64,000 bases of DNA, taken from the NCBI RefSeq assembly GCF_000012625.1, contig NC_007516.1, positions 2,170,001-2,234,000 of the forward strand, read 5' to 3'. Source of the stretch: Synechococcus sp. CC9605. Its GTDB lineage: Bacteria; Cyanobacteriota; Cyanobacteriia; PCC-6307; Cyanobiaceae. This document shows positions 1-64,000 of the stretch, in pieces. The translations under genes were made by a program, and so were the position numbers. Numbering within the stretch: the first letter of the stretch is position 1; each line of letters starts with the position of its first letter. Below the pieces are notes generated by a model that worked only from the letters and a program-made list of their open reading frames with translations, searched no databases and was not told the DNA's origin.

Positions 1-2
1 GT

Positions 3-920
3 CGCCTGATCCGTTTGATGCGGCACCGGCGTCGCTTTGATCTGATCCTGGTGGTGGGCGATGTGATCCCTGTGATCGCGGCATGGCTCAGCCAACGCCC
101 TGTGGCGACCTATCTGGTGGCCTACTCCAGCCACTACGAAGGGACGCTGCGGCTGCCCTGGCCCTGCGCCGCTCTGTTGAAAAGCCAGCGGTTCAAAGCG
201 GTGTACAGCCGCGATCAACGCACCGCCAAGGACCTCAGCGGGCAACTGCAACGGCCGGTGAGCTTCCTGGGCAATCCATTCATGGATTCGGTGCTCACAG
301 CAGCCGCCCCGCCGCCCAGCAGCATGCCACGCGTCGGTCTGCTGCCCGGCAGCCGCCGACCGGAATTGGAACAGAACCTGCAGCTCTTGCTGCGGCTGAT
401 CGAGCTGCTGCCGAGCACAGTGCGCTGCAACATGGATCTGGCCCTGGTGCCCAGCCTGGATGACAACAGCTTGCGGCAGCTCAGCGAACGATGCGGCTGG
501 CACTTGGAGAACGGCGTGCTGGAACGTGAGGGAGCCCGGGCGATCAACGTTCGCCGCGGGGCCTTCCGTGCCGTGCTGCAGCACAGCGATCTGGTGATCG
601 GCATGGCAGGTACCGCCATCGAACAGGCCGTTGGCCTGGCCAAACCGGTGCTGCAGGTGCCGGGCCAAGGGCCTCAATTCACAGCAGCATTCGCTGAAGC
701 CCAACGGCGCCTGCTCGGGCCCACGGTGTTCTGCGCCGACGGAGAAAGTGGCAGCCGTGAGGCTTTGGAGAGAACAGCGGAGCTGGCCATGGCTCTGCTT
801 GAGCGTGCGCGACGGGATCCTGGCTTGCAGCGGCAATGCCGAGAAGAAGCCAAATGGCGCCTCGGAGAAGCGGGCGGTGGCCTGAGAATGGCGACAGCGA
901 TCGATGCCCTGCTGCCATGA
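3..920 (+). CDS. Lipid-A-disaccharide-synthase-like glycosyltransferase, 5' truncated
   Basis: The reading frame is open to the first base of the window, so the N-terminus lies outside it. The visible 305 or so residues resemble the cyanobacterial lipid-A-disaccharide synthase-related family (TIGR03492 type). They include a VVGD segment, a GLLPGSRRPELEQN stretch typical of the nucleotide-sugar binding lobe of GT-B folds, and a late IGMAGTAIEQAVGLAKPVLQVPG donor-binding loop. The likely role is sugar transfer to an envelope lipid; the substrate cannot be told from the sequence. Its stop codon overlaps the start of the next gene (ATGA), which suggests translational coupling. Family assignment is fairly sure, function is not. 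Confidence 0.7.
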   Translation, partial: RLIRLMRHRRRFDLILVVGDVIPVIAAWLSQRPVATYLVAYSSHYEGTLRLPWPCAALLKSQRFKAVYSRDQRTAKDLSGQLQRPVSFLGNPFMDSVLTAAAPPPSSMPRVGLLPGSRRPELEQNLQLLLRLIELLPSTVRCNMDLALVPSLDDNSLRQLSERCGWHLENGVLEREGARAINVRRGAFRAVLQHSDLVIGMAGTAIEQAVGLAKPVLQVPGQGPQFTAAFAEAQRRLLGPTVFCADGESGSREALERTAELAMALLERARRDPGLQRQCREEAKWRLGEAGGGLRMATAIDALLP

Positions 921-1189
921 GTGCCCCTTTAGAACCGGCCTGGAAGCGCTGGCTCGACCGGCTGCTGATGGTGAATGTGCTGCTGGTGTTTGTCGGCGCT
1001 GGGGTCTTCGCCGTTGCCGTGGTGCGTCAGGGCCAAGGCAATAACTGGCTGATGGACCGGGTTCAAGTGCTGTGGCAACCCCTGTTCGCCCCAGCCATCA
1101 GCCTGCTAATAATGGCGGCCCTGGTGAGCGGCATCTTCAGCTGGTGGCAGCGGCGAGTGCTGAAGCCAGATCGGGGTAGCGGAAGCTGA
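917..1189 (+). CDS. Small two-helix membrane protein, unknown function
   Basis: A 90-residue protein starting at the ATG that overlaps the previous stop codon. It has two hydrophobic stretches, about residues 17-36 (LLMVNVLLVFVGAGVFAVAV) and 55-72, joined by a short loop, and a basic C-terminus (QRRVLKPDR), so it is probably an inner-membrane hairpin with a cytoplasmic tail. I do not recognise the family. The coupling to the glycosyltransferase suggests it may be a partner or a membrane anchor for it. Its last 53 bp overlap the convergent epimerase gene on the other strand. Confidence 0.6.
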   Translation: MSAPLEPAWKRWLDRLLMVNVLLVFVGAGVFAVAVVRQGQGNNWLMDRVQVLWQPLFAPAISLLIMAALVSGIFSWWQRRVLKPDRGSGS

Positions 1190-2066
1190 AGTTCAAGCCT
1201 TCAAGCCGTTCCGACGCAACCTGCTGGCCCTCCAACACCACCTTGGCGCCGTCCCCCAGAAGCACCTGAAGCACTGGAGCTGGCACCGGCAACAAACTCG
1301 GACGGCCCAGGCTGCGCCCCAGCTGCTTGGAGAAGGCCGTCATCGAGACGGGCTCGGGAGCCACGGCATTGATCACGCCACTCCAGCTCTCGTCCGTGAG
1401 GGATTGGAGGATCAGGGCGCAGAGGTCGCTGCGGTGGATCCAACTCATCCACTGCCGGCCACTGCCGATTGGACCGCCAAACCCTGTGCGGAACACCGGA
1501 AGCATTTTTCCGAGTGCGCCGCCGTCGGCCGCCAGCACGATGCCGATCCGCAGGGTGACCTGCCGTACCGCAGACGGCACCGCCTCAGCCGCCGCTTCCC
1601 AGCGCTCACACAAGCTCGCAAGGAAGTCGTCGCCTGGGTTGCTTGATTCGAGAAAACGCTTGTCCAGGCTGGATCCATAGAAACCAATTGCCGAGGCATT
1701 CACCAGCACTTTTGGTGGTGTTGCACAGGCCTTGATCGCTTTCACCAAATGAGAGGTCGTTTCCAGCCGGCTGGTTTCAAGCAGCTGCCGATGGGTCGGG
1801 GTCCAACGTTTCTCGGCAATCGGTTCCCCCGCCAGATTGACCACCGCATCGGCCTGATTGAGGGCATCCAACAGCCCGGCGTCGGCCCAGGTGCTGCTGC
1901 TGGCAGGGTCGAACTGCATCCAGGTCAGTCGCCCATCTGCCCGTTCAGCGTCGTAGCCGCGGGCCAACCGGCGGCTGACCACCGTGAGCTGAAGCCCGGC
2001 CTGAAGCAGGAGCGGCAGGAGCTCACGGCCAACAAAACCAGTGCAGCCAAACAGCAGCAGACGCAT
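1137..2066 (-). CDS. TIGR01777-family NAD(P)-binding epimerase (YfcH/SulA-like)
   Basis: A 309-residue extended short-chain dehydrogenase/reductase. The Rossmann dinucleotide motif GCTGFVG is at residues 7-13, followed by VVNLAGEPIAEKRW and SAIGFYG, which carries the conserved tyrosine of the catalytic region. The C-terminus has the PVPAPVLQVLLGDGAKVVLEGQ segment characteristic of the TIGR01777 (formerly SulA-like) family, and the length is usual for it. The substrate is unknown; in cyanobacteria and plastids homologues have been linked loosely to cell division. The start is the only ATG before the conserved MRLLLFG. The 3' end overlaps the convergent small membrane protein. Confidence 0.85.
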   Translation of the reverse strand: MRLLLFGCTGFVGRELLPLLLQAGLQLTVVSRRLARGYDAERADGRLTWMQFDPASSSTWADAGLLDALNQADAVVNLAGEPIAEKRWTPTHRQLLETSRLETTSHLVKAIKACATPPKVLVNASAIGFYGSSLDKRFLESSNPGDDFLASLCERWEAAAEAVPSAVRQVTLRIGIVLAADGGALGKMLPVFRTGFGGPIGSGRQWMSWIHRSDLCALILQSLTDESWSGVINAVAPEPVSMTAFSKQLGRSLGRPSLLPVPAPVLQVLLGDGAKVVLEGQQVASERLEGLNFSFRYPDLASALAAATS

Positions 2067-2148
2067 GAAAGCGGGGGTGTTGCGGCTGGGAGGCTAAGGG
2101 GATTCGTGGGCGATTGGTTTTAGCCTGGTGCCATCACCTTCCCCTGTC

Positions 2149-2403
2149 ATGGCTGAATCCGACGCCGCTGCCCCCGCCAAGGCCAAGCCTGCTGCGCTGC
2201 GCAAAGGTGCCTTGGTCAAGGTGAACAGAGCCGCCTACAGCTCCAGCCTTGAGGCTGGAGCCAGCGATCCAACAGCACCCGACTACATCTTTGAAGGTCC
2301 TGGCGAGCTGCTGGTGGTGAAAGGGGACTACGGCCAAGTGCGCTGGAACCGTCCGGTGCCCGATGTGTGGCTGCGAATGGATCAGCTGGAAGCCTGCTCC
2401 TGA
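2149..2403 (+). CDS. ndhO: NAD(P)H-quinone oxidoreductase subunit O
   Basis: An 84-residue protein that matches NdhO, an oxyphotosynthesis-specific peripheral subunit of cyanobacterial NDH-1. The diagnostic parts are [12 protein letters not shown], the [11 protein letters not shown] stretch and the end with [16 protein letters not shown]. The start is the ATG of MAESD; a GTG 21 bp upstream would only add PSPSPV. The N-terminal 25 residues are an Ala/Lys-rich extension. The 3' end overlaps the convergent glycosyltransferase gene by 22 bp. In known complexes NdhO sits on the cytoplasmic arm near the ferredoxin site and affects cyclic electron flow. Confidence 0.9.
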
Positions 2404-4448
2404 TCTTGATCTTGGTTGGAGGCAGGCTCCAGGGCCTCCTCCACGGCTGTGATGGCCGCTGGGACTGAGGTGCTGGCGGCAGGGATGCGCCAAACAGCAC
2501 CGGAGAGCACACCGCTGAGATCCCCCAGCGCCGCCAGCACAGGATTCGAAACACTGGCGCCATCCGCAGCAGCGGCGGCCTGCCAGGGATTCCACCCTGC
2601 AAGGTTGACCACACTGCGGTAGGCCGCTGGCCAGGGGTTATCGGGCAACAGCCGTTGCAAGACCTCGAACTGCTCTGACGCCTGCGAGGGGCGGTTTCCC
2701 AGCACCGCCAGCAGAGCAAGGGTCCAACGCGGTTGCACAGCATCGGGATCCTGCGCCAAGGCCGCCAAGGCCTCAGAACGCACCGGATCCCGGTAGCTGA
2801 AATGGCCATCGAGCATGTGCTCCTGCCCCACCGCAGCGAACACCGGATCCAGCCCCAGCGGCCCTGCCGCCAGGCCAGCGGCGAGGACGGGGAAGCGCTG
2901 CGCAAAGGAAGGGCCTGCAATCGGATGCGTCGCGCGGCGGCGCCAGAGGGAATAACTCCCCCCCTTGGGGCGCTCAAATTGATGCAATGGCTCGAACACA
3001 CCGCTGCTGCGCACGGCTTGATCCAGCTTTCGCGCCGCTTTGCGCACTGATCCCTGGTTCCCTTCCGCCAACACCACCCATTCAGCCCGAGCCAGCACTG
3101 GCTCACGGTCCTGGCGGCTGCCCCCCAGCTGCCGGCCAACGGTCTGCCCCCCGTGGCGACGGCCGTAGAAGCTGACGTTGTGCTGGTTGAGATCGGAGGT
3201 GCTGGGCACCACGATCAAGGTGGAGGGAGGCGTGCTGGGGTCTCCACCACCGGCAGCCTTCACCAGCGCCTCCACCGGCCCACGGGGCCGGTCGTCAAAG
3301 CGATGTAGCTGATGGGCCCAGCCCGCCGGAACACAGGCCAGCAGCCCAGCACCGAATAGGGGCCACACCAGCCTCGAACGCCTGGCCTCCAACCAGTAGC
3401 CCCATTGCCACCACCCACGGGCCAAGAGCAAAAGCAGAGAGGGGAGCAGGGGAGCGATGTAGCGGTCGCCTTTGTTGGGGCTCAACGTGGTGAGCACCCA
3501 GGCCGCCACCAAATTGATCAGGAGCCAGCGCCAGGACCAGGAGTGATCGCTGGAGTGCTGCTGACGCTGCCAGCACCAAAGCAGCAGCCCCGACAACCCC
3601 ACCAGCAACAGAACGCTGCCGAGCTGCTCCGGCAACAAGCGCGGGTACCACAACCAACTGGCCAGACTGAGCACGCCAGGATCCCCTTCCAGGGCCGCCG
3701 ACTCGAACACGGCCCGGTTGGTGCCGCCGAGGCTAGTGATCCAGTTGTGACGCAACCAGGGACCAATTAACGCCGCCATGAGCACAGGTAGCAGCAGGGC
3801 TTGCCGCAACCAAGGGCCTCCCCGCCGCAACGCCAATCCCGCAGCCCAGAGTCCCCCAGGCACAAGCACAAGCAGGGCGCTTTGCTTCACCAGCACCGCA
3901 GCGATGGCTGCCAGGGTGCAACACCAGGCCTGCCTCCAGCGGCCACCGCTCTTCGGATCGCACCAGACCCCGAGACGCCAGATCGCCAGACTGCAACACG
4001 CCACCAGGGCCATCTCCAGCACGTAGTCCGTGCGCAGATCCAGAAAAGCCGGCGTCAATGCCGCCAACAGGCAGGCGATCAAGGCCAGGCCATCCCCCTG
4101 CAGCCGTCGTCCCCAGCCCGCCATCACCATCAGAAGCAAACCGTGCCAGAGGCTCAAGCTCCAGGCCGCTTGCTCCGGGGCATCACCACTCAGGGCCATC
4201 ACGCTGCCGTTCACCAGCGAGGCCAGGGGCGGAATCTTCGGCGAGAGATCCAGCAACGCCTGCCAACCCTGCCAACCGCCACCGGGAAGCAGGCCCAAGG
4301 CGCGGCCATGGTCCATGGCGCTGTTGAGGTAGTCGGCCTGATCCCAGGCGGGAACCCCGGTCTGCAGCGTCCACCAGAGCCGATCCACCAGGGTGGAGAG
4401 CACCCAGATCAAGGCAACCGAAGCCCAGAAACGCCAGCGCTGCTTCAC
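2382..4448 (-). CDS. GT-C family (PMT_2/ArnT-like) glycosyltransferase with C-terminal helical domain
   Basis: A 688-residue integral membrane protein. Residues 1-490 have about 10-12 hydrophobic helices and a first periplasmic loop [17 protein letters not shown], the acidic loop expected of GT-C transferases that use polyprenyl-phosphate sugars. A soluble segment with FYGRRHGGQ follows. The last 190 residues or so (from [10 protein letters not shown]) are alanine- and leucine-rich helices with a TPR-like feel ([32 protein letters not shown]). Start is GTG, overlapping the stop of the J-domain gene by 4 bp, so it ends a leftward cysK-DnaJ-GT chain. Acceptor unknown. Confidence 0.7.
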
Positions 4449-5113
4449 ACGATCTCCAAGCGACGCCGTTCATCCTGGAGGCGCTTGCGTCGCTGCTTGG
4501 CCTCCCGCAGCATCTCGCGACCATCGTGGAGATACCCATCCACGTAGCCCATGGTGTAACGCTCCAGTTCGGCCAGAGCGTCCTCCACTTCGGAGAGGCA
4601 GTGATACAGGCTCAAACCGAAGCCACGGGCCGAGGCCGGCGTGGGCAACGACTGGAACAGTTGCTTGACCTTGTCCATCCGGCGTCCGCTCGCCTCGAGA
4701 TAGCTGCAGAACGCCTCCATTAGCTCGTCGTCGTAAGGATCAGCCGACAGTGCCTTGAGTTGCTTAGGGAAGGGATTGATGACCTCACCGAGCATGCGAT
4801 CGATCGGGGCGTAGACCCGTCGCAGCCACTCCACCAGGGCATCATCGGCGGCCAAAGCACGATCGTGGGCACGGCTGGCCCGGCGCAGATCCGTCGGCGA
4901 TGCAGCCCGGGCCGGCTGGGGCCGCGTGCGATCAAAGGCCTTACGGCGCTCGGCATCCCCGAGAACTTCCCAGGCGGCATTGAGGGCCAGCATCTGCTGG
5001 TCGTCGCCACCGGCATCGGGATGGTGCTGCTTCACCAGCTGGCGGTAGGCCGCCTTGATCTCAGCGTTGCTGGCGGTGCTGCTGACACCGAGCACGGCAT
5101 AGGGATCGCTCAC
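4445..5113 (-). CDS. J-domain (DnaJ-like) co-chaperone
   Basis: A 222-residue protein with an N-terminal J domain at residues 3-65: [20 protein letters not shown], the invariant HPD at 31-33, and the final helix with [13 protein letters not shown]. The rest has no Gly/Phe region or zinc finger, so it is not a full DnaJ; it is charged and helical ([20 protein letters not shown]) and probably binds a client. It should stimulate a DnaK ATPase. GTG start overlaps the cysK stop (GTGA), and its own stop overlaps the next start, so all three genes are likely one transcript. Confidence 0.85.
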
Positions 5114-6078
5114 AGCTGACCATCCCTCCGGGCCGGCAGCTGCGAAGCAGCACTGAACATCGGGGTGGAGAGGTAGCGCTCGCCATAACTAGCCAGCATC
5201 ACCACCAGGCGTTTGCCCACCATGGCGGGGTCCTGGCCCACCCGCAGAGCCGCAGCCATGGCCGCGCCACTGCTGATGCCACAGAGCAGACCTTCCTCAC
5301 GGGCCAGGCGCCGGCCCACTTGCATGGCCTCCTCATCGCTCACCGTGAGGATCGAGTCGATCCGATCCAATTCCAACACCGCAGGCACAAAACCAGCCCC
5401 GATCCCCTGAATGCGATGGGCCCCAGGAGGCTTGCCAGACAGCACGGCACTGGCCTCGGGCTCTACGGCAATTACCTGAAGCTGCGGCTGCCGCTGTTTC
5501 AACAGCCGGGCACAACCGGTGATGGTGCCGCCGGTGCCCACCCCCGCCACAAAGGCATCGATCTGGCCCTCGGTATCGCGCCAGATCTCCTCCGCCGTGG
5601 TGCGTTCATGCACGGCTGGATTGGCGGGGTTGTCGAACTGCTGCAGCAGATAGGCATTGGGAATCTCATCCACCAACTCCTTGGCCAGGGCGATCGCCCC
5701 ATTCATGCCCTGGGCACCGTCGGTGAGCTGCAACTCGGCCCCATAGGCCCGCAGCATCGCGCGACGCTCCGTGCTCATAGTGTCCGGCATGGTGAGGATC
5801 AGCCGGTACCCCCGGGCCGCCGCCACCATGGCCAGGGCGATGCCGGTGTTGCCACTGGTGGGCTCCACCAGCACCGTTCGGCCTGGAATGATCGTGCCGG
5901 ATTGCTCCGCCTCCAACACCATGGCGCTGGCGATGCGGTCTTTCACCGAGGCGGAGGGATTAAAGCTCTCCAACTTGGCCAGGATCTCGGCCTGGCAGCC
6001 GCAGGCCTGGGGCAGACGGTTCAACCGCACGAGGGGCGTGCCACCGATCAAGGCTGTGATGTCAGGAGCAATGCTCAT
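5110..6078 (-). CDS. cysK: Cysteine synthase (O-acetylserine sulfhydrylase)
   Basis: A 322-residue PLP enzyme of the usual length for CysK. It makes L-cysteine from O-acetylserine and sulfide. The PLP lysine lies in SASVKDRIA (K46), the substrate loop is TSGNTG at 74-79, the phosphate-binding loop is [10 protein letters not shown] near residue 180, and the C-terminal serine motif is CGISSGAA. The late motif reads [11 protein letters not shown]. It is the first gene of a leftward chain with 4-bp overlaps into a J-domain gene. CysC, the sulfate-activation kinase, is elsewhere in the window (about 60 kb). Confidence 0.95.
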
Positions 6079-6106
6079 GGCTGCAGCTTGCCCGCAGAAC
6101 GGCCAT

Positions 6107-6135
6107 AAAAAAAGCCCTCCACAAGGGGAGGGCTT
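6107..6135 (-). terminator. Rho-independent terminator of the first porin gene
   Basis: On the minus strand an AAGCCCTCC / GGAGGGCTT stem with a short loop is followed by a run of seven T. It lies 58 bp beyond the stop of the leftward porin at 6193-7878 and before cysK, so it ends the porin transcript. Confidence 0.9.
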
Positions 6136-6192
6136 GAGATGTGGGTGTGAGGAAGGGTGTTCTGAAGGCCCAACCGAAGCTGGGCCCAGTGA

Positions 6193-7878
6193 TCAGAACT
6201 TGAAGGTGGTCTGCACCAGGCCACCGAAGACGCCGAGGGACTTGTAGTCGCCGTTGACGTTCTGGGTGTTGTCACCGAAGGGACGGCTCAGCCAGTACAC
6301 AGCAGGGGTGATCTGGATGTTGTCGGTGACCTGGAAGCTGTACCAGAGCTCCATGGCGTAACCACCGTCAGCCACAAAGCCGTCTTCAACGTCATAGACG
6401 AACTGAGGCTGGCCCACGGCATAGCCCAGGGCATTGCCTTCGAGGAAGACATCGTTCCAGGTCAGACCCACCATCCAGCTGGCCATGGCCCGCTTATTGG
6501 TGTTGTCCTTCCAGGCATCGTTGCCGTTGAGGTAAGAGGCACCAACACCAGCGCTAATGGAAGGCATCCAGCCGGACTCCTCAGGACTCCAGAAGCCATG
6601 GAAAGACCAGCTGTGGCTGTCTGCGTTGGTGCGCTCGTCCTTACCGTCGACCTCAACGGTGCAAGGGGTGCCATAGGAGTCGCCGAGGGCAAACTGAGTA
6701 CCGGTCCGGAACCTGGCACCACACTGGCCGTAGCGATAACCGGCGGCCAAGCCCCACTGCTTGTTGCCGAAGGCAATCTGCGTGGTGATGTTGCCTTCGG
6801 AGTTGTCGGTCATGAAGCCACCCGTGTTGGGATTGCTGTCATTGCCCTCTCCCCAATCAGCCACATAACTGGCTGACAATGTGAAGTAGGGGTTGCCCTT
6901 CTCAACCTGCTTTTTGTTGCTGTAGAAAGCTCCGAAACCAGCACCGGTTTCCTTGTTCCAGACACCGGGAGTACCCAGGGAACCACCAAAGAAATCAAGC
7001 ACCTTGTCCCCGCCCCTGGCGTAGGCGCTGGCCTTGTAGCCCATCATCTCGGTGTTTCGGGTCGTAGGACCAACCTGGACGGTGAAGCTGTTGCCGAGTG
7101 GGAATCGATAGTAAAAACGATCGACTAGTAAGACATTATTGGTATCAAAATAGACATTAAGACTGCCGGGCCAATAAACAAATGGAGCCGCCTCAAACAC
7201 GTTGTACATGTTCCCGGCGCGCAGACGGGTGTACAGCAGATCCTTGCCGCTGAAAGAGGTCTTCAGCGCAAGACGCACGTCATAGCTGAAGGAGAAGCCG
7301 CCATATTTCGCGTTCCAGTCATCACGGGCACCCTTCTCTCCACCGGTGTTGTAGTTGTCACCTTTGGCGCGTGTCGCACCAGCCACCCAGTTACTTGTGC
7401 CACTGAGCTTGGTGGTGGTGGAGAACTGGGTGGCTTCCAGTTCGCCGACGCGGGCCTCGAGGCCGTCAACGCGACCCTTGAGGATGGCCAGCTCGGTTTC
7501 GAATTCCTTGAGCAGACGACGCAGCTCGTCGGTCACTTCAGTGATCCGGTCGAGGCAGGCGTTCAGCAGGGCAGCCGCTTCGTAGCGGGTCATCGCCCGG
7601 TTGCCACGGAAGGTGCCGTTGGGGTAGCCGGCGACGCAGCCGTAGGTCTCCACCAGGTTGGCCAGAGCCTGATAGGCCCAGTCGGTGGGGTAAACGTCAG
7701 AGAATTGGGTAACGCTGGTGACCTGATCAAGGCTGTTGCCACTGGCAGTAGCCGCGTAATCAGAAACGTCGTTGATGTTCAGCTCGGCGGCATTGGCTGC
7801 TGGGCTGTTGACAACAGCCAAAGGGGCCAGAAGGCCAAGGGCAGCAGGAGCCACCAGCAGTTGCTGGAAAAGCTTCAT
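6193..7878 (-). CDS. SLH-domain porin (SomA/B, OprB-like), first copy
   Basis: A 561-residue outer-membrane porin. Residues 1-32 are a signal peptide (MKLFQQLLVAPAALGLLAP, likely cut after ANA), an SLH domain covers about 57-110 (FSDVYPTDWAYQALANLVE, GCVAGYPNGTFRGNRAMTR), a coiled coil about 113-150 (TDELRRLLKEFETELAILKGRVDGLEARV), and the rest is a beta-barrel of the OprB type ending in aromatic VQTTFKF. Family knowledge: the SLH domain binds peptidoglycan-linked polymer and the barrel admits small solutes and ions. Its ribosome-binding region carries part of the Yfr1-pairing sequence. The N-terminal module is almost identical in DNA to the second porin. Confidence 0.93.
   Translation of the reverse strand: MKLFQQLLVAPAALGLLAPLAVVNSPAANAAELNINDVSDYAATASGNSLDQVTSVTQFSDVYPTDWAYQALANLVETYGCVAGYPNGTFRGNRAMTRYEAAALLNACLDRITEVTDELRRLLKEFETELAILKGRVDGLEARVGELEATQFSTTTKLSGTSNWVAGATRAKGDNYNTGGEKGARDDWNAKYGGFSFSYDVRLALKTSFSGKDLLYTRLRAGNMYNVFEAAPFVYWPGSLNVYFDTNNVLLVDRFYYRFPLGNSFTVQVGPTTRNTEMMGYKASAYARGGDKVLDFFGGSLGTPGVWNKETGAGFGAFYSNKKQVEKGNPYFTLSASYVADWGEGNDSNPNTGGFMTDNSEGNITTQIAFGNKQWGLAAGYRYGQCGARFRTGTQFALGDSYGTPCTVEVDGKDERTNADSHSWSFHGFWSPEESGWMPSISAGVGASYLNGNDAWKDNTNKRAMASWMVGLTWNDVFLEGNALGYAVGQPQFVYDVEDGFVADGGYAMELWYSFQVTDNIQITPAVYWLSRPFGDNTQNVNGDYKSLGVFGGLVQTTFKF
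7406..7729 (-). repeat. Paralogous repeat, copy A (SLH plus coiled-coil module)
   Basis: By my reading this 324-bp block matches 9167-9490 at a constant offset of 1761 bp with only four mismatches (at about 7432, 7516, 7611 and 7711). It encodes the SLH and coiled-coil part of the porin; sequence on both sides, including the barrel, diverges strongly. Confidence 0.9.
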
Positions 7879-7882
7879 TTTG

Positions 7883-7893
7883 GGTTCTCACAC
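7883..7893 (-). promoter_or_regulatory. Putative Yfr1 sRNA pairing site, first porin
   Basis: The mRNA reads GUGUGAGAACC just upstream of the AUG. The GUGUGAG part can pair with the CUCACAC core of the conserved Yfr1 motif ACUCCUCACAC, known from Prochlorococcus to repress porin translation. The match is 7 contiguous pairs, weaker than in the second porin. The position over the ribosome-binding region supports function. Confidence 0.5.
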
Positions 7894-8018
7894 CAAGAGA
7901 AAATGCCGGCAAAGACATGCCAGGTAATTCAGATTAATGGCGCAATTTGCCTCTGTCGATACGATCAGAAAAAGAATTATTAGGGGCTCAATAAAACAAT
8001 TTTCCGATCAAAATTAAT

Positions 8019-8051
8019 CAAAAAAAAAAGCTCCCTACTGAGGTAGGGAGC
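8019..8051 (-). terminator. Rho-independent terminator of the second porin gene
   Basis: On the minus strand a perfect 9-bp GCTCCCTAC / GTAGGGAGC stem with a 4-nt loop is followed by nine T. It starts 50 bp beyond the stop of the second porin and precedes the AT-rich leader of the first, so the two porins have separate transcripts. Confidence 0.92.
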
Positions 8052-8100
8052 AGAAAGACCTAAAAAGAGTGAGACCCGAAAGAGGGCCTCAAACTAAGAA

Positions 8101-9603
8101 TCAGAACTTGAACTGGGTCTTGATCAGACCGCTGAAGGCACTCATGCCGTTGGAGCCCTGCTCGGGGAAGGGCTTGCTCAGGTAGGTGAGCGCAGGAGTG
8201 ACAGAGATGTTGTCGGTGACCTGGAACTTGTAGAAGAGCTCGTAAGCGAAACCAGCTGCTTCGTTCAGATCACCATCATCGGATTGTGCAATCCAGGTGG
8301 GCTGACCGACAGCGAAACCGAGGGAGTTGCCTTCGATGAATGCATCGCTCCACTCAAGTCCGACGTACCAGGAATTGGTGTAAACGTCGTCGCTCAGGTA
8401 CTCAACGAAAGTTCCGCCATAACCGGTGCTGACGGAAGGAATGATTCCAGATTCCTCGGGCATCCACCATGCACTGATGCCAAAAGAGTTGCTGTTATCA
8501 GCTGCAGAAGCCGCTGCAGCACCAGCTGTGGCATTTCCGATGTAGAGGGATCCGCCACCTTCAGCACCAGATGCATAGGTGTATGCGGCAGCGATGCCCC
8601 AGTTCTCAGGCGCATAAGCGATCTGAGTAGTGGCATTTGCACCAGCACCATCAGTAAACATGCCACCCGTGTTGGGGTCGCTGGAGTTACCGTCAGTTGA
8701 AAGGTAGCTGGTGGAAATGCTGAAGTCGTTGGACGACCAGTAGATACCAGCACCAGCGCCGAGAGCCAGGTTGTAAGCACCAGGCACGCCGGCATAGGTG
8801 AAGAAGTCATACGTCATGGCAGCGGGATAAGCGCTGGGCCAGACCGGCAGCATGTCGTCCTGACGGACGCGAGGGCCACCAACCACGGTGAACTCGTCAC
8901 CGAGGGGGAAGCTGTAGTACAAACGGGCAATCTTGACGGTGTTGCCAGAGTCGAAGCCGTACTCCTGGGAGAACAGTCCGCCGTAGACGTTGTCCATGTT
9001 GCCCGAACGAAGTCGGGTGTAGAGGAGATCCTCACCGGTGAAGGAGGTCTCCAGGTTCAGCGCGAGGTTGTAGCTGAAGGAAGTACCACCGCTTTCAGCT
9101 TTGAATGCCTTGCTACCCTTATCCCAAGCAGTAGCAGCACCGAAGGCCCAGTCAGCCTTGGCTTTCAGCTTGGTGGTGGTGGAGAACTGGGTTGCTTCCA
9201 GTTCGCCGACGCGGGCCTCGAGGCCGTCAACGCGACCCTTGAGGATGGCCAGCTCGGTTTCGAATTCCTTGAGCAGGCGACGCAGCTCGTCGGTCACTTC
9301 AGTGATCCGGTCGAGGCAGGCGTTCAGCAGGGCAGCCGCTTCGTAGCGGGTCATCGCCCGGTTGCCACGGAAAGTGCCGTTGGGGTAGCCGGCGACGCAG
9401 CCGTAGGTCTCCACCAGGTTGGCCAGAGCCTGATAGGCCCAGTCGGTGGGGTAAACGTCAGAGAATTGGGTGACGCTGGTGACCTGATCAGCGGAAGCCG
9501 CGTAATCAGAAACGCCGTTGATGTTCAGCTCGGCGGCATTGGCGCCGGTGGCCAGAAGGCCAAGGGCGGCGGGAGCCACCAGCAGTTGCTGGAAAAGCTT
9601 CAT
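8101..9603 (-). CDS. SLH-domain porin (SomA/B, OprB-like), second copy
   Basis: A 500-residue outer-membrane porin with the same order as its neighbour: signal peptide (MKLFQQLLVAPAALGLLATGANA), SLH domain at about 44-97, coiled coil at about 100-137, then a beta-barrel ending in GLIKTQFKF. I chose the ATG before KLFQQLL because a GAGGA Shine-Dalgarno lies 6-7 bp upstream; an in-frame GTG 12 bp further up falls inside that site. Compared with the first copy the barrel is about 60 residues shorter and differs in loops, so the two may differ in selectivity. The Shine-Dalgarno overlaps a near-perfect Yfr1 pairing site. Confidence 0.93.
   Translation of the reverse strand: MKLFQQLLVAPAALGLLATGANAAELNINGVSDYAASADQVTSVTQFSDVYPTDWAYQALANLVETYGCVAGYPNGTFRGNRAMTRYEAAALLNACLDRITEVTDELRRLLKEFETELAILKGRVDGLEARVGELEATQFSTTTKLKAKADWAFGAATAWDKGSKAFKAESGGTSFSYNLALNLETSFTGEDLLYTRLRSGNMDNVYGGLFSQEYGFDSGNTVKIARLYYSFPLGDEFTVVGGPRVRQDDMLPVWPSAYPAAMTYDFFTYAGVPGAYNLALGAGAGIYWSSNDFSISTSYLSTDGNSSDPNTGGMFTDGAGANATTQIAYAPENWGIAAAYTYASGAEGGGSLYIGNATAGAAAASAADNSNSFGISAWWMPEESGIIPSVSTGYGGTFVEYLSDDVYTNSWYVGLEWSDAFIEGNSLGFAVGQPTWIAQSDDGDLNEAAGFAYELFYKFQVTDNISVTPALTYLSKPFPEQGSNGMSAFSGLIKTQFKF
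9167..9490 (-). repeat. Paralogous repeat, copy B (SLH plus coiled-coil module)
   Basis: Partner of 7406-7729; four mismatches in 324 bp by my count. The abrupt loss of identity at both ends points to recent gene conversion or strong selection on this module rather than recent duplication of the whole gene. Confidence 0.9.
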
Positions 9604-9606
9604 TGA

Positions 9607-9617
9607 ATTCCTCACAC
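9607..9617 (-). promoter_or_regulatory. Putative Yfr1 sRNA pairing site over the Shine-Dalgarno of the second porin
   Basis: The mRNA sequence GUGUGAGGAAU is complementary to the ultraconserved Yfr1 motif ACUCCUCACAC at 10 of 11 positions, 9 of them contiguous, and it contains the GAGGA Shine-Dalgarno of this gene. Pairing would block ribosome binding. In Prochlorococcus MED4 Yfr1 is known to repress two porin genes in this way. The yfr1 gene itself is not in this window. Confidence 0.7.
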
Positions 9618-9695
9618 AGGAAATAGGCGCAACTACGCCATCTCCAGATTTTGAAGGCTGCTCACTGGCCTACCAACGCCGCTTGTGCCGGTCCC

Positions 9696-9720
9696 TACAT
9701 CGACATGTATCAGTGGATAC
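9696..9720 (-). other. Two overlapping short inverted repeats upstream of the second porin
   Basis: TACAT-CGAC-ATGTA (9696-9709) and GTATC-AGTG-GATAC (9707-9720) share three bases, so only one can fold at a time in RNA. They lie about 95-120 bp upstream of the porin start. They could be an operator or part of a leader structure; both stems are only 5 bp, so chance is possible. Confidence 0.35.
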
Positions 9721-9756
9721 CGCCTCGAGCCGACGAACGATCCTCGAACAAACGAT

Positions 9757-9784
9757 GCCCCCGCCCGGAGATCCGGACGGGGGC
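9757..9784 (-). terminator. Strong GC hairpin, possible terminator of the tiny-ORF transcript
   Basis: A 12-bp stem (GCCCCCGTCCGG / CCGGGCGGGGGC on the minus strand) with one mismatch and a 4-nt loop, followed on that strand by ATCGTTTGTT. The T content is weak for a classic terminator, but with the hairpin at 9790-9816 it closes the segment after the 17-codon ORF. Confidence 0.5.
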
Positions 9785-9789
9785 TCTCG

Positions 9790-9816
9790 CCGGGTCCGCT
9801 TTTGCCGCGGAACCGG
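9790..9816 (-). other. Hairpin downstream of the tiny ORF
   Basis: CCGGTTCCGC and GCGGACCCGG on the minus strand form a 10-bp stem with one mismatch and a GGCAAAA loop. It sits 23 bp beyond the stop of the 17-codon ORF and 5 bp before the second hairpin at 9757-9784. Confidence 0.5.
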
Positions 9817-9838
9817 ATGATCAGTCAGAAGGCGCCGT

Positions 9839-9892
9839 TCAGCCGGCGTTCTCCGCGATCAGCAGACCCTGGGTCAAACAACTGGAAATCAT
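9839..9892 (-). CDS. Possible 17-residue peptide with strong Shine-Dalgarno
   Basis: An ATG opens a 17-codon frame, MISSCLTQGLLIAENAG, followed by TGA. The sequence AGGAGGAGGTG (9896-9906) lies just upstream at suitable spacing; it is one of the best ribosome-binding sites in the window, where most genes have none. The peptide is mildly hydrophobic in the middle and has one cysteine. The frame is open further upstream, but the Shine-Dalgarno argues for the internal start. Two GC hairpins follow. I do not recognise the peptide; it may be a small protein, a leader peptide, or part of a dual-function RNA. Confidence 0.4.
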   Translation of the reverse strand: MISSCLTQGLLIAENAG

Positions 9893-10035
9893 GGACACCT
9901 CCTCCTGAAGGATTGTGAATGCCGGCAACGCCTTCGGAACTGTGACCACCCCCCGAAGGAAGCGTTCACCTCTCCACGCCACTGCATCCTTAACACCCGG
10001 ACCATACTCAGTTTTTGACGTAATGAGGGGCATCC

Positions 10036-11631
10036 ATGCGCTCCGGCTCAGCTCCTGAACCAGCCCCCTGGGTCGCATGGGCAGGGCTGGGCTTGGCCGC
10101 TGCTGTGCTGGCCCTGGTCGGCCTCGACGGTCTCCCCCTGCGGGACTTCGATGAAGCCACCGTGGCCCGGGTGGCCCTCGAACTGCGCCACGGGCTCGGG
10201 GAAGCCCCGTTGCTGCCCACCCTCTGGGATAAGCCCTACCTCAACAAGGCGCCAGGTCTGCACAGCCTGATCGCCCTCGTGATCAGAGCAACAACGCAGT
10301 CCGATCAGCTCCCCTCGGAGTGGAGCATCCGCCTGGCACCGGCCATGCTTTCGTGCCTGGTGGTGCCGCTTGGTGGCTGGCTCCAATGGCTGCTGCGACC
10401 AGGGGATCGCTCCAGTGCCCTCTCCACCAGCGTAATCCTGCTGACGCTGTTGCCGGTGGCCCGGCACGGACGTCTGGCCATGTTGGATGGCACCCAGCTG
10501 ACGGCCACGGCTCTGCTTTGGCTGGCCCTGCTGCAGCTGAACCGCAGCCGCTGCAGCTCACTCTGGGGAGCCGTCGCCGGCCTGATGGCCAGCGCCATGC
10601 TGCTGCTTAAAGCCCCACTGCTGGTGCCCGCGGCGGTGGCCGCCGGTTTGGCGCTGGCATGGGGCCGGGAATGGAGAAGCTGGAACAACCGCCCTGCAGC
10701 CTGGCTCGGGATGATGCTGGGCCTAGCACCGGGAGTCGGCTGGCATCTCTGGCATGCCCACATCCGGGGGAGCGAAGCGCTCTGGCTCTGGGGCGGAGAT
10801 GGCGCCGGGCGGGTGCTTCTGGATGCTGGCGAAGGCAGTGATCTGGGATGGCGGGTCCCGCTAATCGAAGTACTGGAGGGGGGCTGGCCCTGGCTGCCGC
10901 TGCTGCCCTTCGCACTTGTCTGGGCCTGGCGACGGCGTCAGAGCCGCTGGGCCCGATGGTCCTTGGCCAGCCTGCTCACCCTGGCCGGGGCCATTCTTCC
11001 GCTGCGCACCCAGCTCCCCTGGTACAGCCATCCGCTCTGGCTGCCCATCGCTCTTCTCTGCGCTCCGCTGCTGGCCTGGCTGGTGGAGCGACCCTTGTCT
11101 TCAACGCGTGCACCGGAAAGCCCCAATCCCCCTTGGCGCTGGTTGCTGATGCAGCTTCCTTCGTTCTGGTGCGGGCTCGGACTGCTGCTCCTGCTGCTGG
11201 GGCTGGGCAGCTTCAGCAGCATCGGCGCAAGCCTTGTGCCCTATCGCGGCCTGGCGGCCGTGCTGGGCCTCGGCTGGTGTAGCGGCGGATGGTGGCTGCG
11301 CTCTGCAGCACCACAGCGACGACGCCTTGGGGTGATCAGCCTCAGCTGCGGCAATCTGGCAGCGCTGGCCCTGCTGTTTCACTCCCCCCTCTGGTTGTGG
11401 GAGCTCAACGAAACCTGGCACGTGCAACCGGTGGCAGCCCTGGCCAGAGCCAATACTGGAAGCGAGATCAAGCTGAAGGGTTACGACGAGCGTCCCAGTC
11501 TCAACTGGTACGCCGAACAACGCATTGAGCGTTTCAAAGGTGGCCCAGGCCGCCGTCTCAGCGACAAACCGCAGAAGGGCTGCATCACCGAAGGCCAAGC
11601 GGGGCGATGGACCCTGGCCAACTGTCGGTAG
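10036..11631 (+). CDS. GT-C family (PMT_2/ArnT-like) glycosyltransferase
   Basis: A 531-residue polytopic membrane protein. The first periplasmic loop has the conserved acidic motif RDFDE (residues 36-40) followed by TVARVALELRHG and LWDKPYLNKAPGLH, the hallmark of the PMT_2/ArnT branch that uses polyprenyl-phosphate-linked sugars on the periplasmic side. About 11-12 hydrophobic helices follow, and a C-terminal soluble part has LNWYAEQRIERFKGG. It is the first gene of a rightward run with a GT2-GtrA protein 23 bp downstream, which could make its lipid-linked sugar donor. Acceptor unknown (lipopolysaccharide, glycolipid or protein). Confidence 0.8.
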   Translation: MRSGSAPEPAPWVAWAGLGLAAAVLALVGLDGLPLRDFDEATVARVALELRHGLGEAPLLPTLWDKPYLNKAPGLHSLIALVIRATTQSDQLPSEWSIRLAPAMLSCLVVPLGGWLQWLLRPGDRSSALSTSVILLTLLPVARHGRLAMLDGTQLTATALLWLALLQLNRSRCSSLWGAVAGLMASAMLLLKAPLLVPAAVAAGLALAWGREWRSWNNRPAAWLGMMLGLAPGVGWHLWHAHIRGSEALWLWGGDGAGRVLLDAGEGSDLGWRVPLIEVLEGGWPWLPLLPFALVWAWRRRQSRWARWSLASLLTLAGAILPLRTQLPWYSHPLWLPIALLCAPLLAWLVERPLSSTRAPESPNPPWRWLLMQLPSFWCGLGLLLLLLGLGSFSSIGASLVPYRGLAAVLGLGWCSGGWWLRSAAPQRRRLGVISLSCGNLAALALLFHSPLWLWELNETWHVQPVAALARANTGSEIKLKGYDERPSLNWYAEQRIERFKGGPGRRLSDKPQKGCITEGQAGRWTLANCR

Positions 11632-11654
11632 CCTGAGCCCGACTGGAGCGCACT

Positions 11655-12785
11655 GTGTCGTCCACCGCGGAACGTGAAGGACCGACAAGCCACAGTGGCC
11701 TGTCCATCGTGCTGCCCACATTCAATGAAGGTGGTTCCATCCGCCAGGTGATCGAATCCCTGCTGCACCTGGGGACGGATCATCCGCTCGAAATCCTGAT
11801 CGTCGATGACGATTCCCGCGATGGCACCCCCGATCTGGTTCGCGCCCTGGCCCGCCAGGACCCCAGGATCCGGATCATCCAACGCGTGGGACGCTCCGGA
11901 CTGGCCAGCGCCATCAAAGAAGGCCTGATCGCAGCCCTCTATCCCATCGCCGTGGTGATGGATAGCGACGGTCAGCACGAACCAGCCTCCGTTGGCGAGG
12001 CCGTGCAGCTCCTGGATCAAGAAGGACTGGACCTTGTGGCCGGGAGCCGCTTCCTCGATCACTCCGAAATCCGAGGCCTCAGCGATCGACGTACCGATGG
12101 CTCCACCCTCGCTAACCGTCTGGCCCGTTGGAGCCTGCCCAGGTCCTACCGGCACCTGAGCGATTGCATGAGCGGCTTCATCGTGCTGCGCCTCGACCGC
12201 TGCCTGCCGCTGGTGCGTCAGGTGGACGTGAACGGTTTCAAATTCTTTTACGAACTCCTGGCCATCAGCCGCGGCCGCCTGCAGGTGGGAGAAATTCCAC
12301 TGCGCTTTCAGCCGCGGCTGCATGGCAGTTCCAAGCTCGATCTCGCTGTTCTCTGGGACTTCGTCGTTTCCCTGATTCACACCGCAACCCTGCGACTGCT
12401 GCCGCGTCGGGCCATTAGCTTCGGGCTTGTGGGCGCCTCCGGCGTGGTGGTGCAGTTGCTGTCAACAGCACTGCTGATGGGACTGTTCAACCTGGCGTTT
12501 CAACAGGCGCTTCCGGTGGCGGTGATCACCGCCGCAAGCTCGAACTATCTGGTGAACAACGCCCTCACCTTCCGCGACCGACGCCAGAGCGGACGGCAAT
12601 TGATCCGGGGGTTGCTGAAATTCCTGCTGGTGGCCTCCCTGCCGGCACTTGCCAACGTTGGCCTCGCCACCAGCTTCTACACCCTGATCCAGGCCCATGC
12701 GCTCTGGGCCCAACTGGCGGGCATTGTTGTCGTCTACGTCTGGAACTATGCGGCCTCATCCCGCTTTGTCTGGAACAGCCCCTAG
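11655..12785 (+). CDS. Polyprenyl-phosphate glycosyltransferase (GT2) fused to a GtrA membrane domain
   Basis: A 376-residue protein. Residues 17-240 are a GT2 domain like dolichol-phosphate mannosyltransferase: IVLPTFNEGGSI, the first acidic motif VDDDSRDGTPD (DDD at 51-53), the metal-binding DSDGQHEP (103-105), and HGSSKLDL. Residues 250-376 are four helices of the GtrA/flippase-like domain (ISFGLVGASGVVVQLLSTALL, NNALTFRDRR, AGIVVVYVWNYAASSRFVW). Family members load a sugar from a nucleotide donor onto undecaprenyl phosphate and the GtrA part may flip it. GTG start. It is flanked by two GT-C transferases that would use such a donor. Confidence 0.87.
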   Translation: MSSTAEREGPTSHSGLSIVLPTFNEGGSIRQVIESLLHLGTDHPLEILIVDDDSRDGTPDLVRALARQDPRIRIIQRVGRSGLASAIKEGLIAALYPIAVVMDSDGQHEPASVGEAVQLLDQEGLDLVAGSRFLDHSEIRGLSDRRTDGSTLANRLARWSLPRSYRHLSDCMSGFIVLRLDRCLPLVRQVDVNGFKFFYELLAISRGRLQVGEIPLRFQPRLHGSSKLDLAVLWDFVVSLIHTATLRLLPRRAISFGLVGASGVVVQLLSTALLMGLFNLAFQQALPVAVITAASSNYLVNNALTFRDRRQSGRQLIRGLLKFLLVASLPALANVGLATSFYTLIQAHALWAQLAGIVVVYVWNYAASSRFVWNSP

Positions 12786-14283
12786 GCGGGCCTGGCTGCC
12801 CATCGCCATGGGAAGCCTGCTGCGGCTGGTGCAGATCTGGATGCCGGTGCTGGGTGTTCACAGCTGGCGGCAGGCCGATACCGCTGCCATGGCAAGGCAT
12901 TTCAGCCTGGCGGGCACACCGATCTGGCTGCCGCAGGTCGACTGGGGAGGTGCGAGTGCCGGTTTTGTGGAATCGGAATTTCCCCTCTACCCCTTTCTGG
13001 TGAGCCGCCTCTACGGCCTGGTCGGCCTGCACGAGTGGCTGGGCCGCGGTTTGTCGGTGTTCTGCAGCGCCTTGACCATCTGGCTGGTGATGCGCCTGGG
13101 GCGGCGTTGGTTCAATCCCGAAGCTGGTTGGTGGGCGGGCCTGGCCTTTGCCATCGCACCGTTGGGGGTGTATTTCGGGCGCGCCTTTCAGGCCGAAGCC
13201 CTGTTGCTGATTTGTGCCGCAGGGGCCCTGGAGAGCCTGAGCCTCTGGCGTGAGCGACGCTTGCCCTGGGCCCTGGCCCTGAGCTGGGTGTGCTTCACCA
13301 GTGCTGGCCTGATCAAGGTGATTCCACTGCTCTGGTTGGGGCTGCCCCTGCTAGTGGTGCAGCTCAGCTCCAACCCTCAAGGCCAGGCCCCACCCCAGCA
13401 GACCCTGCCGAGCCTCGTGCTTCGTCTGCTGGGGCGTCCGGGCTTCTGGCTGTACATCGGCACCAGCCTGATGGCGATCGCCGGCTGGTACTGGCATGCC
13501 CATCAACTGGGACAGGCCAGTGGACTGAGCTTCGGGTTTTGGGGATCGGGAGCCGATCGCAGCAGCATCAGTCTCCTGCTGGACCTCAACGGCTGGATCA
13601 ACCTGCTGGTGCGATTAAGCCTGCGTCTCCTGGCACTGGTGGGGGTGCCGTTTCTGCTGATCGGCCTCAGGGCGAGCTGGCGCAGCGGTGGCGGGCAGAT
13701 CGCGATCAGCGGCTTGGTGGGGGTGCTGCTCTGCACGATCGCCACCATGCGCTCGAGCACGATTCACGAGTACTACCAGCTGCCGCTGTTGCTGTTCAGT
13801 TCCCCCTTGATCGGCTTGGGCTGGCAGACCTGGCACCAGCGGCGGCCCCGCTGGCAGCCTCGGCTGTTGATCGGCCTTGCCCTGGTGGTAAGCCTCACGG
13901 TGCTCTCCCTGGATTACTGGGCGGTGGAGCATCGCCAGCGAGACGCATGGATGCCATTGGCCCTCACCATCCGCAGGGATCTGCCCAGCGAGGCTCGGAT
14001 TGTGAGTGTCACCAGCACCGACCCAACCCTGCTCAACCTGGCCCGCCGTCAGGGCTGGCTGATCTCCAGCAAACAACTGACGCCGGAGCGACTGCAGCGC
14101 TGGAAACGGTCTGGAGCCAGCCATCTGGCTGGCAGCTTCCTATGGGACAAGACCTACCGGCCGATGCCGAAGCGGCGGCAACAGCGTCTGCGGGAGATGG
14201 TGGAGGCAAGCCCCCGCGCCTGGGTGGACGCTGGCAGCCAGACCTATCTGATTCCGATCGATGACCTCCAGCCCGAGCGCTGA
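12748..14283 (+). CDS. GT-C type membrane glycosyltransferase (HxWRQADTA class)
   Basis: About 511 residues from the ATG of MRPHPALSG, which overlaps the GT2-GtrA gene by 38 bp; an ATG 60 bp later (MGSLLRLVQIW) is an alternative. The first periplasmic loop reads HSWRQADTAAMARHF, typical of a class of predicted PMT-like transferases, followed by ESEFPLYPFLVSRLYG. About ten hydrophobic helices follow, with RSSTIHEYYQLPL in a late loop. The C-terminal part is soluble (LLNLARRQGWLISSKQLTPERL). The donor is probably a polyprenyl-phosphate sugar made by the preceding gene. Overlaps the next gene by 23 bp. Confidence 0.75.
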   Translation: MRPHPALSGTAPRRAWLPIAMGSLLRLVQIWMPVLGVHSWRQADTAAMARHFSLAGTPIWLPQVDWGGASAGFVESEFPLYPFLVSRLYGLVGLHEWLGRGLSVFCSALTIWLVMRLGRRWFNPEAGWWAGLAFAIAPLGVYFGRAFQAEALLLICAAGALESLSLWRERRLPWALALSWVCFTSAGLIKVIPLLWLGLPLLVVQLSSNPQGQAPPQQTLPSLVLRLLGRPGFWLYIGTSLMAIAGWYWHAHQLGQASGLSFGFWGSGADRSSISLLLDLNGWINLLVRLSLRLLALVGVPFLLIGLRASWRSGGGQIAISGLVGVLLCTIATMRSSTIHEYYQLPLLLFSSPLIGLGWQTWHQRRPRWQPRLLIGLALVVSLTVLSLDYWAVEHRQRDAWMPLALTIRRDLPSEARIVSVTSTDPTLLNLARRQGWLISSKQLTPERLQRWKRSGASHLAGSFLWDKTYRPMPKRRQQRLREMVEASPRAWVDAGSQTYLIPIDDLQPER

Positions 14284-15709
14284 CTCCAGGCCATCGCAGC
14301 CGCGGAGCTTTCCCCCGCAGCTGCTGGCGCTGTGCGCAGGGCTGGGCCTGCTGCTCTGGGGCGTTGCGGCGACACGCCATGGCCTGCTCCAGAGCAATGC
14401 CTACGACCTGGGGCTGTTCGATCAATGGGCCTGGCTGATCGGATCGGGAGCGGCACCGATCTCCTCAATGGAACAGGTGCATGTGCTGGCCGACCATGGG
14501 GCCTGGATGCTTTATCTGGCCGGTGCGGCCTATCGGATCCTGCCCAGCGTGCATTGGCTCCTTGCCAGCCAGGCCCTGGCCCTTAGTTGCACCGCACTAC
14601 CGGTTTGGTGGCTGGCGGAGCAGTCGGGACTGACCCGACGACGATGCTGGCTGGTCTGCGCGCTGTGGTGGCTGCAGCCAGTGGTGTTCAACGCCGCACT
14701 GTTTGATTTCCACCCCGAAACCTGGGTCATGCCGGCCTTCGCCCTGGCGCTCTGGGCCGAGCGTGAAGGCCGCCCCCGGCTCTGGTTTGGCTTGCTGCTG
14801 CTGATGCTGGGCTGCCGCGATGGCCTTGTGCTGATCACAGCAGGCATGGCCATCGATCTTGCGTGCCGGCGACGTTGGCGGTGGAGCCTGGCGGCGGGAG
14901 GCCTCAGCATCGGCTGGCTGCTCCTGCTCAGCCGTTGGCTGTACCCGCTGCTCCGGGATGGCGACGGCCCCAAGGCTGCAGCGCGGATGTTCAGCCACTT
15001 GAGCGGCGGGCCGATCAGCGTTCTCAGTGGCCTGGATTGGAGCGGCGGTGCTGAGTATCTGCTTCTGCTTTGTCTGCCCTGCATCGCCCTGTGGCGGCGG
15101 GCCTCCCTCAGCACGTTGCTGATCGGACTGCCGTTGGTGCTGGTGAATCTGCTCTCGGCATCCGCCAGCTACCGCACCCTGGTGCATCACTACAGCCTGC
15201 CCCTGGCGGTGGTGGCCGTTGTGACCTGCATCGATGGCCTGCGGCGGCAGCCCCAACCCCAGCGGGGCTTTCCCTGGATGCTGTGCTGGGCCATGGCCTG
15301 TTGGCTGGCGCTGGCCAAGCCCTGGTTCTTCTCCGGGCCCTACCTGACTCGAATACCCCAACTCAAAGCCGTCGAGGAGGCCCAGGCTCTGATCCAACCG
15401 CAGGATGCCGTGCTCACAACCAGCTATCTGGTGCCGCAACTGAGCCAGCGAACCACGGTTGGTTTCCCCAAGAACAAGCAGAGCACGCTCGTCGATGCTG
15501 GCCCCTGGAACGTGCTGCTGATTAATCCCACTGACCCCGGCTGGGGATCAAGCGGCAAGGTGCAGAAACGATTGCTCACTCAAGCCAAGGACAGGAGTTG
15601 GAGCTGCCGGAGCTGGCCAACGGGCCTGGAACTATGTCGGGCACCTGTCGCCTCAGAACAACAGCCCCGCCCTGGCAATGCAGCAAGCGGTAGTCGCTCG
15701 ATGCCCTGA
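14261..15709 (+). CDS. DUF2079 membrane protein, first copy
   Basis: A 482-residue polytopic membrane protein with DUF2079 features: SNAYDLGLFDQWAW in the first loop, DHGAWMLYLAGAAYRILPS, LFDFHPETWVMPAFALALWAERE, and CRDGLVLI. The family is related to GT-C glycosyltransferases, but the activity is unproven. Last in the rightward glycosyltransferase run, overlapping the previous gene. The end expected from the family is near LELCRAP (about 15645); the frame continues 20 residues into the convergent gene, giving a 134-bp antisense overlap. Confidence 0.75.
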   Translation: MTSSPSADSRPSQPRSFPPQLLALCAGLGLLLWGVAATRHGLLQSNAYDLGLFDQWAWLIGSGAAPISSMEQVHVLADHGAWMLYLAGAAYRILPSVHWLLASQALALSCTALPVWWLAEQSGLTRRRCWLVCALWWLQPVVFNAALFDFHPETWVMPAFALALWAEREGRPRLWFGLLLLMLGCRDGLVLITAGMAIDLACRRRWRWSLAAGGLSIGWLLLLSRWLYPLLRDGDGPKAAARMFSHLSGGPISVLSGLDWSGGAEYLLLLCLPCIALWRRASLSTLLIGLPLVLVNLLSASASYRTLVHHYSLPLAVVAVVTCIDGLRRQPQPQRGFPWMLCWAMACWLALAKPWFFSGPYLTRIPQLKAVEEAQALIQPQDAVLTTSYLVPQLSQRTTVGFPKNKQSTLVDAGPWNVLLINPTDPGWGSSGKVQKRLLTQAKDRSWSCRSWPTGLELCRAPVASEQQPRPGNAASGSRSMP

Positions 15710-17207
15710 GTTTCCGCAGTTCCCGCTGAATGCGCTGCTGTTTGTTGCGCGACCCCTTAAACACTGGAGCCAATGGCGTGTGGTAACTAGGCAGGGCCAC
15801 CACCCAATCCACGGGTTGGATACGTCCGTCGCGATCGCGGTACTCAACATGCCGAGGGAAACGAATCGCTGCCTGCCGTTGGGCCAACAACGGCAGCAAA
15901 GGCGTATCGGCGGCGACGCTGGCATCCGCTGGTATCAGCGCCACAGCCTGTAAAGCGGCCTGGCGGCGGTTCAGCATTTGCTGAGGAGACACGTAAGCCC
16001 ACGGGGAAAAGCTGTCGGGGATGACGGCCGAGAAGGTGCGGTGAGGGTTCCCCGCCAGCGTGAGCACAAGACCAAGCGACAGGGCCGCGGTCCAACAGCG
16101 TCGCAGCCAGGGCTTCGACCAGGCCTCCGGGTGACGTTGCCACCAGAGCACAGCACCGAGATAAAGGCCGGGCACCAGAGCCAGCACGTAGCGCAGGGTC
16201 ACCGACAAGGCCGATTGCCCCTTGGAGAGCAAAGCAATCAACAGCGGAGCCAGCATCAGCAGAGCGGCATCCACCGAAAGCAGGGGCACCAGCACCAGCG
16301 GCAAACACAAAGCCAGCACAAAGCCGAGGGTTGCCCCCGGCGGCGACACCAAGGCTTCGAGCAACGCCAAAGGCTGGCGCAACATGGCCCAAAGCACAGC
16401 AACCGTTCCCCCCGACGGGTCATCCACCAGATGGCCGAACTTCTCCTTGAGGAAGCGATCCGACAACGAGGAGTCCACCATCGGCTGAATCCAGCCGGTG
16501 ACCAACACGACCCAGGCGAAGGACACGAGCATCAATAAGGCTCCGGTGATGCGTTGGTCGGGACGACGCACCAGGGCCCAGAGCCCAAGCGAAAACAACA
16601 GCAAGCCACTGTCTTCCCGCACTAACAGCAACAGGGCGCCAAACAGGCACACCCGCCAACGGCAGCCGTCGAGGAGACCTCCCACCACCAGAAAGGCCAA
16701 CAAGGGCAGCCAAACCAGATCGTGAAAGTTCTCCAAGGCCGGGCCAATCACCGCACCACTGAGGAAGTAGGCGAGGGTGATCCGCTCAGCCAGGGGCCGC
16801 GGAAGTCGAGCGTCGGCCAGTCTCCACAGCACCAGACCTGCGCCAGCGAGCAGCCCCACCTGAAGCAACGGCAGTGCCCACATCCCGAACACAGCCACGA
16901 GGGGGGCCATCAGCACGGTTAAGACGTTGGCGTGCTGCCCCAGGTGCAAGTAATCGATGGACGGGAGACCATCGCCGACCACCACCGCCCCTGACAAGAC
17001 CGATGAGAGGCTGCTTTCAAAGGGTCGACCCTGCGCGGTCGCCCAGAGCTCCTGCAGAAACAGGGCTTGGTCATAGGTTGCGCTGAGGCTGAACAGCCGC
17101 CAGGCCTGCAGCGCAAAACAGATCAGGGCAAACAGACCCGCCATCGCCAACACCTTGCGTGGCCACCGGGTTGGGGAAGGCGCATCAAAGCCTCTGGGTC
17201 GACGCAT
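15576..17207 (-). CDS. DUF2079 membrane protein, second copy
   Basis: A 543-residue polytopic membrane protein of the same family as its convergent neighbour: TYDQALFLQELWATAQG, IDYLHLGQHANVLTVLMAPLVA, ENFHDLVWLPLLAFLVVGG and LLLVREDSGLLLF. Ten or so hydrophobic helices are followed by a soluble end with VVALPSYHTPLAPVFKGS and YRLLHCQGGAVVLRR, where the family usually ends. About 20 extra residues run into the 3' end of the other DUF2079 gene. The two copies are only distantly alike. Likely an envelope glycosyltransferase; unproven. Confidence 0.75.
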   Translation of the reverse strand: MRRPRGFDAPSPTRWPRKVLAMAGLFALICFALQAWRLFSLSATYDQALFLQELWATAQGRPFESSLSSVLSGAVVVGDGLPSIDYLHLGQHANVLTVLMAPLVAVFGMWALPLLQVGLLAGAGLVLWRLADARLPRPLAERITLAYFLSGAVIGPALENFHDLVWLPLLAFLVVGGLLDGCRWRVCLFGALLLLVREDSGLLLFSLGLWALVRRPDQRITGALLMLVSFAWVVLVTGWIQPMVDSSLSDRFLKEKFGHLVDDPSGGTVAVLWAMLRQPLALLEALVSPPGATLGFVLALCLPLVLVPLLSVDAALLMLAPLLIALLSKGQSALSVTLRYVLALVPGLYLGAVLWWQRHPEAWSKPWLRRCWTAALSLGLVLTLAGNPHRTFSAVIPDSFSPWAYVSPQQMLNRRQAALQAVALIPADASVAADTPLLPLLAQRQAAIRFPRHVEYRDRDGRIQPVDWVVALPSYHTPLAPVFKGSRNKQQRIQRELRKLRASSDYRLLHCQGGAVVLRRQVPDIVPGPLASSGSSNSCPWLE

Positions 17208-17236
17208 GCAGCCGTCCTTGAAGGATTTTGGGCAGG

Positions 17237-18172
17237 TTACGGAGCGTCCTGCACGGGGCCAAGCAACACGCGCGTTCGCAACAACAACAGATAAATCGAG
17301 GCATACAGCACCAGCTCACCCCACTCCTGATCCCGATTGAGGATCAGCTCGGAGAAGGTGCGCGTCGCAATGCAGAACGCCAGTGCAGAAACCGCCAGAA
17401 ACAGCGGCCAGCTGTAGACAGCGGGAGTGAGGGCCCGGGTCACAGCCGCCATCGATTCAGAACAGTGTTTTGTGAGCGCTTGCATCCAGCGCGGCGCCAG
17501 AACCACAACAGCCAAAACCCCAAGGGTCGCTAGGAAGGTGCCCAGATCCAATCGATCCTGAAACCAACCGATGTTGTGCAGGGTCGTCTCGTTCTGCGCG
17601 TTGATCTCGTTCAACAAGGGCGGGGTCCGCCAACTGAAGATCACCTGCCCCCAGGCGAGTTCCTCCATCAAGACCAGGGCAAGACATGCTGCGCCGAACT
17701 GGAACAGCCGCCCGGGACGGCGTTCCTGCAAACGGGCATTCAAGTCGGAGCCGATCAACCAGGCCGCCCGAGTGGCGAGCACCAGCACCAGCACCTGGCT
17801 CCACTCCACAAGGCCACCCTCGCCAAACACCAGATTTTTGTAGGCGTCGCGGTCCGGCGAGCCGGTCTTCAAGCCCACAACCAGCAGAAGAACAAACAAC
17901 AGCAAACCCCACACCGCACGGGTGCGGCCCTGATGGGCCCATGGATCGGCAACAGACAGCAATCGCAACAGCCCTCGGGAACGGGTTGCCCAGACCGCTA
18001 GTCCAGTGCTCACCCCCGCCACAACACCCCAACCAAGATCAGGGTTGGAACCGCCAGAGGCAGACTTCACCAGCTGCACGGCCACCGTCAACAGCGATGC
18101 AGCCGCCACCACTAGGAACAATGAAGCGATGGCTGTTTTGAGAGCGCGACCCCGTGTGTAGATCACAGCCAC
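17237..18172 (-). CDS. Uncharacterised polytopic membrane protein with EELAWGQ motif
   Basis: About 311 residues with 7-8 predicted helices. The start is GTG of VAVIYTRG; a TTG one codon upstream is also possible. Conserved-looking features are LMEELAWGQVIFSW in a helix and NEINAQNETTLHNIGWFQDRLDLG just after it, a motif set I have seen in other bacterial membrane proteins of unknown function. The C-terminus has FSELILNRDQEWGELVLYASIYLLLL. No function can be assigned. It lies 29 bp downstream of nothing coding on its strand but follows the same direction as the DUF2079 gene, so they may be co-transcribed. Confidence 0.65.
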   Translation of the reverse strand: MAVIYTRGRALKTAIASLFLVVAAASLLTVAVQLVKSASGGSNPDLGWGVVAGVSTGLAVWATRSRGLLRLLSVADPWAHQGRTRAVWGLLLFVLLLVVGLKTGSPDRDAYKNLVFGEGGLVEWSQVLVLVLATRAAWLIGSDLNARLQERRPGRLFQFGAACLALVLMEELAWGQVIFSWRTPPLLNEINAQNETTLHNIGWFQDRLDLGTFLATLGVLAVVVLAPRWMQALTKHCSESMAAVTRALTPAVYSWPLFLAVSALAFCIATRTFSELILNRDQEWGELVLYASIYLLLLRTRVLLGPVQDAP

Positions 18173-18259
18173 CAACCCGTCCCTTGCGCGAAGCGCAGGT
18201 TAAGCAGAGGTTTAGAACCGGAATCTGAGACCGGGGTTCATCCTCCGCACAAGCCAACC

Positions 18260-19000
18260 GTGATTCAGCAACCCACTGCAGCGAATCCAAGCCAGATCGG
18301 AATCATTCCGCTCACGCCACGATCGATCCGAAAACTGCTGATGGCGATCACCGCGGGTTTTTTGGTGGCCCACAGCGTCGTGCAAGTGGGCATTTACGGC
18401 TTCGGGGCGGAGAAACATTGGCTCGACAGCCTCAACATGGACCGCGAACTCAACCTGCCCACCCTGTTCAGCAGCGCGCTGTTGCTGATGGCGGCTCTGT
18501 TGATGCAACGACTGGGGCAGAGCAGCGATCGCATCGCTTCCCAGGACTGGCGTTTGTTGTCGAAGATTTTCATCTTTCTGGCACTCGACGAAGCCCTCCA
18601 GATCCACGAGATCCTGATCATTCCAGGGCTCAGGCGCCAGGTGCACCCCGCTCTGGCATCCACCTGGGTGGTGCCCTACGCGGTTCTCGCCCTCATCCTG
18701 CTGTGGAGCTTTCGCCGCTTCCTAGGCTCAATCTCCCGACCAACAGCATCACGGTTGCTGCGATCAGGTGCCGTTTACGTCGGCGGTGCCATCGGCATGG
18801 AAATGATCGGCAGCTTCGCCGTTCGATCCAGCCTGATCCGCCTGCATAGCCCCTGGTATGGCGCCATCACAGGCCTGGAGGAAGCCTTGGAGTTGCTCGG
18901 CATCGTTTTGCTCATCGATGCACTGTTGCGAGCGCTCCTCGATCAACGCAACAGCATTGATCTCATCCTGCGTCTGGGCGCGGATTCAGACGACAGCTGA
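18260..19000 (+). CDS. Uncharacterised membrane protein with LDE-x4-IHE motif
   Basis: A 246-residue membrane protein with about six helices, GTG start, 87 bp from its divergent neighbour. Noteworthy motifs are NMDRELNLPTLFSS in the first periplasmic loop, LALDEALQIHEILIIPG inside or next to a helix, IGMEMIGSF, and LEEALELLGIVLLIDALL near the end. The acidic/histidine residues within hydrophobic surroundings suggest a metal site or a buried active site. The 61.6-kb gene has the same pattern. No characterised relative is known to me. Confidence 0.65.
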   Translation: MIQQPTAANPSQIGIIPLTPRSIRKLLMAITAGFLVAHSVVQVGIYGFGAEKHWLDSLNMDRELNLPTLFSSALLLMAALLMQRLGQSSDRIASQDWRLLSKIFIFLALDEALQIHEILIIPGLRRQVHPALASTWVVPYAVLALILLWSFRRFLGSISRPTASRLLRSGAVYVGGAIGMEMIGSFAVRSSLIRLHSPWYGAITGLEEALELLGIVLLIDALLRALLDQRNSIDLILRLGADSDDS

Positions 19001-19001
19001 A

Positions 19002-19028
19002 CAAAAAAAACCGCCCAATTGGGCGGTT
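19002..19028 (-). terminator. Terminator of psbD (possibly bidirectional stem)
   Basis: A perfect 8-bp stem AACCGCCC / GGGCGGTT with AATT loop lies 23 bp beyond the psbD stop. On the minus strand it is followed by TTTTTTGTTC. The convergent gene at 18260-19000 ends right beside it. Confidence 0.9.
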
Positions 19029-19050
19029 GAAGGAAACGTTGAACTTTCGA

Positions 19051-20106
19051 TCAAAGGGCGTTGCCGCGTGGCAGAACCTCTTCAGGGAAGACGAAGTTTT
19101 CGTGCGGCTGGTCAGCCGGTGCCATCCAGGCACGCAGACCTTCATTCAGAAGGATGTTCTTGGTGTAGAAGGTCTCGAATTCGGGATCTTCTGCAGCGCG
19201 GATTTCCTGGGACACGAAGTCATAGGCGCGCAGGTTGAGGGCCAGGCCAATGATGCCGATGGAGCTGGTCCATAGGCCCATCACAGGCACGAACAGCATG
19301 AAGAAGTGCAGCCAGCGCTTGTTGGAGAAGGCGATACCGAAGATCTGGCTCCAGAAGCGGTTGGCGGTGACCATGGAATAGGTCTCTTCTTCCTGAGTGG
19401 GCTCGAACGCCTTGAAGGTGTTGGCCTGCTCACCGTCCTCAAACAGGGTGTTTTCCACGGTGGCGCCGTGAATAGCACAGAGGAGTGCACCGCCGAGGAT
19501 GCCGGCGACGCCCATCATGTGGAAGGGGTTCAGGGTCCAGTTGTGGAAGCCCTGAAGGAAGAGAAGGAAGCGGAAGATCGCAGCCACACCGAAGGAGGGC
19601 GCGAAGAACCAGCTGCTCTGGCCGAGGGGGTACATCAGGAAGACACTGACGAACACCGCAATCGGACCGGAGAAGGCGATGGCGTTGTAAGGGCGGATGC
19701 CGACCAGACGAGCGATCTCGAACTGACGGAGCATGAAGCCGATCAGTGCGAAGGCGCCGTGCAGAGCCACGAAGGCCCAGAGGCCGCCGAGCTGACACCA
19801 GCGAACGAAGTCGCCCTGAGCCTCAGGGCCCCAGAGCAGCAGCAGGCTGTGACCCATCGCATCAGCGGGGGTGGACACAGCAGCGGTCAGGAAGTTGCAA
19901 CCTTCCAGGTACGACGAGGCAATGCCGTGGGTGTACCAGGAGGTGACAAAAGTGGTGCCTGTCAGCCAGCCACCGATGGCCAGGTAGGCCGTTGGGAGGA
20001 GAAGAATGCCGGACCAGCCGACAAAAACGAAGCGGTCGCGCTTGAGCCAGTCATCGAGGACGTCAAACCATCCCCGCTGTGGCGCGCGTCCTACAGCGAT
20101 CGTCAT
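19051..20106 (-). CDS. psbD: Photosystem II reaction-centre protein D2
   Basis: A 351-residue protein clearly D2: starts [20 protein letters not shown], has five membrane helices, the [19 protein letters not shown] region, the [14 protein letters not shown] segment that carries the chlorophyll-ligand histidine, and ends [10 protein letters not shown]. It binds pheophytin, plastoquinone QA and P680 chlorophylls together with D1. It is followed by its own terminator and no psbC, so it is the stand-alone psbD copy rather than the psbDC operon. There is no clear Shine-Dalgarno. Divergent from a UPF0367 gene across 164 bp. Confidence 0.98.
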
Positions 20107-20270
20107 GAGAGGTACTTCATGATCCGTTACATGGCCGAGCCTAGGGGGTGATCACCTAAATGGGGCGGCTCCCTGCACCCATTTCGAGGGGATGAGTAGA
20201 AATGCGCATTTTTGGACCGACAGGATGCCGGTCCCTCCGCGAAGATGACCCATCGCTTCTTTCCAACGCT

Positions 20271-20534
20271 GTGTACGTCATCGAACTGGCCCTGCGCATG
20301 AGTCCTGTCCCGGTGTCTGTTCAGCGCAAGGAGCATTCAGACGCCGAGGCGCTTTATCAACAGATCCGCCAGGCCCTCGAGAACGGTCAACCGCGGCTGA
20401 TGGAGCTCACCTGCGAGAAAGTGGAAGGAAAGAAAGTGACGCTGCTCGTCAGTGAAGTTCTCGCCGTTCAGCTTTATGAGAAGGCTGCGGCAGCGGGTGG
20501 CAGCAAGCGTCCCGGCTTTTCCTTTGATTCCTGA
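20271..20534 (+). CDS. UPF0367 family protein
   Basis: An 87-residue cyanobacterial conserved protein, recognised by [31 protein letters not shown]-type sequence and [30 protein letters not shown] place the start at the GTG before YVIEL, because family members begin at that point; the frame is open 23 codons further upstream but that part lies in the psbD upstream region. Function unknown. The next gene starts or overlaps within about 20 bp. Confidence 0.8.
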
Positions 20535-20550
20535 CATATCGACCACCGAA

Positions 20551-21213
20551 TTGAGGGTTGAAGCCGTCAGCTACCGCTGGCCAAACGGCCAACAGGCCCT
20601 CAACCGCTGCAACCTGGTCATCCCTGGCCCAGGCCTGTGGATGCTGGTGGGCAGCAATGGAAGCGGCAAAAGCACCCTGTTCCGCCTGATTTCCGGCCTT
20701 CTGGAACCCCAGAGCGGACAGATCGCCTGCCGCTCCAAAACAGCCCTGGTGTTTCAAAACCCAGACCATCAGCTTCTGCTCCCCAGTTGCGGCAGCGATC
20801 TGATGCTGGGCATGGACCCTGAGGGGGCGCAACAGCATCGCCAGAGCACCATGCGCGAGCTACTGGGCCAGCTCGGCCTCGCCCAGCTGGAGAAGCGGCC
20901 GATTCACAGCCTCAGCGGCGGCCAGAAGCAACGCCTGGCGATTGCCGGAGCCCTGGCGAGCGACGCCGGGCTCTTGCTGCTCGATGAACCGACCGCGCTG
21001 CTGGATCCCAGCAGCCAATCAACGGTGCTGACCACCGTGCAACGGCTTTGCAAAGACCCCGTCAACCCGATCACGGCGCTGTGGATCACCCACAGGCTTG
21101 GTGAATTGGCCTTCGCTGATGGCGCCGCCCGCATGCAGGACGGTCGGATTGGTCCATGGACCCGGGGAACAGAACTGCAACGGCGCTTGCAGGGCGGCAC
21201 ATTCGAGGGGTAA
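20551..21213 (+). CDS. ABC transporter ATP-binding protein, ECF/Cbi type
   Basis: About 220 residues from a TTG start that precedes RVEAVSYRWPNGQQALNRC; a GTG at 20452 would add 33 residues and overlap the UPF0367 gene. Walker A is GSNGSGKST, Q-loop VFQNPDHQLLLPSCGSDL, signature LSGGQKQRLAIAGAL, Walker B LLLLDEPTALLD, H-loop WITHR. The Q-loop wording (NPDHQ) is that of energy-coupling-factor or cobalt-type ATPases. No permease or substrate-binding component is nearby, so it must pair with one elsewhere. Confidence 0.85.
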   Translation: MRVEAVSYRWPNGQQALNRCNLVIPGPGLWMLVGSNGSGKSTLFRLISGLLEPQSGQIACRSKTALVFQNPDHQLLLPSCGSDLMLGMDPEGAQQHRQSTMRELLGQLGLAQLEKRPIHSLSGGQKQRLAIAGALASDAGLLLLDEPTALLDPSSQSTVLTTVQRLCKDPVNPITALWITHRLGELAFADGAARMQDGRIGPWTRGTELQRRLQGGTFEG

Positions 21214-21229
21214 GGTCTTCGGGTCTAAT

Positions 21230-21301
21230 TCCTCGGTAGCTCAGCGGTAGAGCGGTCGACTGTTAATCGATTGGTCGCAGGTTCGAATCCCGCCCGGGGA
21301 G
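21230..21301 (+). tRNA. tRNA-Asn (GTT)
   Basis: A full cloverleaf reads from the acceptor TCCTCGG to CCGGGGA plus discriminator G. D arm GCTC-AGCGGTAG-AGC, anticodon loop CTGTTAA with anticodon GTT, and T arm GCAGG-TTCGAAT-CCCGC. The CCA end is not encoded and must be added; a CCA-adding enzyme gene is at 34489. Confidence 0.97.
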
Positions 21302-21305
21302 TTTC

Positions 21306-21336
21306 AAAGCCACAGCTCATGCTGTGGCTTTCTTAT
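21306..21336 (+). terminator. Rho-independent terminator after tRNA-Asn
   Basis: A 10-bp stem AAGCCACAGC / GCTGTGGCTT with a TCAT loop is followed by TCTTATT. It lies 5 bp past the tRNA and closes its transcript before the rpaA leader. Confidence 0.85.
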
Positions 21337-21583
21337 TGACGAAAAAAGGAATTTCGTGACGGGGGATTGCCGGAAGCGGAAGACTTCCTAAACAGCCGCC
21401 GGCGAAAGACAAGCCAAAAAACCGCCAGATCGCTGTTCCTGCATGCGATTTGCGACAACCAAGCCCCTGACAGTTCCTTTGCTGAAAATCTGCAGAGAGT
21501 TGAAAAGCTTGAGAGAATCCGTTCAGCGTTAATCCCTACAGACAAGCGCTTTTTATTTCTCCAGCCGAATTGCCGCCGAACTG

Positions 21584-22372
21584 ATGAAGCCCTGCATCCT
21601 GCTAATCGAAGATGACCAGGACATGCGCGACCTGGTCAGCGGCCATTTGGAGCACAGCGGCTTCGATGTGCAGCGCGCCGACGATGGCATCAAGGGTCAG
21701 GCTCTTGCGCTCCAGTACACCCCTGATCTGATCCTGCTGGATCTGATGCTGCCCAAGGTGGACGGCCTCACCCTGTGTCAGCGCCTGCGGCGCGACGATC
21801 GAACCGCTGGGATTCCGATCCTGATGCTCACGGCTCTTGGCGGCACCAAGGACAAGGTGAGCGGTTTCAACTCAGGAGCCGACGATTACCTGACCAAACC
21901 ATTCGACCTGGAAGAGCTTCAGGCGAGGGTCAAAGCTCTGCTTCGTCGCAGTGACCGGGCGCCCGTTGGATCCACCAACCACAACGAAATCCTCAGCTAC
22001 GGGCCGCTCACTCTGGTGCCCGAGCGCTTTGAAGCCATCTGGTTCGATCAACCCGTGCGGCTCACCCACCTGGAGTTCGAGCTGCTCCATTGCCTGCTTC
22101 AGCGTCACGGTCAGACCGTTGCCCCCTCGTTGATCCTCAAAGAGGTGTGGGGCTACGAGCCCGATGACGACATCGAGACCATTCGCGTGCACGTGAGGCA
22201 CCTGCGCACCAAGCTGGAGCCCGATCCCCGCAAGCCACGCTTCATCAAGACGGTGTATGGAGCGGGCTACTGCCTGGAACTGCCCACCAGCGCCCAGATG
22301 GACGGCCTGGAGGACGTGGTGGCCATGGCCCGCGAAGAGCGCAAGCAGCAGGGCGATCGTGCCTCGGCTTAA
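21584..22372 (+). CDS. rpaA: OmpR-type response regulator RpaA
   Basis: A 262-residue response regulator. The receiver domain (1-120) has the acidic pocket EDD (9-11), the phosphoacceptor D53 in [12 protein letters not shown] in LMLTALGG and K in LTKPFD. The winged-helix DNA-binding domain has the RpaA-specific stretches [42 protein letters not shown] and [23 protein letters not shown]. In Synechococcus elongatus RpaA is the main output of the circadian clock via SasA/CikA. It has its own 280-bp upstream region after the tRNA terminator, with no clear promoter elements to me. Confidence 0.93.
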
Positions 22373-22387
22373 TCACCCATAGGCGCC

Positions 22388-23332
22388 CTAGGAAACGGAT
22401 GGGATGAGGTCGAGTAGCGCCACCTCCCAGGCCAAGCGCGGCTGAACGAACGAAAGCAGCTGAGCCCGCAGCGTGTCCAAGCGCTTCAGCCTTAACGCGG
22501 AACTGCCGGAACGCCAGAGCTGGTGCTGCCACCAGCCGATCAACCACAATTGCTGCTCCCCATCAAGGGCTTCGCAAAGATCTCGCGCCAACGCCAGCGC
22601 CTCCATTGGGGTTGCGGGAAGCGAATCGAGGCGCTGAACCAACTCCTCGGGCAGTCCAGCAAGGCTGCGCCGATGGTCGATCAAAGCCCCTGGAGACCCG
22701 GCGGCGAGGGCCAGAAGTTCGGGGGCATCGTGAGCTTTTGCACCGGTGCGCTCGAGCACCAGTGCCATGGCCTCTTGGTTGAGCCTGAGGAACCGAATCA
22801 ACTGACACCGGGATCGAATCGTGCTGAGCAGCCGCTCGGGGGCTGACGTCAACAGAATCAGCACCCCATGGCCGGGTTCCTCCAGCGTTTTCAGCAGGGC
22901 ATTGGCCGCCGCTTCCGCCATCGCCTCCGCGGCCTCAATCACGACCATGCCGCGCTTCGCCTCCACCGGCTGCCGGGCCAGACAGCGACCGATGTCGCGG
23001 ATCTGCTCCAACCGCAACTGGGGCGGGGTGCGGCGGCTGAGCCCCGCTTCCTCGGCTTCGGCGCGGGTCAGCAAACGGCCCTGATGCTGATACGTGGGTT
23101 CGACCCAAAGCAGGTCAGGGTGATTGCGCTCCAACAGGCGTCGGCGTTCCCGCACCGAGGGCTGACCATCGGCCAGCAGTCCCTCGAAAAAACGCACCGC
23201 CGCCAACTGGCGTCCTACCCCTTCAGGGCCGGCAAAGAGGTAGGCCGGGGCCACGCGTCCCTGGGCCAGGGCTGCCGAGAGCAGATCAACAGCAAGGGGC
23301 TGGCCGATCAGATCCTCAAACAGCGCGCTCAA
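22388..23332 (-). CDS. holB: DNA polymerase III delta' subunit
   Basis: About 314 residues. It is a clamp-loader subunit. Features are LFEDLIGQPLAVDLLSAALAQGRVAPAYLFAGPEGVGR and the sensor region ANALLKTLEEPGHGVLILLTSAPERLLSTIRSRCQ. The P-loop is degenerate (GPEGVGRQ, without the lysine) and the zinc-binding cysteines of many delta' proteins are missing, consistent with a non-ATP-binding role. I place the start at the TTG of LSALFEDL, whose last bases overlap the tmk stop (TTGA); upstream sequence is a cysteine-rich out-of-family extension. Confidence 0.88.
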   Translation of the reverse strand: MSALFEDLIGQPLAVDLLSAALAQGRVAPAYLFAGPEGVGRQLAAVRFFEGLLADGQPSVRERRRLLERNHPDLLWVEPTYQHQGRLLTRAEAEEAGLSRRTPPQLRLEQIRDIGRCLARQPVEAKRGMVVIEAAEAMAEAAANALLKTLEEPGHGVLILLTSAPERLLSTIRSRCQLIRFLRLNQEAMALVLERTGAKAHDAPELLALAAGSPGALIDHRRSLAGLPEELVQRLDSLPATPMEALALARDLCEALDGEQQLWLIGWWQHQLWRSGSSALRLKRLDTLRAQLLSFVQPRLAWEVALLDLIPSVS

Positions 23333-23958
23333 GCCAGATGCTCCTGAAGCTGACGTTCCAAAGCAGCACGAACAGCACTGGCTGACTGATCTGCAGCGAC
23401 TGCACACCAGGAGCGATGCTCAGCCAACTGGGCAAAACCCTGCGCAACCCGCTCCAGGAATGCGGCTCCCTCGGCTTCGATGCGGTCCTCCTTGTCCCCG
23501 AGACGACGCTGCAGGCTCTCTTGAACGGAAAGGCGCAGCCACAGGGTGATATCGGGTTGCAGCCCCGCAGTGGCGATCTGTTCGAGCCGCTGAATCAAGT
23601 CCCGATCCAAACCACGGCCATAGCCTTGATAGGCAAGGGTCGATCCCGAGAAACGATCGCTGATCACCCAATCACCACGCTCCAGAGCAGGACGGATCAA
23701 CGTTTCAACATGCTGCGCCCGATCGGCGGCGTACAGCATCAGTTCAGCAGTGGGAGCTGGTGCCTCCTGGTCTGACGTGTGCAGCAGGAGTTCACGGATC
23801 GAGCGCCCCAGGGGAGTGCCTCCCGGCTCACGGGTGCAGACCACAGCAGCGCCCTTCGGCATCAGACCGCTGTTGGGCAACCACTCGAGCAGATGTTGGA
23901 TCTGCGTGGTCTTGCCGCAGCCGTCGATGCCCTCCAGAACGATGAAGCGACCGGTCAT
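23329..23958 (-). CDS. tmk: Thymidylate kinase
   Basis: A 209-residue kinase that phosphorylates dTMP to dTDP. P-loop GIDGCGKTT (10-18), the DR[EP]-type motif in CTREPGGTPLGRSIRELLL, DRFSGSTLAYQGYGRGLD for dTMP binding, and a LID with QRRLGDKEDRIE. Overlaps the copper ATPase stop by 4 bp (ATGA) and holB by a TTGA, so the three genes form one tight leftward unit. The tmk-holB pairing is conserved in many bacteria. Confidence 0.95.
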   Translation of the reverse strand: MTGRFIVLEGIDGCGKTTQIQHLLEWLPNSGLMPKGAAVVCTREPGGTPLGRSIRELLLHTSDQEAPAPTAELMLYAADRAQHVETLIRPALERGDWVISDRFSGSTLAYQGYGRGLDRDLIQRLEQIATAGLQPDITLWLRLSVQESLQRRLGDKEDRIEAEGAAFLERVAQGFAQLAEHRSWCAVAADQSASAVRAALERQLQEHLA

Positions 23959-26282
23959 GGCAAGCGAAGAGCCAGGGCGTTGAGCACCACAGTGATCGAA
24001 CTCAGGGCCATCAGCAGCGCCGCCAGCGGGGGCGACAACAGCACCCCATGGCTGGGGAGCAGAGCACCGGCGGCGACCGGGAGAACAATGAGGTTGTAAC
24101 CGAAGGCCCAGAACAGGTTCTGCCGCACCTTCACCAGGGTGCGGCGGGCCAGGCCGAGAGCTTCGGGCAGGTTGTCGAGGCGATCGCCAAGCAACACCAA
24201 GCCAGCAGAGTCCTGAGCGATCTGGGTACCGGTGCCGATGGCAATCCCAAGATCAGCCGCGGCCAGCGCCGGAGCATCGTTGATGCCGTCGCCCACCATC
24301 GCCACCAGCTCCGTCTGCCGTAGTTGCTCGAGGCGTTGCAGCTTCTGCTCCGGCAGCATCTGCCAGCCCAGATCCTGGGCAGCAAAGCCCAGCTGCTGAC
24401 CAAGGCGCTGCACAGCGGCCTGCCGATCACCACTGAACACCGAAAGCGCCAGACCGTGAGAGCGTAGGCGTTGCAGTGCCGGTGCCACATCCGGACGCAG
24501 CTGATCCTCGATCTGCACCAGGCCCATCAGGGCATCTCCCACCGCCACAGCCACCACCGAGCCTTCAGCGGCGGCAAGCCAGTCCTGGGCTGCGGGGGCG
24601 ATGGCAACACCCTTGTCCAGCAACCAGTCGGGCTTGCCCACAAGCACCCGAGCTGAGGCACCATCCACGTGACCCTCCAGTCCCTGGCCGGAGACGGTGC
24701 GAACGTCGTCGCAGTCCAGCAGAGCCAGCTCCCGGCCCTGGGCCTCCTGCAGCAGGGCATAGGCCAAGGGATGTCGGCTGCTTTGCTCCAGGCTGGCCGC
24801 GAGCTGCAACAAATGATCCGGGTCGTCCCCGTACACATCGGTCACCAGAGGGCGACCCAAGGTGAGGGTGCCGGTCTTGTCGAAGACCACATGATTCAGC
24901 CCCGCGGCGGTTTCAATCACATCGCCACCGCGAAACAGCCAGCCACGCCGTGCCGCCAGGCCGGTGGCCACGGTGATCACGGTGGGGGTCGCCAAACCGA
25001 GGGCACAGGGGCAGGCGACCACCAGCACCGCGATCGACAGTTGCAGGGCCAGACCCATCGGGGTGCTGGCGCCACTGCCCAAGCCACCGTGATGCATGCC
25101 ATGGCCATGGTCCATCCCATGGGACATCGCTTGGGGCATGGGCATCCCAGGTGCTGAAGCCTGCAGAACCTCAGGCCAGTGCTGGGCCCCGAACAACCAC
25201 CAGAACAAAAACGTGGCGACGGCCAAGGCGATCACGCCGTAGCAGAAGCGGCCTGCAACACGATCGGCCAGGCCCTGGATGGGCGCCCGACGGGCCTGGG
25301 CCTGCTCCACTAGACGAATGATCCGGGCCAGGGCCGTTTCAGCACCAACACGGGTGACCTGCAGCACCAGAGTTGCCTCCAAATTGAGGCTTCCTGAGGA
25401 CAACTCCGTGCCGGGCTCGGCCTGCAGAGGGAGGGGCTCGCCGGTGAGGCTGGACACATCAACGGCCGAGGCCCCCTCAAGCACCACCCCATCTACCGGG
25501 ATGCGGTCACCGGCCAGCAACTGGACGGTTTCACCAGGCCTTAGAGCGCCCACGCGCACCTCACGGATCGTCCCGTCGCTCAAGAGCAGCCGCGCGGTGT
25601 CCGGCTGGAGCTGGGCCAGTTGCTGCAGGGCCTGACCGGTCCGAAAACGGGCCCGTTCCTCCAGGAAACGCCCCAGCAGGACGAACCCCAGCAACATCAC
25701 CGGTTCATTGAAAAAGCAAGGCCAACCCACCTGGGGCCAGACCAAGGCCACGAGGCTGGCCAGATAGGCACTGCTTACCCCCAGGCCCACAAGGGAATCC
25801 ATGCTGGGAGCCCCTGCTCGAGCGGCCGCAACTCCACCCACCAGGATTGGACGGCCCGGTCCCAGCAGCGCCACCGTGGCCAACATGGCGTGGAAGGGCA
25901 GGGTGCCGATCAGAGGCAGCGACAGATGCCCTGCCTCGCTGACATGTCCCAGAACCGACAGCAACAGCAGCACCAGGGCCACCATCAGCTGTCGCCATTG
26001 CTGCCACCAGCCCGGCAGCACCTGCCCGGCAGCCATCCCTCCAATCGGCGCATCCAGGGAACGCTCCTTGGCTGGAAAGCCCCTGTCTGCAAGGGCTTTC
26101 AAGACACCATCCACATCGATCTCACCGGCGGTGAGATCGAGCCAGGCCGAGCGGCTGACCAAATTCACATCGGCGCGCTGGACACCGGGCTGATCCAACA
26201 GGGTGGTTTCCACAGCGCGGACGCAACCGCCGCACTTCATCCCTTCCACATCCAGGACGACGGTCTGAACCACAGGGCTCAC
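23955..26282 (-). CDS. P1B-type copper-transporting ATPase
   Basis: A 775-residue heavy-metal ATPase. The N-terminal metal-binding domain has GMKCGGC (C17, C20); membrane helices follow, with the A-domain motif TGEPLPLQ, the CPC permeation motif (424-426), phosphorylation motif DKTGT (D468), the HP motif in [11 protein letters not shown], and the hinge [13 protein letters not shown] with the C-terminal pattern indicates Cu(I), as in cyanobacterial CtaA or PacS, which supply copper to plastocyanin or clear it. A Met/His-rich segment (about 380-400, [15 protein letters not shown]) lies in a loop just before the CPC helix. GTG start; divergent from ycf3. Confidence 0.92.
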
Positions 26283-26367
26283 AGGTGTTTACGCAACAGG
26301 GATCTTTACGAGCAGGCTAGGTCGGGCTCCGGTCCCGTCAGGATGGGTGTCCGACCGCCGGAGCGCC

Positions 26368-26889
26368 GTGCCCCGCAGCAACCGCAACGACAACTTCATT
26401 GACAAGAGCTTCACGGTGATGGCGGACCTGATCGTCAAGCTGTTGCCGATCAATGCCCGCTCCAAGGAGGCCTACGTCTATTACCGGGATGGCCTCTCGG
26501 CCCAGAACGATGGTGACTACGCCGAAGCGCTGGAGAACTACGAGGAAGCCCTGAAGCTTGAGGAGAACTCCACCGACCGGAGCGAAACCCTCAAGAACAT
26601 GGCCATCATTTACATGTCCAACGGCGAGGAGGAGCGGGCGATCGAGACTTACCGCAAGGCTCTCGAGGAAAACCCGAACCAGCCCTCCTGCCTGAAGAAC
26701 ATGGGGCTGATCTACGAAAAGTGGGGCCGCATCGCCGAGGAGGGCGGTGAGCAGGACTCAGCGGATCGCTGGTTTGACCAGGCCGCTGATGTCTGGACCC
26801 AGGCCGTGCGCCTCAATCCCGGCGGTTACCTCGATATCGAGAACTGGCTGAAGTCCACGGGCCGCAGCAACGTCGACGTTTACTTCTGA
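26368..26889 (+). CDS. ycf3: Photosystem I assembly protein Ycf3
   Basis: A 173-residue TPR protein. The GTG start gives the canonical [20 protein letters not shown] beginning; a GTG 21 bp upstream is less likely. Three TPR units are visible: [40 protein letters not shown] and [20 protein letters not shown]. It is a chaperone for PSI subunit assembly at the thylakoid. It diverges from the copper ATPase across 85 bp and its stop is 1 bp from the convergent radA stop. Confidence 0.96.
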
Positions 26890-26890
26890 A

Positions 26891-28288
26891 TTAGTCCTGG
26901 TCAGGCTGCACGGCCTGACCGAGTGCCAGCACCAGGGCCTCGGTGACGCTGTCGGCCTCCAGCAGAGCCAGATCCAAACCTGAAGCCAGATCGCCTAGGC
27001 CACTGCCCCGGGGAACGACGGCCCGCTGGAACCCCAGCCGGGCCGCTTCCTGGATCCGAAGCTCCAGCTGCCCCACAGGGCGCAACTGCCCACCCAAACC
27101 AAGCTCGCCGATCAACACCGTGCCCGCAGGCAGAGTGAGATCCCTGAAGCTGGCCACCACTGCTGCCGCCACCCCCAGATCCGCCGCAGGTTCCTCCACC
27201 TCCAGGCCACCGGCGACGGCGAGGTAGCAGTCGAAGCGGGAGAGCGGCAGTCCCATGTGCTTCTCCAGCACCGCAAGGATCTGGTGCAGACGGTTGGTGC
27301 CGATCCCTGTCGCCGTGCGGCGCGGACTGGCATAGCTGGTGACGTTCACCAAGGCCTGCAGATCCACCACCAATGAGCGCGTGCCCTCACAAGCCACGAT
27401 CGTGGCGACACCGGAGGCGCGGGCATCGCTGAGGAACAACTCACTGGGGTTGCCCACCTCGGCCAGGCCACCGCTCTGCATCTCAAACAAACCCAACTCA
27501 TGGGTTGCACCGAAGCGGTTCTTGACGGCCCGCAGCAGGCGATGACTGGCGAAGCGATCCCCCTCAAAGGTGAGCACCGCATCCACGAGGTGTTCCAACA
27601 CCTTCGGGCCGGCCAACATGCCTTCCTTGGTGACATGGCCCACCAACAACAATGAAATGTTCTGACGTTTCGCCAGCCGTTGCAGAGCAGCCGCACATTC
27701 ACGCACCTGACCGACCGACCCCGGCGCACTGGTGAGATTGGCGTCATGCAAAGCCTGAATGCTGTCGATGATCGCTACAGCGGGGCGCAGGGCCTCCAGC
27801 TCCTCCAGCACCAGTTCCAGATCGGTTTCGGCCAGCAACTGCAGCTCCGACGCCCCCCCGGCAAGCCGCTGCCAGCGCAGCTTCACCTGCTGGGCTGATT
27901 CCTCAGCACTCACATAGAGCACGGATGCACCGGCCGCCATCGCTGAGGCGCTCTGCAGCAGCAATGTGCTCTTGCCAATGCCCGGATCGCCCCCCACGAG
28001 CACCAGCGAACCGGGGACCAGACCACCACCCAGAACGCGGTCGAATTCCGCCGACCCGGTGGCTAGCCGCTGCAGCGGCTGATCCTCCAGCGAAGCCATG
28101 GCCGTGGACCGTCGCGGCGCAGCCGCCACCTCCGGATCCGGGGCACTGCGGCGGCGACGGCCATCGTCGGCGGGCTGGGATTGCTCCACCAGCGAATTCC
28201 AGCTAGCGCACTCCGGGCAACGGCCGAAAAACTGTCGGGCACGGGCTCCACAGACCTGACAGACGAAAACAGCGGTGGATTTGGGCAC
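26891..28288 (-). CDS. radA: DNA repair protein RadA/Sms
   Basis: A 465-residue protein of normal length. Zinc finger C10-x2-C13 and C24-x2-C27, Walker A GGDPGIGKST (99-109), the RadA signature KNRFGATHELGLFEM, and a C-terminal Lon-like domain (DLGVAAAVVASFRDLTLPAG, IGELGLGGQLRPVGQLELR). It is a RecA-like helicase helping branch migration in recombination. GTG start, divergent from rpaB across 90 bp. Confidence 0.96.
   Translation of the reverse strand: MPKSTAVFVCQVCGARARQFFGRCPECASWNSLVEQSQPADDGRRRRSAPDPEVAAAPRRSTAMASLEDQPLQRLATGSAEFDRVLGGGLVPGSLVLVGGDPGIGKSTLLLQSASAMAAGASVLYVSAEESAQQVKLRWQRLAGGASELQLLAETDLELVLEELEALRPAVAIIDSIQALHDANLTSAPGSVGQVRECAAALQRLAKRQNISLLLVGHVTKEGMLAGPKVLEHLVDAVLTFEGDRFASHRLLRAVKNRFGATHELGLFEMQSGGLAEVGNPSELFLSDARASGVATIVACEGTRSLVVDLQALVNVTSYASPRRTATGIGTNRLHQILAVLEKHMGLPLSRFDCYLAVAGGLEVEEPAADLGVAAAVVASFRDLTLPAGTVLIGELGLGGQLRPVGQLELRIQEAARLGFQRAVVPRGSGLGDLASGLDLALLEADSVTEALVLALGQAVQPDQD
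26899..26920. other. Perfect inverted repeat at the ycf3/radA junction
   Basis: GGTCAGGC-TGCACG-GCCTGACC, an 8-bp perfect stem with a 6-nt loop, 10 bp past the ycf3 stop and inside the radA 3' coding end. No T-run follows on either strand. It may help stop or stabilise ycf3 mRNA. Confidence 0.5.
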
Positions 28289-28378
28289 TGCGAACTGTGA
28301 AGAAAGTTGCCGTTGAATGAACGAAGCAGGGGGCTGCCCTTTTATTTGTGGCGAGAAGTGACTAACGCCTCGGTGCCC

Positions 28379-29125
28379 ATGACGGCCACGGCTCCCACCA
28401 AGGAAACGATCCTCGTGGTCGACGACGAGGCATCGATCCGCCGGATCCTGGAAACCCGTTTATCCATGATCGGGTACAACGTCGTGACCGCCTGCGACGG
28501 CACCGAAGCTCTGGAATTGTTCCCCACCTGCACGCCCGACTTGGTGGTGCTGGACGTGATGATGCCAAAGCTGGACGGCTATGGCGTGTGCCAGGAGCTG
28601 CGCAAGGAATCCGATGTTCCCATCGTGATGCTGACGGCCCTCGGCGATGTGGCCGACCGGATCACCGGACTTGAGCTAGGCGCCGATGACTACGTGGTGA
28701 AGCCCTTCAGCCCGAAGGAGCTGGAGGCCCGCATCCGCTGCTTGTTGCGCCGGGTCGAGAAGGAGCAGGTGGCGGGCATTCCCAACTCCGGCGTCATCCA
28801 GGTCAGCGACCTGCGCATCGACACCAACAAACGCCAAGTGTTCCGTGGCGATGAACGCATCCGCCTAACGGGGATGGAATTCAGCCTGTTGGAACTGCTG
28901 GTGAGCCGTTCCGGTGAACCGTTCAACCGCGGCGAGATCCTTAAGGAAGTTTGGGGATACACCCCGGAACGCCACGTGGACACCCGAGTGGTGGATGTTC
29001 ATATCTCTCGCCTGCGTTCCAAATTGGAGGATGATCCTGCCAATCCCGAGTTGATCCTCACGGCTCGGGGCACCGGCTATCTGTTCCAGCGCATCGTCGA
29101 TTCCGTTGCCTCCGAAGGTCCCTGA
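28379..29125 (+). CDS. rpaB: OmpR-type response regulator RpaB
   Basis: A 248-residue regulator (Ycf27 family). Receiver domain with DDE (15-17), phosphoacceptor D59 in VVLDVMMPKLDG, T in MLTALGDV and K in VVKPFSPKE; DNA-binding domain with [54 protein letters not shown]. Known role: binds HLR1 elements and represses high-light genes until stress, essential in cyanobacteria; partner kinase is Hik33/NblS. Start is the ATG of TATAPTKET; a GTG two codons before is possible. plsX overlaps its 3' end by 20 bp. Confidence 0.95.
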   Translation: MTATAPTKETILVVDDEASIRRILETRLSMIGYNVVTACDGTEALELFPTCTPDLVVLDVMMPKLDGYGVCQELRKESDVPIVMLTALGDVADRITGLELGADDYVVKPFSPKELEARIRCLLRRVEKEQVAGIPNSGVIQVSDLRIDTNKRQVFRGDERIRLTGMEFSLLELLVSRSGEPFNRGEILKEVWGYTPERHVDTRVVDVHISRLRSKLEDDPANPELILTARGTGYLFQRIVDSVASEGP

Positions 29126-30425
29126 TCCCACCCCGGCACCTCAGCCGCGGCACAAGACCAACCGTCCTCGGGCGATCCGTCGCCTGGTGATTTGGTACCG
29201 GCGCAACGCCGCCGTAACAACCATCGTTGATGGTGCTGCCAACTCAGCGACGGCAGCTGGCTCGATGGCAGGCACCGTGGCAGAAACCGTTGTGTCGGGA
29301 GCCGGGACGGTGGCCAGCAGCGTGCTCCAACCGCTGGGGTTCGATCCCCTGCGCTGGCTGCAGGGGGGCACCGATACCGATGAGATCGACGATGCAAAGC
29401 GTCTCTGGGTGGCCGTCGATGGCATGGGTGGTGACCATGCGCCGGGGCCGATCCTGGAGGGATGCCTGGACGCCATTGACCGGCTGCCACTGAAGATCCG
29501 CTTCGTGGGGGAAATCGAACGGGTGATGGCCGCCGCCAACAGCCTGGGCCTGCGCGAAGCCTTGGAGACTGCGCGGGCCGCCGGACATCTGGATCTGGTG
29601 GCCAGTGGCCCCTCCATCGGCATGGATGACGAGGCCACGGCGGTGCGGCGCAAACGGGACGCCAGCATCAATGTGGCCATGGACCTCGTGAAGAAAGGCA
29701 AGGCCGAGGCGGTGTACTCCGCCGGCAATTCCGGTGCGGTGATGGCTTCGGCGATTTTTCGGCTGGGACGGCTGAAGGGCATCGACCGCCCCGCCATCGG
29801 TGCCCTTTTCCCCACCAAGGATCCAGGCAAACCGGTCTTGGTGCTCGATGTGGGGGCCAACATGGATTGCAAACCCACCTTCCTGCACCAGTTCGCCCTG
29901 CTGGGGAACATCTACAGCCGGGACGTACTTCAGGTGAAACGCCCACGCATCGGGCTGCTGAACATTGGCGAGGAAGAGTGCAAGGGGAACGATCTCTCCC
30001 TGAAGACCCACGAATTGCTGCGGGACGAATCCAGGCTCCACTTCGCAGGCAACTGCGAAGGCCGGGATGTGCTGTCGGGCGATTTTGATGTGGTGGTCTG
30101 CGATGGGTTCACCGGCAATGTGCTGCTGAAGTTCCTGGAGTCCGTCGGCAGTGTTCTGCTGGGAGTGCTACGGGCGGAGTTACCCCGAGGGCGTCGCGGC
30201 AAGGTTGGATCAGCGTTTTTACGCAGCAACCTCAAACGCATCAAGAAGCGACTCGACCATGCCGAGCACGGTGGTGCTCTGCTGCTGGGCGTGAACGGCA
30301 TTTCCGTCATCGGCCACGGCAGCAGCAAGGCCCTCTCGGTGGTCAGTGCCTTGCGCATTGCCCACTCCGCAGCCAGCCATGGGGTGATGGAGGATCTCGC
30401 CAAGCTGCAACAGGGTTGTGATTGA
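29106..30425 (+). CDS. plsX: Phosphate acyltransferase PlsX with long N-terminal extension
   Basis: A 439-residue protein; the enzyme makes acyl-phosphate from acyl-ACP, the first step to phosphatidic acid. The core starts near residue 98 with LWVAVDGMGGDHAP and has YSAGNSGAVMASA, LDVGANMDCKP and ISVIGHGSSK. About 95 residues precede it: a basic part (RHKTNRPRAIRRLVIWYRR), then an Ala/Gly/Ser/Val-rich part (GAANSATAAGSMAGTVAETV) and FDPLRWLQGG. This may tether the protein to membrane. The TTG start at 29106 overlaps rpaB; a later start is possible. Confidence 0.9.
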   Translation: MPPKVPDPTPAPQPRHKTNRPRAIRRLVIWYRRNAAVTTIVDGAANSATAAGSMAGTVAETVVSGAGTVASSVLQPLGFDPLRWLQGGTDTDEIDDAKRLWVAVDGMGGDHAPGPILEGCLDAIDRLPLKIRFVGEIERVMAAANSLGLREALETARAAGHLDLVASGPSIGMDDEATAVRRKRDASINVAMDLVKKGKAEAVYSAGNSGAVMASAIFRLGRLKGIDRPAIGALFPTKDPGKPVLVLDVGANMDCKPTFLHQFALLGNIYSRDVLQVKRPRIGLLNIGEEECKGNDLSLKTHELLRDESRLHFAGNCEGRDVLSGDFDVVVCDGFTGNVLLKFLESVGSVLLGVLRAELPRGRRGKVGSAFLRSNLKRIKKRLDHAEHGGALLLGVNGISVIGHGSSKALSVVSALRIAHSAASHGVMEDLAKLQQGCD

Positions 30426-30452
30426 CTGACGCGACGTCAATCAACCTCCGTC

Positions 30453-31472
30453 TTGGTCGAGCCGCTCAGCACAACCAGGGGGGTGTTGTTCCGAGGGTCC
30501 GGCAGCGCGACGCCCAGCCGCTCGATCAGCAACGCTGAACTTGGCCAGCGGGTTGAGACGAGTGACGAATGGATCCGCAGTCGCACTGGTATTGCCGCGC
30601 GACGTGTGGTCAACAGCGACGAATCCCTTGCAGAACTGAGCGGACTGGCGGCGGAACGGGCTTTAGAGATGGCCGGTTGGTCGGCTGACAGCCTCGATCT
30701 CATCCTGTTGGCCACCTCCACTCCAGACGACTTGTTTGGTTCAGCGCCACGGCTGCAGGCTCGCCTCGGCGCCATCAATGCCGCGGCCTTTGATCTCACC
30801 GCAGCCTGCAGCGGATTTCTTTTCGCCGTTGTCACCGCCGCCCAGTACCTGCGCAGTGGGGCGATGCGCCGCATCCTCGTGGTGGGGGCCGATCAACTCA
30901 GCCGCTGGGTGAACTGGGACGATCGACGCTCCTGTGTTCTCTTCGGTGATGCGGCAGGTGCCGTGGTGCTGGAAGCGACAGAGAACGGCCAGGACGATCT
31001 CGATGGATTCCTGCTTCGCTCCGATGGCAGCCGCGGCGAGGTGCTCCAGCTCCCCCAGGTGAGCCAGCGCCAGCCCTTGGTGGGGGACGCCAGCCATCAG
31101 TGCGGCGGCTTCGAACCCATCCAGATGAACGGGCAGGAGGTCTACAAATTCGCGGTGCGGGAGGTGCCAGCGATTCTCGAGAAGCTGCTTGTACAGGATG
31201 GTGTCGCCGCAGATTCCCTCGATTGGCTGCTGCTGCATCAGGCCAACCAGCGCATCCTTGATGCGGTGGCGGATCGGTTCTCGGTGCCCTCTGAAAAAGT
31301 GCTGAGCAACCTGGCCCACTACGGCAACACCTCGGCAGCCACCATCCCCCTGATGCTGGATGAAGCCGTGCGGGATGGACGCATCCAACCCGGCCACCGC
31401 ATCGCCAGCAGTGGGTTCGGCGCGGGATTGAGCTGGGGTGCAGCCCTCTTCCGCTGGAGCGGGCCCGCCTAA
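30453..31472 (+). CDS. fabH: 3-oxoacyl-ACP synthase III
   Basis: A 339-residue enzyme that condenses acetyl-CoA with malonyl-ACP to start fatty acid synthesis. Catalytic C119 in DLTAACSGFLF, H in LLLHQANQRI, N in HYGNTSAA. RGSGSATP is the usual N-terminal strand. The start is uncertain: TTG at 30453, or GTG at 30483, which would begin right before LFRGSGSATP. It follows plsX by 27 bp and precedes fabD by 28 bp. Confidence 0.95.
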   Translation: MVEPLSTTRGVLFRGSGSATPSRSISNAELGQRVETSDEWIRSRTGIAARRVVNSDESLAELSGLAAERALEMAGWSADSLDLILLATSTPDDLFGSAPRLQARLGAINAAAFDLTAACSGFLFAVVTAAQYLRSGAMRRILVVGADQLSRWVNWDDRRSCVLFGDAAGAVVLEATENGQDDLDGFLLRSDGSRGEVLQLPQVSQRQPLVGDASHQCGGFEPIQMNGQEVYKFAVREVPAILEKLLVQDGVAADSLDWLLLHQANQRILDAVADRFSVPSEKVLSNLAHYGNTSAATIPLMLDEAVRDGRIQPGHRIASSGFGAGLSWGAALFRWSGPA

Positions 31473-31500
31473 TCTCCGGCACGGTCTGCAGAACACAGCA

Positions 31501-32397
31501 ATGGCGATCGCCTGGGTCTTTCCCGGTCAGGGCTCTCAAAAGGTGGGCATGGCAGAAGCGCTGCTCAGCATCGATGGCAGCCGCGAGCGTTTCGCCATGG
31601 CGTCCGAGCTGCTGGGGCGCGACCTGCTGGCGATCTGCCAGGGGGAAAGCGGCGGTGGTGATGGGCCGGATGACCTCAACGACACCCGCAACACCCAGCC
31701 CGCCCTGTTCGTGATCGAATCGTTGCTGGCCGACAACCTTCAGCAGCAGGGCCGCGAGCCTGCGCTGGTGGCCGGCCACAGCCTGGGGGAGCTGGTTGCT
31801 CTGTACAGCGCAGGGGTGTTTGGGCTGGAGACCGGTCTGCAGCTGATGAAAACCCGCTCAGAACTGATGGCGAGCGCCGGGGGCGGCGCCATGACGGCAG
31901 TGATCGGCTTCGATCGTGCTCAGCTGGACGACCTGGTAGCCGCCACGGACGGCGTCAGCATCGCCAACGACAACAGTGATGCCCAGGTGGTGATCTCGGG
32001 CTCTCCAGAGGCCGTAGAAGGCGTGAGTGGAGCCCTGAAATGCAAGCGCGCCATCCCTCTGGCCGTCTCCGGAGCCTTCCACTCCCCGTTCATGGCGCAG
32101 GCGGCTGAGCGCTTCGCCGCCGAGCTGGACAACGTGCCCTTCCTCGATGCCCGCGTTCCGGTGCTCAGCAACAGCGCCGCCAGCGCCAGCACCAGTGCAG
32201 ACGAGCTCAAACAGCGCTTGAAGCAGCAGATGACCACCGGCGTGCGCTGGCGCGAAACCATGGCGGCCATGACCGACAGCGGCGTGGACACCCTGGTGGA
32301 AATCGGTCCGAGCAACGTGCTCAGCGGCCTGGCCAAACGCAGCATGAGCGGGGTCACCACCGCCCAGATCTCCGGGGCAGGAGACCTCGGACAGTGA
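31501..32397 (+). CDS. fabD: Malonyl-CoA:ACP transacylase
   Basis: A 298-residue enzyme loading malonate onto ACP. It begins MAIAWVFPGQGSQKVGM, has the catalytic serine in GHSLGE (S94), the R-containing MKTRSELM, the histidine in SGAFHSPFM, and ends with VEIGPSNVLSGLAKR. The ATG right at the start of FPGQGSQ context is clear. Its stop overlaps the plsC start (GTGA). Confidence 0.96.
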   Translation: MAIAWVFPGQGSQKVGMAEALLSIDGSRERFAMASELLGRDLLAICQGESGGGDGPDDLNDTRNTQPALFVIESLLADNLQQQGREPALVAGHSLGELVALYSAGVFGLETGLQLMKTRSELMASAGGGAMTAVIGFDRAQLDDLVAATDGVSIANDNSDAQVVISGSPEAVEGVSGALKCKRAIPLAVSGAFHSPFMAQAAERFAAELDNVPFLDARVPVLSNSAASASTSADELKQRLKQQMTTGVRWRETMAAMTDSGVDTLVEIGPSNVLSGLAKRSMSGVTTAQISGAGDLGQ

Positions 32398-33047
32398 GTC
32401 ACTCCAGCCTCGTCCGCACCCCCAAGCCAAGCCTCACCTACCGGCTGGTCAGCAGCCTGCTGGTGTTCCCAGTCTTCCGCTTGCTGTTCCGCGGATCGAC
32501 CGCCGGCAACAATCGAGTGCCCAGGCAAGGGCCCCTCGTGGTGGTGGCCAACCATGGCTCGCACCTGGACCCGCCCCTGCTAGGTCATGCTCTGGGGCGC
32601 CCCGTGGCCTTCATGGCCAAGGCGGAACTGTTCAGCATCCCGCTGCTGGGACGCGTGATCCAAGCCTGTGGTGCTTACCCCGTGCGGCGGGGTGCCAGCG
32701 ATCGCGAAGCGATCCGCACAGCCACGGCTCGCCTCGAAGAAGGCTGGGCCACTGGGGTGTTTCTGGACGGCACCCGACAGAACGATGGCCGGATCAACAA
32801 CCCACTCCCCGGAGCGGCCCTGCTGGCGGCGCGCACGGGAGCCCCGCTGCTGCCGGTGGCCATCTGCAACAGCCACCGCGCCTTGGGCAGCGGGCGCAGC
32901 TGGCCGCGCTTGGTGCCGATTCAGCTGCGCATCGGCGACCCCATCCCAGCCCCGGCCAGTCGCCGCAGGCCTGATCTGGATGCCACCACCGCTCTGCTGC
33001 AGGAACGCATCAACGCCCTGCTGGATCAGGGTCCGCAGCATCCCTGA
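32394..33047 (+). CDS. plsC: 1-acyl-glycerol-3-phosphate acyltransferase
   Basis: A 217-residue acyltransferase making phosphatidic acid. Motif I NHGSHLD gives H54-x4-D59, motif II includes GAYPVRRGASDREA, motif IV is LLPVAICN. Motif III reads FLDGTRQ instead of the usual FPEGTRS, so the conserved glutamate is aspartate here. GTG start overlapping fabD by 4 bp. Last gene of the plsX-fabH-fabD-plsC unit; its end overlaps the convergent DUF218 gene by 38 bp. Confidence 0.9.
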   Translation: MSHSSLVRTPKPSLTYRLVSSLLVFPVFRLLFRGSTAGNNRVPRQGPLVVVANHGSHLDPPLLGHALGRPVAFMAKAELFSIPLLGRVIQACGAYPVRRGASDREAIRTATARLEEGWATGVFLDGTRQNDGRINNPLPGAALLAARTGAPLLPVAICNSHRALGSGRSWPRLVPIQLRIGDPIPAPASRRRPDLDATTALLQERINALLDQGPQHP

Positions 33048-33585
33048 GGTCGCGACCTGTCATCACCCACGCAACCGCGCGAAGCCAATCACTCCATTGT
33101 TTGAGGCGCCCCTCCTGGGCGCAGTCTTCGCGGCAGGCCACGGGAACGCCGCTGAGCTGAATTCCGCGGCTGCCGGCCACCACCTGGCCCACCGCCATGG
33201 AGCGGGGCAGGTGGTCTTCGCTGGTCACCAGCAGCACGTGGCGAACGCCATCCGCCTGCAGCTCATCCACCACCGACGTGAAGTTGCTGAGGGTGTCACG
33301 GGCCCGGTAATCCAGGGTGACGCGGTCGGGATTGAAGCGCTCCTCACTGAGCATCCATTCGGCGTACTCACGGTTGCTGCCGCCGCTCACCAGCAGGGGC
33401 AGGTCGAGCTGACGGGCCAACCGGGCACCCAGTCGTTCCCGGTCCACATCCCCACCGAGCACCAGCACCAGCTGCGGCGGGCTGCGATCCAACAGAGCCC
33501 GCCGATAGGGCGACAACGGGCCGGGCCCCAACAGCCAGACCATCAGACCAGCTCCCAGTAGCAGCCCGGTACGCACGCCCGCCAT
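33010..33585 (-). CDS. DUF218/YdcF-family membrane protein
   Basis: A 191-residue protein: one N-terminal membrane helix (TGLLLGAGLMVWLLG), then a DUF218 fold with LVLVLGGDVDRERLGARLA, LPLLVSGGSNREYAEW and DTLSNFTSVVDELQADGVRHVLLVTSEDHLPRSM, which match the family's conserved blocks (including the DT-N and H/R residues). Relatives such as SanA/ElyC act on the envelope; activity unknown. The start codon shares one base with the tsaB stop. Confidence 0.85.
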   Translation of the reverse strand: MAGVRTGLLLGAGLMVWLLGPGPLSPYRRALLDRSPPQLVLVLGGDVDRERLGARLARQLDLPLLVSGGSNREYAEWMLSEERFNPDRVTLDYRARDTLSNFTSVVDELQADGVRHVLLVTSEDHLPRSMAVGQVVAGSRGIQLSGVPVACREDCAQEGRLKQWSDWLRAVAWVMTGRDLRDAADPDPAGR

Positions 33586-34208
33586 CAGACCTGTCCAACA
33601 GGGGAGGTGGGGTAGATCGGCAGAACCTCAGCCCAGGGCATCGATGCCCCGGCAGCATGGCTGTGCTGCAGCAGCTTCAGCAACTGCGCCACATCCGCCT
33701 CCACATCAAGCTGCACCTCAACAGCGGGCTGGGGTGATGCCCCCTGCGGCAGCAGGGTCGGCAAGCTGAGTTCATGCACCTGCCCAGCCGTGATCCGGTA
33801 TTCGCCACCCACCACCCCCCGCCGGGGCAACTCCTGGGTGATCCAGAACGGTTCCCCCTGCATGGCTTTGGGCAATTGCCCCTCCAGACGTGGGGCCATC
33901 AGGGCATAACTGCTCACCCCCAGCAGGGGGCAATCCAGCTGTTGCGCCAGGGTGCGGGCCATCACCACCGTTAGGCGGGTGCCGGTGAAGCCACCGGGTC
34001 CCGTCGCCACAGCAAGGCCCTGCAACTGGGACCAACGCTCAGGCGGGAGGAGCGCCTGAACCCGCGAAATCAAGCTGTTGGACAGGCCCCGGCCATCAGG
34101 ATGGACCTGCACCAGAGGCTCTGCCCCGGGCTGCTGGGGATCCAGCAGTGCCATGCCGAAGCAATCGGAGCAGCTGTGCAGGGCAAGCAGCAGCGGCAGA
34201 GCCGTCAT
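33585..34208 (-). CDS. tsaB: tRNA threonylcarbamoyladenosine biosynthesis protein TsaB
   Basis: A 207-residue protein. It begins MTALPLLLALHSCSDCFGMALL and has the family signature GLAVATGPGGFTGTRLTVVMARTLAQQLDCPLLGVSSY. TsaB partners TsaD and TsaE for the t6A37 tRNA modification. The C-terminal half is short and diverged, as is common. The ATG chosen overlaps the ycf34 stop, which excludes the longer upstream frame. Middle gene of ycf34-tsaB-DUF218. Confidence 0.92.
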   Translation of the reverse strand: MTALPLLLALHSCSDCFGMALLDPQQPGAEPLVQVHPDGRGLSNSLISRVQALLPPERWSQLQGLAVATGPGGFTGTRLTVVMARTLAQQLDCPLLGVSSYALMAPRLEGQLPKAMQGEPFWITQELPRRGVVGGEYRITAGQVHELSLPTLLPQGASPQPAVEVQLDVEADVAQLLKLLQHSHAAGASMPWAEVLPIYPTSPVGQV

Positions 34209-34456
34209 CGGGGCAGCTCTTGTCCAGGACGGCAACGCTGCCACCGCCCTGGATCCGCCTTGAAGCTGGAGCAGGACCGCACATCCCACTCAATCCCGGC
34301 CTGGCCATCGGGGAGATCCATCACCGAAACGTGAATGCGAGGCGCGTCTGGCTCAAAATCCGGGGTCTGGGCCAGATGCGGAACACCATGCTGACGCTCA
34401 ACTGCGTGGTAGGCCTGACAACGGTCGACCCAGCTGCAATCCACGCAGATGCACAT
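34205..34456 (-). CDS. ycf34: Ycf34 iron-sulfur protein
   Basis: An 83-residue protein recognised by MCICVDCSWVDRCQAYHAVE at its N-terminus and SCSSFKADPGRWQ near the end. The four cysteines at the N-terminus plus the later one match the proposed Fe-S ligands. In Synechocystis Ycf34 has been tied to photosynthetic electron transport. Its stop overlaps the tsaB start; only 32 bp separate it from the divergent CCA enzyme, so their promoters overlap. Confidence 0.93.
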   Translation of the reverse strand: MCICVDCSWVDRCQAYHAVERQHGVPHLAQTPDFEPDAPRIHVSVMDLPDGQAGIEWDVRSCSSFKADPGRWQRCRPGQELPR

Positions 34457-34488
34457 GCCTCCCGAGGCCGTTTATTCCCTCCATTCTG

Positions 34489-35682
34489 ATGGCCCAAGGC
34501 TCCGGCGACGCGTTACTTGACCAGCTGCGAGAGCGACTGGCGCCAGCCCAGTGGCCTCTCCCCCTGGCACGGCTGCCGGAGGGCACGGCGCTGGTGGGTG
34601 GCGCCGTGCGGGATGGCTTGCTGAACCGTCTCCAGGAGCAGCCGGATCTTGACCTGGTGGTCCCATCTGATGCCATCGCCCTGACCAAGGCCTTGGCCCA
34701 GGAGCTCGATGGCACCTGTGTGGTGCTGGACGCAGAACGGAACATTGCTCGGCTGGTGCTTGGGGGCTGGACGGTTGACATCGCCCGGCAGGACGGAGAC
34801 CGCATCGAAGACGACCTCTGGCGGCGCGACTACCGGCTCAATGCCATCGCCGTGTCGCTCCAACCCTGGGGAGAGCTGTGGGATCCCACAGGGGGACTGA
34901 ATGACCTCCAGCAGGGGTGCCTGACCGCCGTCTCGCAAGCCAACCTCATCGACGATCCTCTGCGGCTGCTGCGGGGATTGCGGCTGATGGCGGAAATCCC
35001 GCTAACCATCACCAGCCAGACCATGGGCTGGATTGAGCGCCACGCCGCACGGCTTCCGGAAGCAGCGCCGGAGCGGATCCTGGCGGAATTGCAGCGACTG
35101 GTGCGGGGCAAGCATGCTGACGCCGCGATTGCAGCCCTCAGGAGCCTGCCGTTGCTGCATCCCTGGGCGGCCGCAGGGCAACCTCCCACGCCCGGCAACA
35201 CGGAAGGCCTGAGCAGCGAGGAAACCGCAGCAGCAGTGCCCTTGGCACGGCTGACGGCCCTGGTGAGCGATGAGGGCCTCAAGCAACTCCGGGCCAGTCG
35301 CGCTCTACGCCAACGCTGCAAACGGCTGCGGAGCTGGCAGCAACGCACCGGTCAGGCACCGGAGTCGCTATCCGAGAACGATCAACTCCGATTGCACGAG
35401 GAGCTGGAAGGGGATCTCCCCGCCTTGGCCCTGCAACTGCCCATGCCCGAGAAAGGGATCTGGCTGCGGCGATGGCGCGACGCTGAGGACCCTCTCTTCC
35501 ACCCCAGAACTCCAATCGACGGCAACGGCCTGCTCACGGCCCTGAAGGTCGAACCCGGGCCCCGTCTCGGACGCCTGCTGCATCATCTGAAGCTTGAACA
35601 TGCCTTTGGGCGCATCCAAACCCCAAGCGAAGCGCTGAAGGAGGCCCAACATTTCTTGACCCGTGAAAGCGAGGCTCTGTGA
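34489..35682 (+). CDS. CCA tRNA nucleotidyltransferase / poly(A) polymerase family protein
   Basis: A 397-residue class II nucleotidyltransferase. LVGGAVRDGLLNR, the catalytic DLDLVV, RRDYRLNAIA and DPLRLLRGLRLMAE are the standard motifs A to D. No HD domain is evident. It adds or repairs CCA 3' ends, needed because the tRNA-Asn in this window has no encoded CCA; some cyanobacterial relatives add only part of the CCA. ATG start; divergent from ycf34. Confidence 0.88.
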   Translation: MAQGSGDALLDQLRERLAPAQWPLPLARLPEGTALVGGAVRDGLLNRLQEQPDLDLVVPSDAIALTKALAQELDGTCVVLDAERNIARLVLGGWTVDIARQDGDRIEDDLWRRDYRLNAIAVSLQPWGELWDPTGGLNDLQQGCLTAVSQANLIDDPLRLLRGLRLMAEIPLTITSQTMGWIERHAARLPEAAPERILAELQRLVRGKHADAAIAALRSLPLLHPWAAAGQPPTPGNTEGLSSEETAAAVPLARLTALVSDEGLKQLRASRALRQRCKRLRSWQQRTGQAPESLSENDQLRLHEELEGDLPALALQLPMPEKGIWLRRWRDAEDPLFHPRTPIDGNGLLTALKVEPGPRLGRLLHHLKLEHAFGRIQTPSEALKEAQHFLTRESEAL

Positions 35683-35693
35683 TTAACTTTCCA

Positions 35694-35719
35694 GGTGTCA
35701 ATGATGACGGTCAGACACC
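35694..35719 (+). other. Stem-loop in the leader of the RRM gene
   Basis: GGTGTC-(AA)-TGA and TCA-GACACC form a 9-bp stem with a 2-nt bulge and TGACGG loop, followed by ACATTTTCTTT. It starts 12 bp after the CCA-enzyme stop and lies 25 bp before the RNA-binding protein start. It could end the upstream mRNA or be a 5' UTR element. Confidence 0.45.
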
Positions 35720-35743
35720 GACAGATCACATTTTCTTTCCTTC

Positions 35744-36175
35744 ATGAGCATCCGCCTGTACATCGGCAACCTGCCGCAGACCTTTGAAGAACAGGAGCTG
35801 GTGGCTCTGCTCAAGTCGGTGGGAGAAGGGATCCGCTTCAAGTCGGTTCTCGACCGCGAAACCGGAGCATGCCGCGGTTTCGGCTTCGCCAACGTGGACG
35901 ATCCGAAGCTGGCTGATGCCGTGATCGAAGCGCTGAACGGGAAGGATTTCGGCGGCAGCGCTCTGCGCGTCGAGCGCTCCGAGCGTCGCGACAACAATGC
36001 TGGCGGCAACCGTCGTGGGGCCCCCAACGCAGCCGGTCAGCCTCAAGTGGCCCGCAAGGCAGTGAACAAAGTGGTTCACTCCAATGCGAAGAACGAGGGC
36101 GCTCCCGACCCCCGCTGGGCCGGCGAGCTGTCCAAGCTCAAGGATCTCTTGGCCAACCAGAAGACGGCGGTTTGA
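35744..36175 (+). CDS. RRM RNA-binding protein (cyanobacterial Rbp type)
   Basis: A 143-residue protein. One RRM covers residues 1-80 with RNP2 LYIGNL and RNP1 RGFGFANV; a linker rich in Gly/Arg/Asn (RRDNNAGGNRRGAP) and a charged tail PRWAGELSKLKDLLANQK follow. Cyanobacterial Rbp proteins are often cold-induced and some direct thylakoid-protein mRNAs to membranes. It has its own leader hairpin and terminator. Confidence 0.93.
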   Translation: MSIRLYIGNLPQTFEEQELVALLKSVGEGIRFKSVLDRETGACRGFGFANVDDPKLADAVIEALNGKDFGGSALRVERSERRDNNAGGNRRGAPNAAGQPQVARKAVNKVVHSNAKNEGAPDPRWAGELSKLKDLLANQKTAV

Positions 36176-36218
36176 TCCGTCGCCGATCTGATTGAGGGAA
36201 ACAGCCGATCAACTCCAG

Positions 36219-36248
36219 CCCCTGCCGGTCTGTCCGGCGGGGGTTTTT
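36219..36248 (+). terminator. Terminator of the RRM gene
   Basis: CCCCTGCCGG / CCGGCGGGGG (10-bp stem with one G-T wobble) and a TCTGT loop, followed by TTTTT. It runs to the stop of the convergent crtB gene. Confidence 0.9.
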
Positions 36249-37155
36249 AGCGTGACTGAGCCAACAGGAATGAACGGGGCAGATCAAGCAGCTTGTTGAC
36301 CTTGGCCACGTAGGCACGGTGATTGAACACGTCGTAATCGACCCGCTCGATTTCATCCAGGATGCCGCGGTAGAGCCGAAGCGACGTCCACACCGGCCAG
36401 CGCGCATCGGCAGACAGCCAACGGACTCCTGCTTCGGAGCGAGCAAACCAATCGCGGGCCCGCTCCAGCTGAAAGCGCATCAACGCACGCCAGGCGGTGT
36501 TGAGGGTTCCAGCCATCAACTCCTCCTCGGAATAGCCGAAACGCTCGAGATCTTCCTGCGGCAGATAGATACGACCACGGCCCCGGTCTTCCCCCACATC
36601 CCGGAGGATGTTGGTGAGTTGGTTGGCGATCCCCAGGGAGACGGCGGCATCGGAAGTGTCGGGACAGTCGCTCCAGGGGGCTGAGGTGTAGGCCTGGTCG
36701 ACACCCATCACCCCCTGGGTCATCAAGCCAACAGTGCCTGCCACGCGATAGCAATAGAGCTTGAGGTCTTCAAAGCGGGGGTAACGGGTCCAGGTGAGGT
36801 CCATCCGCTGGCCCTCAATCATGTCGAGATAGGGCTGTATGCCCTGGGGAAAGCGCTCCAGGGTGTCCACCATCACCGCATCCAGGTCATCCTCCACCCG
36901 GCCATCAAAAAGAGCACGGGTCTTCTCCTCCCAGCGGTCGAGCCGCTCAGCAAGTTCTTCAACCGGACGCGCCTGGGCCTCCGGGCTGTCCATCAGTTCA
37001 TCGGTGCGCCGGCACCACACATAAATCGCCCAGATGGCACGCCGCTTCTCTGGAGGGAGAAGCAAGGTGCCGATATAGAACGTCTTGGCCCACTCGGCGG
37101 TCTCCCGACGGCAGGCCTCAAAGGCTGCGTCGAGATCCGGGGAGGCGAGGGGCAT
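36247..37155 (-). CDS. crtB: Phytoene synthase
   Basis: A 302-residue prenyl synthase of the usual length. It joins two geranylgeranyl diphosphates to 15-cis-phytoene. Aspartate-rich motifs are RRTDELMDS and NILRDVGEDRGRGRIYLP, and RMDLTWTRYPRFEDLKLYCYRVAGTVGLM is the family signature region. It follows crtP by 3 bp in the same leftward unit. Confidence 0.97.
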   Translation of the reverse strand: MPLASPDLDAAFEACRRETAEWAKTFYIGTLLLPPEKRRAIWAIYVWCRRTDELMDSPEAQARPVEELAERLDRWEEKTRALFDGRVEDDLDAVMVDTLERFPQGIQPYLDMIEGQRMDLTWTRYPRFEDLKLYCYRVAGTVGLMTQGVMGVDQAYTSAPWSDCPDTSDAAVSLGIANQLTNILRDVGEDRGRGRIYLPQEDLERFGYSEEELMAGTLNTAWRALMRFQLERARDWFARSEAGVRWLSADARWPVWTSLRLYRGILDEIERVDYDVFNHRAYVAKVNKLLDLPRSFLLAQSR

Positions 37156-37158
37156 GGC

Positions 37159-38604
<1,446 letters not shown>

Positions 38605-38665
38605 TTAAAAGGGCTTGACCCCCGTTCGCTTCTTAAAGTCGTGTCAGCTTTCCCGTGGGCGCGTC

Positions 38666-39013
38666 TTGGCTGACACCCTTCTCAAGTGCACCACCCGCCA
38701 CGTGCGCCTGTTCACAGCAGCACTTCAAGAGGAGGATTTGGTTCCTTCGGATGACCAGCTGACCTTGGATCTGGATCCCGACAACGAATTTCTCTGGGAT
38801 GCCGCCAGCCTTGCCAAGGTGCAGGGACGCTTCAAGGAACTGGTGGATGCCGCAGCCGGCGGCGAACTGAGTGACTACACCCTGCGCCGCATCGGCACAG
38901 ACCTAGAGGGATTCATCCGGCAACTGCTCCAGGCCGGAGAACTCAGCTACAACCCGGATGGCCGCGTGCAGAACTTCTCCATGGGCCTGCCCCGCACCCC
39001 TGAACTGTTGTGA
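38666..39013 (+). CDS. ndhM: NAD(P)H-quinone oxidoreductase subunit M
   Basis: A 115-residue oxyphotosynthetic NDH-1 subunit: [53 protein letters not shown] and [13 protein letters not shown]. The TTG before ADTLLKC is the start; a longer frame upstream has no family similarity. Its stop overlaps the next start (GTGA). Confidence 0.93.
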
Positions 39014-39645
39014 CCGGCTCGCGCTACGACCGCGGCGGCCGCCGACCGCGGGACGGCCGCTACGACCGCGTTGAGCGTGACCGCTATGACGCTCAGCCCC
39101 AGGGCGGATACGGCCGTCCTCCCGGCCCCCCACCAGGGGGTGGAGGCAGCCAGGGCGGCTTTCAATTCAGCACCCTCACCGTGGCCGTCCTGGCAGGGGT
39201 TCTCGTGGTGGGGATTGGCATCGGCAGCGCTGTCACCAGCACCACCACGGGCGACCAGGGAAACATCGCCAGCTCCCAGCAACTGGACATGGCCGTTCCT
39301 GACCCGGAGTTCTGCCGCCAGTGGGGGGCGAGCGCCTTCGTCATGGACATCGAGATGTACACGACGCTCAACCCCTCCAGCAGCTTTGTGACCCAGCCGA
39401 CCCTGCAACCGGGTTGCGTGATCCGTCGGGAGAACTGGTCGGTGCTGCGCAAGGAGGGAGCCATCACCGCCGAACAGGAGCGTGAGTGCAAACAGCGGAT
39501 GAACACCTTTGCCTACATCGGCTCCGTTCGGGACAAGCCCGTGGTGCGCTGCGTCTACCAAACCGACATCAGTGAGAACAAATTCCTCACCAGAGGCGTG
39601 GCAGATGACGCTGTGGGCGTCACACCAGAGGCCGATCAGTTCTGA
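39010..39645 (+). CDS. DUF3172 membrane-anchored protein
   Basis: A 211-residue cyanobacterial protein. The first 50 residues are disordered and rich in Arg, Asp, Tyr, Gly and Pro ([15 protein letters not shown]); one membrane helix ([20 protein letters not shown]) follows, then a DUF3172 domain with [25 protein letters not shown] and [13 protein letters not shown], probably outside the cytoplasm. Conserved cysteines may form a disulfide. GTG start overlaps ndhM. Overlaps the convergent LysR gene by 10 bp. Confidence 0.82.
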
Positions 39646-40625
39646 ACAAGTTGCTCCCCGATCGCTTCAGGCACGACCTTCGCTGCCTGGCGAATCGGGC
39701 TGTCAGCACTGGCAAAGACGGGCAGTACGTCATTGCGGAAGGCCACCGAAGAGCGTGAGCAGTAGCGGGCGGGGTGGGTGATCAGCTTGAGCTGGCGCCG
39801 CACCTGCAGATCAGCCACCTGGGGCCGATGAATCGTGCCCGCCGACAACTCCCGCTCGATCGACACCACGGGAACAAAGGCGGCGCCCAGGCCCGCCTGA
39901 ACAGCATTTTTGATGGCTTCCAGCGAATTCAGCTCCATATCGATGCGGAGGCGCTGCACATCCAGGCCGGAACGCGCCAGAAGCTGGTCGACCATCTTCC
40001 GGGTGGTGGATTGCGCATCGAGGCAGACAAAGCCGAGGCGATAGAGGTCTTCCTTGGTGAGTTCAGCCAGCCGGGCCAGGGGGTGCTTCACCGGCAGCAC
40101 CAGCGCCAGCTCATCACTGGCGTAGGGCACCACTTGCAGCAGTTCATTGAGTTCCGCTGGCAATTCACCACCGATGATCGCCAGGTCGATCTGACCGTTG
40201 GCCACACTCCAGCCCGTGCGGCGGGTGCTGTGGACCTGGAGCTGGACGGAGACGTCTGGATATTTCTGGCGGAACAGGCCGATCATCCGGGGCATCAGAT
40301 AGGTGCCGGTGGTCTGACTTGCCCCCACGATCAGGGATCCACCTTTGAGGTTGTGGAGATCATCCAGGGCCCGACAGGCTTCGTGGCACTGGCTCAGGAT
40401 CCGGTCGCAGTAACTCAGCAGCAGATGGCCCGCTTCAGTGAGCTGCGCCTTGCGCCCGCCGCGATCAAACAGCGACACCTCCAGCTGCTTCTCCAGGTTC
40501 TGGATCTGAAGGCTGACGGCGGGCTGGGTGACGTAAAGACTGTCGGCGGCTTTCTTGAAGCTGCCCTCACTGACAATCGCGCGAAGGATCCGCAGCTGGT
40601 CGAGGGTGAACGGCAGATCGGCCAC
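39636..40625 (-). CDS. LysR-type regulator RbcR/NdhR (Ycf30)
   Basis: A 330-residue LysR regulator from the GTG of [11 protein letters not shown]; the frame is open 14 codons further up without similarity. [41 protein letters not shown]. The effector domain has [23 protein letters not shown]. This is the cyanobacterial/plastid Ycf30 branch, whose members control rbcL, ndhF3 or CO2-uptake genes. It lies beside ndhF-ndhD, a context that suits an NDH or carbon-related target. Confidence 0.88.
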
Positions 40626-40706
40626 CGCGGAACACCCGGAGGAACACCAGAAATTTAGGACCGCCACGTCCGCCAGCCAGAATCACGCCCTTCCAACGCA
40701 GCCGCC

Positions 40707-41438
40707 ATGGCCTCCACCCACCACAGCAGCGTCGTGATGCTGGTGCTGCTAATCCTGTTTGCGGTGATTCACAGCGGTGGAGCTGCCATGCGCAGCCGGG
40801 CTGAGGACGTGATCGGAGCGAGGGCCTGGCGCCTGATCTTCGCGGCAGCCAGCATTCCCTCGGCCGTGGTGGTGATCGGCTGGTTCCTGGCCCATCGCTA
40901 CGACGGGGTGCGGCTGTGGAATCTCCAGGGCGTGCCTGGGGTGATTCCGATCGTCTGGATCGGAACCGCCATCAGCTTTCTATTCCTTTATCCAGCCACC
41001 TACAACCTGCTGGAGATCCCTGCTGTGCTGAAACCACAGGTGCGTCTTTATGCCACGGGAATCATCCGCATCAGCCGCCATCCCCAGGCCATCGGGCAAA
41101 TTCTCTGGTGCCTCACACACGCCCTCTGGATCGGCAGCAGTTTCATGTTGGTGACCTGCGTGGGCCTGATCGGCCATCACCTCTTCGCCGTCTGGCATGG
41201 CGACCGGCGCCTCAAGACCCGCTTCGGTGAGGCCTTTGATGAGCTCAAGGCCAGCACCTCGATCGTGCCGTTCGCTGCCGTTCTGGACGGACGCCAGCAG
41301 CTGCAGTGGCAGGAATTTATCCGTCCCGCGCAACTGGGCATCGCCATTGCCGTCGGCGTCTTCTGGTGGGCCCACCGCTTCATTCCGACGGCTGCCGAGT
41401 TGATGCGCAATTCAGCACTCCAGAACTTGCTGGGCTGA
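40707..41438 (+). CDS. NnrU-family protein, probable 15-cis-zeta-carotene isomerase (Z-ISO)
   Basis: A 243-residue membrane protein with about six helices. From RISRHPQAIGQILWCLTHALW through LIGHHLFAVWHGDRRL to TSIVPFAAVLDGRQ it closely follows plant Z-ISO as I remember it. The two histidines, in RHPQ and TH, match the heme ligands described for Z-ISO. Z-ISO isomerises the product of CrtP before CrtQ acts, and crtP/crtB are 2 kb away. It is separated from divergent rbcR by 81 bp. Assignment over generic NnrU rests on this remembered similarity. Confidence 0.78.
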   Translation: MASTHHSSVVMLVLLILFAVIHSGGAAMRSRAEDVIGARAWRLIFAAASIPSAVVVIGWFLAHRYDGVRLWNLQGVPGVIPIVWIGTAISFLFLYPATYNLLEIPAVLKPQVRLYATGIIRISRHPQAIGQILWCLTHALWIGSSFMLVTCVGLIGHHLFAVWHGDRRLKTRFGEAFDELKASTSIVPFAAVLDGRQQLQWQEFIRPAQLGIAIAVGVFWWAHRFIPTAAELMRNSALQNLLG

Positions 41439-41472
41439 GCTGCCTACACTCGCTTCAACCTGCTGTTTGCGG

Positions 41473-43482
41473 ATGCCCTCGGCCGAGGAACTCGCCTGGC
41501 TCATTCCCGTTCTGCCCCTGTTCGGCGCCGTGCTGACCGGGCTGGGGTTGATCAGCTTCAACCGCACGATCAACCGGTTGCGCAAACCCGTTGCGCTGCT
41601 GTTGATCTCTTGTGTTGGTGCAGCTGCGGCCCTCAGCTACAGCATCCTGTTCAACCAGCTCAATGGCGCCCCGCCGGTCGAGCATCTGTTCGTCTGGGCC
41701 AGTGCCGGCAGCTTCATTCTGCCGATGGGCTACGTGGTGGATCCGCTTGGGGCGGTGATGCTGGCGCTGGTCACCACCATCGCCCTGCTGGTGCTGGTGT
41801 ATTCCCACGGCTACATGGCCCACGACAAGGGCTATGTGCGCTTCTTCACCTACCTGGCGCTGTTCAGCAGCTCAATGCTGGGGTTGATCATCAGCCCCAA
41901 TCTCCTCGAGATCTACGTCTTCTGGGAGCTGGTGGGCATGTGCTCCTATCTGCTGGTGGGCTTCTGGTACGACCGTGATGGCGCCGCCCACGCCGCCCAG
42001 AAAGCCTTTGTGGTGAACCGGGTGGGTGACTTCGGCCTGCTGCTGGGCATCCTTGGCCTGTTCTGGGCCACCGGCAGCTTCGATTTTCAGGGAATCGCCG
42101 ATGGCTTGCAGAACGGCCTGGCCGCCGGAACCGTGGCGCCATGGGCCGCGCTGCTGCTCTGCCTGCTGGTGTTCATGGGTCCCATGGCCAAGTCGGCCCA
42201 GTTCCCTCTCCACGTCTGGCTCCCCGATGCCATGGAGGGCCCGACGCCGATTTCGGCGCTAATTCACGCCGCCACGATGGTGGCCGCAGGGGTGTTCCTG
42301 GTCGCCCGCCTCGATCCCCTCTACGCCCAGTTCCCCGTCGTTCAAACCGTGATCGCTGTCGTTGGCACGATCACCTGCTTCCTGGGAGCCTCCATTGCCC
42401 TCACCCAGATGGATCTCAAGAAGGGTCTGGCCTACAGCACCGTCTCCCAGCTCGGTTACATGATGCTGGCGATGGGTTGCGGCGCCCCGGTCGCCGGCAT
42501 CTTCCACCTGGTGACCCATGCCTTCTTCAAGGCGATGTTGTTCCTGGGATCAGGCTCCGTCATTCACGCCATGGAGGAGGTGGTGGGCCACGAGCCCGTT
42601 CTCGCCCAGGACATGCGCCTGATGGGAGGCCTGCGCAAGAAGATGCCCGTCACCTCGATCACCTTCTTCATCGGCTGCATCGCCATCAGCGGCATTCCGC
42701 CCCTGGCCGGCTTCTGGAGCAAGGACGAAATTCTTGGTCAGGCCTTCAACAGCTACCCGCTGCTTTGGGTGGTGGGCTTCCTGACGGCGGGGATGACGGC
42801 CTTTTACATGTTCCGCCTCTATTTCCTCACCTTTGAAGGGGAGTTCCGCGGCAACGACACCGCCATGCAGGCCCAGCTGCTGAGCGCAGCCGGAAAGGAT
42901 CCTTCCGAGCACCACGCCCATGGCGGCAGCGTGCATGAATCGGCCTGGCCAATGGCGGCCCCCTTGGCGGTGCTGGCGGTGCCTTCTGTGCTGATTGGCC
43001 TGCTGGGCACCCCCTGGAACAGCCGATTCGCAGGCCTTCTCAATCCCGAAGAAGCCCTCGAGATGGCCGAACATTTCAGCTGGGGCGAGTTTCTGCCTCT
43101 GGCGAGCGCCTCCGTCGCCATCTCCGTTGCCGGCATCACCCTGGCTGTTCTGGCCTATGCCCTGCGTCAAATTGATCTGGGGCAGCTGGTGGCAGGTCGC
43201 TTCCCGGCGATGAATGCCTTCCTCGCCAACAAGTGGTACCTCGATGTGGTGAACGAGAAGCTGTTCGTTCGCGGCAGCCGCAAACTGGCCCGCGAGGTGC
43301 TCGAGGTGGACGCCAAGGTAGTGGATGGCGTGGTCAACCTCACCGGACTGCTCACCCTCGGCAGCGGAGAAGGTCTCAAATATCTCGAGACCGGACGGGC
43401 CCAGTTCTATGCCCTGATCGTGTTTGCCGGCGTGATCGGCTTGGTGGTGCTGTTCGGCGTGATCGGCGGACCAATCGCTTAA
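41473..43482 (+). CDS. ndhF: NAD(P)H-quinone oxidoreductase chain 5
   Basis: A 669-residue antiporter-like subunit of NDH-1. The proton-channel core has ELVGMCSYLLVGFWYDRDGAA, GPMAKSAQFPLHVWLPDAMEGPTPISALIHAATMV in short pieces and GAFFKAMLFLGSGSVIHAMEE-type sequence (HAFFKAMLFLGSGSVIHAME). The length and conserved lysines fit NdhF1, the respiratory/cyclic form, rather than NdhF3/4 of CO2-uptake. The ATG two codons after a TTG is the start. Followed by ndhD 92 bp downstream. Confidence 0.95.
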   Translation: MPSAEELAWLIPVLPLFGAVLTGLGLISFNRTINRLRKPVALLLISCVGAAAALSYSILFNQLNGAPPVEHLFVWASAGSFILPMGYVVDPLGAVMLALVTTIALLVLVYSHGYMAHDKGYVRFFTYLALFSSSMLGLIISPNLLEIYVFWELVGMCSYLLVGFWYDRDGAAHAAQKAFVVNRVGDFGLLLGILGLFWATGSFDFQGIADGLQNGLAAGTVAPWAALLLCLLVFMGPMAKSAQFPLHVWLPDAMEGPTPISALIHAATMVAAGVFLVARLDPLYAQFPVVQTVIAVVGTITCFLGASIALTQMDLKKGLAYSTVSQLGYMMLAMGCGAPVAGIFHLVTHAFFKAMLFLGSGSVIHAMEEVVGHEPVLAQDMRLMGGLRKKMPVTSITFFIGCIAISGIPPLAGFWSKDEILGQAFNSYPLLWVVGFLTAGMTAFYMFRLYFLTFEGEFRGNDTAMQAQLLSAAGKDPSEHHAHGGSVHESAWPMAAPLAVLAVPSVLIGLLGTPWNSRFAGLLNPEEALEMAEHFSWGEFLPLASASVAISVAGITLAVLAYALRQIDLGQLVAGRFPAMNAFLANKWYLDVVNEKLFVRGSRKLAREVLEVDAKVVDGVVNLTGLLTLGSGEGLKYLETGRAQFYALIVFAGVIGLVVLFGVIGGPIA

Positions 43483-43497
43483 GGGCTAACGCCCATG

Positions 43498-43527
43498 TGT
43501 GTCATCGCCTATCGAGGTGATGACACA
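43498..43527 (+). other. Stable hairpin between ndhF and ndhD
   Basis: TGTGTCATCGCC and GGTGATGACACA form a 12-bp stem with one G-T wobble and a TATCGA loop. It is 16 bp past the ndhF stop and 47 bp before the ndhD start. No T-run follows, so it is not a classic terminator; it may be a processing or stability element or an operator. Confidence 0.6.
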
Positions 43528-43574
43528 GCGGCCATGATTTCTACGATCCAACCAGTAAGGATCGGATTGACAGC

Positions 43575-45212
43575 GTGTTGGAATTCGCAGTCGCCGGGGT
43601 GAGTGAGCCGGTGCAGGCCACCGTTCCATGGCTGAGCCTGTCGATCCTGGTGCCGATTGTGGGTGCCCTGCTTGTTCCGCTGGTTCCCGACAAAGGCGAA
43701 GGCAAGCAGGTGCGCTGGTACGCCCTGATCGTGACGCTGATCACCTTCCTGATCACCGTCGCGGCCTACCTCACCGGCTACGACCCGAGCCTGAGTGGAT
43801 TGCAGCTGTCTGAACGGGTGAGCTGGCTGCCGGATCTTGGCCTCACCTGGGCGGTGGGTGCCGACGGCCTCTCGATGCCGTTGATCCTGCTCACCAGCTT
43901 CATTACAAGCCTGGCCTGCCTGGCGGCATGGCCGGTGAGTTTCAAACCGCGGCTGTTTTATTTCCTGCTGCTGGCCATGGACGGCGGCCAAATTGCGGTG
44001 TTCGCCGTGCAGGACATGCTGCTGTTCTTCCTGGCCTGGGAGCTGGAACTGATCCCGGTGTATCTGCTGTTGGCCATCTGGGGCGGCAAGAAACGCCAGT
44101 ACGCCGCAACCAAATTCATCCTCTACACAGCAGGCAGCTCGTTGTTCATCCTGTTGGCCGCCCTGGCCATGGGCTTCTTCGGCGGCGGCACCCCCAGTTT
44201 TGAGTACACCGCTCTTGCGGCCAAAGACTTCGGAACGGGCTTTCAACTGCTCTGCTATGCCGGGCTGCTGATCGCCTTCGGCGTGAAGCTGCCCATCGTG
44301 CCCCTGCACACCTGGCTGCCTGATGCCCATGGCGAAGCAACGGCACCGGTGCACATGCTGTTGGCCGGCATCCTGCTGAAGATGGGCGGGTATGCACTGC
44401 TGCGCTTCAACTGTGAGTTGCTGCCAGCGGCCCACTCCCAGTTCGCCCCACTGCTGATCGTGCTGGGGGTGGTGAACATCATCTACGCCGCCCTTACCTC
44501 CTTCGCCCAGCGCAACCTCAAGCGAAAGATCGCCTACAGCTCGATCAGCCACATGGGCTTCGTGCTGATCGGCGTGGGCAGCTTCAGTGCCCTGGGCACC
44601 AGTGGCGCCATGCTGCAGATGATCAGCCACGGCTTGATCGGCGCCAGCCTGTTCTTCCTCGTGGGTGCCACCTACGACCGCACCCACACGCTTCAGCTGG
44701 ATGAGATGGGAGGCATTGGCCAGAAGATGCGCATTATGTTCGCGCTCTGGACGGTGTGTGCGCTCGCCTCCCTGGCCCTGCCCGGCATGAGCGGATTCGT
44801 GAGCGAACTGATGGTGTTTGCCGGTTTCGCCACGGATGAGGCCTACACCCTGCCCTTCCGAGTGGTGATCTGCGGGCTGGCCGCTGTCGGCGTGATCCTC
44901 ACACCGATCTATCTGCTCTCTATGCTACGCGAGATCTTCTTCGGCAAGGAGAAAGAGGAGCTGGTATCCCACACCAACCTGGTGGATGCGGAGCCGCGCG
45001 AGGTGTACATCATCGGCTGCCTGCTGGTGCCGATCATCGGAATCGGGCTGTACCCCAAGCTGATGACCGACAGCTACCGCAGCTCGATCGAAGCCCTGGT
45101 GAGCCGAAACCTGGGTGCGATGGAACAGGTGATCTCGCCAACGGCCCCCTTGATTCGAGGTCAGGCCCCCGTTCCGGCGATCATCCAGGCCCCCGCCGTG
45201 GGCGCGTCATAA
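43575..45212 (+). CDS. ndhD: NAD(P)H-quinone oxidoreductase chain 4
   Basis: A 545-residue antiporter-like NDH-1 subunit. [81 protein letters not shown] and [20 protein letters not shown] are the standard blocks, with the conserved E and K of the channel. GTG start. The NdhD1 assignment follows from its pairing with ndhF1. Confidence 0.95.
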
Positions 45213-45259
45213 ATCACGTATCGATTCCGATTCATTCACGGCCAACCATCCGTAAGTTC

Positions 45260-45277
45260 CAGGGGAACGCTCCCCTG
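45260..45277 (+). other. Hairpin just upstream of the LapA-like start codon
   Basis: CAGGGGA-ACGC-TCCCCTG, a perfect 7-bp stem with a 4-nt loop, ends 2 bp before the ATG of the next gene. The only Shine-Dalgarno-like sequence (AGGGGA) is in the left arm, so folding would hide it. Confidence 0.55.
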
Positions 45278-45279
45278 CC

Positions 45280-45681
45280 ATGCGTCAGATCAACTTCGGC
45301 CTGATCTTCAGCTTCGGCCTGATCACGGTGTTCTTCACTCTGGCGAACACCAGCCCCACGACGGTTCACGTGTTGCCCGGAGTTGAGTACACCCTGCCTT
45401 TGGCGGGTCTGCTGCTGCTGGCAGCGGGGTTCGGAGCCGTGTCGGCTTGGTTCTTCGCGGCCTGGACCGGGATGCTCAACAACGTTGAACAGTTCAGCAA
45501 GGCCAACGAATACGAGGCCCAGCAGGTGCGGATCCAGGAACTGGAGACCGACCTCAGCCGCTACCGCTCCACCGTCGAAACCCAGCTGGGACTCCTGCCT
45601 GCCACCACCGTCAGCGCGACCAGTGCTGGGAGCGACGACAGCGACCAGAAGGAGGTCACCGACGCCAGCAGTGCGGCCTAA
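45280..45681 (+). CDS. LapA/DUF1049-domain membrane protein
   Basis: A 133-residue protein with two helices (FGLIFSFGLITVFFTLANTSPTTV and TLPLAGLLLLAAGFGAVSAWFF), then a coiled coil (ANEYEAQQVRIQELETDLSRYRSTVE) and an acidic Ser/Asp tail. The pattern is that of LapA-domain proteins; LapA of Escherichia coli works with LapB in controlling lipopolysaccharide synthesis, but this cannot be assumed here. A hairpin hides its ribosome-binding site. Confidence 0.75.
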   Translation: MRQINFGLIFSFGLITVFFTLANTSPTTVHVLPGVEYTLPLAGLLLLAAGFGAVSAWFFAAWTGMLNNVEQFSKANEYEAQQVRIQELETDLSRYRSTVETQLGLLPATTVSATSAGSDDSDQKEVTDASSAA

Positions 45682-45729
45682 GGCAGCACTGGCGACACCG
45701 GTTGAGGACCGATACCTTGCCGGAAAAGG

Positions 45730-46641
45730 GTGAATGACTTGCTCCAGGTGGCCCCCAACGACGGCGCTGATGCTGGAGCCCGCCTTGCGATTCGGCTGCT
45801 GCAGGACGCAGCGGAGCGAGGGGATCTGGATCCCTGGGATGTGGATGTGATCGCCGTCATCGACGGCTTTCTGGATCAACTCCGGCAACGCATTGAAGTT
45901 CCCGGGCAGGTGGCAGCCGCCCTGGCCGGACGGGGCGGCAGCTATGAGCGGGACCTCGCCGACAGCAGCGAAGCCTTCCTGGCCGCCTCGGTGTTGGTGG
46001 GACTCAAAGCGGAGATGCTCGAAACCAGCATGTTGCCGCCACCGCCCGAAGTCGAAGATCACTTCGATGCCGACTTCGATGGGCAAGGTTGGCTTGATCC
46101 GGCCTTTGATCTGCCCCGACGGCCGGAACGCCATCTGCAGCGGCGTCCTGTAGCACCGCCGCCCTTGCGTCGCCCCGTCACCCTTGGCGAGCTGATCGAA
46201 CAGCTGGAATCGATTGCCGAGCAGCTGGAATCAGACGAACTCGAGGCACGCCGCCGCAAACGCCAAAAGCGCTACAGCAACCGTGAAGCCATCGCCCAAG
46301 TGGCCGGGCTTGCCCATCGCGAAAAGCTGCCGGAAACAACTGCAGCACTGGGTGTGTTTCTGAACGGTTGGGAGACCGCCCTGGACTGGGTGGGCTTCGA
46401 TCAACTGGTGGATCAGTGGGAGGTGGCCGCCGCGGCGGACCTGGACCGGGATCGGGTTGGGGTGTTCTGGGCCCTGCTGTTTCTCTCCTCCCAGGGCCGG
46501 GTTGAGCTGGAGCAGGAGGGTTGGCTGCACGGGCCGCTGCGATTGAAATTCATTCCTGCGAGTGGAACTGCAACGCAACTGCCGATCCGCAGCCTTCAGG
46601 TGCCAGATCCGTCGCCGACCCGGACGGTCGTGGCGGCCTAA
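45730..46641 (+). CDS. scpA: Segregation and condensation protein A
   Basis: A 303-residue kleisin. It starts at GTG (NDLLQVAPNDGADAGARLAIRLLQDA), with ERGDLDPWDVDVIAVIDGFLDQL matching the N-terminal SMC-neck binding helices, FLAASVLVGLKAEMLE following, and a C-terminal winged helix (DRVGVFWALLFLSSQGRVELEQEG). The middle is a long Arg/Pro-rich linker. It bridges the SMC dimer. scpB is not adjacent. Confidence 0.9.
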   Translation: MNDLLQVAPNDGADAGARLAIRLLQDAAERGDLDPWDVDVIAVIDGFLDQLRQRIEVPGQVAAALAGRGGSYERDLADSSEAFLAASVLVGLKAEMLETSMLPPPPEVEDHFDADFDGQGWLDPAFDLPRRPERHLQRRPVAPPPLRRPVTLGELIEQLESIAEQLESDELEARRRKRQKRYSNREAIAQVAGLAHREKLPETTAALGVFLNGWETALDWVGFDQLVDQWEVAAAADLDRDRVGVFWALLFLSSQGRVELEQEGWLHGPLRLKFIPASGTATQLPIRSLQVPDPSPTRTVVAA

Positions 46642-46687
46642 GACCGGGTCTATGGTCACTAACTTGTATTGACCGGACCAAACGCCA

Positions 46688-47866
46688 ATGAAGGCGATGA
46701 TTCTGGCGGCTGGTAAGGGGACGCGGGTCCAACCGATCACCCATGTGATCCCTAAGCCAATGATTCCTATCCTGCAAAAGCCGGTGATGGAATTTCTGCT
46801 GGAACTGCTCAAGGAGCACGGTTTCACCGAAGTGATGGTGAACGTCTCCCACCTGGCCGAAGAAATTGAAAATTACTTCCGGGATGGCCAGCGTTTCGGG
46901 GTTGAAATTGCCTACAGCTTTGAAGGACGGATTGAAGACGGCGAACTGATTGGGAGTGCCCTGGGGTCTGCTGGCGGGCTCAAAAAAATCCAGGATTTCC
47001 AGCACTTCTTTGACGACACCTTCGTGGTGCTCTGCGGCGATGCACTGATCGACCTTGATCTCAGCGAAGCGGTACGCTTGCACAAAGATAAGGGTGCGAT
47101 CGCCAGCCTCGTCACCAAAAGGGTCCCCAAGGATCAGGTGAGCAGCTATGGCGTTGTGGTCACCGATGACCAGAACAGAATTTCAAGCTTCCAGGAAAAG
47201 CCCAGCGTCAACGAAGCCCTCAGCGACACGATCAACACCGGCATCTACATCTTCGAGCCGGAGGTCTTTGAACACATCCCTTCGGGACAGTCCTTCGACA
47301 TCGGCTCTGATCTGTTCCCGAAACTGGCCGAGCTCGGTGCACCCTTCTATGCCATCCCGATGGATTTCGAATGGGTGGATATCGGCAAGGTTCCCGACTA
47401 CTGGCAAGCCATTCGCAGCGTGTTGATGGGTGACGTCCGTCAGGTGGGCATACCCGGCAAGGAGGTGCGTCCCGGGGTGTACACCGGCCTGAATGTGGCC
47501 GCCAACTGGGACAAGATCAACGTCAGCGGACCCGTCTATGTGGGCGGCATGACCAAGATCGAAGACGGCGCAACCATCGTTGGGCCCACCATGATTGGCC
47601 CCAGCTGCCATATCTGTGAGGGCGCCACCGTCGATAACTCGATCATCTTCGACTACTCGCGCATCGGCCCTGGCGTGCAGCTGCTCGAGAAGCTGGTGTT
47701 CGGCCGCTACTGCGTGGGCAAGGACGGTGATCACTTCGATCTACAGGAGGCCTCGCTCGACTGGCTGATCACAGATGCCCGTCGTCAGGACCTGGTAGAG
47801 CCTTCCCCACAGCAGAAGGCCATGGCAGAGCTGCTCGGCACCGACCTCACCCAGGCAGCGAGCTGA
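46688..47866 (+). CDS. Sugar-nucleotide transferase (GDP-mannose pyrophosphorylase-like)
   Basis: A 392-residue protein. N-terminal nucleotidyltransferase: MKAMILAAGKGTRVQPITH with KPM, VVLCGDALIDLDL and FQEKPS; residues 240-340 are a left-handed beta-helix of hexapeptide repeats (VYVGGMTKIEDGATIVGP, IICxxA-type turns). This architecture fits mannose-1-phosphate guanylyltransferase or glucose-1-phosphate thymidylyltransferase-like enzymes; GDP-mannose seems most likely. It could feed the envelope glycosylation seen at 10-17 kb. Overlaps metF by 20 bp at the 3' end. Confidence 0.82.
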   Translation: MKAMILAAGKGTRVQPITHVIPKPMIPILQKPVMEFLLELLKEHGFTEVMVNVSHLAEEIENYFRDGQRFGVEIAYSFEGRIEDGELIGSALGSAGGLKKIQDFQHFFDDTFVVLCGDALIDLDLSEAVRLHKDKGAIASLVTKRVPKDQVSSYGVVVTDDQNRISSFQEKPSVNEALSDTINTGIYIFEPEVFEHIPSGQSFDIGSDLFPKLAELGAPFYAIPMDFEWVDIGKVPDYWQAIRSVLMGDVRQVGIPGKEVRPGVYTGLNVAANWDKINVSGPVYVGGMTKIEDGATIVGPTMIGPSCHICEGATVDNSIIFDYSRIGPGVQLLEKLVFGRYCVGKDGDHFDLQEASLDWLITDARRQDLVEPSPQQKAMAELLGTDLTQAAS

Positions 47867-48752
47867 GCCCGGCGCGATCGAGGATCAACGGGATCCGCTC
47901 CTCTGCCTTGATCGCCATCAGGTGCACGCCACGAACGATGCCGAGGTATCGCTTCACCTGTTCAGCGGCGATGGCCACACCCTCCATTGCGGGATTCTCG
48001 GCACACTCCAGCCGGTGGATCAACGCATCGGGGATGCAAGCTCCCGGCACAACGCGGTTGATGAACCGGGCATTCTTGGCTGACTTCAGCAGAAACACTC
48101 CAGCGAGCACGGGCAGGTCCAGGGGGCCGGCCAGCTCGCGCTGGAAGCGCTCGAGCGCTTGAGGGTCCATCACCATCTGGGTTTGAACGAAACGTGCTCC
48201 CGTCGCCTGCTTGCGCTGCAACCGACGCTGGAGACCGCTCCAGCTCCTCGATTGCGGGTCGGCAGCACACCCGGCAAACAGCGTGGTCGCCCCGTCCGGC
48301 AGGGTGCCCTGCACGGGATCCACGCCTCGATTAAGAGCGTCCACCTGCTGCAGGAGCTTCACCGACTCGAACTCATTCACCGGCCGCGCATCCGACTGAT
48401 CACCCGCCCGCACCGGATCGCCCGTGAGACACAACAGGTTGCGGATCCCCAGCGCATGGGCCCCGAGCAGGTCGGCCTGGAGGGCGATGCGGTTGCGATC
48501 CCGGCAGGCCATTTGCAACACCGGCTCCAGACCAGCTTCAAGCAGCAACTTGCAGGAGGCCAGGCTGCTCATCCGCATCACGGCCCGGCTGCCATCGGTC
48601 ACGTTCACCGCATGGACACGGCCTTGCAACGATGCGGCCATGGCCAGCATGTGCGAAGGATCGGCTCCGCGGGGAGGCATCACCTCGGCCGTGAGCACCT
48701 GATCCCCGGCCTCAATTGCGCGCTGCAGCGCCGTACTCAAATCTCGTTCCAT
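47847..48752 (-). CDS. metF: Methylenetetrahydrofolate reductase
   Basis: A 301-residue TIM-barrel flavoenzyme. TAEVMPPRGADPSHMLAMA (barrel start with the catalytic glutamate region), VNVTDGSRAVMRMSSLA, RNLLCLTGDP and QTQMVMDPQALERF match MetF. It makes 5-methyl-THF for methionine. ATG start; 67 bp from divergent pedR. Confidence 0.92.
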   Translation of the reverse strand: MERDLSTALQRAIEAGDQVLTAEVMPPRGADPSHMLAMAASLQGRVHAVNVTDGSRAVMRMSSLASCKLLLEAGLEPVLQMACRDRNRIALQADLLGAHALGIRNLLCLTGDPVRAGDQSDARPVNEFESVKLLQQVDALNRGVDPVQGTLPDGATTLFAGCAADPQSRSWSGLQRRLQRKQATGARFVQTQMVMDPQALERFQRELAGPLDLPVLAGVFLLKSAKNARFINRVVPGACIPDALIHRLECAENPAMEGVAIAAEQVKRYLGIVRGVHLMAIKAEERIPLILDRAGLSSLPG

Positions 48753-48819
48753 TTCACCGGCCCACTATGCAGGATCAGACCGGTCGGCCGGACTAGCATG
48801 GTTTCAACGGCTGCCAGCC

Positions 48820-49098
48820 ATGTCCTCCCTCGACGGTACGGATCCTCTGGAGATCTCCCTTTCTGCAAGGGAGATCGAGATCATCGAGCTCGTGGCCGAA
48901 GGACTGACCAATCAGGAAATCGCTGACCGGCTCACCATCAGCAAACGAACGGTCGACAACCACGTGAGCAACGTGTTCACCAAGACCGGTTCCAAGAACC
49001 GGGTAGCACTGCTCAACTGGGCCATGGACAACGGCAAGATCTGCCGGGACGGTTTCAACTGTTGCGTCCTTCCAGAACACGATCCCCCCTCAGCCTGA
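48820..49098 (+). CDS. pedR: LuxR-type redox regulator PedR
   Basis: A 92-residue single-domain regulator: a LuxR HTH (LSAREIEIIELVAEGLTNQEIADRLTISKRTVDNHVSNVFTKT in pieces) and a C-terminal tail NCCVLPEHDPPSA. No receiver domain. The tail with paired cysteines and the size match PedR (Ssl0564), which senses photosynthetic electron flow through thioredoxin. Divergent from metF. Its 3' end overlaps a small ORF on the other strand by 44 bp. Confidence 0.85.
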   Translation: MSSLDGTDPLEISLSAREIEIIELVAEGLTNQEIADRLTISKRTVDNHVSNVFTKTGSKNRVALLNWAMDNGKICRDGFNCCVLPEHDPPSA

Positions 49099-49246
49099 GC
49101 CTGATCGTGGAGCTGACAGGCTCCGGCAGGCTTTGCAGGGAGGTGGGGCCTACAGGAATCTGAAACAGCGAGGCGTATTCCAGGCAGGCCTCCACGCTCG
49201 ACCCTGCGAAGCGAAGCATTCCAGTTGTGTCGTACAGACCAACCAC
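49055..49246 (-). CDS. Small hypothetical protein
   Basis: A 63-residue frame from GTG (VVGLYDTTGMLRFAGSSVEACLEYASLF, then a basic tail LRLRGDRVLEGRNS). The composition is protein-like: a short beta hairpin and a helix, unlike most shadow frames. It fills an otherwise empty 215-bp interval and overlaps pedR by 44 bp at the 3' end. I cannot assign a family. No Shine-Dalgarno is obvious, so it could be spurious. Confidence 0.45.
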   Translation of the reverse strand: MVGLYDTTGMLRFAGSSVEACLEYASLFQIPVGPTSLQSLPEPVSSTIRLRLRGDRVLEGRNS

Positions 49247-49312
49247 TGGAAGGAGCCAGCAATCAGAACTCCTTAAAGATAAAGGAAAGCTGAAGACAAA
49301 TCCAGTCCGTCC

Positions 49313-49819
49313 TTAGGGCCAGCCAAAACGGCGACGCTGCTCTTCGGGCCAGGACTGAACCGGGTGCTGGGCCAGCACCGCATTGCTCCAGCGGGATTCC
49401 CCGGTGATCTCCTCTTCGCACCAGGGCGGAATCAGCAGATCCGCCTGGGCCGATGCCAGCTCCACCTCCGCCAGCACCAAGGGGGCGTTCTCGCCCTGGA
49501 AACAATCCACCACCCAGTCACCACCAGGGCAATCCAAGGAGTAGCGGACTTTGTCCAGGCGGTGCGGCGCCAGATCCCAGAGGGCTTCGGCGTCCGCCAC
49601 AGGAATCGGATATTCAAACTCGTGGCGCACCAGACCAACGGCATCAGCAGCAGCCTTCAGGGTGAGCCAGGCCTGATCCGTACCACGCAGACGCATACGC
49701 ACCGTCACACCTTCAGCACTGGCGGCCAGATATCCCTGACGCAGAGCCTGGGCGGGGCCGGCCATGCTGCGCCAAGCATCCGACCGCACCAGAAAGCGCC
49801 GTTCAATCTCGAGGGCCAT
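49313..49819 (-). CDS. CYTH-domain (inorganic triphosphatase-like) protein
   Basis: A 168-residue protein starting MALEIERRFLVRSD. The EIER-R is the CYTH signature ExExK with arginine for lysine. Strands with conserved basic and acidic residues follow (VRMRLRGTDQAWLTLK, HEFEYPIP, DKVRYSLD, VVDCFQG, LAEVELAS), which line the tunnel of triphosphate tunnel metalloenzymes. Likely a triphosphatase; the substrate is unknown. Lies 3 bp from the NAD kinase stop. Confidence 0.88.
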   Translation of the reverse strand: MALEIERRFLVRSDAWRSMAGPAQALRQGYLAASAEGVTVRMRLRGTDQAWLTLKAAADAVGLVRHEFEYPIPVADAEALWDLAPHRLDKVRYSLDCPGGDWVVDCFQGENAPLVLAEVELASAQADLLIPPWCEEEITGESRWSNAVLAQHPVQSWPEEQRRRFGWP

Positions 49820-49822
49820 GGC

Positions 49823-50773
49823 TCAATTCTGCGAGGGCTGCGCCGCGTGCAGGCTTCCCGCCCAGTGCAGCTTGTGGGACAGGGTTCGGTAGTACGACGG
49901 GCTTTGATTGAGCAACACCATCAGGGCATGGTGGCGCGCCTGCTGAACAACACAGCACTCCCCAGGCTCGAGCACCGTGCAGCCCACGCCGTCTTTCCAA
50001 AGCTTGATCCGGTGATCCCCAGCCCCAAGAGGCCAGATCGCCAACCTGGCCCGGGGCGGCACCACCAGCGTTCGGCTGGAGAGACTCATCGGGCAGATTG
50101 GGGCCACGATGATGGCATCGATGCCGGGATGAAGAATCGGTCCCCCTGCCGCCAGGGCGTACCCGGTGGAGCCCGTGGGGGTGGAGAGGATCAGGCCATC
50201 ACCACGCACCTGATCGATCACTTCCCCATCGATCTCTAGCTCCAGGGTGCAGATGGGCGAAATTTCGTCGCGATAGGCCCGCAAGTAGAAGTCGTTGAAG
50301 GCCCAGTGGTGCTCTTCATCGTCTTCGAGATCCGGCTGCTGCAACGGGCCCGGCGAAGCCGCTCGATCTTCAGCAGAACGGCGATCCACCATCGCCTGAA
50401 GCATCATTCGCCGTTCAATTGCGAACTGATCGTCCTGAAGGCGTTGCCAGATCTGATCGCCGCGCAATACACGGCGGTCATGGGTGAGAAAACCCAAATG
50501 GCCTCCCACATTGATGCTGAGGATCGGGATGTCATGCACCGCCAGGTGGCGGGCAGCCCCCAGAACCGTGCCATCTCCCCCCAGCACCAGAGCAAGGTCG
50601 GCCAAAGACTCCTCAACAGCCAGCAGGCCAGGGAAAGGATTCACCCGCGGCCCCGACATTGCGGTGACCACATGGGAGCCTAGGGCTTTCAGCTCCTTGG
50701 CACATTGCCGGGCCTCACGCTGGGCGGGCTGGCTGTCGGCCCGATAGATCACCCAGACCCGATCGAGACGCAT
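49823..50773 (-). CDS. NAD kinase
   Basis: A 316-residue enzyme making NADP. Motifs are [17 protein letters not shown] (GGDG at 65-69), [13 protein letters not shown], the DG-loop AFNDFYLRA, and [26 protein letters not shown]. Cyanobacteria have two such genes; this length fits one of the pair. Followed closely by the CYTH gene. Confidence 0.95.
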
Positions 50774-50791
50774 GACCCAGGTGTGCGGGAG

Positions 50792-51121
50792 TTACCAGCG
50801 CAGCAGGTTGAACTGCTCCATGTCGACGGTAACGCGATTGCGATAAAGCGACAGCAGGATCGCCAGACCGACCGCTGCCTCAGCGGCGGCCACCGTGATC
50901 ACGAACACAGCGAAGACCTGGCCGCGAATCAGATCACCATCCACGAAGGAGGAGAAGGCCATCAGGTTGATGTTCACGGCATTGAGCATCAGCTCAATGC
51001 TCATCAGCACGCGCACCGCATTGCGACTGTTGATCAAACCCCAGACGCCGATACAGAAGAGCATCGCGGCCACCAGGAGGTAGGCCTGCAGGGAGGGAAG
51101 TGTGGCAAGCAAATCGCTCAT
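50792..51121 (-). CDS. ndhE: NAD(P)H-quinone oxidoreductase subunit 4L
   Basis: A 109-residue NuoK-like membrane subunit with three helices: [39 protein letters not shown] and [21 protein letters not shown]. Conserved glutamates in helices 2 and 3 belong to the proton path. Its start overlaps the ndhG stop by one base; last gene of ndhA-I-G-E. Confidence 0.96.
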
Positions 51122-51720
51122 CAGTCCGCTCGATTCATCAGCAGGGGAGTACGGGCCTTCTCAATCAGGCCTTGATTGGCCACCTCACCGGTGACTACAT
51201 CGGTGGCGAGCACATCACGACGGGCCAAGACGATGGCACCGATCATGGCCATCAGCAACAGCACCGATGCCACTTCAAACGGCAGCAAGTAATCGGTGAA
51301 CAGGTGTTCACCAATGCGAGCCGTGGCTTCCTCACCCACGGCGACAGGACCGGGCAGCGACCAGGGGGTGGTAACCACAACACGAACGAGCAACGCCATC
51401 AGACCGGCGCAAACGCCGGCGGACACCACACGGCGCGTGGTGAGGTTGGCAATGGCCTTGAGGTCTTCCCGCTTGTTCACAAGCATGATCGCGAACAGGA
51501 TCAACACGTTGATCGCGCCCACGTAAACCAGGATCTGGGCCATGGCCACGAAACTGGCGTTCAGCAGCAAGTAGAGCCCTGCAACAGCAGTGAACACCCC
51601 GCCCAGCAGGAAGGCAGAATAGACGATGTTGCTGAGCAACACCACACCCAGGGCGCCGATCACGACAACGGCGGACAGCACCAGGAAACAGATCAGCTCG
51701 GTGGTTGTCGCGATGGTCAT
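51121..51720 (-). CDS. ndhG: NAD(P)H-quinone oxidoreductase subunit 6
   Basis: A 199-residue NuoJ-like subunit. [36 protein letters not shown] and [22 protein letters not shown] are diagnostic. Five helices. Overlaps ndhI by 4 bp and ndhE by one. Confidence 0.95.
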
Positions 51721-52364
51721 GCGTCGCCCTCCTTGGCCTCACTGGAGGATTGTCCGTCATTCTTGGCTGTTGGCTTGGCTGGAGGGGTGAGGGTCTCCAA
51801 CACCTGAGCCGGGAGCTGGCCAGCCCGAGGCCGATCGGAAGCAACGCCGTGAGGATCCATCTCACCTGCCGGCAGATAGGCAAGTTCCCGGAGGGGAACG
51901 ACTGAGGGATCGGTGGTGACGCTGGTGGGAAGGCGTCCGAGTGCAACGTTGTCGTAGTTGAGGCTGTGGCGATCAAAAGCGGCCAGCTCGTACTCCTCCG
52001 TCATCGAAAGGCAGTTGGTGGGGCAGTACTCGACGCAATTGCCACAGAAAATGCAGACGCCGAAGTCGATGGAGTAGTTGCGCAGCTCCTTCTTCTTCGT
52101 GGCTTTGTTCATCACCCAATCGACCACCGGAAGGTTAATCGGGCAGACCCGCACACACACCTCACAGGCGATGCACTTGTCGAACTCGTAGTGAATCCGG
52201 CCCCGATAACGCTCGGATGGGATGAGCTTCTCGTAGGGGTACTGCACCGTGACCGGACGGCGCTGCATGTGGTCGAAAGTGACCGAAAAGCCTTGGGCCA
52301 GATTCCGAGCTGCATCGACTGCATCGCGGGTGTAATCACCGACCTGTTTGAGAAAGCCGAACAT
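51717..52364 (-). CDS. ndhI: NAD(P)H-quinone oxidoreductase subunit I
   Basis: A 215-residue ferredoxin-type subunit. Two 4Fe-4S clusters are bound by [12 protein letters not shown] and [12 protein letters not shown]. It carries electrons to quinone. The C-terminal 60 or so residues after LNYDNVALG are a low-complexity tail with many Pro, Ser, Glu and Lys, common in cyanobacteria. Confidence 0.96.
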
Positions 52365-52423
52365 GGTCTGAAGGGGAGAGAACGAAGCGAAGCCGGAAGC
52401 GTGGAAATCCTAGGTAAGAAAAC

Positions 52424-53545
52424 TTAGCCGCCGAATGCAACGGGGAAAGCGAGCTTGAGGGCTGCTGTCACCAGAAGGTTCACCAGGGACAGGGGCAGCA
52501 GGAACTTCCAGCCCAGATCGAGCAGCTGGTCAATACGGACGCGGGGGGTGGTCCAGCGAAGCAGGATCGCCACGAACACCAGCAGATAAGCCTTGAGAAC
52601 CGTCATCACGATGCCAACGGTGCCCGTGATCACCTGCACCAAGGGGGCATCGATGGGCTGGTTCAGCCAGCCGGCGAGCCACTCCACAGGAATCGGGAAG
52701 CCCCAGCCACCGAGATACAAAACGCTGACCAGAACGGCAGAGAGCACCAGGTTGATGTAACCCGCCAGGTAGAAGAGGGCAAATTTCATGCCCGCGTACT
52801 CGGTCTGGTAACCCGCGACCAGCTCTTCCTCAGCTTCGGGAAGGTCGAAGGGAAGCCTCTCACACTCGGCCAGGGCACAGATCCAGAAAATCAGGAAGCC
52901 CACCGGCTGACGCCAGATGTTCCAGCTCAAGATGCCGGCACCTGTCTGCTGACCGACGATGTCAACAGTGCTCAGCGAGTTGGTCATCATCACGATGGCC
53001 AGTACCGCCAGAGCCAGGGGAATTTCGTAGCTGATCGATTGAGCTGCGGCCCGCAGTCCCCCGAGCAGCGAATACTTATTGTTGGAGGCATAGCCACTCA
53101 TTAACAGGCCGATCGGCTGAATGCTGCTGAAGGAGATCCAGAGGAAGATCCCTACGCCCACATTGCTGATTAGCAGGTTCTGGCCGAAGGGAATGATCAG
53201 CCAGGAGATGATCACCGGCACCACCACCAGCACCGGGCCGAGGGTGAACAGCAGGCTGTCGGCCCGCGCCGGAATGATGTCTTCCTTGACCAGCAACTTG
53301 AGGCCGTCGGCCAGGGGCTGAAGCACACCCAGGGCACCGGCATACTCCGGACCGATTCGCTGCTGGACAGCGGCGGAAATCTTGCGTTCCAGCCACACCG
53401 AAACCAGCACACCCACCACTGCAGCCACCAGAACTAGCAGCATCGGCAGCGGCAGCCACAGCAGCCTCGCCACCTCCGGGGAGAAGCCAAACCCTTGCAG
53501 TGCCTGGCTAAAGCTCAATTCCAAGTCCAGTCCCGGACTCACCAT
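52424..53545 (-). CDS. ndhA: NAD(P)H-quinone oxidoreductase subunit 1
   Basis: A 373-residue NuoH-like subunit with eight helices: [37 protein letters not shown] and [25 protein letters not shown] are the quinone-channel signatures. First gene of ndhA-I-G-E; 59 bp precede ndhI. Confidence 0.97.
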
Positions 53546-53569
53546 GGTGTCGACGGAAGTGAGTGCAAC

Positions 53570-54763
53570 TTAGGCGGCCGGAGCCGAGACGCGCTCCTCA
53601 ATGGGCATCCAGGAGCGTGGCTGGGATCCGGAGTAGATCTGCGAAGGCCTGAAAATCCGGTTCGCCCCGAGCTGCTCCCGCCAATGGGCCAGCCAGCCGG
53701 CGACCCTGGCAATGGCGAAGACCGGCGTGAACAGATCCCTGGGAATGCCGAGCTTGCGGTACACCAGGCCTGAATAGAAATCGACGTTGGGGTAGATGCC
53801 TTTGGGGCCAAGGCGGGACGCTGCTTCTGCTTCGATCGCCCGGGCCACGTCGTAGAGGTCGTCATGGCCGAAGCTGGCGAACATCTCCTCTACCAGGGTC
53901 TGCAGGATCACGGCGCGGGGATCTTTCACCTTGTATTCCCGGTGGCCGAAGCCCATGATTTTGCGCTTGGCGGCGATGGCCTCATCCAGAAAAGCGCCAG
54001 CATTCTCGGGACTGCCCACCTGCTCGAGCATGGCGAGAACATCTTCGTTGGCGCCACCGTGGAGTGGCCCCGCGAGGGTGCCTACAGCTGAAGCCACCAC
54101 GGCGTAGGGGTCGGTGAGGGTGCTGGCGGTAACCCTGGCACTGAAGGTGCTGGCGTTGAGGCTGTGTTCGGCATGGAGCATCAGGCAGCGGTCAAAGATC
54201 CGCGCTGCCAAGGGATCCGGCTCACGTTCCGTGAGCATGTAAAGGAAATTGGCGGAGTAGGCCAGATCATCCCGGGGCTGAATTGGGTCTTGGCCTTTGC
54301 GGATCAGCTGAAAGGCCGCCACCATCGTGGGGATCTTGGCGATCAGCCGCACCACCGCGTCATAGATGTACTGCGGGTCGTCGATCGCCCGGCGCGAATA
54401 GAACAGCCCCAGGGAAGCGGCACTGGACTGCAGCGCGTCCATGGGATGGCCGCTGGCCGGGAAGCACTTCATCATGTCCCTCACCCGGAAGCTGACCCGC
54501 CGGTGCATCTGCACCGCGTGCTCAAACTCCGCCAACTGGTCGCGGCCGGGCAGCTCTCCCCAGATCAGCAGGTAGGCCGTTTCCAGAAAGCTGCTGTTGG
54601 CCGCCAGATCCTGCATCGGGTAGCCGCGATAGGTGAGCAGCCCCTTCTCGCCATCGATGTCGCAGATCGCCGACTGGGTGGCCGGCACGCCATCCAGGCC
54701 TGGACGCAGTTCGATCCCGGTCCGCGCATGGCGCAGGTCGCCTGTCTGCTGCTGGGCCACCAC
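53570..54763 (-). CDS. gltA: Citrate synthase
   Basis: A 397-residue enzyme making citrate. LHAEHSLNASTFSARV, GPLHGGANEDV, MGFGHREYKVKDPRA hold the catalytic histidines and the aspartate region. The size fits the dimeric prokaryote type. GTG start, with a second GTG right after it. Separated from sixA by only 10 bp. Confidence 0.96.
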   Translation of the reverse strand: MVAQQQTGDLRHARTGIELRPGLDGVPATQSAICDIDGEKGLLTYRGYPMQDLAANSSFLETAYLLIWGELPGRDQLAEFEHAVQMHRRVSFRVRDMMKCFPASGHPMDALQSSAASLGLFYSRRAIDDPQYIYDAVVRLIAKIPTMVAAFQLIRKGQDPIQPRDDLAYSANFLYMLTEREPDPLAARIFDRCLMLHAEHSLNASTFSARVTASTLTDPYAVVASAVGTLAGPLHGGANEDVLAMLEQVGSPENAGAFLDEAIAAKRKIMGFGHREYKVKDPRAVILQTLVEEMFASFGHDDLYDVARAIEAEAASRLGPKGIYPNVDFYSGLVYRKLGIPRDLFTPVFAIARVAGWLAHWREQLGANRIFRPSQIYSGSQPRSWMPIEERVSAPAA

Positions 54764-54773
54764 CTGATTGCCT

Positions 54774-55262
54774 CTAACAGCAACCTAAATCGTCAATCAA
54801 CAGTGCTGGCCGAAGCAAAGCCTTCAACTGCCACTGGCCCGCGGAACGACGCAGCTGGATCACGCCGGCTTTCTTCAGCACCAGGGAACCCGGAGCACAT
54901 CCCAGAAGACCGCAGGCCAGATCGCCTAGATCCGGCTCATGGCCGACCAAGCCAAGCCGTTGATCGAAGGCGTTCACCAGCATGTTGAGGGCGCCTCCTG
55001 GCTGGAGGCGTTCATCCACAGCGAGCTCTGGAGCAAGCCCTGCCTCCATCGCCAGTTCCGCCGTTTGCAGAGCCCGACGGTACGGACTCGAGAGCAGGCG
55101 ATCCAACCGCAGCCCCCGTTGCACGAGGGCCGCCATCACCAGCTGGGTTTGCTGACGGCCAGCGGCGGTTAGGGGTCGATCCGGATGGTCCTGGCCAGCC
55201 TGGCGGGGTTCGGCGATGCCATGCCGCAATAGGACCAGGTCAGCCAAGTTCGAGCCGGGCAT
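54774..55262 (-). CDS. Phosphohistidine phosphatase SixA-like
   Basis: A 162-residue histidine phosphatase. LVLLRHGIAEPR is the RHG signature, DRLLSSPYRRALQTAELAME and LVGHEPDLGDLA are the other catalytic blocks. The ATG of PGSNLADL overlaps the DUF3352 end by 23 bp; a TTG at LADLVLL is an alternative start. SixA proteins dephosphorylate phosphohistidine domains or work in nitrogen PTS signalling elsewhere; role here unknown. Confidence 0.88.
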   Translation of the reverse strand: MPGSNLADLVLLRHGIAEPRQAGQDHPDRPLTAAGRQQTQLVMAALVQRGLRLDRLLSSPYRRALQTAELAMEAGLAPELAVDERLQPGGALNMLVNAFDQRLGLVGHEPDLGDLACGLLGCAPGSLVLKKAGVIQLRRSAGQWQLKALLRPALLIDDLGCC

Positions 55263-56856
55263 GCAACGGAATCTCGGTACTGCCTTGCTCCTGACGATCA
55301 ACGTCGATGGCCACCGCAAAGCCGTGGACCTGATCCTGAAGGGGCCGCCCCGCCATCACCTGCAGCAGGGCCCATGGCCGCCATTGCCCCAACAGTGCAC
55401 GAGCCGGCTCATCCGCCAGCAGGAGGGCCTGCGCCGGTTGGGCGGAGGCTGTGAGCTCCTGCCACTGGTTCAAGCGGGGCTGGAGAGCACGCCCGTTCTG
55501 GCGCTGCGCCAACGCCATCAAGGACTCGCCCCACCAGTTCAACGCAAACGAGCGAACCTGAGCCACGGCCAATTGAGCATCCACCCCCGGCTGGCGTCCC
55601 CGCTGGCGCACCAGCCGCGTCCACACGCTCAACACCTCGCCATCGCCCTCCAGCTCAGAACGGGTCAGGCCCTGCTCCTGCAGACGCGCATCCACCGCAT
55701 CCCTGGCGGGGCTTTGCGGGCGGGTGGCCAGCAGCCAGCCCTCGGGTTGGTCCTGCCAAAGCAGAGGGCCGTCATCGGCCCCCACAACAGCCTCTGCTGC
55801 CGGCTGGTCCGCCAGGTGCTTCTCCAGCAATGGAGCGAACCATTGGGCCAGCGGATGACTTTCGCTGGGATCCAACAGACGGGCTGGATTCTGCAGCTGA
55901 GCCAGCCAGCGAGCATGGCCGCCGGCCGAAGCAGTCAGATCCGTGAGTCCAGCCCAGGGCTCGGTGCCAAGGGCTTGCCGGAACCCGAGTCGCCCATCCA
56001 CCGCCAGGGTTGAACCCTCCGGTCGCAGTGATGCCACGAGTCCACTCAGATCGTCTCGTTGAGCCACCAGCTCAGGCACCTGCAACCAATGCTCAAGGGC
56101 ATGGGGAGATGCCGTGAGCAGAGCCACGCCTTCACCGAGCTCAGCCACCTGACGCTGAAGGCGTTGATCACCCTGCTGATGCTGATCCGGGAGCTGGGAG
56201 ACATCGAGGGCCTGCTCCAGCACGCCCCGACCTGAGGCCACGAGGAGCAGATCATCGTCAATCAAGGCTGTGGCCAGAGGTTGGGGGTCATGCCCCACCA
56301 ACGCCCCCTGGCCGCTGATCACACCGATTCCGCGGTAACTGCTGATCTGCAGGTCAGTGCCCGCCAGGCTGCGGGTCTGCCAGAACCGTTGCAGAAAGCG
56401 CCGGGCGCCGTCGTCATCCCGACTGGTCAAAGCCAACACCCAGCCAGCATTGGCGTCCCCATCGGTGAGGGTGAGACTGACCTCCTCGCCAAGCCAGGGT
56501 TCCAGCTCAAGGCCGAACTGGAGGCCCGCCAAGGCAAAGACGCCTTCGCGCCACTGCCGGGCACCATCACTGGCATCGCGGCGTTGGGAGGCAGGGGCAA
56601 CGGCCTGGGCATAGGCCGGCAAGCGTCCTGGATCGGCCAGCCAATGGAGCGAGAGATCAGCATCCCGGGGTACAAACCGGGCCGCCCGGGGCAGATGCAA
56701 CGGCTGCTCCGCCAGCTGCAGGGGGCTCTGGCGGTTCATGGTCCAGAGCAGGCCAACGGCCAGCAGAAGCAGCGACAGCAGCACAGCGCCGGCAGCGCTG
56801 AGGAAAGGGCGGGCCTTCATGGGCCGGCGGTCTCGGGTCGCCTCATCTTTGTCCAT
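55240..56856 (-). CDS. DUF3352 protein, membrane-anchored
   Basis: A 538-residue protein from ATG of DKDEATRDRR; the ATG of KARPFLSAAG (56820) is an alternative. An N-terminal membrane helix (LSAAGAVLLSLLLLAVGLLW) is followed by a large domain with PRAARFVPRDADLSLHWLADP, GWVLALTSRDDDGARRFLQRFW and LLVASGRGVLEQAL, typical of the cyanobacterial DUF3352 family. It is probably in the periplasm. No function is known. Only 17 bp separate it from the divergent rhodanese gene. Confidence 0.8.
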   Translation of the reverse strand: MDKDEATRDRRPMKARPFLSAAGAVLLSLLLLAVGLLWTMNRQSPLQLAEQPLHLPRAARFVPRDADLSLHWLADPGRLPAYAQAVAPASQRRDASDGARQWREGVFALAGLQFGLELEPWLGEEVSLTLTDGDANAGWVLALTSRDDDGARRFLQRFWQTRSLAGTDLQISSYRGIGVISGQGALVGHDPQPLATALIDDDLLLVASGRGVLEQALDVSQLPDQHQQGDQRLQRQVAELGEGVALLTASPHALEHWLQVPELVAQRDDLSGLVASLRPEGSTLAVDGRLGFRQALGTEPWAGLTDLTASAGGHARWLAQLQNPARLLDPSESHPLAQWFAPLLEKHLADQPAAEAVVGADDGPLLWQDQPEGWLLATRPQSPARDAVDARLQEQGLTRSELEGDGEVLSVWTRLVRQRGRQPGVDAQLAVAQVRSFALNWWGESLMALAQRQNGRALQPRLNQWQELTASAQPAQALLLADEPARALLGQWRPWALLQVMAGRPLQDQVHGFAVAIDVDRQEQGSTEIPLHARLELG

Positions 56857-56873
56857 CACCGCAGAATGACGCC

Positions 56874-57230
56874 ATGGGCCAATCCCAACAACCACAACCA
56901 ATCCAAGCCTCTGAACTGCAGCAATGGCTGCAAAGCGAGCGACCTTCACCGCAACTGGTGGATGTGCGCGAGGAGGCTGAGCTTGCGATCGCTGCCTTCC
57001 CCGGTGCGGTGCTGCACCGCCCCCTGAGCCAATCCAATGCATGGCTTGGATCACTGCAGGCCGACCTCAACCGCGATCAACCCGTTGTGGTGGTCTGCCA
57101 TGCCGGCGTTCGCAGCTACCACTTCGGCCTGTGGCTGCTGGACCAACCCTGGGGGCTTGAGGTGTGGAACCTTGAGGGAGGCATTGATGCCTGGAGCCTT
57201 CAGGTGGATCCCAGCGTTCCCCGCTACTGA
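56874..57230 (+). CDS. Rhodanese-domain protein
   Basis: A 118-residue single-domain rhodanese. QLVDVREEAELAIAAFPGAVLHRPL is the entry, and VVVVCHAGVRSYHFGLWLL has the active-site cysteine; it ends NLEGGIDAWS. It may handle sulfane sulfur. Its stop overlaps the hrcA start (TGATG), so they are coupled. Confidence 0.92.
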   Translation: MGQSQQPQPIQASELQQWLQSERPSPQLVDVREEAELAIAAFPGAVLHRPLSQSNAWLGSLQADLNRDQPVVVVCHAGVRSYHFGLWLLDQPWGLEVWNLEGGIDAWSLQVDPSVPRY

Positions 57231-58204
57231 TGAGCAAGCCCCTGTCCCTTCGGCAAGAACAGGTGCTTCAGGCGACGGTGCACCACTACGTCGACACGAT
57301 GGAACCGGTGGGCAGCCGCACCCTGGTGCAACGCTTCGGCATCCCTGCCAGCTCCGCCACCGTTCGCTCCGCCATGGGGGCGCTTGAGCGCCGCGGACTG
57401 CTGCATCAGCCGCACACATCTGCCGGACGCGTTCCCAGTCCGATGGGATACCGGCATTACGTGGATGCGCTGCTGCCGGAACCTGGCGTCGCCGTTCAAC
57501 ACCTGGATCGGGAGCTCACCGGCTTCAGCCTCCGTTGGGCCGGTCTGGACGACCTGCTGATGCATCTGGCTCGGCGGCTGACGGATTTCACCGGCCTGAT
57601 GAGCCTGATCACCCAACCGCAGCAGGAGAACCAGCAACTGGAGACAATCCGCCTGGTGCCCAGCGGTGATCGACTGCTGGTGATGCTGGTGGAAGCCAAT
57701 GGCCGCGCCAGCCACCTCAACCTGCGTCTGCCCCACGGTGCTGAAGCCGAACTCACCGCAATGGAATGCTGGGCGTCAGCCCAGCTCGAGCAGGGCGACC
57801 TGAACTGGGACGCACTGCCCAGGCAGCTGCAACGCAGCGGCGCTGTGCTGCGCAACGCGCTGGACCAACCAGCCCCCGCCAACTCCACACAGGTGGTGGT
57901 GCATGGCCTCTCAAGGCTGGTGAGCGAACCGGAATTTGAAAGCACCTCCAGCCTTCGGCCGCTGCTGGAACTGATCGATGACCAACCCGCCACCTTGATC
58001 AGCCGCGGTGAGTCCGCGCGGGTGTGGATCGGCGACGAACATCCGCAGCCAGCTCTGGAGGCCTGCGCCGTGGTTCAGGCCCCCTACCGCTGCAACGAGG
58101 GGCTGGGCCATGTGGCCCTGGTGGGCCCGATGCGGATGGCCTATGCCACGGCACGGGCAGCCGTGCAGCGGGTGGCCCGCCACCTGGAGTTGCTGCTCGC
58201 CTGA
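57230..58204 (+). CDS. hrcA: Heat-shock repressor HrcA
   Basis: A 324-residue repressor. N-terminal winged helix: LRQEQVLQATVHHYVDTMEPVGSRTLVQRFGIPASSATVRSAMGALERRGLLHQPHTSAGRVPS in pieces, the classic HrcA block. The GAF-like domain follows, ending with NEGLGHVALVGPMRMAYATARAAVQRVA. It binds CIRCE upstream of groESL; no CIRCE is in this window. Ends 10 bp from convergent trpB. Confidence 0.95.
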   Translation: MSKPLSLRQEQVLQATVHHYVDTMEPVGSRTLVQRFGIPASSATVRSAMGALERRGLLHQPHTSAGRVPSPMGYRHYVDALLPEPGVAVQHLDRELTGFSLRWAGLDDLLMHLARRLTDFTGLMSLITQPQQENQQLETIRLVPSGDRLLVMLVEANGRASHLNLRLPHGAEAELTAMECWASAQLEQGDLNWDALPRQLQRSGAVLRNALDQPAPANSTQVVVHGLSRLVSEPEFESTSSLRPLLELIDDQPATLISRGESARVWIGDEHPQPALEACAVVQAPYRCNEGLGHVALVGPMRMAYATARAAVQRVARHLELLLA

Positions 58205-58214
58205 GGCCCGCTCC

Positions 58215-59471
58215 TTAGAGCTGATCCCCAAGCTTCTCCGCCACGGTGTTGACGTCCTTGTCGCCGCGGCCGGAGCAGTTGATGACCACTTCCGTGCCGT
58301 CGGCCAGGGTGGGGCAAAGCTGCTCAAGCCAAGCGAAGGCGTGGGCGGTTTCCAGGGCTGGAATGATGCCCTCAAGCTCACTCACCAGGCGCAGGGCATC
58401 GAGGGCCTGTTGGTCGGTGACTGCGGCGTACTCAGCACGCCCGATCTCCCGCAGGTAGCTGTGCTCCGGTCCCACTCCGGGGTAATCGAGACCTGCACTG
58501 ATGGAGTGGGCCTCCATCACCTGACCGTCGCCGTCCTGCAGCAGCAGGCTCATGGCCCCGTGCAGCACACCGGCACGACCTTCGGTGATCGTGGCGGCGT
58601 GGCGACCGCTAGCCACACCATCACCAGCGGCCTCAACACCGATCAGCCGCACAGACATGTCCTGCACAAAGGGATGGAACAGGCCCATGGCATTGGAGCC
58701 TCCGCCAACACAGGCCATCAGCACGTCGGGCAGCCGGCCAAAGGCCTCCTGACACTGCTGCTTGGACTCCTCACCGATCACAGCATGGAAATCCCGCACC
58801 AACATTGGGTAAGGATGCGGACCAGCGACAGATCCCAGGATGTAGTGGGTGGTCTCGACGTTGGTCACCCAGTCGCGGATCGCTTCACTAGTGGCGTCCT
58901 TGAGGGTGGCGGTGCCGGCCGTCACCGGTTGCACCGTGGCGCCTAGCAGGCGCATGCGGAAGACGTTGAGGGCCTGACGGCGCATGTCTTCGGCGCCCAT
59001 GTAGATCACGCACTCCAGACCGAAGCGGGCACAGACCGTGGCCGTGGCGACGCCGTGCTGCCCCGCACCGGTTTCGGCAATGATCCGCTTCTTGCCCATG
59101 CGCAGGGCCAATAGGGCCTGGCCCAGGGCGTTGTTGATCTTGTGGGCACCGGTGTGGTTGAGGTCTTCCCGCTTCAGCCAGATGCGGGGGCCGCCGTCGG
59201 CGCGGCGGTAGTGGGCGGTGAGACGCTCGGCCTCATACAACGGTGTCGCCCGGCCGACGTAGTTCTTGAGCAGGCGATTGAGCTCATCGGTGAAGGCGGG
59301 ATCGTTCCAGGCCTGAGCCGCAGCCTGCTCCAGTTCCGCCAAGGCTGGCATCAGGGTTTCGGGCACGTACTGACCGCCAAACCGTCCAAAGCGTCCATGA
59401 GCTCCAGGGCGCACAGCTGGCTGCAGGCTGGAGGGATCCGGAGTGCTGGCGTTGGGCAGGGTGCTGGTCAC
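58215..59471 (-). CDS. trpB: Tryptophan synthase beta chain
   Basis: A 418-residue PLP enzyme. [23 protein letters not shown] contains the PLP lysine, [16 protein letters not shown] and [16 protein letters not shown]-type segments ([13 protein letters not shown]) bind substrate and phosphate, and [13 protein letters not shown] ends it. trpA is not adjacent. GTG start. Confidence 0.97.
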
Positions 59472-59570
59472 GGATCCACGGCGGAACGTCGGCTCAGCGT
59501 AAGCAGACGATCACGCCATGGAGCGCCGCATGGGCGGTCATCGACAATGCAAGCCGGTTGCGACGGGTGG

Positions 59571-59897
59571 ATGCCGAAGGGAGGCTGGCAGGAATTCAGC
59601 AGTGCCGAAAGCCTGCAACGACCGAGCGGGCCTGCAGCAGAGCCCACAGCCAAGGCGCAGCAAATGGTGCGGGTGCAGCCCACCCGCGGTGGCAAAGGTG
59701 GCAAAACCGTCACAGTGATCCGGGGCCTGGAGCTGGATGCTGCCGGCTTCAAGGCGCTGCTGAAGAAGCTCAAAACACGCATCGGCAGCGGCGGTACTGC
59801 CAAGGACGGCGTGATCGAACTTCAAGGAAATCAGGTGGATCTGGCGCTCGAGCTGCTCAGCAAGGAGGGCTACCGGCCGAAACGGGCCGGGGGTTAA
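59571..59897 (+). CDS. SUI1/eIF1-like translation factor
   Basis: A 108-residue protein with a SUI1 domain: VRVQPTRGGKGGKTVTVIRGLEL, LKKLKTRIGSGGTAKDGVIELQGNQVDLALELLSKEGY. This is the YciH branch. It may act in start-site choice or stress translation. I chose the ATG of PKGGWQEF, as the frame further up covers trpB upstream sequence. 31 bp before cysC. Confidence 0.88.
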   Translation: MPKGGWQEFSSAESLQRPSGPAAEPTAKAQQMVRVQPTRGGKGGKTVTVIRGLELDAAGFKALLKKLKTRIGSGGTAKDGVIELQGNQVDLALELLSKEGYRPKRAGG

Positions 59898-59928
59898 GGG
59901 AGAATGGCCGCCACTTCATGCCGTGGCC

Positions 59929-60573
59929 ATGACCGCCAGCCCCACCTACGGAGAACTCACCAACAAGGGTGCGTCCACCAACATCGCCTGGCATGAAGCC
60001 TCCGTGGGCCGCGACGAGCGCTCGAAGCAGCGCGGTCACCGCAGCGCCATTCTTTGGTTCACCGGCCTCTCCGGCTCCGGCAAGAGCACCCTGGCCAACG
60101 CCGTCAACGCAGCCCTGTTTGAGCGAGGGCTCGCCACCTATGTGCTGGATGGGGACAACATCCGCCACGGCCTCTGCAAAGACCTGGGCTTCTCTGATGC
60201 CGACCGTGAGGAGAACATCCGCCGCATCGGTGAAGTGGCCAAGCTGTTTCTGGATGCGGGCGTGATCGTGCTGACCGCGTTTGTGTCGCCCTTCCGTGCT
60301 GACCGGGACAAGGCCCGCGGCCTGGTGGAGGACGGCGACTTCCTCGAGGTGTTCTGCGCCGCTGATCTCGAGGTCTGCGAATCCCGCGATCCCAAGGGCC
60401 TCTACGCCAAAGCACGGGCAGGGCAGATCAAGGAATTCACCGGCATCTCCAGCCCCTATGAAGCACCGGAAACGCCCGAACTCAAAATCGACACCGGCAA
60501 GCAGGATCTGGCCGACTCCGTCGAGCTGGTGATCAAAGCGCTCCAGGAGCGTGGGGTGATTCCGGCGGCCTGA
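59929..60573 (+). CDS. cysC: Adenylylsulfate kinase
   Basis: A 214-residue kinase making PAPS from APS. P-loop GLSGSGKST (46-54), LDGDNIRHGLCKDLGFSDADREENIRR binding APS, FVSPFRADR with the active serine, and CESRDPKGLYAKARAGQIKEFTGISSPYEAPE. ATG start; a GTG two codons earlier is possible. Its end overlaps the convergent AI-2E-family gene by 41 bp. Confidence 0.96.
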   Translation: MTASPTYGELTNKGASTNIAWHEASVGRDERSKQRGHRSAILWFTGLSGSGKSTLANAVNAALFERGLATYVLDGDNIRHGLCKDLGFSDADREENIRRIGEVAKLFLDAGVIVLTAFVSPFRADRDKARGLVEDGDFLEVFCAADLEVCESRDPKGLYAKARAGQIKEFTGISSPYEAPETPELKIDTGKQDLADSVELVIKALQERGVIPAA

Positions 60574-61618
60574 GTTCGCCGTCGCCAGCCCTGGCGGTAT
60601 CCGCCAGGGTTTTGATGCAACTGGCCACCGGCACCGCCAACAGCAGTCCCAGTAGATCCCCCACGCCATAGAGCGCGCCCACCCGGGCGCCAATGGGCAA
60701 GGCGATCAGCAACCAGGCCGGTTGCAAACCCACGATGCTGCCCATCAGCCGCGGTTGGATCACCTGATCTACGATCTGACCGACGACGATCGCCGCGGCG
60801 AGCAGCTCAAGGCCTGTGCGTGGATCTTGAACCGCCAGAACGGCACTGACGGAAACGATCGACACGGCACTGGCATAGGGCACCAGGGTGGTGAAGCCGA
60901 TCAGCACGGCAAACAACACGCCGTAGGGAATTTTCAGGGCGGTGAACACCAGAAGTTGACCGCCACTGAGAATCAGCGCCAGCACCACCTGGCCAGCGAA
61001 ATAGCCCCGAAAGGTGCGTTCGAGGGTCGTCTGCACCAGATCCCTCCAACGGTCGGGCAGCCAACGGGCCAGGCCATCGACGATCGGATCCGCCCCAAGC
61101 AGCAGAAAAACCGCCAGCACCAGCACGATCACCACATTGATCGTGGTACCCACCGTTGCCCCCAGCAGCCCCAACAGACGCTGGCTCAACTGCGTGGCCA
61201 GACGGCTGAACTGAGCCACCAGATCGCTGCTGAGGTCAGCGAAATCAGCCGGGAGACCATGGTCCAGCGCCCAGAGCTGAGCCCGATCGATCCACTGCTC
61301 TGCCGCGGTGAGCAGAGACGGCGAAGCACTGAGCAATTGACTGAGCTGTTCAATCAAGAGCGGCACCAGTGCCACAGCCGCCCAGCCCAGAAGCCCCAGG
61401 GTCACTAGGACCACACTGACGATGGCCCAGGCGCGGGGAAGACCCCGCTGCGCGAGCCAGCGGCAGGGCAGGTCCAACAAAAAGGCGATCAAAGCCGCGG
61501 TGAGGAACAGCCCGGGGAATGGGGCGAACTGCACCAGCAAACGCTTCAGCACAAAGGCGTTCAAGCCCAACACCGGCAGCAGAAGACCAAGCCGCAACCA
61601 GGCTGGCCAGGGCGTCAT
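60533..61618 (-). CDS. AI-2E-family transporter (PerM-like)
   Basis: A 361-residue membrane protein with about eight helices. The family features are FPGLFLTAALIAFLLDLPCRWLAQRG, the large soluble part with LIEQLSQLLSASPSLLTAAEQWID, and FRGYFAGQVVLALILSGGQLLVFTALKIPYGVLFAVLIGFTTLVPYASAV. Members move diverse small molecules or ions; the AI-2 link should not be assumed. ATG start. Confidence 0.88.
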   Translation of the reverse strand: MTPWPAWLRLGLLLPVLGLNAFVLKRLLVQFAPFPGLFLTAALIAFLLDLPCRWLAQRGLPRAWAIVSVVLVTLGLLGWAAVALVPLLIEQLSQLLSASPSLLTAAEQWIDRAQLWALDHGLPADFADLSSDLVAQFSRLATQLSQRLLGLLGATVGTTINVVIVLVLAVFLLLGADPIVDGLARWLPDRWRDLVQTTLERTFRGYFAGQVVLALILSGGQLLVFTALKIPYGVLFAVLIGFTTLVPYASAVSIVSVSAVLAVQDPRTGLELLAAAIVVGQIVDQVIQPRLMGSIVGLQPAWLLIALPIGARVGALYGVGDLLGLLLAVPVASCIKTLADTARAGDGELRPPESPHAPGAL

Positions 61619-61639
61619 CGAGACGATGACGCGAATCGA

Positions 61640-62269
61640 TCAGTGCTGCTCAAGGGAGGCCGGCTTGGAGGAGGAACTGACGTAATGGCACCAGAAACTG
61701 AGCCAGGCGGCAATCCCGAGGAACTTGAAACCCTCCTCAAAGATCTGCACGGTCTCGTAGGAATTCGGCCACAGCCCTTGGAGGGCATCGGTCAGAACCG
61801 ACAGACCCAACAGCACCACGGAAACCAGAAAGGTGTCGCCACCGAAGCGCCGCAGGGGGCCACGGAAGCGGAACAACAGCAGTCCGGTGAAGAAGGCGTA
61901 GGTGATGTAGAGGAACGCCTCACCGAGGTAGCGGTCATGCACCAGGAACATGTCGTCGAGGCATAGCCAGAGCGAGAAACCACCTCCGCAGAAGGCAAAT
62001 TGACGGTTTAAAACGGAGCCTTGGATCTGCCGAGTGGAGGCCGCAAACAAGGCAATGGCCGCCGCCGCCATCCAAAGCAGATAGCCCACGCTGGAAAGGA
62101 AACCTTCCCCGAGAGGCGCCTTGCAGGATTGAGCCAAGTCCTTCAGCACCAGCTTGGCGCTGATGCCTTCAGCGCCACTCCAGACCAGGGCGACCGCATA
62201 GAGGATGGCCGCCGGCACCACCGCCCAAAGCAGCGTGGATCGCAGGGTGGAACGAACAGGAACACTCAT
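61640..62269 (-). CDS. Uncharacterised membrane protein with LDD-x4-VHD motif
   Basis: A 209-residue protein with about six helices. WLCLDDMFLVHDRYLGE, VLTDALQGLW and IFEEGFKFLGIAAWLSFW are conserved-looking acidic and histidine motifs within membrane surroundings. The same spacing and order appear in the protein at 18260-19000. Its ATG shares one base with the purE stop, so it is probably co-transcribed with purE. Unknown function. Confidence 0.65.
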   Translation of the reverse strand: MSVPVRSTLRSTLLWAVVPAAILYAVALVWSGAEGISAKLVLKDLAQSCKAPLGEGFLSSVGYLLWMAAAAIALFAASTRQIQGSVLNRQFAFCGGGFSLWLCLDDMFLVHDRYLGEAFLYITYAFFTGLLLFRFRGPLRRFGGDTFLVSVVLLGLSVLTDALQGLWPNSYETVQIFEEGFKFLGIAAWLSFWCHYVSSSSKPASLEQH

Positions 62270-62820
62270 CAAGTCATCTGGGAGAGGTAGTCCGTGCTGC
62301 CCAGATCAACCAGGCGCGCATCCTTGGCCACCACAGCATCGTGGAGGCTGCTGCGGTAGGCCTCAAGTTTCTGGGCCAAGCCAGCATCGGCCACTGACAG
62401 GATCTGGGCTGCCAGCAAGCCGGCATTGAGGCCTCCACCGATGGCGACGGTGGCCACCGGAATCCCCCCCGGCATCTGCACGATCGAGTGGAGGGAATCG
62501 ACCCCGGACAGCGCCCGGCTCTTCACCGGCACGCCGATCACGGGCAGCGTGGTGAGGGCGGCCACCATGCCGGGGAGATGGGCCGCCCCACCGGCGCCGG
62601 CGACGATCACCCCAAACCCCTGATCCCGGGCGGCTTGAGCGAAGTTCACCATCTCCAAAGGGGTTCGGTGAGCCGAGAGCACCCGAACCTCCACCTCCAA
62701 TCCCAGCTCGCGCAGGATGGCGGCGGCGGGTTCCATGATGGGCAGGTCAGAGTCACTGCCCATCACAACGGCAACACGGGGGAGCACTGGCGGCACAACG
62801 CAGAGGGGCAAGACTGCCAT
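62269..62820 (-). CDS. purE: N5-carboxyaminoimidazole ribonucleotide mutase
   Basis: A 183-residue purine enzyme. [21 protein letters not shown] and [14 protein letters not shown] are its signatures, [26 protein letters not shown] and [22 protein letters not shown] follow ([12 protein letters not shown]). The ATG at 62820 is preceded by GGAGGAG, a strong Shine-Dalgarno at right spacing, so I prefer it over the TTG at 62832. The N-terminus is about 15 residues longer than Escherichia coli PurE. Confidence 0.95.
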
Positions 62821-62831
62821 CGTCTCCTCCA

Positions 62832-64000
62832 ATGGCTGCCGCGGCCAGTGTTGCGTTGATGCACCGGATCACCAACGTTCGTTTGCCTGGCCCCCTGCCC
62901 GGGGCGGGAGACCAGCGCTATGCCGTCGACCTCGACGACCAAGGGCTGATCTGCCGCATCGACGCGATGGGCATCGAGGCGCAACAAGAGGCTCAAGAAA
63001 CCGATGCGGACTGGAAGGGCGACTGGCTCAGCCCTCGGGGTGTTGACCTGCAGATCAACGGCGGGTTGGGACTGGCCTTCCCGGAACTAAGCGAGAGAGA
63101 TCTGCCCCGGCTGGAGCAACTCCTTGAGCTGTTGTGGCGCGATGGGGTCGAAGCGATCGCCCCGACCCTGGTGACCTGCGGCATCGCTCCGCTGCGCCAG
63201 GCCATGGCCGTGCTGCGGCAGGCGCGGCAGCAACACCGACTCGGCCGTTGCCGGCTGCTGGGGGCCCATCTGGAGGGTCCCTTTCTGGCCGAAGCCCGCC
63301 GCGGTGCCCATCCCCGTGAACACCTGGCCAGCCCCAGCCTGGAGGCTCTCGAGGAACGAATCGGCGGCTTCGAAACGGAGATTGCCCTGGTGACCCTGGC
63401 CCCCGAACTGAAGGGAGCCGCTGCGGTGATCGGGAGGCTGCGGGAGCTGGGCATCAGCGTGGCCCTGGGCCACAGCGCCGCCACGGCCGAACAGGCCAGC
63501 ACCGGTTTCGATCAGGGGGTGGCCATGCTGACCCACGCCTTCAACGCCATGCCGGGGTTACACCACCGAGCACCGGGGCCACTAGGGGAAGCTTGCAGGC
63601 GCGGAGGGGTGGCCTTGGGACTGATCGCCGATGGCGTGCACGTGCACCCCACGATGGCGGTGCTGCTGCAACGGCTGGCACCGGAGCAGACGGTGCTGGT
63701 GAGCGATGCACTGGCCCCCTACGGCCTGGCCGACGGAGAGCACCGCTGGGATGAGCGGGTGTTGCTGGTGGAGAACGGCACCTGTCGCCTCGAGGACGGC
63801 ACCCTGGCGGGGGTGACCCTGCCGCAACTGGAGGGAGTCAAACGGCTGGCCCACTGGAGTGACGCCCCCAGTTCGGCGATCTGGAGCGCCACGGTGGTAC
63901 CGAGGCGGGTGATTGGCGATGCAACGGGATGCGTGGACGCCCTGGTGGGACGGCCGCTGACGCAGCTGCTGCGCTGGCACCAGAAAGAGGGTGAGCTGCA
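62832..64000 (+). CDS. nagA: N-acetylglucosamine-6-phosphate deacetylase, 3' truncated by window
   Basis: About 389 codons are visible, with no stop before the window end, so the gene runs off the edge close to its expected length. SPRGVDLQINGGLG, GAHLEGPFLAEARRGAHP, LGHSAAT, LTHAFNAMPGLHHR, GLIADGVHVHP and LVSDALAPYG are the NagA metal- and substrate-binding blocks. It deacetylates GlcNAc-6-P in aminosugar and cell-wall recycling. Start is ATG 62832, or ATG 62859 (MHRITNVRLPG), which fits the family better. Divergent from purE with overlapping leaders. Confidence 0.93.
   Translation, partial: MAAAASVALMHRITNVRLPGPLPGAGDQRYAVDLDDQGLICRIDAMGIEAQQEAQETDADWKGDWLSPRGVDLQINGGLGLAFPELSERDLPRLEQLLELLWRDGVEAIAPTLVTCGIAPLRQAMAVLRQARQQHRLGRCRLLGAHLEGPFLAEARRGAHPREHLASPSLEALEERIGGFETEIALVTLAPELKGAAAVIGRLRELGISVALGHSAATAEQASTGFDQGVAMLTHAFNAMPGLHHRAPGPLGEACRRGGVALGLIADGVHVHPTMAVLLQRLAPEQTVLVSDALAPYGLADGEHRWDERVLLVENGTCRLEDGTLAGVTLPQLEGVKRLAHWSDAPSSAIWSATVVPRRVIGDATGCVDALVGRPLTQLLRWHQKEGEL

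Follow-up and report, generated by a model that had tools for sequence, protein, structure and literature searches.

S. elongatus UTEX 2973 carries a northern-verified RNA of ~200 nt, Sye_sRNA1, which is reported to be the most abundant sRNA of that strain under control conditions (PMC6091082). Homologues have been confirmed in Anabaena 7120, PCC 7942 and Synechocystis (TU475 in 6803, TU2045 in 6714), and the Synechocystis homologues are described as being among the most abundant transcripts there (PMC6091082). The same report counts 53 homologues, most, though not all, of which lie behind psbD or cobB, and places the start sites of Sye_sRNA1 and somA in S. elongatus separately, ~2.7 kb apart (PMC6091082). 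The main text of that report mentions no open reading frame (ORF), Shine-Dalgarno (SD) sequence or peptide in Sye_sRNA1, and treats the RNA as non-coding.

Short frames within small RNAs are known from several other systems. The dual-function sRNAs SgrS/SgrT, SR1/SR1P and RNAIII (discussed in PMC5126843 and PMC1242208) each combine, in one stable RNA, a short SD-preceded ORF with conserved structure. In Synechocystis, NsiR6 and HliR1 were first called non-coding and were later shown to encode small proteins (PMC5126843). Marine picocyanobacteria possess the abundant RNA Yfr103, which is ~300 nt long and has seven paralogues in CC9605 (PMC5069720), and Prochlorococcus MED4 and SS120, to which Yfr6 is restricted by northern blot, possess this 244-nt RNA with a central frame of 33 residues (PMC1242208).

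Layout of the locus in Synechococcus sp. CC9605

The RNA gene described here lies on the minus strand of a 64-kb stretch of the CC9605 genome (the window), and all coordinates refer to positions within that stretch. A −10 promoter element, TATGGT, is found at 10001–10006, where TANNNT is invariant in 30 of 30 relatives, and from its position the 5′ end of the RNA is expected at about 9994. The gene as predicted by covariance model occupies 9745–9994 (~250 nt), a unit supported by the promoter at one end and by an intrinsic terminator (9745–9789) at the other. Between them lie a 5′ structural domain (9917–9989), the SD sequence AGGAGGAGGTG (9895–9906) and a 17-codon ORF, MISSCLTQGLLIAENAG plus TGA (9839–9892). 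The first-pass annotation had claimed an SD, an ATG, a 17-codon frame and a stop, all of which are present on the minus strand; AGGAGGAGG corresponds to 9906–9898 and is directly followed by GTGTCC, the start codon is at 9892–9890 and the stop at 9841–9839. Its further claim that so strong an SD is rare in the window is borne out, as there is a single copy of the 11-nt sequence AGGAGGAGGTG in the whole 64 kb and the 17-codon ORF has an anti-SD match of 8 nt versus a maximum of 7 nt among the 55 long ORFs examined in the window. A longer, 79-codon ORF in the same frame (9839–10078) was rejected, since it begins ahead of the promoter and, in relatives, indels disrupt its 5′ part.

Distribution and family membership

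By DNA search the element is matched in 29 of 59 relatives, and in an alignment of 30 matches the TANNNT box is invariant and the SD, ATG and terminator are conserved throughout. A covariance model (R1) built from 20 diverse members finds matches in 203 of 400 Cyanobiaceae genomes, representing 39 of 59 genera and nearly always in single copy, and in five genomes from other cyanobacterial families it matches over its full length. A pattern search by named contig returned 53 contigs, among them those of Synechococcus WH7803, Prochlorococcus MIT 0701, Cyanobium and Aphanothece. In distant members the sequence is GGAGGTGATGCCC-ATG-x-GAN-AGT-AGT-A. When a pattern with an unconstrained start codon, GGAGGTGNTGYCCN{3,20}AGTAGTA, was run on 388 genomes of the class, 214 were matched with zero control matches, and among the matches listed ATG or GTG stands directly in place in every one. 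GGAGG is present at a spacing of 5 nt in nearly all homologues, and in distant members the purine-rich stretch most often reads GGAGGTGAT, which complements the 16S tail over a long run. The structured RNA is thus conserved in the majority of cyanobacteria. More than 170 homologues were read, and every one of them except two damaged copies has a ribosome-binding site, start codon and short open frame. A sensitive search gave no match in ten Prochlorococcus-sized genomes of 1.7–1.9 Mb (G072, G065, G111, G094, G086, G059, G081, G034, G121 and G140), so that the RNA seems to have been lost in streamlined lineages. Phage records and viral contigs also contain no match to the element, and a phage origin was set aside.

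The gene upstream of the RNA in CC9605 is a divergent putative membrane protein gene, neither psbD nor cobB, and in this the locus differs from the published arrangement. The link is provided by the covariance-model homologues, of which eight have psbD upstream (L147, L149, L217, L218, L226, L227, L233, L234) and a further five have cobB (L148, L235–L238), the location described for Sye_sRNA1/TU475. The two also have in common a promoter and terminator of their own and a length of ~200–250 nt, and the conserved secondary structure of that family is found across the homologues. Judged from synteny and family membership, the CC9605 RNA is best assigned as a picocyanobacterial member of the known RNA family Sye_sRNA1/TU475 (PMC6091082). 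Within this family, published as non-coding, the conserved short frame appears to be undescribed in the published accounts consulted.

Other identities were considered and set aside. Rfam, searched at gathering and at relaxed thresholds, contains no family for the RNA; P15 (RF00627) scores 18.1 bits against a gathering threshold of 70, with a match that is essentially the terminator, and the match to SNORA77 covers the GC-rich terminator hairpin only. Yfr103 is a multicopy RNA, whereas the present element has a single match in the CC9605 genome (G000). Yfr6 resembles it in length and in having a central short ORF, but the frame of Yfr6 has 33 residues rather than 17 codons, and the sensitive search did not find the present element in the ten Prochlorococcus-sized genomes.

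RNA structure

The 5′ domain consists of an outer helix of 6 bp, a 1-nt bulge, an inner helix with a 4-nt bulge and a variable apical hairpin. When 98 homologues were folded independently to minimum energy, 65 gave this topology, with 36 different outer helices. Downstream, codons 8–17 of the ORF (9844–9869) form the 5′ arm of a long-range helix whose 3′ arm, CGGUUCCGCGG...AGCGGACCC (9792–9815), lies behind the stop codon. The SD and the start codon sit in the unpaired stretch that joins these two domains. Sequestration of the SD by the 5′ arm was considered and rejected, as it is seen in the minimum-energy fold of CC9605 but the 5′ folds from other clades give no sign of it.

Alignment pair counts show 97.8% of cells paired over the whole structure and 97.8–98.8% in helices 2–4, and the covariation score of 0.257 is above all slid controls (0.03–0.08). 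The folding z-score of the CC9605 RNA is −3.4. In the terminator, which is made up of outer CGA/UCG pairs, an internal loop and then GTTTG, 11 of 17 pairs show compensatory change, and in distant lineages CUA/UAG takes the place of the outer CGA/UCG. The two hairpins that the first-pass annotation placed behind the frame are in part confirmed: the one of 12 bp (9757–9784) is GC-rich and terminator-like, but the supposed 10-bp hairpin (~9791–9815) is the 3′ arm of the longer helix.

Conservation of the reading frame

Frame-breaking changes in relatives accompanied by loss of the SD, which had been named beforehand as evidence against a gene, are not what the alignment of picocyanobacterial (Cyanobiaceae) homologues shows. 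The 54-nt frame is free of indels and internal stops in 100 of 100 sequences, the single apparent gap (L160) being a frame that ends in TAG. Starts are ATG in 70 and GTG in 30, with nothing else, and stops are TGA in 97, TAA in 2 and TAG in 1. The suggestion that chance would hardly produce such an arrangement is amply upheld, given that SD, start, frame and stop are kept in all 100 homologues, far beyond chance. Within-column shuffling predicts 5.7 in-frame stops where none is observed, and none occurs in only 0.15% of trials. Synonymous change, by contrast, shows no excess in picocyanobacteria (0.27 versus a null of 0.266), and the residues of codons 2, 3, 6 and 7 vary freely. The missing enrichment is attributable to codons 8–17, which also form an arm of the conserved helix, and this RNA pairing explains much of the conservation of the C-terminal part of the peptide.

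Outside the picocyanobacteria an open frame is found at 74 of 74 distant loci, with 17–25 and nearly always 23 codons, the consensus M-x-[DE]-S-S-K-x-M-G-x-x-V-x-x-x-R-L-C-A-G-A-V-L and stops that are mostly TAA or TAG. The 63 distinct 23-codon frames contain no stop, where 10.5 would be expected (500 shuffles never gave fewer than 4). Their synonymous fraction is mildly enriched (0.326 versus 0.251, P 0.025), more clearly in codons 2–11 (P 0.005), and exceeds that of frames +1 and +2; these P values are indicative, as the distant set was gathered by a pattern that fixes codons 4–5 and homologues are related rather than statistically independent. Codon 3 specifies D or E with all four third bases in use, codon 8 M, L or V, and codon 12 V or I. 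A bias towards synonymous change, which the first-pass annotation had proposed looking for, is therefore absent within picocyanobacteria and mildly present elsewhere.

Two copies that stand outside the sets of 100 and 74 sequences are damaged. In L032, from the single-cell assembly Prochlorococcus AG-439-E13, the frame has a 1-nt deletion while SD, helix and terminator remain, which reflects either a sequencing error or real loss of the ORF. L166 (G089:C1:2023817-2024017) is a second, degenerate copy that has lost the SD and is broken at codon 3; it keeps the 3′ structure and terminator and is possibly an RNA-only paralogue.

NCBIfam and Pfam contain no entry matching the peptide. Taken as comparative sequence evidence, these patterns argue strongly for conservation of initiation, frame and termination and moderately for conservation of the peptide; initiation, frame and RNA structure are thus under selection, the peptide to a lesser degree, and the 17-codon frame is probably translated.

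Neighbouring genes

In CC9605 the RNA is followed, ~140 nt behind its terminator, by an SLH/OprB porin gene (som; 8101–9615, Pfam OprB and SLH) on the same strand. Many relatives likewise have a co-directional porin downstream, as distant cyanobacteria often do, but in many other relatives the next gene after the RNA is convergent; with a next gene this variable, the RNA stands alone. The proposal of a small-protein gene or dual-function sRNA ahead of the porins is accordingly supported by a stand-alone, deeply conserved and structured RNA that bears a conserved SD and ORF and is followed by a porin on its own strand, and the RNA is a candidate for the dual role.

Several features of this region deserve mention in their own right. 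Many marine Synechococcus carry cassettes of putative glycosyltransferase and membrane genes between RNA and porin, with a convergent first gene (loci L034, L037, L039 and L053). Downstream of the RNA in CC9605 two SLH/OprB porin genes stand in tandem (6193–7878 and 8101–9615), with nearly identical N-terminal regions. A perfect inverted repeat, TACAT-CGAC-ATGTA, lies between terminator and porin at 9696–9709 and is a possible regulator site; the inverted-repeat block CTGATACATGTCGATGTA...ACCGGCACA is conserved in close relatives in which the porin is adjacent. Positions 9606–9619, just upstream of the porin start codon (ATG at 9603), read CTGTGTGAGGAATT on the minus strand, and the porin 5′ UTR contains TGTGTGAGGA. 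The latter is complementary to the UCCUCACACA-type motif that is conserved in the sRNA Yfr1. Known targets of Yfr1 in Prochlorococcus MED4 include two porins (PMC6778093).

Proposed mode of action and alternative explanations

We consider it probable that the CC9605 RNA is a Sye_sRNA1/TU475 member and at the same time a micro-mRNA in which translation and the long helix are coupled. Its own promoter would give rise to a stable ~250-nt RNA whose 5′ domain is folded, and ribosomes would load at the very strong SD and the start codon exposed in the single-stranded link to make a peptide of 17–25 residues. Codons 8–17 would pair behind the stop in the long helix, and the terminator would close the RNA. 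As translation from codon 8 onwards must open this helix, peptide synthesis and RNA structure would be coupled, and the state of the RNA would depend on whether it is being translated. The element thereby resembles the dual-function sRNAs in its short SD-preceded ORF and conserved structure, and differs from them in that the ORF itself is one arm of the main helix. Compared with NsiR6 and HliR1, whose ORFs are longer, unrelated in sequence and shown by tagging to be translated, the present frame is known from sequence.

A variant of this proposal, which has a real claim to consideration while falling somewhat short of an even chance, is that the peptide is irrelevant and that ribosome binding or translation regulates the stability or structure of a trans-acting sRNA, a ribosome-controlled switch. 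The picocyanobacterial sequences agree well with it, as they lack synonymous bias, change freely at codons 2, 3, 6 and 7, and keep start, frame and stop while codons 8–17 are constrained as RNA; in other cyanobacteria, however, the synonymous enrichment in codons 2–11 and the residues kept beyond their nucleotides at codons 3, 8 and 12 speak for the peptide. That the RNA is a purely non-coding sRNA, with the SD-like stretch and AUG pairing with 16S rRNA or another RNA and the frame a by-product, is improbable. The family has indeed been published as an sRNA (PMC6091082), and the purine-rich stretch hardly varies and in its usual distant form complements the 16S tail at length, but pairing of this kind is hard to reconcile with a start codon whose first base is only A or G, with the use of three stop codons, and with 54 nt that lack indels in 100 sequences and are significantly short of in-frame stops.

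The position of the porin, in CC9605 as in distant cyanobacteria, could suggest that the RNA is a 5′ leader (attenuator) of som. This is largely refuted and very unlikely, in view of the convergent next gene in many relatives, the strongly conserved terminator and the reported distance of ~2.7 kb between the sRNA and somA start sites in S. elongatus (PMC6091082). Chance association of an ORF with an SD, which the shortness of the frame might invite, is refuted by the retention of SD, start, frame and stop across the phylum and has practically no probability left. The locus is therefore best regarded as a candidate dual-function RNA or micro-mRNA and not as a porin leader.

Implications

For the family as a whole, a bolder reading has nearly an even prospect of being correct, namely that a ‘non-coding’ RNA ranking among the most abundant in cyanobacteria is a translated gene for a phylum-wide microprotein of 17–25 residues, with its ORF in the main helix and translation switching the structure. 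Sye_sRNA1/TU475 is highly abundant, yet the published accounts found give no function for it. The conserved start, frame and stop shift the question from the pairing partner of an sRNA to translation and to the role of the peptide or of its translation, a question that can be put to a direct test in strains amenable to genetics. If the reading is right, cyanobacteria would possess a phylum-wide micro-gene of 17–25 codons that annotation pipelines have missed, within an RNA whose coding half doubles as its main structural arm.
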